From: a virus
IMG/VR virus record: IMGVR_UViG_3300022935_000083
Span: 1-29,552 of that record
DNA length: 29,552 nt
Strand: one strand, 5' to 3'
Shown: positions 1-29,552 of the stretch, piece after piece
Layout: each line of letters opens with the position of its first letter
How positions within the stretch are numbered: the stretch's first letter is position 1
Notes under the pieces: generated by a model
What the model was told of the DNA's origin: nothing
Seen by the model: the letters and a program-made list of their open reading frames with translations, nothing else
Database searches by the model: none
Program-made: the position numbers and the translations under genes

Positions 1-10
1 GCAGACCACG

Positions 11-619
11 ATGCAGGAAGAGAAAAGCCCGACAGAATTGTACCGTCACTATGACGAAGCAGGCGAGTTGCTGTATGTAGGAATTTCCTTATCTACAATA
101 TACAGATTGGCCCAGCATAAGCACAACAGTAAGTGGTTTAGCAAAATTGCGACTATTAAAATCTCTCGCTACCCCACCCGCGAAGCGGCGCTGAAGGCTG
201 AGCGATCTGCCATAAAGTCTGAAAAACCTAAACACAATGTTTTCTATTCAGAACAAAAGGCACCTGTCCCCAAAGAAAGCGTAACCAAAAGCAGCCAAGA
301 AATTAGCAACCGAATAGTTTCTTTGAAGCCGATATACACCCTTTATGACGTAGCCAATATTTTAGGCGTATCTCTCACCACAATGATAAAGATGACAGAG
401 GATGGCGACATCGGTTATATTGATTTACCCAAAAGCCGGGTAAATGGCCGCATTAAGCGTGGCGTTAGTGGGTGGCAGTTATTGGAATATATTGACCATT
501 TACATAAAAAATCGGAGCAAAAAAATGGAAGATTGGGACGACGAAGTAGTTCCGCAGGTCGTTCTAAACGAAGCCTCTCAGCTGTGCGAAAGCGCGATAG
601 CTCTGGCAGCATCGATTGA
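11..619 (+). CDS. GIY-YIG nuclease-like protein with C-terminal helix-turn-helix
   Basis: A 202-residue protein. Residues 9-76 match the GIY-YIG endonuclease fold: Tyr11 in the first strand, the Y22-V-G24 motif, Arg32 and His36 on the first helix, Glu64 as the metal-binding catalytic residue and Asn76 at the end. Residues about 108-166 look like a MerR/excisionase-type winged helix (YTLYDVANILGVS). The last 30 residues are Arg/Ser-rich and overlap the next gene out of frame, so they may be unconstrained. It probably binds and nicks or cuts DNA. Its place just upstream of the terminase suggests a part in packaging, a DNA-binding (small-terminase-like) role, or selfish nuclease behaviour; these are inferences. 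No ribosome site is visible because the window begins 10 bases upstream, and the frame is open to the edge, so the true start could lie outside. Confidence 0.72.
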   Translation: MQEEKSPTELYRHYDEAGELLYVGISLSTIYRLAQHKHNSKWFSKIATIKISRYPTREAALKAERSAIKSEKPKHNVFYSEQKAPVPKESVTKSSQEISNRIVSLKPIYTLYDVANILGVSLTTMIKMTEDGDIGYIDLPKSRVNGRIKRGVSGWQLLEYIDHLHKKSEQKNGRLGRRSSSAGRSKRSLSAVRKRDSSGSID

Positions 620-734
620 TGTGTGCCGAGACAGGGCGGCTCGCAAGCAGCTAATGCTAGCGTTGCAATCTGTTGTATGGCGGCTAAACCCGCCTAGAGG
701 GGAAGTCCATGAGTTCAACAAAAAAGCAAACTGA
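525..734 (+). CDS. Small acidic helical protein upstream of terminase
   Basis: A 69-residue protein starting MEDWDDEVV. The ATG at 525 has GGAG at 514-517 with a seven-base spacing; an upstream in-frame ATG at 444 lies deep inside the preceding gene and has no comparable site. The protein is predicted helical, with an acidic start and a basic middle (CRDRAARKQ). I do not recognise a family. It overlaps the previous gene by 95 bases and the terminase gene by 26 bases, so translation is probably coupled. Its place is where a small terminase subunit usually sits, but it is shorter than typical TerS proteins and shows no clear helix-turn-helix, so that role is only a possibility. Confidence 0.6.
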   Translation: MEDWDDEVVPQVVLNEASQLCESAIALAASIDVCRDRAARKQLMLALQSVVWRLNPPRGEVHEFNKKAN

Positions 735-2115
735 AGAAACCTTTATTGAGTTCATCAGTTTATATGCAAACGATCCGGTACTTTTTGTCAGAGAGGCGCT
801 GAAGGCAGAGCCCCTTCCGTGGCAAGAAGCGTTTCTACGCTCTGTGGCGTCCAAGGAGCGGCGTATCTCTGTTCGGGCAGGTCACGGTGTCGGAAAGTCC
901 ACAGCCTGCTCATGGGCGCTTATATGGCACATGTGTACACGTTTCCCGCAGAAGGCAGTTGTCACGGCTCCTACGTCTGCCCAGCTGTTTGACGCCCTGT
1001 ACTCCGAGTTGAAGGCGTGGGTAAATAAACTGCCCCATGCTCTGCGGGACAGCTTTGAGGTGTTCTCTGATCGCATTGTCTTGAAGGGTGCGCCGGAATC
1101 TAGCTTTATCTCGGCCAGAACCTCGTCCGCAGAGCGGCCTGAGGCTCTGGCCGGTGTTCACAGTGAAAATGTTCTTTTGGTGGTTGACGAAGCGTCCGCT
1201 GTGCCTGAAGCTGTCTTCGAGGCTGCTGCTGGCTCAATGTCGGGCCATTCTGCATCAACAATACTTATTTCCAACCCGACGAGGAACAGCGGCCTTTTTT
1301 ACAAAACCCACCATGAGCTAGCGTCTGATTGGCACAGGATGCACGTTTCCTGTCTAGACAATAGACTTGTTTCGGAAGATTTTGTTAGGCAGATTGAGTC
1401 AACATACGGTCGCGAAAGCAACGCATTTAGAATCCGTGTTCTGGGCGAGTTTGCTCTTGCCGACGATGACACGTTGATCCCGGCTGATTTGATTGATAGC
1501 GCAATAGGCCGAGACGTATCCGCGTCTCCTAATGAGCCGTTAATATATGGGCTTGACGTTGCGCGTTTTGGTACTGACCGGACTGCCCTGTGCAAGCGCC
1601 GTGGCAATGTTGTTATGAGCGTTAAATCGTGGGGAGGTCTAGATTTGATGCAAACAGTTGGTCAGGTTGTAAACGAAGCCAAGCGCGACACGCCTGAAGA
1701 GATTTGCATTGACACGATTGGCCTTGGGTCTGGCGTTGCCGACCGCTTGCGCGAAATGGGTTACAATATCCGCGACGTTAACGTGGCAGAGTCTTCGGCC
1801 ATGAATCCCAATGCGTCTAGGTTGCGGGATGACTTGTGGCTTTCGGTTAAGGAGTGGCTTGCCACTAAGGCTGTTAAATTGCCCGATGATTCTACTCTGC
1901 GGCATGAGTTAGTTGCGCCTAGATATACTTTTACATCTACAGGCAAAATTGTGGTAGAATCAAAGGACTCTATGCGCAAGCGCGGTATGCGGTCGCCAGA
2001 CTTGGCTGATTCGCTTTGTTTGACGTTTGCAAGTACAGCTGCATTAATTGGCGGGCGCGGCTCTGGCTGGCGGCCCGGCAAGCCATTGCGCCGTAGCATA
2101 AGCGGAGTTGTTTAG
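709..2115 (+). CDS. terL: Terminase large subunit (TerL)
   Basis: The motor that pumps DNA into the procapsid and cuts the concatemer. In 468 residues it shows the adenine-binding PWQ (37-39), Walker A GHGVGKST (58-65), Walker B VLLVVDEAS with Asp160-Glu161, and an RNase H-like nuclease half: Asp283 in YGLDVARFGTD, Asp335 in CIDTIGLGSG, and Asp431/Asp434 in SPDLADSL. Length is usual for the family. The ribosome site AGAGGGG at 696-702 fits the ATG at 709. The small subunit is not obvious; the two genes upstream are the candidates. The packaging type (headful or site-specific) cannot be read from this sequence alone. Confidence 0.96.
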   Translation: MSSTKKQTEETFIEFISLYANDPVLFVREALKAEPLPWQEAFLRSVASKERRISVRAGHGVGKSTACSWALIWHMCTRFPQKAVVTAPTSAQLFDALYSELKAWVNKLPHALRDSFEVFSDRIVLKGAPESSFISARTSSAERPEALAGVHSENVLLVVDEASAVPEAVFEAAAGSMSGHSASTILISNPTRNSGLFYKTHHELASDWHRMHVSCLDNRLVSEDFVRQIESTYGRESNAFRIRVLGEFALADDDTLIPADLIDSAIGRDVSASPNEPLIYGLDVARFGTDRTALCKRRGNVVMSVKSWGGLDLMQTVGQVVNEAKRDTPEEICIDTIGLGSGVADRLREMGYNIRDVNVAESSAMNPNASRLRDDLWLSVKEWLATKAVKLPDDSTLRHELVAPRYTFTSTGKIVVESKDSMRKRGMRSPDLADSLCLTFASTAALIGGRGSGWRPGKPLRRSISGVV

Positions 2116-2136
2116 TTACCATAAACCGTATATATT
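2108..2136 (+). promoter_or_regulatory. Possible sigma-70-like promoter
   Basis: TTGTTT (2108-2113) and TATATT (2131-2136) are separated by exactly 17 bases in an AT-rich patch spanning the end of terL and the short gap after it. The -10 matches five of six consensus bases, the -35 only three. It would drive the DUF6321/portal/capsid genes. Weak evidence; such matches arise by chance. Confidence 0.22.
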
Positions 2137-2154
2137 ACAGCAAAGGAGACCGTT

Positions 2155-2457
2155 TTGGCAAAAACACCTGCTTGGCAGCGCAAAGAAGGAAAGAACCCTA
2201 AGGGCGGATTAAACGCTAAGGGGCGGGCTTCTGCGAAAGCGGAAGGAATGAATCTCAAGGCTCCTGTAAAGTCTGGAGATAATCCGCGTCGAGCGTCATT
2301 CCTTGCGCGCATGGGTAATATGCCGGGTCCAGAGCGCGACAGCAATGGTAACCCAACACGACTGTTGCTGTCTTTGAACGCTTGGGGCGCTTCGTCTAAA
2401 TCAGACGCAAAAAAGAAAGCTGCGGCCATTTCTTCTAGAAATAAGGGCAAGAAATGA
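2155..2457 (+). CDS. Small basic protein, DUF6321-like
   Basis: A 100-residue Lys/Arg-rich protein beginning AKTPAWQRKEGKNPKGGLN, a signature I associate with DUF6321 proteins found next to terminase or portal genes in marine phages and bacteria. The start is TTG at 2155, chosen because AAAGGAGA (2141-2148) sits at the right distance and no in-frame ATG precedes the conserved N-terminus. The Gly/Lys-rich sequence suggests nucleic-acid contact, but the function is unknown. Its stop overlaps the next ATG (ATGA, 2454-2457). Confidence 0.82.
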   Translation: MAKTPAWQRKEGKNPKGGLNAKGRASAKAEGMNLKAPVKSGDNPRRASFLARMGNMPGPERDSNGNPTRLLLSLNAWGASSKSDAKKKAAAISSRNKGKK

Positions 2458-2615
2458 AAAAGACCAAAGCGGCCAAGAAAGTTTCCAAGGTTATGCGTGA
2501 GTTTGGCGCTGGTAAGTTGCACAGCGGGTCCAAGTCTGGGCCTGTAGTCAAGAACCAGAAGCAGGCTATTGCGATTGCACTGTCCGAAGCAGGCAAATCG
2601 AAGAAAAAGAGGTAA
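2454..2615 (+). CDS. Small basic protein, DUF6496-like
   Basis: A 53-residue, strongly basic protein (starts MKKTKAAKKVSKVMREFGAG; later KNQKQAIAIALSEAG, ends KSKKKR). The pattern of MxEFxxGKLxSGS followed by KQAIAIALSEA matches my memory of DUF6496. The function is unknown. It overlaps the preceding stop through ATGA and ends four bases before the portal ATG, so it is translated as part of the same unit. Charge and size would allow DNA binding, but nothing shows it. Confidence 0.78.
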   Translation: MKKTKAAKKVSKVMREFGAGKLHSGSKSGPVVKNQKQAIAIALSEAGKSKKKR

Positions 2616-2618
2616 ATT

Positions 2619-4994
2619 ATGGACGGACGCGGCATTCTTCCGGGCAAGTATGATCCCGACCTCATACCGCAGTCAGCCGACGATGACGATGATACGTCCT
2701 ATAATCGGAAGACTGGCTTGGTCATTGAAGACCATAAACCGATGAGCGAAGAAGAGTTCCGCTATGTTGTCAAACAGGCAATAGAGGATTCTCAGACCTA
2801 TATCGACAGCTACCTCGCGCCAGAGCGCGAGCGCGCTGTCGATTATTACCTTGCCAAACCGTTTGGTAATGAAGAGGAAGGCCGGTCAAAAGTTGTTTTG
2901 ACTGAGGTGAGAGACACAGTTCTTGCTATGCTGCCGTCGCTTCTGCGTATTTTTACCAGCTCCGACAAGGTTATCGAGTTTATCCCACAGCAACCGGAAG
3001 ATATAGAGTCTGCTGAACAGGCTACAGACCTCATTAACTACATTTTTATGCAGGAAAATGCAGGTTTTCGCGTCATGCACGACGCTATGAAAGACGCCCT
3101 TATTGAAAAGACCGGCGTTTTGACGTGGCATAAAGTTGACGAAGAGCGCGTTGAATATCACTCTTACTCTGGCATATCTCCAGATGAATTTTCATTCATC
3201 ACCAATGACCCAGACGTAGAAGTCGATGAATATACAGAAGTTATCGACATGGAGACCAATGATATGCAGATCGAATTGTCGATCCGCAGAGTGGTCCGAA
3301 CACCAAAATATGTCGTAGAATGTATTCCTCCAGAACAGTTTCTTATTGATAACGAGGCAACGTCTCTTGATACTGCCTTGTATGTTGGTCGCCGCAAATT
3401 AGCCACAGTTTCTGAACTTGTGTCTATGGGCTACGACCAAGAAATTATTGAAGAAAACGCTGGAACTGGCGGATTTGAGATGAATGGCGAGGCGTTAGCC
3501 CGCAATCCAGCAGATCAATCGTTTTTTGGCATAACAAACGCCACAGATGAGACTACCGATAAGGTTTTTTACGTTGAAAGCTATGTCCGTGTTGACAAAG
3601 ATGGTGATGGCATTGCGGAGCTGCATCGTGTCTGCTCTGTGGGCAATGGGGCGTATATTTTATACGACGAGGTGGTAAACGATGTTCCGTTTGCCCTTCT
3701 TGAACCAGACCCGACGCCGCACACCATTTTTGGCCAGTCTATTGCCGACCAGACTATGGACCTTCAGCTGACCAAGTCGTCTATCATGCGTAATACGCTT
3801 GATAGCTTGGCTCAGTCTATCCACCCCCGCACCGTTGTTGTCGAGGGGCAGGTCAATCTTGATGACGTTATGAATGTCGAGACCGGTGCAATTATCCGCG
3901 CCCGCGCTCCCGGCATGGTTGCGCCGCTGTCTGAGCCGTTTGTGGGCCAGCAGGCGCTTGGTGTCATGGCTTATCTTGACGAAATCAAGACGCAGCGCAC
4001 AGGAATTTCGCGAGCTTCCCAAGGGCTTGACGCGGATGCCTTGCAGTCTACGACGAGCGCAGCTGTTCAGGCGCAGTTGTCGTCCTCGCAAGAGCGCATC
4101 GAGATGATTGCGCGCCTGTTTGCTGACGGGTTTAAGCGCTGTTTCCAAGGATTGCTTAAACTTGTTGTTCAGCATCAGGATAAGGCAAAAATCATCCGTT
4201 TGAGGAACAAATTCATCCCGATTGATCCTCGCGGATGGAATCCAGAAATGGATATGATTGTCAATATTGCTCTTGGACGAGGTTCTGACGAGCAGAAAAT
4301 GATGTTTTTGACGCAGATTATTTCTAAGCAAGAACAAATACTTCAGCAGTTTGGGCCTTACAACCCTCTGGTTGATATTGAGCAGTACCGGAATGCGTTG
4401 GCGCAAGTAATTCAGCTTTCCGGGTTCCAAGACCCTGATCAGTTTGTAAAAGACGTAAATCGCGAAGAAGTTATGCGCTTTATGCAGTCACAGCAAAAAG
4501 AAGAGAAGCCCGATCCGGCCACAATTCTTGCTCAAGTTGAGGCTGAAAAGATTAAGGCAGACATAGTAATAAACTCTTCGAAACAAGAGCTTGAACGCCA
4601 AAAAGCTGCAAGTCAGGCTGATTACGATAGAGATAAGCTATATGTTGATGCCTATCTAAAGGCAATGGAAATCAACTCTCGCTATGATGCGCAGGTAGAT
4701 GTTGCCGCCATCAAGGGCGAAGTTGAAACCATGCGAGAAGAGGTCCGCGAGATGTTTGCGCGCCCGGTTGATGAGCAAACTCAGCAGCCTGTCCCAGAGA
4801 TACCTCCTGAAATTGCCCAGCAAATGATGGCTGAGCAGGCTATGGCTGAGCAGGCTATGGCTGAGCAAGAAGATATCCCTCAGGAAATTCCAGAAGAAAT
4901 GCCAGAGGAGATACCAGAAGAAATTTTTGAAGAGATTCCAGACGAAACACCTCCTCAGATGGATGGTCAAATGCCACCGGAGCAACCGCAGTAA
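2619..4994 (+). CDS. Portal protein (P22-type)
   Basis: A 791-residue protein that would form the dodecameric portal at one capsid vertex, the docking ring for terminase and later for the tail adaptor. The first 600 residues have the mix of acidic N-terminus, clip and stem/crown regions seen in podoviral portals (for example VVLTEVRDTVLAMLPSLLR and DAMKDALIEKTGVLTWHKV). Residues about 625-720 are helical and charged. The C-terminus is an unusual low-complexity tail: three MAEQA-type repeats, then Glu/Ile/Pro repeats (EIPEEMPEEIPEE), then a Pro/Gln end. AGAGG at 2608-2612 precedes the ATG. Its length is similar to or slightly above the P22 portal. The acidic tail could correspond to the portal barrel inside the head. 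Confidence 0.93.
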   Translation: MDGRGILPGKYDPDLIPQSADDDDDTSYNRKTGLVIEDHKPMSEEEFRYVVKQAIEDSQTYIDSYLAPERERAVDYYLAKPFGNEEEGRSKVVLTEVRDTVLAMLPSLLRIFTSSDKVIEFIPQQPEDIESAEQATDLINYIFMQENAGFRVMHDAMKDALIEKTGVLTWHKVDEERVEYHSYSGISPDEFSFITNDPDVEVDEYTEVIDMETNDMQIELSIRRVVRTPKYVVECIPPEQFLIDNEATSLDTALYVGRRKLATVSELVSMGYDQEIIEENAGTGGFEMNGEALARNPADQSFFGITNATDETTDKVFYVESYVRVDKDGDGIAELHRVCSVGNGAYILYDEVVNDVPFALLEPDPTPHTIFGQSIADQTMDLQLTKSSIMRNTLDSLAQSIHPRTVVVEGQVNLDDVMNVETGAIIRARAPGMVAPLSEPFVGQQALGVMAYLDEIKTQRTGISRASQGLDADALQSTTSAAVQAQLSSSQERIEMIARLFADGFKRCFQGLLKLVVQHQDKAKIIRLRNKFIPIDPRGWNPEMDMIVNIALGRGSDEQKMMFLTQIISKQEQILQQFGPYNPLVDIEQYRNALAQVIQLSGFQDPDQFVKDVNREEVMRFMQSQQKEEKPDPATILAQVEAEKIKADIVINSSKQELERQKAASQADYDRDKLYVDAYLKAMEINSRYDAQVDVAAIKGEVETMREEVREMFARPVDEQTQQPVPEIPPEIAQQMMAEQAMAEQAMAEQEDIPQEIPEEMPEEIPEEIFEEIPDETPPQMDGQMPPEQPQ
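4827..4871 (+). repeat. 15-base tandem repeat in the portal tail
   Basis: Three consecutive copies of ATGGCTGAGCAGGCT (4827-4841, 4842-4856, and 4857-4871 with its last four bases AAGAA instead of GGCT-type ending), encoding MAEQA-MAEQA-MAEQE. The first two are identical, which suggests recent slippage expansion within the low-complexity C-terminal coding region of the portal gene. Confidence 0.85.
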
Positions 4995-5002
4995 GAGGTT
5001 AA

Positions 5003-5260
5003 ATGTCTACATATGAGCAGGAACAAATATGGAGGTCGGCTAAATCCTTTGTGTCCGACCCTTCAATTGTTGAGATTTTTGCGCGCCTTGAACAAAAGTA
5101 TAAGGATGCGTGGGCGGCGACTCAGCCGCATGACAAGACGACGAGGGACGATGCGTACAACATGGTGCGCGCCGTAGCTGCGATTAAAGACGAGCTAACT
5201 GCCTTGGCGGCAGAGCCTACTGTATTGCAGTTCAACAACCGCTTGAAAAGAGCGAAGTAA
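5003..5260 (+). CDS. Small helical protein between portal and scaffold
   Basis: An 85-residue, all-helical-looking protein starting MSTYEQEQIWRSAKSFVSD, with no membrane segment or recognisable motif. AGAGG at 4994-4998 precedes the ATG. It sits between portal and scaffold genes with short gaps, so it is made with the head-assembly proteins. It may be an assembly cofactor or a minor virion protein, but I cannot name a family. Confidence 0.8.
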   Translation: MSTYEQEQIWRSAKSFVSDPSIVEIFARLEQKYKDAWAATQPHDKTTRDDAYNMVRAVAAIKDELTALAAEPTVLQFNNRLKRAK

Positions 5261-5272
5261 AGGAGTAATATT

Positions 5273-6292
5273 ATGGCTACAGCCGAACAATCGCAGCCCA
5301 GCGAACTCGGCATTGCAGACGCTGCCGAGCGAATTTCTGTTTTGGACGGCCCAGAGTCGCAACCAGAGCAAGAAACCAACGAAGCAGCAGATGCCGAAGT
5401 CGAACAGACAGAGGCGACGGATTCTGAAGGCGATTATGATTCGTCAGATGAAGTTGAGGCTGCGTCAGATGACGCTACTTCAGACGACGATGACGCCGAG
5501 GAGTACGAGCAGGCTGAAGATGCCGATCAAGAGCAAACTTCAGATGATATGCTTGTCACCGTTAAAATAGACGGCAAGACAGAGCAGATCACCGTGAAGG
5601 AGGCAGTAGATGGGTATCAGCGGCAGGCTGATTATCAACGCAAGACTCAAGCACTAGCAGAGGAGAAGCGTGGTTTTGAGGCAGAACGCCAGCAGGTTGC
5701 TGTTGAAAGGCAGTATTATGCTGAGCGTTTGGATGCATTGCAGAATCAACTTGATTTGCTTGCTTTGCAAGAACCGGATTGGGATGCACTCTATGAGGAA
5801 GACCCAATTGGTTACTCAAAACTAAGGAACGATTGGCGCGACTATAAAGATAACCAAGCCGCTCTAAAGGCTGAGCAAGAGCAAATAGCTCAAATCCAGC
5901 AACAAGAGCAGCATATTGCCATGAAGAATATTGTCGATAATAGCATGGCATGGTTGTTGGAACAGGTTCCAGAGTGGCGCGAAGAAAGCAAGTGGGAAGC
6001 AACGAAAAACCAACTTCGTGAGTATGGCAAAAAAATTGGCTATTCTGATGAAGAGTTATCGGCGGCATATGACCCACGAGCAATTATCGTTCTTGAAAAA
6101 GCGCGGAAATACGACGCCTTGCAGGCCAATAGGCCGCGCCCGCAAAAGGGCAATGCGCCTAAGCCTATGAAGCCGAGTAGCAGCGTGGCATCTCCAAAGA
6201 AGGGCAATGATCTTGCAAAGATGAGGCAGCGCCTCAAATCATCTGGCGACGTTAAAGACGCCGCTATGCTGTTCAATATGCTCGACAAATAG
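5273..6292 (+). CDS. Capsid scaffolding protein
   Basis: A 339-residue protein that is expected to template procapsid assembly and then leave. Residues about 20-90 are extremely Asp/Glu-rich and disordered; then comes a short beta motif (MLVTVKIDGKTEQITVKEAV) and the YQRQADYQRKTQAL element that I associate with podoviral scaffold proteins; then a long coiled coil (about 120-220, Gln/Glu-rich) and a basic C-terminus (KGNAPKPMK and following), which is the usual capsid-binding end. It lies directly before the major capsid gene. AAGGAG lies just upstream of the ATG. Confidence 0.88.
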   Translation: MATAEQSQPSELGIADAAERISVLDGPESQPEQETNEAADAEVEQTEATDSEGDYDSSDEVEAASDDATSDDDDAEEYEQAEDADQEQTSDDMLVTVKIDGKTEQITVKEAVDGYQRQADYQRKTQALAEEKRGFEAERQQVAVERQYYAERLDALQNQLDLLALQEPDWDALYEEDPIGYSKLRNDWRDYKDNQAALKAEQEQIAQIQQQEQHIAMKNIVDNSMAWLLEQVPEWREESKWEATKNQLREYGKKIGYSDEELSAAYDPRAIIVLEKARKYDALQANRPRPQKGNAPKPMKPSSSVASPKKGNDLAKMRQRLKSSGDVKDAAMLFNMLDK

Positions 6293-6295
6293 GAG
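6291..6295 (+). promoter_or_regulatory. Ribosome site that decides the capsid start
   Basis: AGGAG at 6291-6295 abuts an ATG at 6296 but is six bases from a second in-frame ATG at 6302. A ribosome cannot use the first with this site, so the capsid protein should begin MATVSKVTSY at 6302. Confidence 0.75.
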
Positions 6296-6301
6296 ATGAG
6301 C

Positions 6302-7276
6302 ATGGCTACGGTAAGCAAAGTAACTTCTTACGATAACTCAAATGCCAACCGCGAAGACCTCTCGAATATCATTTATGATATTTCGCCGGTTGACACTCCC
6401 TTCATGTCCAACGTTGGTCGTGACACGGCTGACAACACTTACTTTGAGTGGCAGACCGACGTTCTTGCGTCAGCTGATACCACCAATGCGGTAATCGAAG
6501 GCGCGGACGCTGGCGATGCCGACTTTGTGGCTACCGTTCGTGTTGCCAACTACGCGCAAATTTCCAAGAAAGTTGTTTCCGTTTCTGGCACCGCCGATTC
6601 GGTCAACACCGCTGGTATGCGCACCGTAATGGCTTACGAGACCGCCAAAAAGGCAAAAGAGCTGAAGCGCGATATGGAAGCAATCCTGCTATCCAATCAG
6701 GCTGGCGCTGCTGGCAGCAACTCTGTTGCCCGTACAACGGCTGGACTTCCGACTTGGCTTATCACCAACGCTGTTGCCAACAGCGCTACTTCGTCAGCAA
6801 TGTCTGGCGCTAGTGGTAACGGATACCCAGACACGGCTTGGACAGGTCTTACCGGCGCTACCGCTCTTACGGAAGCAATGCTGAAGACCGCAATCCAGAA
6901 CGTATGGTCTCAGGGTGGTGACCCCAAAATCTTCATGGTTGGCCCGCACAACAAGACCGTCGCCTCGACGTTTGCTGGTCTGGCCGAGCAGCGCATCACC
7001 TATAATCAGGTGAAGCCGATGAAGATTATTGCCACTGCCGACGTTTACCTGTCGGACTTCGGCGAGGTCTCCATTGTCCCGAACCGCTTCCAGCCGGAGA
7101 ACTTCGCATTCGTACTTGACCCGGAATACGCTTCCGTCTCGTACCTGCGTCCGTTCCGCACGTTTGAAATCGCCAAAACTGGCGACTCGGACAAAAAGGA
7201 AATGGTTGTTGAATATGGCCTGCGCATCAAGTCTGAAAAGGCTCACGCAGTCATCGCCAACATCACCACTTCGTGA
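6302..7276 (+). CDS. Major capsid protein (SU10-type HK97 fold)
   Basis: A 324-residue protein beginning MATVSKVTSYDNSNANREDL, with the block IIYDISPVDTPFMSNVGR, then FEWQTDVLAS and a later KIFMVGPHNK segment, the pattern of SU10 major capsid proteins (DUF5309 family) with an HK97 fold. It follows the scaffold gene and is followed by a strong hairpin, as expected for the most abundant virion protein. The start at 6302 rather than 6296 follows from ribosome-site spacing. There is no long N-terminal delta domain, consistent with a separate scaffold. Confidence 0.92.
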   Translation: MATVSKVTSYDNSNANREDLSNIIYDISPVDTPFMSNVGRDTADNTYFEWQTDVLASADTTNAVIEGADAGDADFVATVRVANYAQISKKVVSVSGTADSVNTAGMRTVMAYETAKKAKELKRDMEAILLSNQAGAAGSNSVARTTAGLPTWLITNAVANSATSSAMSGASGNGYPDTAWTGLTGATALTEAMLKTAIQNVWSQGGDPKIFMVGPHNKTVASTFAGLAEQRITYNQVKPMKIIATADVYLSDFGEVSIVPNRFQPENFAFVLDPEYASVSYLRPFRTFEIAKTGDSDKKEMVVEYGLRIKSEKAHAVIANITTS

Positions 7277-7283
7277 TACACAT

Positions 7284-7310
7284 AAGGGGCGGGTCAATCC
7301 CGCCCCTTTC
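7284..7310 (+). terminator. Hairpin terminator after the capsid gene
   Basis: AAGGGGCGGG (7284-7293) pairs perfectly with CCCGCCCCTT (7299-7308) around a five-base loop, eight bases after the capsid stop. The U-tract is short (TTT then C), so it may act as a partial terminator or as a block to 3' decay that keeps capsid message abundant relative to downstream genes. Confidence 0.8.
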
Positions 7311-7325
7311 CACAAAAGGTGAAGG

Positions 7326-7652
7326 ATGAAAAACGAACACGCGCCCGGTTCATTTGTACTTGGTTACGACGAGTTCACAGGAACTCTCGACAAGATGCAT
7401 ATTACGCCGGATAATAAAACAGTTTTTGAGTCGATTACCAACATCGACAGCATTGCTGAGCAGAACAAGCAGGAGCGTAATTCTGTTTCCAAAACCAGCG
7501 GCACGGGTGATATGGTAAAGGTGGCCAGCCTGCCGATGATGGTTTACCTAGACCTGCGCAGCCGTGGTATATTGGGCGATAAGGCGGCAATGAAGAAGTG
7601 GCTTGCTTCTGACGAGGCTGCGCCCTATCGAACACACTGGATGAAGAGCTGA
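7326..7652 (+). CDS. Hypothetical protein after the capsid gene
   Basis: A 108-residue protein (starts MKNEHAPGSFVLGYDEFTGT) with a ribosome site AAGGTGAAGG just upstream. The C-terminal half (VYLDLRSRGILGDKAAMKKWL) resembles the short helical proteins found between capsid and adaptor genes in related short-tailed phages. There is no membrane segment or enzyme motif. Its stop overlaps the next start (TGATG at 7650-7654). Probably a minor head or connector component; function unknown. Confidence 0.8.
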   Translation: MKNEHAPGSFVLGYDEFTGTLDKMHITPDNKTVFESITNIDSIAEQNKQERNSVSKTSGTGDMVKVASLPMMVYLDLRSRGILGDKAAMKKWLASDEAAPYRTHWMKS

Positions 7653-8269
7653 TGACCACGATTACGGATTATAGCTCCCTACAGTCTGCAATAGCTGACT
7701 ATCTGAACCGAGAAGACCTTTCGGCTCAGATACCAATGTTTATCCAGTTCGTTGAGGCAGACTTGAACACGCGCTTGCGGGCGCGCGAGATGATTGTTAG
7801 GGCGCAGGCTACATCCAGTAATGAATATGTCCAGCTACCGTCTGACTGGTTAGAAGCCATTAACCTGCACATTATTGGCGGGGAGCAGCCGCTGTCTTAT
7901 GTGACGGTTGATAGGGCGGATTTTATCAAAAAAAATAAGCTATACACCAGCCCGCACAATTATTCGATCATGGATGGGGCTATTGAGATAATTCCGGCAC
8001 CATCTGAAGAGATAGATATAGAGATGATCTACTACGGTAAGATTCCCGCTCTATCCGCGTCAAACACTACCAACTGGCTTTTAAACTCATCACCAGATGT
8101 TTATCTCTATGGAGCGCTTTCGCACGCTGCGCCTTTCCTTTTAGACGATCAGCGTATACAGGTTTTTGGCCAAGTCTATCTTGCAAGAACACAGTCAATT
8201 GCGGATGAATCACAGAAATCGATGCACAGTGGATCGCCGCTGATTGCACGTCACAGGAGAGCTTTCTAA
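7652..8269 (+). CDS. Head-tail adaptor protein (P22 gp4-like role)
   Basis: A 205-residue protein with the architecture of phage adaptor (neck) proteins: N-terminal helical region (YSSLQSAIADYLNREDLSAQIPMFIQFVEADLNTRLR) followed by a beta-rich part (VQLPSDWLEAINLHI, EIIPAPSEEIDIEMIYYGKIPALS) and a helical end. The LPxDWLE and IYYxKIPALS patterns are ones I associate with this family. It would form the ring between portal and nozzle. The gene overlaps its neighbours by one base on both sides (TGATG and TAATG), consistent with coupled translation in a connector operon. Confidence 0.83.
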   Translation: MTTITDYSSLQSAIADYLNREDLSAQIPMFIQFVEADLNTRLRAREMIVRAQATSSNEYVQLPSDWLEAINLHIIGGEQPLSYVTVDRADFIKKNKLYTSPHNYSIMDGAIEIIPAPSEEIDIEMIYYGKIPALSASNTTNWLLNSSPDVYLYGALSHAAPFLLDDQRIQVFGQVYLARTQSIADESQKSMHSGSPLIARHRRAF

Positions 8270-8661
8270 TGGCTGGTTTATCTGATTACGGCGAAGACCT
8301 CGTACTCAACTGGTTGTTTACGACCAATTCTGCGACTCGCCCTACCGCTTGGTATGTCGCTCTTTATACTGTTGCTCCGACCGACACTGGTGGAGGGACA
8401 GAGGTTTCTGGCGGAAGCTATGCGAGACAAAGCGCTACGTTTACCGTGTCTGGAACTGGACCTACTACTGCTTCAAACAGCGCTTCAATTGAGTTCCCAA
8501 CAGCTACGGCATCTTGGGGTACGGTTGTTGCGGCGTCTATTTATGATGCGTCAAGCGGCGGCAATATGATTGCTTATGCAAACCTTACGACTAGTAAGGC
8601 TATTGATACTGGTGACGTGCTTCGATTCAACTCAGGGACGTTAGATATAACTCTCGACTAG
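8269..8661 (+). CDS. Beta-rich tail/fibre-associated virion protein
   Basis: A 130-residue protein with the frequent phage module NWLFTTxSATRPTAWYVALYT followed by GGGTEVSGGSYARQ and a Ser/Thr-rich beta region. Such proteins are usually annotated as tail fibre or minor tail proteins; the biochemical role is not established. No membrane segment. It starts on the overlapped TAATG at 8267-8271, directly downstream of the adaptor and upstream of the first fibre, so a tail-tip or fibre-attachment role is plausible. Confidence 0.75.
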   Translation: MAGLSDYGEDLVLNWLFTTNSATRPTAWYVALYTVAPTDTGGGTEVSGGSYARQSATFTVSGTGPTTASNSASIEFPTATASWGTVVAASIYDASSGGNMIAYANLTTSKAIDTGDVLRFNSGTLDITLD

Positions 8662-8670
8662 GGTTCGTAA

Positions 8671-9882
8671 ATGACGATCTCTAACAAACATAAATTTGTC
8701 TCTGGCAAGTCGGATAGCGCAGATTCTTCGCTCGTTCAGCCTTCTAATTGGAACGACGACCATGAAATTACGCTTGCCGCTGGGAAAGTGCTTGGGCGCG
8801 ACACGTCAGGGGCTGGCGCAGTGCAGGAGCTGCCAGTTGCCGTTGACTCCAGCGGCAATGTCGGTATTGGTACTAGCTCTCCAACACAAGCGCTTGATGT
8901 CAACGGTAATGTTAATGTTGGGGGCGGCGCTGTAGATATTCGACCTGCTAATGGTTCCACAGATACATGTTCTTTGGAAATCGGAGATGGTCGAACTGGC
9001 AATGGTTATAGTCATATAGACTTAGTTGGTGACGCCACATACACAGATTTTGGCGCGAGAATTATTCGCACGAACACTGGGCCGAACGCATCTACTCTGA
9101 TGTATCACCGTGGTACAGGAGATTTATATTTTATTGCAGTAGAGGCTGCTCCTATAGCTTTCTCAACAAGTAGCGTTGAGCGTATGCGCATCACCAGCGC
9201 AGGTAAGATCGGTATTGGTACTAGCAGTCCATTAGCAAGCCTAGCAATTTCCGGAGGCGGTATTCTCGGTACACAGGACGGAGACTACTTCTCCGGCGGT
9301 GCTTATTTCGACGCCAGTTGGAAAAACTCTGTATCAAGCCAAGGCGGTTGGGCTGTTCGTAACACCTCCGGCGTATTTACTGTTTACACCGGAGTAAGTC
9401 CCGGAACTGCCGGTTCTACCTTGAGCGATTTTTCAGAAAAATTTCGTATCGACGGCAGCGGTAACGTAGGTATTGGGACGACTTCGCCGAGCTATCAGTT
9501 GCAGCTATCTTCTGACAGTGCCGCCAAACCGTCCACAAACACTTGGACAATAGCGTCTGATGGTCGTTTGAAAACAGAAACCGGCGAATACACCAAGGGC
9601 CTTGATGCTGTGTGCGCTCTGCGACCAGTTACTTATAAGTACAACGGTAAAGGTGGCTTCCAAGATACAGAAACTGAAAACATATCCATCATCGCACAAG
9701 AGGCCGTAGATCATTTCCCCGAATGTGTTGGATCATATAAAGGCGTGTTGGATGGCGAAGAAACTGATATCCTTAATTGGAACGGTCACGCACTTACATT
9801 TGCTTTAGTAAACGCTGTTAAGGAACTATCAGCTAAAATAGAAACTCTTGAGACCCGCTTGGACAAACTGGAAGGCGTGTAA
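8671..9882 (+). CDS. Tail fibre with C-terminal S74 chaperone domain (first)
   Basis: A 403-residue fibre. The N-terminus (SNKHKFVSGKSDSADSSLVQPSNWNDDHEI) is the usual short attachment segment; the shaft carries three copies of the G-I-G-T-S/T-S-P motif that often marks beta-structured trimeric fibres. Residues 296-301 read SDGRLK, the Ser/Lys self-cleavage site of the peptidase S74 intramolecular chaperone, which helps the trimer fold and then cuts itself off before Ser296, leaving about 295 residues in the virion. The very end is a coiled coil (VKELSAKIETLETRLDKLE). The presumed role is receptor binding. The ribosome site (TAGGG, 8659-8663) is weak. Confidence 0.88.
   Translation: MTISNKHKFVSGKSDSADSSLVQPSNWNDDHEITLAAGKVLGRDTSGAGAVQELPVAVDSSGNVGIGTSSPTQALDVNGNVNVGGGAVDIRPANGSTDTCSLEIGDGRTGNGYSHIDLVGDATYTDFGARIIRTNTGPNASTLMYHRGTGDLYFIAVEAAPIAFSTSSVERMRITSAGKIGIGTSSPLASLAISGGGILGTQDGDYFSGGAYFDASWKNSVSSQGGWAVRNTSGVFTVYTGVSPGTAGSTLSDFSEKFRIDGSGNVGIGTTSPSYQLQLSSDSAAKPSTNTWTIASDGRLKTETGEYTKGLDAVCALRPVTYKYNGKGGFQDTETENISIIAQEAVDHFPECVGSYKGVLDGEETDILNWNGHALTFALVNAVKELSAKIETLETRLDKLEGV
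8862..9489 (+). repeat. GIGTSSP-type repeats in the first fibre
   Basis: Three dispersed copies of a 21-base segment encoding (V/I)GIGT(S/T)SP, near 8862-8883, 9210-9231 and 9469-9489, each preceded by a basic or polar turn (SGNV, AGKI, SGNV). The first two share GGTATTGGTACTAG exactly. These are internal structural repeats of the fibre shaft, not mobile DNA. Confidence 0.75.
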
Positions 9883-9883
9883 G

Positions 9884-10207
9884 ATGGCTACCACTATTAC
9901 TTGGATTGTTGAGCAGATGGACTGCTACCCGACAGCAGATGGTGAAAATGATGTTGTGTTCACGGTGCATTGGCGCTGTAACGGGGTTGACGGAGTCTAT
10001 ACGGGTACATCATATGGCACGCAATCGGTGACATATGCCGCTGGTGAGCCATTCACTCCGTATGCTGATCTGATGCAAGATCAGGTTATTGGGTGGGTAA
10101 AGGATGCTATGGGGCCAGAACAGGTCGCAAGCATTGAAGCAAACGTGGAGAAGCAGGTGCAGGACGCAATGAATCCGCCTGTCGTCTCTCCTCCACTTCC
10201 TTGGTAG
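9884..10207 (+). CDS. Small fibre-linked protein, DUF7936-like
   Basis: A 107-residue protein starting MATTITWIVEQMDCYPTADG. The core (VVFTVHWRCNGVDG, then GTSYGTQSV, then TPYADLMQDQVIGWVKDAMG) matches small proteins often found beside phage tail fibres, which I recall as DUF7936. The ATG at 9884 is preferred over the in-frame one at 9848 because GGAAGG (9870-9875) is eight bases upstream and 9848 lies inside the fibre gene. Likely a fibre accessory or assembly factor; function unproven. Confidence 0.78.
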   Translation: MATTITWIVEQMDCYPTADGENDVVFTVHWRCNGVDGVYTGTSYGTQSVTYAAGEPFTPYADLMQDQVIGWVKDAMGPEQVASIEANVEKQVQDAMNPPVVSPPLPW

Positions 10208-10215
10208 AGGGTATT

Positions 10216-10386
10216 ATGGAAAAAGAAGAGGTTAAGCTGTCCATTGAGCTTACTGTAGATGAGTGGAATGTTGTTATAAATGCTGTTGCTCAAAGGCCGT
10301 TCGCAGAGGTATCCGGGCTTATCCATAAAATGACGCAGCAGGCAAACAGCAATATGCCTGCTCCAAAGTCACCACCAACCAAGTAA
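10216..10386 (+). CDS. Small protein of the fibre block
   Basis: A 56-residue protein starting MEKEEVKLSIELTVDEWN. A sequence of the type LTVDEWNVVINAVAQRPFAEVSGLIHKM recurs in small phage proteins next to fibre genes. The ATG at 10216 is chosen over the TTG at 10201; AGAGGG lies at 10206-10211, a rather short spacing of four. No motif or membrane segment. Function unknown. Confidence 0.72.
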   Translation: MEKEEVKLSIELTVDEWNVVINAVAQRPFAEVSGLIHKMTQQANSNMPAPKSPPTK

Positions 10387-10398
10387 CTGGTAACAACA

Positions 10399-10680
10399 AT
10401 GTCAGTGAATTGGCAGCTAATTCTATACCCAATTGTTATAGACAGAGACTCATTGTCTGTGTCGTTTAATGGCGAGTATGAGCAGGTGTCGTTTGATGGC
10501 ATTCCAGATGACATTCGATCTATCACAAAGACAGATGATAGCTGTGTTGTTGTGTATTCAACCGGGAGGAAAGAGATATTAAACGACCCACAGGGTTTTA
10601 TAAACATTACTGATGAAACTCCTGTTGGCGCTCTTATAGAGCAAAAGACAATTCAGGCTGCAAGGGAGGCCGGATACTAG
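10399..10680 (+). CDS. Hypothetical beta-rich protein of the fibre block
   Basis: A 93-residue protein starting MSVNWQLILYPIVIDRDSLS, with a beta-rich N-terminal half and a helical end (GALIEQKTIQAAREAGY). The ribosome site is weak (GGTAAC region upstream), so expression may be coupled to the preceding gene 12 bases away. Its stop codon TAG abuts the next ATG with no gap. Likely a tail accessory protein; no family recognised. Confidence 0.72.
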   Translation: MSVNWQLILYPIVIDRDSLSVSFNGEYEQVSFDGIPDDIRSITKTDDSCVVVYSTGRKEILNDPQGFINITDETPVGALIEQKTIQAAREAGY

Positions 10681-11322
10681 ATGTCCGCATTTAATAGCCA
10701 AGCCTTCAACCCGCTTGCATTTTATGGGATTGTTTATGAGGACGCGGCGGCGGTTATTTCCATCGCCAGCGATGCTTCGGCTAACGCTTTAACTGTAATA
10801 GATGTTTCGGCGACTTTGGCATCAGACAGCGATGCTGCGGCTTCGGCGGCCCGCGACAGGTACGTTGAGTTTGAGTCTGCTATAACCACTTCTTCGGCTT
10901 TTGCCGCTGCCAACACGCAGTTGGTGTCTGAGACGATTGCCATAACATCATCAGCCGCAGCAGCTGCGGTTAGGGTCACACCCGCAGCAGTTAATATAAG
11001 CATATCGTCCTCTGTATCCGCTACAGCCGTGACAATAAAGAGCTGTAGCGAAACAATAAATATTCAGTCCAATTGCTCGTTTTCTGGTCAAAAAATAAAT
11101 GCAGCAAACGAGATAATTCGTGTATACTCTGGCTTCACGGCTGACGGTAGGTTGCTTTGGGTTGACGAGCCAGTAAATCCAGACTCTTGGGCGGCTCAAG
11201 GCAATGGCTCGTCCACATGGGTTGAACAGTCCGTATCGAGCGATGACTGGTCAGATGAGAGCGTTCCAGAGGCGCTGTGGGTTAACCAAACGAATGGTTC
11301 CGATTCTTGGGCTAGAGTTTAG
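10681..11322 (+). CDS. Ala/Ser-rich tail protein with C-terminal Trp repeats
   Basis: A 213-residue protein. Residues 1-20 (MSAFNSQAFNPLAFYG) look like a short attachment peptide; residues about 20-130 are an alternating Ala/Ser/Val/Ile region suited to a fibrous beta or helical bundle; residues about 155-213 hold five Trp-centred repeats (PDSWAAQG, SSTWVEQS, SDDWSDES, EALWVNQT, SDSWARV). The start directly follows the previous stop with no spacer and no strong ribosome site, so it depends on coupling. Probably a virion surface protein; the Trp repeats could bind glycans or pack a fibre, which is inference. Confidence 0.72.
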   Translation: MSAFNSQAFNPLAFYGIVYEDAAAVISIASDASANALTVIDVSATLASDSDAAASAARDRYVEFESAITTSSAFAAANTQLVSETIAITSSAAAAAVRVTPAAVNISISSSVSATAVTIKSCSETINIQSNCSFSGQKINAANEIIRVYSGFTADGRLLWVDEPVNPDSWAAQGNGSSTWVEQSVSSDDWSDESVPEALWVNQTNGSDSWARV

Positions 11323-11331
11323 GGTGATAAG

Positions 11332-12303
11332 ATGGCCGTTACATACACTAGCAATCTAAACATGATTAAGCCGGATGTTGGCGGTTCTCAAGATGCTTGG
11401 GGCGGCAACCTTAATGACGACTTGGACACATTGGACGGTCTCTTTAACTCGGACGGAAGCGGGACATCAGTTGGTCTGAATATTGGCTCTGGTAAGACGC
11501 TATCTGTCGGTGGTAGTTTTTTGACAGACACTATCTCTGAAAAGACGACAAATTCTGGCGTCACGATAGATTCTGTTCTTTTGAAGGACAACACAGTAAC
11601 AGCTACAACATTTACCGGCAACGCAACGTCCGCAGACAAATGGTCTACAGCTAGGACTATAACGGCAACTGGAGATGTGACTGGCTCTGTTTCCATAGAC
11701 GGAACGTCCAACGAAAGTATTGCCACAACCTTAGCTGATAGTGGTGTTTCGGCTGGGTCTTATACTGCTGCCAACATAACAGTTGACGCTAAGGGCAGGA
11801 TTACAACTGCGGCTTCAGGGTCTTATCTGCCTTTATCTGGCGGGACTATGACCGGCGACATCTCTTTAGACACGACATCTGGCGAGCTTAAAGTTATTTT
11901 TAACATGACTGGTCGTAACGTATATCTATACGGAAATGATACGGCGGATGTTTTTGGCCTTTATGACTCGGTATTGTCAGATAATCGCTGGTACACAGAT
12001 ACTTCCGGCAACTTCACTGCTAAAGGGAACGTGACCGCTTACTCAGACGCGCGACTAAAAAATAATGTCGAGACCATCGCCGAGGCTGTTTCTTTAGTCG
12101 AGAAGATGCGCGGAGTTAAATATACCCGCAAGGATACCGGGGAGGCGGGCGTAGGCGTTATCGCTCAGGAGATGCAGTCCGTACTTCCAGAGGTTGTGCA
12201 GGACGGAGAAACGCTTTCTGTATCATACGGAAACATTGTCGGTGTTCTTATTGAGGCCGTAAAGGAGCTGTCCGCCCGCGTAAAAGAGCTGGAGGGTAAA
12301 TAA
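11332..12303 (+). CDS. Tail fibre with C-terminal S74 chaperone domain (second)
   Basis: A 323-residue fibre. The N-terminus (MAVTYTSNLNMIKPDVGGSQDAWGGNLNDDL) is the common attachment module with a conserved DAWG(x)NLND element. The shaft contains the widespread LPLSGGTMTGDI repeat near residues 165-177. The end is a peptidase S74 domain with the self-cleavage site SDARLK at residues 238-243, giving a released chaperone of about 86 residues, and a terminal coiled coil. The two S74 domains in this block are clearly diverged from one another (SDGRLK versus SDARLKNN). It overlaps the next start through TAATG. Confidence 0.88.
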   Translation: MAVTYTSNLNMIKPDVGGSQDAWGGNLNDDLDTLDGLFNSDGSGTSVGLNIGSGKTLSVGGSFLTDTISEKTTNSGVTIDSVLLKDNTVTATTFTGNATSADKWSTARTITATGDVTGSVSIDGTSNESIATTLADSGVSAGSYTAANITVDAKGRITTAASGSYLPLSGGTMTGDISLDTTSGELKVIFNMTGRNVYLYGNDTADVFGLYDSVLSDNRWYTDTSGNFTAKGNVTAYSDARLKNNVETIAEAVSLVEKMRGVKYTRKDTGEAGVGVIAQEMQSVLPEVVQDGETLSVSYGNIVGVLIEAVKELSARVKELEGK

Positions 12304-12821
12304 TGGCGCTCCCATCTTCTGGCCCCATATCTTTAGGTGATGTGCGCACTGAATTGGGTCAGTCTGGCTCAATCGATATGAATGCCACAAATGTTAGGAC
12401 ATTATTGCAAGCTAGATATAGTAACCCAGTATCTATGGGCAATGGATATGGAGAGGCTCTGTATCACGACTTTGATGATTCGACTTTTATAAGTCCATAC
12501 GGAAATGGTGTTTATTCTCAACCATTAACTATCTCTGATTACTTTTCCGCTGGACAGCTTTCTTCAGGTTCTGATTTCCGAGTAACTGGCAAAATATTAA
12601 ATACTGGCTGGGCTTATTACACCCCATACTCATGGGACATGACAAAGGGAACTGGTGTAACTACTGATCCTACGCCGTTTGCTAGTAGCAAACAATACTA
12701 TATGCGTGCAAACTATCTCGAAACGACAGATCAAGTTAGAATTTATGGATATTATTGCTGTGACTCCACATCTTTCCCAAATGGTCAGGTAACCATATCC
12801 AGAATTGAGCTAATCCTTTAG
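12303..12821 (+). CDS. Small tail-tip or receptor-binding accessory protein
   Basis: A 172-residue protein beginning MALPSSGPISLGDVRTELGQ, a start used by many small phage tail proteins, then an acidic stretch and a beta-rich C-terminal domain with many aromatic residues (YYTPYSWDM, YMRANYLETT, YGYYCCDS). That mix is typical of a carbohydrate-binding jelly roll, but no family is identified. It follows the second fibre through TAATG and precedes the lysis genes. Likely an adhesin or fibre cap. Confidence 0.7.
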   Translation: MALPSSGPISLGDVRTELGQSGSIDMNATNVRTLLQARYSNPVSMGNGYGEALYHDFDDSTFISPYGNGVYSQPLTISDYFSAGQLSSGSDFRVTGKILNTGWAYYTPYSWDMTKGTGVTTDPTPFASSKQYYMRANYLETTDQVRIYGYYCCDSTSFPNGQVTISRIELIL

Positions 12822-12838
12822 GTTGTGAGGACAGAAAA

Positions 12839-13012
12839 ATGAAAGATGAGGCAGCTAAATTGGCAGGAGATGCGCTATCACTGACCGTAGTCGGTGGTAC
12901 GTTGTTGCAGATGCTTCCAGCTTTTGCCGCTCTATTCAGCATTATTTGGTCGCTGATTCGTATTTACGAGACGAAGACAGTTCAGAGGTGGCTTGGCAAA
13001 GATGTGGACTGA
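12839..13012 (+). CDS. Holin
   Basis: A 57-residue protein: a polar N-terminus (MKDEAAKLAGDAL), a hydrophobic segment about residues 14-41 (TVVGGTLLQMLPAFAALFSIIWSLI) and a charged tail with RIYETKTVQRWLGK, which matches the end of small phage holins encoded beside lysozymes. It would open lesions in the inner membrane at lysis. GAGGA (12827-12831) precedes the ATG by seven bases. The gene is absent from long-ORF lists because it is short. The next gene starts inside its end (13002). Confidence 0.82.
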   Translation: MKDEAAKLAGDALSLTVVGGTLLQMLPAFAALFSIIWSLIRIYETKTVQRWLGKDVD

Positions 13013-13478
13013 TGCTGATAACTGGAAAAAGATTATCGGTGTTGTAACGGCGCTGTTCGCTGCCATAGGTGGCGGCTATTCTATGTCTGACAAAATTGGT
13101 TTCTTCAAACGCCCCATTCTTGAATGGGCTCCTGAATACTTCCGCATCACGTCTGGTCCCGCGAATGGTGATTTCGATGTAACTGTTGCGCGCAGGAAAC
13201 GGCGCAATGACTGTTCAGTCGAGAGTTTCACTCTTGAGGTCCGTGACGCAAAACTGTTCGTTCACAGGGCCATCCCAAGTGTGGCGAAGTTCTCCGGCCC
13301 TGCTGGCAACAAGATTCAGAAATTTGCCTACATGATTAAATTTGAGCACCCGGAGAAAGTAAATCCGGGGCGAGCACAGTTGCTGGCGCACATCAAATAC
13401 AAATGCCCGGAAGGGGAGAGGGTTGTGAATTACCCCGACCACCCCAACCTGACGTTCAATGTTGAGGCAGTGAGATGA
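13002..13478 (+). CDS. Membrane-anchored protein of the lysis cassette
   Basis: A 158-residue protein starting MWTDADNWKKIIGVV. Residues about 10-28 form one membrane segment; the remaining 125 residues are beta-rich and would sit in the periplasm or stay cytoplasmic. There are two Cys (CSVESF and YKCPEG), which could form a disulfide if exported. I do not recognise a family. The ATG at 13002 overlaps the holin end; a TTG at 12993 would add three residues and is nearer the site AGAGG (12984-12988), so the start is uncertain. Position between holin and endolysin suggests a lysis regulator or antiholin-like protein, unproven. Confidence 0.75.
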   Translation: MWTDADNWKKIIGVVTALFAAIGGGYSMSDKIGFFKRPILEWAPEYFRITSGPANGDFDVTVARRKRRNDCSVESFTLEVRDAKLFVHRAIPSVAKFSGPAGNKIQKFAYMIKFEHPEKVNPGRAQLLAHIKYKCPEGERVVNYPDHPNLTFNVEAVR

Positions 13479-14200
13479 GGACGAGTGAAGCCGGTCTGGC
13501 GCTTATTCAAGAGTTTGAGGGTCTCCGTCTGACGGCCTACACCTGCCCAGCAGGCATTCTGACGATTGGGTATGGCCACACATCTGCGGCGGGGCTGCCG
13601 ACCGTCACTCCGAAAATGAAGATTACGAAGCGTGTGGCTCTCGACATTCTTCGCTCCGATTTGGGGCGGTTTGAACGGGGTGTGAATGAGCTTCTCAAGG
13701 TAGAGGTGTCTGGAAACCAGTTCGACGTGTTGGTGTCGTTCTCGTACAACTGCGGCCTCGGAGCGCTGAAGAAATCTACTTTACTCAAGCGCGTTAACGC
13801 CAAGCGCTTTGATGACGTTCCCGCGGAGCTGATGAAGTGGACGCGGGGCGGCGGAAAGGTGCTACCGGGGCTTGTGCGACGCCGCCGTGCAGAATGTGAA
13901 ATGTGGCGAAGTCTTCCAGACTCTGAGAAAGATGATAGCCGCGTCGCTCCCGATACGCCTGTCCCTAAAAAGAAGATTACACAGTCGAAAGAAGCAAACG
14001 CAGCCGTAGTTGCTGGTGGCGCTGGCGCGTTTGCCGCAGCGCGGGAAGCCATCCCAGTCCTCCAGCAAGCGAATAGTGTTATTTCTGGATTTTCGGAGGC
14101 ACTCGGCAAACCTGCGGTTATTGCTTTTTTAATCATAGCCGTGGCGGCGGCAGGCATCTGGTATTGGCGCAAAAAGCGTCTAAATGAGGAGGCTTCGTAA
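13475..14200 (+). CDS. Endolysin, GH24 lysozyme with C-terminal membrane segment
   Basis: A 241-residue muramidase. The T4-lysozyme-type triad is present in the lambdoid spacing Glu-8-Cys-5-Thr: Glu15, Cys24 (in place of Asp), Thr30, within EGLRLTAYTCPAGILTIGYGHT-type context, and the domain runs to about residue 150. An unusual tail follows: a charged linker, an Ala/Gly-rich segment (about 174-192) and a clear membrane segment (about 213-231) ending WYWRKKR. There is no N-terminal signal. A tail with two hydrophobic stretches could tether the enzyme to the membrane as a hairpin. It overlaps neighbours through ATGA at 13475-13478 and TAATG at the end. Confidence 0.9.
   Translation: MRTSEAGLALIQEFEGLRLTAYTCPAGILTIGYGHTSAAGLPTVTPKMKITKRVALDILRSDLGRFERGVNELLKVEVSGNQFDVLVSFSYNCGLGALKKSTLLKRVNAKRFDDVPAELMKWTRGGGKVLPGLVRRRRAECEMWRSLPDSEKDDSRVAPDTPVPKKKITQSKEANAAVVAGGAGAFAAAREAIPVLQQANSVISGFSEALGKPAVIAFLIIAVAAAGIWYWRKKRLNEEAS
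14186..14192 (+). promoter_or_regulatory. Consensus ribosome site for a micro-ORF
   Basis: GAGGAGG (14186-14192) is seven bases before the ATG at 14200, one of the strongest ribosome sites in the window. It sits inside the end of the endolysin gene and argues that the 30-codon ORF that follows is really translated. Confidence 0.65.
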
Positions 14201-14292
14201 TGACTACTGCTATAGCAATGTCCCTCGGTGAGGCGATAGGTATATCGCTAATCCTTTGTGTTTTGGCGTTGATTGTGTCGAGGAAAACATGA
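14200..14292 (+). CDS. 30-residue membrane peptide in the lysis cassette
   Basis: A short ORF encoding MTTAIAMSLGEAIGISLILC followed by VLALIVSRKT. It is one predicted membrane helix (about 9-26) with a basic end. Start overlaps the endolysin stop (TAATG) and the end overlaps the next ATG (ATGA, 14289-14292); the strong ribosome site upstream supports it. It could be a second small holin, antiholin or pinholin-like peptide, but length is below most annotated families and no homologue is recognised. Being in the right place with proper signals, it is more likely real than chance. Confidence 0.6.
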   Translation: MTTAIAMSLGEAIGISLILCVLALIVSRKT

Positions 14293-14519
14293 TAACATGG
14301 CTATTGTCGCCTATTGGACGCTTAGTTGCATCAGTAGGCGGCATACTTCTTGCGATAGCTGCAATCTACGGCAGGGGGCGCAGTGACGCAAAATCAAAGA
14401 TTAGGAGCGAATCTAATGAAGAAGCCATCCGTCGCACGAACAGCGCTATTGCTGCTGGTGATGCTGTCTCCCGTGACCCTAGCAGGGTGCGCGAAGACGA
14501 TGGCTACCGTAGGGATTAA
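14289..14519 (+). CDS. Inner-membrane spanin (Rz-like)
   Basis: A 76-residue protein starting MITWLLSPIGRLVASVGG. It has an N-terminal membrane anchor (about 9-26, then YGRGRSDAK) and a charged helical periplasmic tail (IRSESNEEAIRRTNSAIAAG then SRDPSRVREDDGYRRD), the layout of i-spanins. It would pair with the lipoprotein encoded out of frame within its 3' half to fuse inner and outer membranes at the last lysis step. The start is the ATG at 14289 that overlaps the micro-ORF stop. The periplasmic region is short for the group. Confidence 0.72.
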   Translation: MITWLLSPIGRLVASVGGILLAIAAIYGRGRSDAKSKIRSESNEEAIRRTNSAIAAGDAVSRDPSRVREDDGYRRD

Positions 14520-14631
14520 GACAGCTTGCAATGTTTGGAAGCCTATATCTTGGTCTAAGAAGGACACGACAGACACCATTATCGAGATAAAGGTTCAGAA
14601 CGCTCGCCGTAACGGTTTTTGCAATGAGTAA
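14416..14631 (+). CDS. Outer-membrane spanin lipoprotein (Rz1-like)
   Basis: A 71-residue protein whose first 25 residues form a lipoprotein signal: KK, a hydrophobic core (TALLLLVMLSPV) and the lipobox LAGC with Cys25. The mature part ends in the pattern ACNVWKPISWSKKDTTDTI then KVQNARRNGFC, a sequence type common in small phage lysis proteins. Its first 104 bases overlap the i-spanin gene in another frame, so the pair is nested as in Rz/Rz1. AGGAG (14403-14407) precedes the ATG by eight bases. Two more Cys (in TACN and GFCN) could form disulfides. Confidence 0.8.
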   Translation: MKKPSVARTALLLLVMLSPVTLAGCAKTMATVGIKTACNVWKPISWSKKDTTDTIIEIKVQNARRNGFCNE

Positions 14632-14635
14632 ATAG

Positions 14636-16369
14636 ATGGCACTCGTACCGCTAAATATACCAGCTGGGGTTGTGCGTGGGCATACGCCGCTTCAGACAAA
14701 AGGCAGATACTGGGACTCCAACCTTATTCGTTGGCGCTCTGGCGTTCTTGAGCCTGTTGGCGGGTGGCAGCGGTTGACATCTACACCACTGAGCGGTCCT
14801 GTCCGTACTATATTCAATTGGAGGACTAATGATGGCAGCCAATACTCATTGCTTGGAGGAGATGAAAATCTATTCTTTATGGACGGTGATTCGTTTGTTG
14901 ACGTGACACCATCTGCATTTGTCGGGTTGAATACTACAACAGGTGGCGGCTATGGCGACTACCTGTACGGATGGAAGTTGTACGGTGATGATACAGACGC
15001 GACTTATCCACGTCCAAATTCTGAGAGCTACAGCGCGCCTTTTTCTTGGTCTATAGATAACTGGGGTGAGGAAATCCTCGCTGTATGTTCTACAGACGGT
15101 CGTCTACTGCATTTTGAGGTTAGCGAGGGTGCCGCGCATGATGCCGGTGTTTCGCCGATACAAACCGCCGTAAGAGCCTCAAACGTCATAACGATAACCA
15201 CTGATGGCCATCACGGTTTTGCTGTCGGGGATTCTGTTACCGTAACTGGGAATAGTCTATCTACTGCCAATGGCACATTTACCATAGATTCCGTACCCAG
15301 TGTAACCACATTTACTTATTCCGATAGCGGCACAGATGACTCTGGAACTGGAGGCACTGCAACATCTGTTGGGATGCCTGAAGACAACATAGGTGTCGTA
15401 GTCACTCCTGAGCGCCACGCTGTTTTGCTCGGCTCTGGGGGCAACCCACGTCGAGTTGCTTGGTCCGGCAGCGAGGATTATACGAACTGGAATTTCTCTG
15501 ATCCTACCAGCACGGCTGGGTACTTGGATTTAGACACAAGTTCGGCAATTGTTACGGGTGTTTCCGTGCGTGAAGGGACACTCATTTTCACCCAGAGCGA
15601 GGCGTGGCTGATGCGATATATCGGCACCCCGTTCATCTATAGCATATCTAAAATTGGTAGCGACTGTGGGCTTATGGCACCGCGCTCATTCGCGGAGGTT
15701 GCTGGTCGCTGTATATGGATGGGAACGCAGGGCTTCTGGATTTATGACGGCGGTGTCGTCAAGCCATTGGCGTGCGATGTCGGTAACTATGTCTTTGATG
15801 ATATGAACAGAGAGTCTAGCTCAGTATATGCTCATGGCTCAGCCAACGGAGTATTCTCAGAGGCTTGGTTCTGGTATCCCAGCACATCAACAAATGTCCC
15901 AGACAAATATGTCTTCTATAATTACCAAGAAGGGTGGTGGAGCATAGGCTCTCTGTCTCGCACAGCCTGCGCTGGAGCAGGCGTATTCGAATACCCAATT
16001 GCCACTGGCGGCCAGAATCATGTGTATTTTCAAGAGAATGGCTGGACAGATGCCGGTGCGCCTATAGGTACAGATAGGTATGCAGAAACTGGCTCTCTGA
16101 ATATCTCTTCTGGTGCTTCGATCTCTTATGTTAAGCAGTTCATCCCGGACAGCGGCGAGAGCTACGACAGCACGGCGATAACGGTATACTCTAGCTTCAC
16201 GCCAGAGGGTACGGAGAAGACTAGCGGCCCGTACTATCCTCGTTCTAACGGCTACACAGACGTTCGCGCTTCTGGCCGTGACTTCCGCCTGCGCATCGAG
16301 TCCACCAAGGACCAGAACTGGAGTATTGGCGAGTCGCGCTTTGACGTTTCTGCGGGAGGTGGAAGATGA
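14636..16369 (+). CDS. Tail nozzle / tail-hub protein
   Basis: A 577-residue protein of the podoviral nozzle type: repeated beta-blade segments such as GRYWDSNLIRWRSGVLEPVGGWQRL, DGSQYSLLGGDENLFFMDG and GRCIWMGTQGFWIYDGGVVKPL are typical of the propeller that closes the tail tube below the adaptor (role like P22 gp10 or T7 gp12). Residues about 178-250 appear to be an inserted beta domain (VRASNVITITTDGHHGFAVGD ... TFTYSDSGTDDSGTGGTA) of the kind seen in viral surface proteins. It starts four bases after the o-spanin stop; its stop overlaps the next ATG (ATGA, 16366-16369). Confidence 0.86.
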   Translation: MALVPLNIPAGVVRGHTPLQTKGRYWDSNLIRWRSGVLEPVGGWQRLTSTPLSGPVRTIFNWRTNDGSQYSLLGGDENLFFMDGDSFVDVTPSAFVGLNTTTGGGYGDYLYGWKLYGDDTDATYPRPNSESYSAPFSWSIDNWGEEILAVCSTDGRLLHFEVSEGAAHDAGVSPIQTAVRASNVITITTDGHHGFAVGDSVTVTGNSLSTANGTFTIDSVPSVTTFTYSDSGTDDSGTGGTATSVGMPEDNIGVVVTPERHAVLLGSGGNPRRVAWSGSEDYTNWNFSDPTSTAGYLDLDTSSAIVTGVSVREGTLIFTQSEAWLMRYIGTPFIYSISKIGSDCGLMAPRSFAEVAGRCIWMGTQGFWIYDGGVVKPLACDVGNYVFDDMNRESSSVYAHGSANGVFSEAWFWYPSTSTNVPDKYVFYNYQEGWWSIGSLSRTACAGAGVFEYPIATGGQNHVYFQENGWTDAGAPIGTDRYAETGSLNISSGASISYVKQFIPDSGESYDSTAITVYSSFTPEGTEKTSGPYYPRSNGYTDVRASGRDFRLRIESTKDQNWSIGESRFDVSAGGGR

Positions 16370-16596
16370 CGGCGCAAATACAGCCAGTTCCAGACAAGTA
16401 CGATAAAGAGTATATTTCCCGTGCTTTTTTTGATATATATGACTCACTGTCTACAACTGTTGGGACCAGAACGGCTGTAGAGAGTATCTTCCTTAGGTCG
16501 CCGGATGGATCGGTGTTCCGTATAGAGGTAGATAATTCGGGTAATCTGACGGCTACGTCTGTCCCGTTTGGCCAGACTGGAGCCCCATCGTACTGA
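16366..16596 (+). CDS. Small protein after the nozzle gene
   Basis: A 76-residue protein starting MTAQIQPVPDKYDKEYISRA. The first half contains a helical FFDIYDSLST segment; the end is a beta hairpin (SPDGSVFRIEVDNSGNLTAT). Small proteins of this form commonly follow the nozzle gene and precede internal virion genes. Translation is coupled through ATGA. Function unknown. Confidence 0.78.
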   Translation: MTAQIQPVPDKYDKEYISRAFFDIYDSLSTTVGTRTAVESIFLRSPDGSVFRIEVDNSGNLTATSVPFGQTGAPSY

Positions 16597-16604
16597 GAGG
16601 GGCG

Positions 16605-16985
16605 ATGACGGAAGAGGATATAAACGAGCTACGCTCGAAGGTCGAAAAGGCACTAGAGCGCGGCGGTGGGACGCATAGTTTTGACGATGTCGTTCGCGGA
16701 CTAATGACAGGCGATATGCAGGCATTTTCCAAGAATAAGACTATCGTTGTGACGCAAATAGTTAACGCGCCTCGTAAGAGGTGGCTAAACATATTTGTGG
16801 CGGCTGGTGAGTATAAAGACGTTATGTCTATGCAGGAAGAGATTTTGGATTTTGCGGCGGGGAATGGATGTGAGTTTATGGCGATGAATGGTCGTAAGGG
16901 ATGGGCTAAAATACTTCCAAGGTACGGCTGGTCTGATGTTTCTGTATCTTATGCGATACCTGTGCGGAGAGAATTAAATGGGTAA
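16605..16985 (+). CDS. GNAT-like small virion-module protein (T7 gp13-like)
   Basis: A 126-residue protein starting MTEEDINELRSKVEKALERG. The central KTIVVTQIVNAPRKRWLNIFVAAGE and the end GCEFMAMNGRKGWAKILPRYGW follow the pattern of phage proteins with a GNAT-like fold, including the T7 gp13 group needed for internal virion assembly. No acetyl-CoA-binding P-loop is clear, so it may be structural. GAGAGGGG (16595-16602) precedes the ATG closely. It overlaps the next gene by eight bases. Confidence 0.72.
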   Translation: MTEEDINELRSKVEKALERGGGTHSFDDVVRGLMTGDMQAFSKNKTIVVTQIVNAPRKRWLNIFVAAGEYKDVMSMQEEILDFAAGNGCEFMAMNGRKGWAKILPRYGWSDVSVSYAIPVRRELNG

Positions 16986-17952
16986 AAGCTCGCAGCCCCA
17001 AACCGTAACTAATCGGACAGAGTTGCCAGCTTGGCTCAACCAAGCTGCGCAGGAGAATTTACAACTCGCCAATGAGATTGGCTCAAGGCCGTATACTCCA
17101 TACACGGGCAATCTTGTTGCCGGATTCACACCTGCCCAGTTACAAGCGCAGGATATGGTTCGGGCTATGGCAGGCTCGACGCAGGGTGCGTTTAATCAAG
17201 CGCAGAGCGGCGCAACCGGCGCTATGGAATACACTCCTGAAAATGTGCAGGCGCAGAACGTCACAGCCGGTAGCATACCGGAGACTGACATTTCCGCGTA
17301 TATGAATCCCTATCTTTCAGAAGTCGAGAATAGAGCTGTAGCTAATGCCCAAAGAGCCTTGAAGGGTAGCCTCGCTGATATTGGGTCTAAAGCAGCTCGG
17401 TCTGGCGCATTTGGCGGTTCTCGACAGGGTATCCTAGAGGGCGTAGCTACTGCTGAAGCGGCTCGCAATGTTGGCGATCTCTCTGCCCAGCTAAGGCAGC
17501 AGGGATACAATACTGCCGCTGGTCTAGCTCAATCAGACATAAACAGGCAGTTTGAGGCCGCCCGCGCCAATCAGCTTGCTGGTATGAACGCGCAGCAGCT
17601 AAATCAAGCTGCTGGCCTCACTGCGAATCAGCAGCGTATGGCAGCTGCCGGGTTACTTGGCAGTCTTGCCACGCGGGAGCAGACTGCCGCTATGGATCAA
17701 GCGACCGCTCTCAACCAAGTTGGCCAGCAACAGCAGGCGCTTGAGCGGGCGCGGCTGCAAGATCAATATTCTAGGTTCATGGAACAGCTTAATCATCCAA
17801 GAGAGATGCTCAATCTGCGGCTCGCGGCTGTTGGTGCTACGCCATACGGCCAGTCATCGACACAGACGCGGACTGGGTTTCAAAGCACATCCCCCGCACT
17901 TAGTGGGATCGGATCATTTTTAACTGGCTTAGCGGCTCTCGGAACTTTTTGA
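16978..17952 (+). CDS. Candidate internal virion / DNA-ejection protein
   Basis: A 324-residue Ala/Gln-rich protein: a N-terminal LPAWLNQAAQENLQLANEIGSRPYTPYTG segment, then a long helical region (about 110-275: ANAQRALKGSLADIGSKAARSG and many AxxLN repeats) and a Gly/Ser-rich end. Proteins of this form are a recurring part of the internal core of short-tailed phages, ejected into the cell with the DNA. The family name is not certain. It starts inside the end of the previous gene; its stop (17950-17952) overlaps the next ATG. Confidence 0.75.
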   Translation: MGKSSQPQTVTNRTELPAWLNQAAQENLQLANEIGSRPYTPYTGNLVAGFTPAQLQAQDMVRAMAGSTQGAFNQAQSGATGAMEYTPENVQAQNVTAGSIPETDISAYMNPYLSEVENRAVANAQRALKGSLADIGSKAARSGAFGGSRQGILEGVATAEAARNVGDLSAQLRQQGYNTAAGLAQSDINRQFEAARANQLAGMNAQQLNQAAGLTANQQRMAAAGLLGSLATREQTAAMDQATALNQVGQQQQALERARLQDQYSRFMEQLNHPREMLNLRLAAVGATPYGQSSTQTRTGFQSTSPALSGIGSFLTGLAALGTF

Positions 17953-18641
17953 TGATAGATACGGCTATATTATTTTCCGGCGGAAAGGATAGTCTGGCGT
18001 GCCTCTATCTTAACAAAGATAGATGGAACGACATCTATGTCGTCTGGTGTAACACTGGTGCGGCGTATCCAGACGTTATCGAATACATGGAAAAATGGCG
18101 CAAAGTTTTGCCACATTTCATAGAGGTCAAAACCAACCAGCCTGCAAATATAGCCGAGTTTGGCTGGCCAGCTGATGTTTTGCCGGTAAACAATTCGTAT
18201 CTCGGAAAGCTGATTAGCGGCGAAGACACCCCTATGATGCAGCCATATGTAAATTGTTGTGCCGCAAACATTTGGTTTCCTCTACACGCTGAGTGCATCA
18301 AACTTGGCGTTAAGTATGTTATAAAGGGTCAGAAGAATAGCGATGGTCGCAAATCCACATCGCGTGATCGGTCAGTTATTGACGGCATTGAATATAGAAT
18401 GCCCGTTCAAGACTGGACGGATGAAGAGGTTTTCAAGTTCCTAAAGTTTCAATGTGTAGAGTTGCCGGAATGCTATGGTCGCGGCGAGAAGAAGGGGCGC
18501 GATTGCTGGGATTGCACCGCATTCAGAGATGAAATGGTTGAGGTTGTCGAAAATCTGCCCGAAGACAAGAAATCTATCGTCATTGGCAGGCTGAAGGCAA
18601 TTGACGATGCTGTAGGAAAGCAGTGGAGGCCCATAGCATAA
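17952..18641 (+). CDS. PP-loop ATP pyrophosphatase, PAPS-reductase-like
   Basis: A 229-residue protein. The motif SGGKDS (residues 9-14) is the ATP-pyrophosphate loop of the N-type ATP pyrophosphatase/PAPS reductase superfamily, which activates a substrate by adenylation. I do not see the C-terminal ECGxH motif of true PAPS reductases. Instead there are Cys102-Cys103 and a cluster Cys168, Cys174, Cys185, Cys188, which could hold zinc or an iron-sulfur cluster, as in some thiolation enzymes (DndC- or TtuA-like in principle). Substrate is unknown. The ATG at 17952 (TGATG overlap) is preferred to TTG 17949. Odd: it is an enzyme gene inserted in an internal-virion operon. Confidence 0.85.
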   Translation: MIDTAILFSGGKDSLACLYLNKDRWNDIYVVWCNTGAAYPDVIEYMEKWRKVLPHFIEVKTNQPANIAEFGWPADVLPVNNSYLGKLISGEDTPMMQPYVNCCAANIWFPLHAECIKLGVKYVIKGQKNSDGRKSTSRDRSVIDGIEYRMPVQDWTDEEVFKFLKFQCVELPECYGRGEKKGRDCWDCTAFRDEMVEVVENLPEDKKSIVIGRLKAIDDAVGKQWRPIA

Positions 18642-19417
18642 TGGACCCAATTATAAAAAATTTCCTGAACGCAATTGCTGGCCCGGAAAGCTCTGGCAAG
18701 TATGATGTTAGGTACACGCCAGAAGGCGGGGCCAAGTTCGAGGGATTTGAGAAGCATCCCCAGATATACGAGCCGGGTCCGGCTGGACCGTCTAGCGCTG
18801 CTGGTCGTTATCAATTCACCTACAGCACTTGGGCTCCGCTTGCGGCTAAAATGGGACTTAAAGATTTTAGCCCAGCCAATCAAGATAAGGCTGCTTGGGA
18901 GCTGGCGCGGCAAAGATATGCAAGGGCGAATAAGGGGGCTGATCTATACGCAGCCCTAAAATCCGGCGGAATTAGTCACGATATGCTCAAGTCTCTTGGT
19001 GGGACTTGGGCAGCTTTTAATTCTAAATCTGGCCGGAATAAGGCTATCAAATGGTATGGCTCGTCTCCGTCCAATCCAGTTTCCGCCGCGCTTCCCGGTG
19101 CTAAGGCGCAGGCGGCAAGTATGCCTACAGTTGCCGGGCCAATGAAAACAATACAACAGGCTGTGTATTCTCCAGACCCTCTTACTTCTGCGCAAAGGAT
19201 TGGGAACTTCTTGGCCCCGTCCCTTATTAGCGCCCCAAAGCCTATGACGGCTGATGATAAAAATAGGCTGTTTAATATGATTCAGCTTATGAAAGCTGGC
19301 GATAGTATGCTAAAGTTAGGCCGAAGAAGAGGTGGTGACATCGGCATATCCCCACCTGCGCCAGTTGTTGGTCCCCGTAATGTACCGTTAATCCCACTAT
19401 CAAAAGGACTTTTGTAA
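18641..19417 (+). CDS. Virion muralytic enzyme, GH104-type transglycosylase/lysozyme
   Basis: A 258-residue protein. Residues 10-110 look like the lambda-R/GH104 fold: Glu16 in AGPESSGKYDV (catalytic glutamate), then GRYQFTYSTWAPLAAKMGL, DFSPANQDKAAWELA. It would cut the glycan strand of peptidoglycan locally during DNA entry. The rest (about 130-258) is Pro/Ala-rich with no recognised domain and may anchor it in the internal core. It starts at TAATG (18639-18643) with GGAGG 11 bases upstream, and lies among internal virion genes. The family assignment is from motif memory. Confidence 0.82.
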   Translation: MDPIIKNFLNAIAGPESSGKYDVRYTPEGGAKFEGFEKHPQIYEPGPAGPSSAAGRYQFTYSTWAPLAAKMGLKDFSPANQDKAAWELARQRYARANKGADLYAALKSGGISHDMLKSLGGTWAAFNSKSGRNKAIKWYGSSPSNPVSAALPGAKAQAASMPTVAGPMKTIQQAVYSPDPLTSAQRIGNFLAPSLISAPKPMTADDKNRLFNMIQLMKAGDSMLKLGRRRGGDIGISPPAPVVGPRNVPLIPLSKGLL

Positions 19418-20235
19418 TGGCTGGACCTCTAATACCGTATGCATCTGGTGCTATCGCAAGATTCGGCCCTGCTCTTCAACGGATGCTTCAGCGCAATATC
19501 CCTATAGCGCAGCAGAGCGTGCAGGGATTGCTGGGTGGTAGCTCGGCAACTGCCGGGCGTGCTTCTGCCGGGCGTACGTCTGATTGGTACGGCAAATTCC
19601 GCGCTAACAATCCGTATGCTCCTATGGGGGCGACCGCCCCTTTGATGGCGGGGGTTATTGGCTTACGGAGGGGGGGCAACTCGCAGGCTCCTGACCCAAG
19701 ATTGTCTTACATAGCAAGAGGAATTGGTCCGGTTGGTAGAGAACGTGAAGCGTTGCGCCTTAATACCCCGCCTGTCGCACCGACCCCACCGTCGGGTCGC
19801 CCGCCTATCGACCCGGTAGCTGACGCGCTAGGAATCGGCGTTCCTCCACCACCTATCGACCCAGTAGCTGACGCGCTAGGAATTGGCGTTCCTCCAGATA
19901 TGACGCGCCCACCTATCGACCCAGTAGCTGACGCGCTAGGAATTGGCGTTCCTCCAGACTCCGCAACGCCGAGCGCTGCACAACCTAATCCCGACGCAGA
20001 TGTGCCGGTTCCTCCCGCTCGTCCATCTAAAGGGGAAATGGAAAAACTGAAGGCCTTGCAGCGGTACTCAAACGACTACCAAACCAACTCGTTGCCCGTT
20101 TTCAATGAGGGAAAAATAAACTGGGGTACAGATGCCTCTGGATACAGCAACGAGGACAACTACGGCGGCGATGCGGCAGACTTCTTTCGCGCTGATGCTC
20201 TGCGTATGGCTGTCCCCGGTCTTCTCGGAATGTAA
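19417..20235 (+). CDS. Internal virion-type protein with Pro-rich tandem repeats
   Basis: A 272-residue protein. The N-terminal 90 residues contain a Gly/Ala-rich amphipathic region (MAGPLIPYASGAIARFGPAL), then a Pro-rich segment with three copies of PPIDPVADALGIGVPP (near residues 129-180), then a polar helix (KGEMEKLKALQRYSNDYQ) and a C-terminal segment. No enzyme motif. It overlaps the preceding stop by TAATG. By position it is probably carried in the virion and ejected; I do not recognise a family. Confidence 0.72.
   Translation: MAGPLIPYASGAIARFGPALQRMLQRNIPIAQQSVQGLLGGSSATAGRASAGRTSDWYGKFRANNPYAPMGATAPLMAGVIGLRRGGNSQAPDPRLSYIARGIGPVGREREALRLNTPPVAPTPPSGRPPIDPVADALGIGVPPPPIDPVADALGIGVPPDMTRPPIDPVADALGIGVPPDSATPSAAQPNPDADVPVPPARPSKGEMEKLKALQRYSNDYQTNSLPVFNEGKINWGTDASGYSNEDNYGGDAADFFRADALRMAVPGLLGM
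19801..19956 (+). repeat. 48-base Pro-rich coding repeat, three copies
   Basis: Copies at 19801-19848, 19849-19896 and 19909-19956. The first two abut, the third follows a 12-base insert. Copies 2 and 3 differ from each other in no base I can see; copy 1 differs from them at about three positions. They encode PPIDPVADALGIGVPP each time. Recent tandem duplication is the likely origin. Confidence 0.88.
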
Positions 20236-20244
20236 GGTGAAGTA

Positions 20245-21690
20245 ATGGCTAGTATTCTCGATATCATTGGCGGCGCTGGATCGGCTATTGGCGATGCAGC
20301 GTCCGGCGTCGGCAACGCTATCGGGGATGCTGGTAGCGCCTTGCAGAACATGGCGAGCGAAGCTGTGGGAGCGGTGAAGCCTGCCATTAGCGGTGCTGGC
20401 GACTGGCTGATGGGTTCCGGCGAATATGGCGCACCAGAAGCCGCAATGCGTCGTCAAGCGCAATTGAATATGTTGATGAAGCTGGGCGGAACGCTAATGG
20501 CGGCTGGCGCTAACCAGTCGGCAGACAGCCGCGCAAAACAGCTGGCCAGAATTGGCGATGTTGGCACAGGTTACACCTCTGATCTATTCAAACAGCAGCA
20601 GGCGCGGTTGATGGCCGCACAACTAAAGCAGAGGATGTCAAAAATAAATGCGCTCAAGAGCCTAGACTTGATGCGCAAGACAGATGAAGGCGCAGCAAAA
20701 ATAGCAAAGCAAACCGGACTTGACCCTAGCGTTGTAAAGTCTCTACCAGTTGAGCAGCTTTCCGATTTGCAGTCCAAAATAGCCGTTAGACTGGCCGTGC
20801 AAAGATCACAAGCAGCGCAGATGGCGCAGATAATGGCACCAATAATCGGCGGCGGAACTACTCCTCCTTCTGGCGTTGCGCCCGGCGCTGTACCCACACC
20901 AACGCAAGTTGACGGAACTACTCCTCCTTCTGGCGTTACACCAGAAGCGCCAGCTGCGAGTCCAACCACAGCAATTACAATTCCTACTATAGCGGAGAGA
21001 GCGGCCAGAAATGCGGCGCTTACTAAAGCGTTGCAACGAGCAATTATCGCAAATAACCCGAACGCAGCGAACTCTATAATAAAGATGATGGAGCAAAAGT
21101 CCCCATATGCGACAGAGGGGCAGAAGGAGGAAGATAAGCAATTTGCGAAAGAAAACGTTAAGTGGGTGAGAACCGGCGCAGCGGCTGCAAAAAGCGATTT
21201 GGAGAATTTGGAATTTGCTAGACGGTCTTTGCAAAACTCTTTGAAAACTGGCAAGCCTCTCACAGGCAGTGCGTGGTTGCTGTTGGCTAACGCAGCTGGG
21301 ATAACGGGTGTCACTAACCCAGACACAAAAGCGGTTATGGATGCTGTTCTCGCTGTAGCGCAAAAGTCTCTTAAACAGATACTTGGTGGTCAGTTTGCGG
21401 CGAAAGAAGGCGAAGAATTTCTTAAAAGAGCCTTTGACCCGACGCTCACCGTGCAAGAAAACCTGCGGCGCATTAACATACTTATGTCAAACATTAAACG
21501 TGTAGCTGACGCAAAATCTGCTGCCAATGCACATTTCAAAAAATACGGCACGATGGCGCAGTTCCGCGGTCAACGGTTCTCCTCGCGTGAGGTTCTGGAC
21601 ACCCTTAGAAAACAATTCGCCGACAATACCGGCGGACCCCCCAACTCATCTGGTGGTGCCAAGACGATTGACTATGAAAACCTTAAATAG
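20245..21690 (+). CDS. Internal virion / ejection protein (481 residues)
   Basis: Starts MASILDIIGGAGSAIGDAAS. Residues 1-60 are a glycine-zipper-like amphipathic repeat (GSAIGDAASGVGNAIGDAGSALQ), apt for membrane insertion on ejection; about 65-190 are helical and basic; about 200-245 are Pro/Thr-rich with a repeated GTTPPSGV; the C-terminal 250 residues are helical (WVRTGAAAAKSDLENLEFARRSLQNSL and further). It resembles ejection proteins that build a transenvelope conduit in podoviruses. Start is supported by AAGGTGAAG upstream. Family not named. Confidence 0.76.
   Translation: MASILDIIGGAGSAIGDAASGVGNAIGDAGSALQNMASEAVGAVKPAISGAGDWLMGSGEYGAPEAAMRRQAQLNMLMKLGGTLMAAGANQSADSRAKQLARIGDVGTGYTSDLFKQQQARLMAAQLKQRMSKINALKSLDLMRKTDEGAAKIAKQTGLDPSVVKSLPVEQLSDLQSKIAVRLAVQRSQAAQMAQIMAPIIGGGTTPPSGVAPGAVPTPTQVDGTTPPSGVTPEAPAASPTTAITIPTIAERAARNAALTKALQRAIIANNPNAANSIIKMMEQKSPYATEGQKEEDKQFAKENVKWVRTGAAAAKSDLENLEFARRSLQNSLKTGKPLTGSAWLLLANAAGITGVTNPDTKAVMDAVLAVAQKSLKQILGGQFAAKEGEEFLKRAFDPTLTVQENLRRINILMSNIKRVADAKSAANAHFKKYGTMAQFRGQRFSSREVLDTLRKQFADNTGGPPNSSGGAKTIDYENLK
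20853..20937 (+). repeat. 25-base direct repeat in the ejection protein gene
   Basis: CGGAACTACTCCTCCTTCTG followed by GCGTT occurs at 20853-20877 and identically at 20913-20937, 60 bases apart, encoding GTTPPSGV twice in a Pro-rich linker. This is internal duplication in a disordered hinge. Confidence 0.8.
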
Positions 21691-21704
21691 CGGGATGATT
21701 GTTC

Positions 21705-23405
21705 ATGGATGTACGGATGCCAAATGGCCTTGTTATAAAGGGCGTCCCAGATGGGATGACAAGGCAGCAGCTGATCGAAAAACTAACAGCCAACGGCTAC
21801 GACATCAAATCTTTGATGGCAGCCCCCCAGCCGTCTTTGTCTGAAGATATAGCGACTTCTGTATCACATGTGCCGTCAAGCGCTGCGAATTTAGCGGGCG
21901 TTATGGCTAATATTGTTATGTCGCCTGTGCAGACCGGCAAGTCAATGTTAGACTTGATGGCTGGAACACTTCGCGCTGGCGCGCGGAATGTTTTGCCGGA
22001 ATCTGTGTTCTCTGCTATTGAGTCGGTAGACAACAAGGCAGCAGCTGACCGAGCCGAAAATCTGGCGAGGGCTGTCGGCTCTAACCTCAAGAAGAGGTAC
22101 GGGGAAGACCTGCGCAAAACGCTAACAACTGACCCAGTCGGCGTTTTAGCAGACGTTGCAGGGCTTTTATCCGGTGGTGCTGGGTTAGTGGCAAAAACCG
22201 CTGGATCAGCAGCTAGGCTTGGCGTTAAATCCGCGCAACTTAACAAGTTGGCGGAAGCTGGCCGGAAAGCATCAAGCGTTGCAGCCGCAGTTGACCCAGC
22301 AAATTTAATGTTAAAATTGCCGGTCAAGGCGGCAGGGGCGGTGGCCGCAAAATCCCTTGGCCTGTCTACCGGCGCTGGAGGGCAGGCGATACGCGAGGCG
22401 TATAAGGCTGGTGCGGCTCCTTCTACAACACAATCGCGCGAGTTTCTATCAAATATTTCCGGCAAACGCGATCCTATGATTGTTGTAGAGCAAGCTCAAA
22501 AAGCATTTGAAAATATGCGTGAAGCCGACTACAAAAATTATCTTGCGAACACAAATCAGATGCGCGGCGATACGACTATATTGAGTGCAGCAGATATTGC
22601 TAGATCGATAAACAGCGCTAAAGACATATTCCGCGACAAGCAAACAGGATACATCCGAGATAAGTCAGCCCGCGATATGTGGCGTGCTATTGCTCAAGAA
22701 TACCGTACATGGTCGTCAAACTCTAACATAAGAGGCGTGTCGAAAGATTTCGATCAGTTTAAGCAGGCAATTGGTTCGCTGTATGAGTTGAAACCGCAAG
22801 GGAAATCTGCCGCTGTCTTAAAACAAGTTTACGATTCTGTGCGGGAGACTATTCGCACACAAAACCCAGAATACCATGCCGCTATGAGGAAGTCGGAAGC
22901 AGCTATCAATCAACTGAACTCTATACGCAAGGAATTGTCCCTTGGGGACAAGGAGAAAACGGCGGCGGCTTTGAAAAAGCTGCAATCAGTTTTGCGAAAT
23001 AACGTAAACACAAGCTGGGGCGGACGCCTCAAGATGGCAGACGAGTTGCAGAAATATGCTGCGCCGGGTGTCGATCTCCGCGCCTCCCTTGCCGGGCAGG
23101 CGCTAAATTCTGCTGAACCACGGGGGCTATCAAGGTTGTATGGCCTGCCAATAGGGATAGGCGCGGGAGTGGGTGCATCATACTTAGGGGCGAACCCGGT
23201 TCTTTCTCTTATCTCCAGCCTTGGCGGATTGGCCGCTTCTTCCCCGAAAGCGGTTGGGTATGGAGCCTATGGCACTGGATTGACTGCGCCAGCTGGGGCC
23301 GTCGTCCGTCAGTTGCGCCTGCCAGCGCTACAGGCAGCGCGAGAAGAAGAGCGTCAGAAGTTGGAAGCCCAACGGCGCGCAGTATTTGGTTCCGGTGGAG
23401 GGTAG
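21705..23405 (+). CDS. Internal virion / ejection protein (566 residues)
   Basis: Starts MDVRMPNGLVIKGVPDGMTR, the short beta motif (MPNG...GVPDGMTRQQLIEKL) that opens many injected podoviral proteins. The centre (about 60-280) is Ala/Gly/Ser-rich helical with KSxGLSTGAGGQAIREAYKAG; 280-460 is a charged helical bundle; the C-terminal 100 residues contain Gly-rich segments (GLPIGIGAGVGASYLG) that may enter membranes. ATG at 21705 is used; a TTG at 21699 is possible. It is the largest internal virion candidate and the last gene of the structural block. Confidence 0.76.
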   Translation: MDVRMPNGLVIKGVPDGMTRQQLIEKLTANGYDIKSLMAAPQPSLSEDIATSVSHVPSSAANLAGVMANIVMSPVQTGKSMLDLMAGTLRAGARNVLPESVFSAIESVDNKAAADRAENLARAVGSNLKKRYGEDLRKTLTTDPVGVLADVAGLLSGGAGLVAKTAGSAARLGVKSAQLNKLAEAGRKASSVAAAVDPANLMLKLPVKAAGAVAAKSLGLSTGAGGQAIREAYKAGAAPSTTQSREFLSNISGKRDPMIVVEQAQKAFENMREADYKNYLANTNQMRGDTTILSAADIARSINSAKDIFRDKQTGYIRDKSARDMWRAIAQEYRTWSSNSNIRGVSKDFDQFKQAIGSLYELKPQGKSAAVLKQVYDSVRETIRTQNPEYHAAMRKSEAAINQLNSIRKELSLGDKEKTAAALKKLQSVLRNNVNTSWGGRLKMADELQKYAAPGVDLRASLAGQALNSAEPRGLSRLYGLPIGIGAGVGASYLGANPVLSLISSLGGLAASSPKAVGYGAYGTGLTAPAGAVVRQLRLPALQAAREEERQKLEAQRRAVFGSGGG

Positions 23406-23491
23406 CTGCGACACCCTGCCGCACATGACGGCATTGCCAAATGATAAAATTCTGACATTGTGTCTGGACCCAATCGAAAGGGGACAGCACA

Positions 23492-23692
23492 ATGTCAGCA
23501 ATCGAAACCATCAAGAACGGCGACGGCACATATACTGTTAAGTATTTCGGGAAGGATGCCGGATACTTTGCCAAAGCCAAGTCACCACCATTTGCGAGTG
23601 CGCAATACCGCTGGGTATCAGTCCACGGCACGATAGGCTATGCATACTCGAAAGCGCAGGCGCGTAAAAACATCATAGGAGCGTATCATTGA
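23492..23692 (+). CDS. Small basic protein opening the replication block
   Basis: A 66-residue protein, MSAIETIKNGDGTYTVKYFG at its start and KAQARKNIIGAYH at its end, beta-rich then helical. Good ribosome site AAAGGGGA (23477-23484). It is the first gene after the structural block and overlaps the next start (TTGA). No motif; function unknown. Confidence 0.7.
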   Translation: MSAIETIKNGDGTYTVKYFGKDAGYFAKAKSPPFASAQYRWVSVHGTIGYAYSKAQARKNIIGAYH

Positions 23693-24354
23693 GCGAGTTT
23701 AAGGGGCAGGAAGAGCTGATGGTAATTCACCTTGAGGCTGTGCGTCCTCACAAAGGGAAGCCATACAACGGAAAGATAATAAGCGGGGAACATTACAAGT
23801 CTCTTGTAAAGGATCACGCGCGCAAGGAAATAATTAAAAAGCGCGAGCGGATATTGCTTGAGCTAGAGCGCAGAAATGACGAGAAAATAAAAAAAATGCG
23901 TTTGAAGCAGAGGAAAGCTGGACGCAAAAACCCGCCAATAGAAGGTGTAATTGAGCCTTGCTATACCAATCATACGATTGGGTTACAAATACAGCCCAAG
24001 GCAAAGGCTATAATCGGATCGGTGTTAAATAAATATGACATGCACTGGTCTGCTGTTATAAACGATTCCCGCAAAAAACATCTTGTTATGATCCGCTTCG
24101 AGATGTGGGATTTGTTAAGCAGGAACGGTTACAGCCTGCCGATGATTGGTAAGATTTTTGGTCGTGATCATACAACGATTCTTCATGGAGTGAGGACGAT
24201 AAATGAAAGAAAAAGTTTTAGAGATTCTAGAGCAAAGGGAAACAACGCACGGCTTCTACTCGGAAGTCAGCAGCGTGAGTCAGATGGTCAAGAAGGCGAT
24301 GCAGATCGGCGTAAACTGGCCACATCTGAAGGCGGAGCAGAGGGAATCACTTGA
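23689..24354 (+). CDS. DnaA domain IV-like DNA-binding protein
   Basis: A 221-residue protein with a TTG start overlapping the previous stop (TTGA at 23689-23692). The middle has a basic coiled segment (KKRERILLELERRNDEKIKKM). Residues about 118-172 match the C-terminal DNA-binding domain of DnaA: RKKHLVMIRFEMWDLL, then LPMIGKIFGRDHTTILHG with GRDHTT at 158-163. No AAA ATPase domain is present, so it is a DnaA-box-binding fragment rather than a complete initiator. The last ~47 residues overlap the next gene by 152 bases and are polar, likely unconstrained. It may recruit host replication to a phage origin or compete with host DnaA; inferred. Confidence 0.8.
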   Translation: MSEFKGQEELMVIHLEAVRPHKGKPYNGKIISGEHYKSLVKDHARKEIIKKRERILLELERRNDEKIKKMRLKQRKAGRKNPPIEGVIEPCYTNHTIGLQIQPKAKAIIGSVLNKYDMHWSAVINDSRKKHLVMIRFEMWDLLSRNGYSLPMIGKIFGRDHTTILHGVRTINERKSFRDSRAKGNNARLLLGSQQRESDGQEGDADRRKLATSEGGAEGIT

Positions 24355-24484
24355 GATGATAGCCAATAAGATTGGCCGCATAATGAGTGGTGACAGCGAT
24401 TTTCTTGACCACTGGCAAGACATCGCTGGGTATGCGCAATTGATCGTGAAGGAGATCGAAGATGAACAACAACCAACTGAGTGA
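24203..24484 (+). CDS. DUF6378 protein
   Basis: A 93-residue helical protein starting MKEKVLEILEQRETTHGFYS and including ESLEMIANKIGRIMSGDSDFLDHWQDIAGYAQLI, the pattern of DUF6378. In phages these sit near nucleotide-metabolism or MazG-like genes, and the helical, acidic-residue pattern (NKIGRI..GD..HWQDIAGYA) recalls all-alpha NTP pyrophosphohydrolases, but activity is not established. GAGGA (24192-24196) precedes the ATG by six bases. It overlaps the upstream gene by 152 bases and the next by 23. Confidence 0.78.
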   Translation: MKEKVLEILEQRETTHGFYSEVSSVSQMVKKAMQIGVNWPHLKAEQRESLEMIANKIGRIMSGDSDFLDHWQDIAGYAQLIVKEIEDEQQPTE

Positions 24485-24740
24485 ACTTGTAAGACGCATT
24501 GAAAACCTAGAGGAGCAGCGCGCTGTTCTGGCGGAAGATGTGAAGGAAATTCTGTTGGAGGCCAAAGGGCTTGGCTACGACACAAGGATCATTAAAAAGA
24601 TAATTGCTATGCGCAAGAAGTCCCCAGAGGACATTCAGCGCGAGCAAGACCTCATGGACAGCTATATGGCTGCTCTTGGGATGCTTGCGGATACGCCGCT
24701 GGGGCAGGCAGCGCTGCGCAGCGCTGGCCACAATGCTTGA
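24462..24740 (+). CDS. gapR: GapR/DUF2312 nucleoid-associated protein
   Basis: A 92-residue protein. LSELVRRIENLEEQRAVLAE then DVKEILLEAKGLGYDTRIIKKIIAMRKK then DIQREQDLMDSYMAALGML matches DUF2312. In Caulobacter, GapR is a small coiled-coil protein that clamps overtwisted DNA and aids replication. Phage copies may help the virus manage supercoiling. Its presence hints at an alphaproteobacterial host. The last residues (TPLGQAALRSAGHNA) lie past the usual domain. It overlaps DUF6378 by 23 bases and the next gene by eight. Confidence 0.86.
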   Translation: MNNNQLSELVRRIENLEEQRAVLAEDVKEILLEAKGLGYDTRIIKKIIAMRKKSPEDIQREQDLMDSYMAALGMLADTPLGQAALRSAGHNA

Positions 24741-25110
24741 GAAGATATTCGCCGCACTTCTTGTCGCTAGCCCTGCTAGCGCCAAGAGCTGCACCCCACA
24801 GCCGCTGCGACAGTTTGTCGCACAGCATAAGCTGAAGGTTATCAGCGCGTACCGTCGTGGCGCTAGGATCGCCGGTACACGCCGTCGCTCACTGCACAGC
24901 TTCTGCGACGGTAGGCGCGGCGCGGTTGACGTTAGATGGAAGCGGGGTATTGTTAGGAAGGCCCGCAAGCGCGGATTTGGGGTTGGAACCTATTCGCGCT
25001 GCACAGGCTACAGTCATATACACATATCTTATGGAGGCTGGGAGAAGCGCTTTCATAAGAGGTGTAAACGGAATCGGCGCGCGGTGCGTCGATACCGCCG
25101 TAGGCGGTAA
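24733..25110 (+). CDS. Secreted, highly basic M15-like peptidase candidate
   Basis: A 125-residue protein starting MLEKIFAALLVASPASAKSC: a signal peptide with cleavage likely after Ala17 (ASA). The mature part contains SLHSFCDGRRGAVDV (His55, Asp66) and GYSHIHISYGG (His97), which resembles the zinc site of M15/DUF882-type peptidases (SxHxxGxAxD ... HxH/HxD), but with a longer spacing from His to Asp. The end is extraordinarily Arg-rich (RRAVRRYRRRR). Four or more Cys could form disulfides. Possible role: local cell-wall cutting or remodelling. No good ribosome site; probably coupled to gapR. Function is provisional. Confidence 0.68.
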   Translation: MLEKIFAALLVASPASAKSCTPQPLRQFVAQHKLKVISAYRRGARIAGTRRRSLHSFCDGRRGAVDVRWKRGIVRKARKRGFGVGTYSRCTGYSHIHISYGGWEKRFHKRCKRNRRAVRRYRRRR

Positions 25111-25164
25111 ACGGGAAGGCCACAAGACGACCTCTCCTGTTTGAAACTACCCGAAACTTGACTA

Positions 25165-25188
25165 CCCCGGCGAAAGCCGGGGGATTTT
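25165..25188 (+). terminator. Rho-independent-type terminator with GAAA loop
   Basis: CCCCGGC (25165-25171) pairs with GCCGGGG (25176-25182) around GAAA, a stable GNRA loop, followed by TTTT at 25185-25188. It separates the gapR/peptidase genes from the next operon. The remaining bases of the gap (25111-25207) show nothing else I can support. Confidence 0.78.
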
Positions 25189-25207
25189 CGGAGCAAGGAA
25201 GGACACA

Positions 25208-25393
25208 ATGGAACAATGCAACACTTGCAAATTTAGCGTAGACAGTGGATCGCCTGTATTGATGTGCCGAAGATTCCCTGCGCTTGTTAAAGTCGCGAAG
25301 GCGCATTGGTGCGGAGAGTATGCGCAGCAGAGAGTAAACGTAGAAACGCCAGTCAAACGTAAGAAATGGAAGGAACGCGGCGATGCAAAATAA
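25208..25393 (+). CDS. Small four-cysteine (zinc-ribbon-like) protein
   Basis: A 61-residue protein, MEQCNTCKFS at the start, with Cys4, Cys7, Cys20 and Cys35 (CxxC, RRFP, WCGEY) and a basic end (KRKKWKERGDAK). The arrangement suggests zinc binding; small proteins of this type are common beside phage recombination genes. AAGGAAGGA precedes the ATG. It overlaps the nuclease gene by 11 bases. Possibly a transcription or nucleic-acid-binding factor; no partner known. Confidence 0.78.
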   Translation: MEQCNTCKFSVDSGSPVLMCRRFPALVKVAKAHWCGEYAQQRVNVETPVKRKKWKERGDAK

Positions 25394-26192
25394 AGTCGTA
25401 GAAGACATGCCAGCGCTAGAATACCACAGCTTCGAAGCTCTGTCGGCTAGTGGCGCGAAGATGCTGATGAAGACGCCTGCGCACTATCTCGCCAGCAGAG
25501 AGCAGAGCGCACCTACCAAGGCAATGATCCTCGGCACTGTCGTTCACACGATGGTGTTGGAGCCGGAAAAGTTTGAGTCAGAAGTCGCGGTTGCGCCGAA
25601 GTTCGACATGCGCACCAAGTTCGGCAAGCAGGCGCGAGAAGAGTTCGAGGAATCTTCTAAGGGCAAGCTAGTCATCGACGAGTTTGAGCATGAGAAGGCC
25701 CGTGGAATCAGCGAAAGTTTACGCGCACATCCGTTTTTCATTGAGTATGTGAAGGACGGGACAGCCGAGACGACAATGCTGTGGGAGCAGTATGGCGTCC
25801 AGTGCAAGGCCCGTGTGGATTACATCGCCAAGGATGTGATCTACGATGTCAAAACGTGCCAAGATGCGTCACCCGCCGGGTTTTCAAGGCAGATCGCTAA
25901 CTTCAAGTATCACATGCAAGCGGCGCATTACTTGATGGGGCGCAAGCGCCTCGTCGGGACCAACATCGAGCCGAGCCGTTTTGTATTTCTGGCTGTCGAG
26001 TCATCTCCGCCATACTCTGTCGGCATCTACTCGCTGACGCGAGAATCCCTACAACTCGGTGCTGAAGGAATGAAGCAAGCAGCGGAGCGATACATACAGA
26101 TTGGCGAAGACAAGCCAACGCAGCACTACACAGACGGATTGCAGGAGATCAGCCTGCCGGGATGGATGTTTACTTCGGAGGACATGGCATGA
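25383..26192 (+). CDS. RecE-like PD-(D/E)XK exonuclease (DUF3799)
   Basis: A 269-residue protein with the RecE C-terminal pattern: N-terminal YHSFEALSASGAKMLMKTPAHYL with ILGTVVHTMVLEP, then CKARVDYIAKD (Asp146), YDVKTC (Asp155-Val-Lys157) and the downstream YHMQAAHYL. This is the nuclease core of the RecE/exonuclease VIII group, which resects dsDNA for annealing-type recombination. No separate annealing protein (RecT/Beta) is seen in the window, so it may act with the SSB-like protein or another. AAGGAA precedes the ATG by about seven bases. Confidence 0.87.
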   Translation: MQNKVVEDMPALEYHSFEALSASGAKMLMKTPAHYLASREQSAPTKAMILGTVVHTMVLEPEKFESEVAVAPKFDMRTKFGKQAREEFEESSKGKLVIDEFEHEKARGISESLRAHPFFIEYVKDGTAETTMLWEQYGVQCKARVDYIAKDVIYDVKTCQDASPAGFSRQIANFKYHMQAAHYLMGRKRLVGTNIEPSRFVFLAVESSPPYSVGIYSLTRESLQLGAEGMKQAAERYIQIGEDKPTQHYTDGLQEISLPGWMFTSEDMA

Positions 26193-26431
26193 GAATGAAA
26201 GAGCATTTGGAAGATGAAATCAATCGCACTGCGTTTGCTTGTCGTAACGATCCGTACGACAGCGCTGACATTGTGGAGACTCTGGTCGATAGCGCAGGCT
26301 ACATCCTTGCGCAGCAGATTGGCAATGATCCTAAGGCCCTTAACGAGGCGCTAGAAGGTCTGTCAGATCATCTGTTCCGCGCCGCTGCTTCATATGTCGA
26401 GATACTGAAGAGCATGGGAGGAAAATGTTAA
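26189..26431 (+). CDS. Small helical protein after the RecE-like nuclease
   Basis: An 80-residue protein starting MRMKEHLEDEINRTAFACRN, then DIVETLVDSAGYILAQQ, helical throughout. The ATG at 26189 overlaps the preceding stop (ATGA) and has GGAGG at 26177-26181; the in-frame ATG at 26162 lies farther back without a matching site. Function unknown, likely a recombination-operon accessory. Confidence 0.72.
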   Translation: MRMKEHLEDEINRTAFACRNDPYDSADIVETLVDSAGYILAQQIGNDPKALNEALEGLSDHLFRAAASYVEILKSMGGKC

Positions 26432-26556
26432 TGATCTGTTTCTACGCTCCGTATCACGAAATCGGCACTGTGTGGACGAGTGGTTGCAGGATCATAGAGA
26501 TGCTGCCGCCGCACGGTTGCTACAGCGTCATCGCAGAGATTGTGTGCTGTAAATGA
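26431..26556 (+). CDS. 41-residue Cys-rich peptide
   Basis: MICFYAPYHEIGTVWTSGCR then IIEMLPPHGCYSVIAEIVCC and Lys. GGGAGG at 26416-26421 sits nine bases before the ATG at 26431 (an upstream in-frame ATG at 26425 is only three away). Its stop overlaps the next start (ATGA, 26553-26556), so the gene looks real despite its size. Five Cys with no clear zinc pattern; function unknown. Confidence 0.58.
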   Translation: MICFYAPYHEIGTVWTSGCRIIEMLPPHGCYSVIAEIVCCK

Positions 26557-27014
26557 TCCTCGCGATTGACCCCGGCGCTTCTGGCGCTCTCGCATTCTTC
26601 GACCCCGACAAAGGCACGCTCGACATCATCGACACGCCCGTTGTCGAGGTGAAGCGCGGCAACAAGCTAAAGAAGGAGATCAGCCCGCAGATGTTGGCCG
26701 TTCTCATCAAGGCGCGGATGCCGGACGAGGTTGTGCTGGAGCGCGTCGGCGCAATGCCGGGTCAAGGTGTGAGTAGCATGTTTCAGTTTGGGCGCGGCGT
26801 AGGCATGGTCGAGGGTGTCATTGGGTGTCTCGCGTTGCCCCTCACTTATGTCGCGCCCGTTGTCTGGCAGAAGGCCGTCAATGCCAGAGGCGGGAAGGAT
26901 GCAAACCGGCAGCGTGCTGCCGAATTGTTCCCGGCGTATGCGCAGATGTTTGCGCGCAAGAAAGATGATGGCAGAGCGGACGCCGCGCTGATGGCGTGGT
27001 GGAAGGCAATGTGA
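26553..27014 (+). CDS. RuvC-like Holliday junction resolvase
   Basis: A 153-residue RNase H-fold nuclease. MILAIDPGASGALA has the first catalytic Asp6, VVLERVGAMPGQG has Glu63, and KKDDGRADAALMAWW carries the final acidic pair (Asp139 and Asp143). Length fits RuvC (about 160-170 residues). It would cut branched DNA from recombination or replication so that concatemers can be packaged. Starts on ATGA; the stop overlaps the next start. Confidence 0.88.
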   Translation: MILAIDPGASGALAFFDPDKGTLDIIDTPVVEVKRGNKLKKEISPQMLAVLIKARMPDEVVLERVGAMPGQGVSSMFQFGRGVGMVEGVIGCLALPLTYVAPVVWQKAVNARGGKDANRQRAAELFPAYAQMFARKKDDGRADAALMAWWKAM

Positions 27015-27484
27015 TGGATATACTTACGACGCTTGGCCAAGAGAGTCGGCTGTGGGAAATGGACGCGATGGGCATCTGGCATCGCAACTCCACATCTCGC
27101 ATGGTGGAGACACCGAAGGAGAAGCCTGCGCGCGTCGATGGCATCATTGAAGTGGATGGCACCATCAAGGCTTGCTACGAAATCAAGTGTCGCAAGATTG
27201 CGCTACAGAAGCTGCTTCTCGACTTCAAAGGCGAGTGGCTGGTGACAGCGGAGAAGGTGTTGGACGGCATCGATGTCGCGCGCAAGTTGCAAGTTCCGTT
27301 TATCGGCATCTTGTACTTAGAGCCGGACAAGAAGCTGCTCCACAAAACAATTTGGCGACCCAGCGATGGTGTTGTGGTTGCTATGAGAGTTCGCACTACC
27401 GATACGCAGAAGACGATTAACGGTGGTGTGATAGCCCGGCAGAATGCGTTCATCGACATGCGCGATGCAACTGTTCTGTCATAA
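27014..27484 (+). CDS. PD-(D/E)XK nuclease-fold protein
   Basis: A 156-residue protein starting MDILTTLGQESRLWEMDAMG. The core ARVDGIIEVDG then ACYEIKCRKI gives Asp42, Glu56-Ile-Lys58, a PD-(D/E)XK arrangement, with beta strands typical of a restriction-like fold (LVTAEKVLDG, VPFIGILYLE). The GGAAGG at 27001-27006 sets the ATG at 27014. It neighbours RuvC- and RecE-like genes. Possible roles are structure-specific cutting or host-DNA degradation; substrate unknown. The family name cannot be given. Confidence 0.72.
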   Translation: MDILTTLGQESRLWEMDAMGIWHRNSTSRMVETPKEKPARVDGIIEVDGTIKACYEIKCRKIALQKLLLDFKGEWLVTAEKVLDGIDVARKLQVPFIGILYLEPDKKLLHKTIWRPSDGVVVAMRVRTTDTQKTINGGVIARQNAFIDMRDATVLS

Positions 27485-27532
27485 CAAGCCAACGCAAAGA
27501 GCGGAAGGCAAAGCAAAGCAAAGGTAAGTGAA

Positions 27533-28141
27533 ATGGCATTAGGTTTTCTGAACGAAGGTAGCAGTAACGGCAGCAAGTTCTTGCAGGCCATCAAGTTCGA
27601 CGCAAAGGCTGGTGACCTGCTGGCCGTCATGCGCGAACCGTCATCGGAGCCGGGCAAGTGGGATCGGCGCGATGAAGAAGTCGAGATGCCGACCAAGTTC
27701 GTTGTGGACATGGAAGGTATGCAGTGTGGGTGGCTGACCTTCCAGCCGTCTTACCACGCCGAAATGGTGACGGTTGGCACGCCGATGCCGCAGCGTCCAT
27801 CTACTGAACACAAGCAAGCCGTCCGCATGAGGATGTACCACAAGCAGTACGGCCTGCGCGAGTTTACGCCGACATCCAAGACGGTGCTGCGCGTGATCGA
27901 CAAGCTGCATGACGAGTACCTTGCGGCTGCACCGAAGAATAAGGGCAAGATGCCGGTCGTTGAATTTACCGGCACAGAAACTGTGAAGATCGCAACGCCG
28001 CAGGGCGAGCTGCGCTTCAAGGCTCCTGTCGTGAGTATTGCTGGTTGGGTTGCTCCGCCAGCTGAGTTCGCTGAAGCGCCAGCTGCTGCGCCTGCACCTG
28101 CAAAGGCGGATGAGCCGCTCGACGACGACATCGAGTTCTAA
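27533..28141 (+). CDS. Single-stranded DNA-binding protein (SSB-like)
   Basis: A 202-residue protein starting MALGFLNEGSSNGSKFLQAI. N-terminal beta-rich OB-like region (KFDAKAGDLLAVMREPSS ... VVDMEGMQCGWLTFQPSY), a helical middle, an Ala/Pro linker (EAPAAAPAPAKADEP) and an acidic tip LDDDIEF that mimics the SSB C-terminal tail (DDDIPF-type) which recruits replication enzymes. AAAGGTAAG precedes the ATG. The gap before the gene holds three GCAAA copies (27508-27522). It is followed by a strong hairpin. The exact family is uncertain but the SSB role is well supported by architecture and position. Confidence 0.78.
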   Translation: MALGFLNEGSSNGSKFLQAIKFDAKAGDLLAVMREPSSEPGKWDRRDEEVEMPTKFVVDMEGMQCGWLTFQPSYHAEMVTVGTPMPQRPSTEHKQAVRMRMYHKQYGLREFTPTSKTVLRVIDKLHDEYLAAAPKNKGKMPVVEFTGTETVKIATPQGELRFKAPVVSIAGWVAPPAEFAEAPAAAPAPAKADEPLDDDIEF

Positions 28142-28148
28142 GATAATA

Positions 28149-28186
28149 ACGCCCCGCTGGCGGAAGGAAACCAGCGGGGCGTCCTT
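28149..28186 (+). terminator. Strong hairpin after the SSB gene
   Basis: ACGCCCCGCTGG (28149-28160) pairs over 12 bases with CCAGCGGGGCGT (28171-28182) around a 10-base loop. A run of only CCTT follows, so it may be a weak or dual-purpose terminator. See also the next hairpin. Confidence 0.75.
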
Positions 28187-28209
28187 CAGCGGCAGGAGCA
28201 GTGCCGCTG
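28187..28209 (+). repeat. Second hairpin between SSB and primase genes
   Basis: CAGCGGCA (28187-28194) and TGCCGCTG (28202-28209) form a perfect eight-base stem with a seven-base loop, directly after the first hairpin. Could be an RNA regulatory structure in the primase leader or a replication-linked element. The remainder of the gap up to 28238 holds the ribosome site GAGAGGGAAG and nothing else seen. Confidence 0.6.
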
Positions 28210-28238
28210 GCGCTACGCCGAGAGGGAAGACGCAGCTG

Positions 28239-29552
28239 ATGGAATTATTAACGCAAAACACAATTACGGACAACACTGCTTTGTCGTTGTCCTTCGCGAA
28301 AGGCGGTCGCTCCGACACGGCTCTGCACGTCCGCAAGATGACGTGGGGCAAGCTGAAGGACAGGTTGTCGCGTGTCGATGTAGGCGACAAGGACGGCAGT
28401 TATTTTGTGCGCGGCGGCGATCTTGTTGCACCTGCCCGCGCCGACGAAAATCTACGCAGCGCTGATGTCGTTGTGCTGGACGGAGACAGTCGCCTTGACC
28501 CAGAAACGGGCGAGATCATTGCAGGTGCGCCGCCCCTGCACACAGTGGCCGAAGCTCTGACAGAAATCGGCGTGGCTTTCGCCGCGCACACCAGCCACAG
28601 CCACAAGCCGGGCGAGATGTACAAGTATCGGGTTGTGATCCCGGCGAAGATCGCGACTGCGGATGAGCTGTCGGCGACCGTCGAATATCTGATCGACCAG
28701 CTGCACCTGCGCGGCGTAATGCTAGCGGACGTGACCGAAAACCACCGATGGAGCCAGCCGTGGTATCTGCCGCGCGCCAGCGATACAAAATCATTTACGT
28801 CGATGTCGAGCGATGGCCGCTCCATCGATCCCAAGGCCGCGATAGCGTGGCGCGAAGAGCGCCGGGATCACGAAGAGATCATTGCTGACAAGATCGCAGA
28901 GCCTATCATCATCAACCAGACAAGCGGCGACTTCAAGGACTTCAACGACAAGCATGGGCTTGAGTTTGTAAAGTCTACACTTGAACGGGCTGGATATAGG
29001 TTCGGCTACTTCGACAAGCGCCACAACGCCTATCGGTACATGCGCCCCGGCAGCACGTCCAAGTCCTACGGGGTTGTCGTGTTCAAGGGGAGCCAAGGTC
29101 ACTGGTGTACCTACAGCCACCACGGCTCGGAGGATGTCTTGAGCGAGCGTGTGTGCGATCCGTTCGCACTCGCCTCAGAGTTGCAATATGGCGGAGATAC
29201 AACCAGAGCGGCAAAGGCTCTGTTGGCGCGGCCAGAGCATGAGCAGTCCATCGCAGAGAAGATCGCCGGGAAGGCCGCTCAGAGCGCCGTGGAGGCGTAT
29301 TTGGAGGCCGAGGGTGGTCTGGTAGCACCGCCGCCCAAAAAGCGCGTGGAGCTGATCCAGTGGGGAGCGCTGACGGATGTGCCGATCCGGTGGCTGGTGA
29401 AGGACATCCTGCCTGCGCAGTCTTTGTTCGCGTTGTATGGCCAGCCGGGGTCATACAAATCCTTCGTGGCCCTGTACCTCGGCGCGATGGTGGCGGCTGG
29501 GCGAGAAGCATTCGAGAAGCCGTCCAAGCAAGGGACGGTGATCTACATAGCA
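28239..29552 (+). CDS. Primase/helicase-type replication protein (partial)
   Basis: An open frame from ATG 28239 through the right edge: 438 codons with no stop, so the protein is 3'-truncated by the window. The N-terminal half contains LDGDSRLDPETG, then AHTSHSHKPGEMYKYRVVIP and ENHRWSQPWYLPR, which resemble the archaeo-eukaryotic primase-like modules found before phage helicases. The C-terminal end begins a RecA/AAA-type ATPase: LPAQSLFALYGQPGSYKSFV with Walker A GQPGSYKS. This layout is typical of a replicative primase-helicase (RepA/AAA_25-like). GAGAGGGAAG upstream supports the start. Confidence is good for the ATPase, moderate for the primase. Confidence 0.78.
   Translation, partial: MELLTQNTITDNTALSLSFAKGGRSDTALHVRKMTWGKLKDRLSRVDVGDKDGSYFVRGGDLVAPARADENLRSADVVVLDGDSRLDPETGEIIAGAPPLHTVAEALTEIGVAFAAHTSHSHKPGEMYKYRVVIPAKIATADELSATVEYLIDQLHLRGVMLADVTENHRWSQPWYLPRASDTKSFTSMSSDGRSIDPKAAIAWREERRDHEEIIADKIAEPIIINQTSGDFKDFNDKHGLEFVKSTLERAGYRFGYFDKRHNAYRYMRPGSTSKSYGVVVFKGSQGHWCTYSHHGSEDVLSERVCDPFALASELQYGGDTTRAAKALLARPEHEQSIAEKIAGKAAQSAVEAYLEAEGGLVAPPPKKRVELIQWGALTDVPIRWLVKDILPAQSLFALYGQPGSYKSFVALYLGAMVAAGREAFEKPSKQGTVIYIA

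Follow-up and report, generated by a model that had tools for sequence, protein, structure and literature searches.

What does an enzyme with a PAPS reductase-like fold do when it is encoded between two virion genes of a phage, and is it a reductase at all? The question is raised by a viral record of 29,552 nucleotides (IMG/VR IMGVR_UViG_3300022935_000083, analysed over its full length and referred to here as the window), in which a PHROGs scan recognised terminase, portal, scaffold, capsid and tail-fibre genes in a late-operon order typical of podoviruses. On the plus strand, an open reading frame at 17952-18641, from an ATG at 17952 to a TAA ending at 18641, encodes a 229-residue PP-loop protein whose exact translation contains the SGGKDS motif and the six cysteines (102, 103, 168, 174, 185 and 188) ascribed to it in an earlier note on this sequence. 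Its start shares one base with the stop of the adjoining 5' gene (TGATG, 17950-17954), a DNA ejection-type or internal virion protein gene at 16978-17952 (+; phrog_4287, 'DNA ejection protein', 9.5e-23), and its stop overlaps the start (TAATG, 18639-18643) of a muralytic, lysozyme- or endolysin-like virion gene at 18641-19417 (+; phrog_90 endolysin, 8.5e-18; phrog_17230). The proposed translational coupling to ejection and muralytic genes is thus borne out, as is the placement of the gene apart from metabolism, sulfur-metabolism genes not being linked to it. A conserved small gene at 16605-16985 (+) occupies the slot that holds a GNAT acyltransferase in Lessievirus, an equivalence of position only, since profile comparison with GNAT was negative and detected no similarity. 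The window also holds a second muralytic gene at 13475-14200, a strong endolysin match separate from the lysozyme-like gene at 18641-19417. At 23689-24351 it encodes a phage protein whose helix-turn-helix domain is that of the DnaA C-terminus (PF08299, 5.9e-10).

The assignment of the protein to the PP-loop, PAPS-reductase-like fold, made earlier from its motifs, agrees with matches, far above chance, to PF01507 (PAPS_reduct, 3e-10) and phrog_424 (1.6e-19) and with an AlphaFold2 model of mean pLDDT 93, for which structure comparison against the PDB returned the APS reductase 2goy as the closest solved fold (E 1.7e-7, TM 0.55), with other PAPS/APS reductases next and TtuA, QueC, TilS and LarE after them. 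Scans of IMG/VR yielded more than 300 relatives, with the top 80 retained from each scan; prophage-like and archaeal relatives were added from genomes, and ten cultured-phage records match. Conservation was assessed over 130 sequences of less than 90% identity with an intact P-loop, archaea being left out. The ATP-pyrophosphatase loop is intact in the window protein (S9-GGKD-S14, 17976-17993, +), and its S, G, G, D and S residues are invariant in 130/130, with K or R at position 12, although this invariance arises partly by selection because the P-loop belonged to the search seed.

Four of the six cysteines are equally constant. Cys102-Cys103 (18255-18260, +) and Cys185-x-x-Cys188 (18504-18515, +) are present in every one of the 130 non-redundant relatives, the two motifs being spaced by 81-82 in 108 of them. 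The search seed does not account for the conservation of CxxC, because 30 relatives that lacked a match to the CxxC seed and were found through the P-loop seed carry it too. Cys168 and Cys174 (18453-18473, +) behave otherwise: among the first 78 relatives they are Cys in one and two sequences, respectively, and in one record (IMGVR_UViG_3300017956_000298) the protein differs from that of the window by a natural C168G change alone, so we rule out both residues as cluster ligands and regard them as lineage noise. The earlier note had read the cysteines as a cluster and suggested an Fe-S or zinc centre from residues 168, 174, 185 and 188 together with the pair 102-103, naming conservation in homologues as the check. 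That check supports a probable Fe-S centre and upholds residues 102, 103, 185 and 188, but it relocates the likely ligands to an APS-reductase-type pair of motifs, CC(102-103) and CxxC(185-188), and shows that the six cysteines do not form one cluster.

In APS reductases, CC and CxxC ligate a [4Fe-4S] cluster. The family profile places the two phage motifs onto those of the reductase 7lhr (onto ECCRLRKVVPL and GCAPCTA, respectively), and from this alignment Cys102, Cys103, Cys185 and Cys188 are predicted to bind a [4Fe-4S] cluster. The likeness to assimilatory APS reductases (Fe-S CysH; 2goy, 7lhr) extends to the fold, the CC...~80...CxxC signature and the GQ(K/R)..D region, but it stops short of the residues that make a reductase. 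The C-terminal catalytic Cys of ECGxH, which the earlier note had found missing, is absent from the window protein and from all 130 relatives, and a substitute catalytic cysteine toward the C-terminus can be rejected, any Cys after CxxC being found in just 16 of the 130. In Fe-S APS reductases a lysine also follows the first Cys of CC at a distance of five residues (CCxxxK), whereas position 107 of the phage protein, which aligns with this lysine in 7lhr, is I, L, F, V, M, Q or H and is K in none of the 130; our literature search returned nothing on the role of this lysine, and the argument draws on the alignment and on general knowledge. Conversely, where the phage family has SGGKDS, E. coli CysH has a degenerate SSFGIQA, so that the PP-loop is intact in the phage enzyme and degenerate in the reductase.

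We therefore doubt the 'PAPS reductase/cysH' label, since ECGxH and the lysine after CC are both missing from 130/130 relatives, and consider it very probably wrong for this clade. The protein is likely to be an Fe-S, ATP-using enzyme, and the combination of an intact ATP loop, an APS-reductase-type cluster signature and no catalytic Cys favours ATP-dependent activation of a substrate over PAPS reduction; we found no published biochemistry for this phage PP-loop clade. A role as an auxiliary metabolic CysH raising sulfate assimilation in the host, which the viral-cysH literature assumes, the Pfam and PHROG names imply, the authors describing JC1 (PMC9144972) and CSP3 read into their homologues, and the wide reporting of viral cysH as a sulfur auxiliary metabolic gene (AMG) would make familiar, is very improbable here given these missing residues and the intact loop, the lack of other recognised sulfate-assimilation genes nearby and a location that is nearly always a virion operon. 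Few sulfur AMGs are reported as often as viral 'cysH', which is cited for phage-driven assimilatory sulfate reduction; the passages that we consulted in three such papers mention no catalytic-residue checks. For a clade with more than 300 IMG/VR matches, the sulfate-reduction reaction cannot be assumed.

Several known proteins resemble the phage enzyme in part. Among them are the Lessievirus 'PAPS reductase-like' proteins BcepIL02 gp67 and JC1 gp65, which are 34-36% identical to it and share both its cysteines and its slot between virion genes; they are known by annotation alone, and their role in sulfate reduction was assumed. Archaeal PRK13795-type proteins, like the phage protein, combine SGGKDS, CC and CxxC with the absence of ECGxH, but they reach about 640 residues, with a long N-terminal part and extra paired ferredoxin-type Cys motifs at the C-terminus (relatives L111-L174 in our collection, mostly from archaeal genomes). 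QueC and the CBASS protein Cap9, the latter among the PDB profile hits, have an intact PP-loop in common with the phage enzyme. QueC bears a zinc-binding four-Cys motif near its C-terminus, which is absent from the phage family, where only C185 and C188 are conserved and C174 is not, and the Pfam QueC profile scores the window protein at 20.3 bits, under the cut-off of 22. Fold matches to TtuA-type enzymes have E values of about 5e-6 to 1.5e-4. TtuA and TtcA ligate their cluster through three Cys; with four conserved Cys as ligands, the phage enzyme would have no open iron, unlike TtuA. Two further candidates were rejected: E. coli YbdN as a near relative, as it lacks CC/CxxC at the aligned place, and phage 186 orf84 as an equivalent, as it shares the superfamily but has a single Cys, another C-terminal pattern and an early-operon context.

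The position of the gene is also largely constant. A virion structural gene lies directly 5' of the PP-loop gene in 98 of the 130 relatives and one gene off in 18 more, mostly with a 1- or 4-base overlap between the PP-loop gene and the upstream gene. Three groups can be distinguished among the upstream genes; profile comparison detects no similarity between them, and homology between the groups was accordingly set aside. Such a position inside an ejection and muralytic operon would suit a protein that is packaged, ejected with its neighbours and active in the newly infected cell, as the earlier note had entertained. The related Burkholderia phages JC1 and BcepIL02 speak against it. Mass spectrometry of CsCl-purified JC1 particles detected gp64, gp67 and gp68, both flanking products of the homologue among them, though the PP-loop homologue gp65, like the acetyltransferase gp63, is missing from the virion table (PMC9144972). 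Likewise, the BcepIL02 record labels gp63, gp64, gp66, gp68 and gp69 as virion-associated but not gp65 or the homologue gp67. This is negative evidence, consistent in two related phages; it makes packaging improbable, and we consider the PP-loop protein likely to be a non-packaged one.

A second genetic association, overlooked in the earlier note and new here, links the enzyme to a methyltransferase. In 23 of the 130 relatives a SAM methyltransferase is fused to the PP-loop protein (9) or encoded directly upstream (9) or downstream (5). The standalone methyltransferases form one cohesive family of class I SAM enzymes, 32-42% identical to its first-listed member, whose nearest folds are MitM, TleD, AtmM and RebM, and the methyltransferase state changes at least nine times on well-supported branches of the PP-loop enzyme tree. 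Among loci gathered by the ejection gene rather than by the PP-loop enzyme, 9 of the 39 that have the enzyme also have the methyltransferase, against 0 of the 124 that lack the enzyme (p=1e-6, raw); within a single lineage clustered at 70%, the corresponding figures are 5/12 and 0/20 (p=0.004).

The identity of this partner bears on whether the enzyme thiolates nucleic acid, either phage DNA before packaging or host tRNA, in the manner of DndC/SspD or TtuA and with host IscS as the sulfur source. DndC and SspD have an intact PP-loop in common with the phage protein and are Fe-S PP-loop enzymes, as it is predicted to be; the SspD profile of PADLOC matches at 2.6e-5, over 52 residues only, and there is weak similarity to BrxP too, a resemblance that is slight but real, and late expression would suit the marking of DNA ahead of packaging. 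Against this, the PADLOC DndC profile has no match with the phage protein, and the phage Cys pattern is unlike that of DndC, a comparison made with the literature description of three ligands plus a dyad. Furthermore, the PHROGs scan recognised no desulfurase and no dnd or ssp partner, including DndB/D/E and SspB/C, among the genes scanned in the window, a 29.5-kb fragment of the genome. Since the methyltransferase partner is similar to small-molecule enzymes (MitM, AtmM, RebM) rather than to nucleic-acid ones, thiolation of nucleic acid lacks specific support, and we regard it as possible but on balance unlikely.

The third association concerns the ejection protein itself. In cultured phages that share the ejection gene but lack the enzyme, the ejection protein has a Peptidase_S74 chaperone domain at its C-terminus (Parlo, Pavtok, SopranoGao, phiM5, OspP_OH and POI1126, as well as Skulduggery by a custom profile), and in enzyme-bearing phages the ejection protein stops where S74 would begin (...GIMAF-stop versus ...GLMAFS-S74). 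When one lineage was sampled by its ejection gene, 27 loci had S74 only, 35 the enzyme only, none both and 11 neither; reduced to 70% clusters plus cultured phages, the same lineage gave 17, 12, 0 and 3 (Fisher p=2e-6, without correction for phylogeny). In the ejection lineage to which the window belongs, the direction is the same without reaching significance (11 S74, 3 enzyme, 0 both, 24 neither; p=0.54). The enzyme and the S74 tail switch independently four times on well-supported branches, and the corrected sign test (p 0.25) is unable to reach significance because there are four such switches only. The alternation, which is new here and was also overlooked by the earlier note, is thus a lead and not a result.

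These same data leave room for a rival reading, namely that the gene is a moron, with the ejection gene's 3' end as a recombination exchange point, at which enzyme and S74 tail alternate without functional relation. Many ejection-gene homologues have neither enzyme nor S74, the well-supported switches are few and correction for phylogeny leaves the test without significance, and in a third lineage one locus (L238, 6677-8735), the only such relative found, combines the PP-loop gene with an upstream virion protein that bears an S74 tail. A self-contained moron, however, would not be expected behind one of three mutually dissimilar virion-gene groups in 116 of 130 relatives, mostly joined by overlaps of 1 or 4 bases, and we judge this explanation a serious contender that falls somewhat short of an even chance.

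Taken as a whole, the reading that we favour, with moderate confidence, is that of a modifying enzyme that uses ATP and an Fe-S cluster, is made late, is not packaged and reduces neither PAPS nor APS. The protein would carry an APS-reductase-type [4Fe-4S] cluster on Cys102, Cys103, Cys185 and Cys188 and would use ATP through SGGKDS, most likely to adenylate a substrate. The cluster would then serve the following step, most plausibly a sulfur transfer of the kind that DndC or TtuA performs, which would be the most natural extension of ATP-dependent activation; the window contains no recognised cysteine desulfurase or sulfur carrier. A dedicated SAM methyltransferase may act on the same product in about a fifth of relatives, and the operon suggests that expression occurs late in infection. 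As for the substrate, the adjacent virion protein or another assembly-stage target is a tentative candidate, nucleic acid (phage DNA or host RNA) its main rival and about as likely or marginally more so, and a small molecule or other target would take up the remainder. The ejection protein is ranked among the candidates because of the translational coupling and because the enzyme tends to replace the S74 tail. More specifically, the enzyme, with or without the methyltransferase, could be a dedicated post-translational modification system for the ejection protein that replaces the intramolecular-chaperone tail, a speculative proposal that we think unlikely as it stands; if true, it would place an Fe-S PP-loop enzyme in the service of virion assembly.

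The main interest of the locus is that it contradicts a widely used annotation, and that the role of the enzyme is opened to testing by its link to the methyltransferase and its alternation with S74: the methyltransferase is a clear genetic partner and the S74 tail an apparent alternative, and JC1 and BcepIL02 are cultured phages in which a new use of Fe-S PP-loop chemistry could be examined. Other proteins, too, occupy the slot behind the ejection gene, with a 334-residue protein in Erwinia phage Pavtok (L311, 5284-6288) and a 351-residue protein in Pseudomonas phage Skulduggery (L318, 5109-6164), both without a Pfam match.
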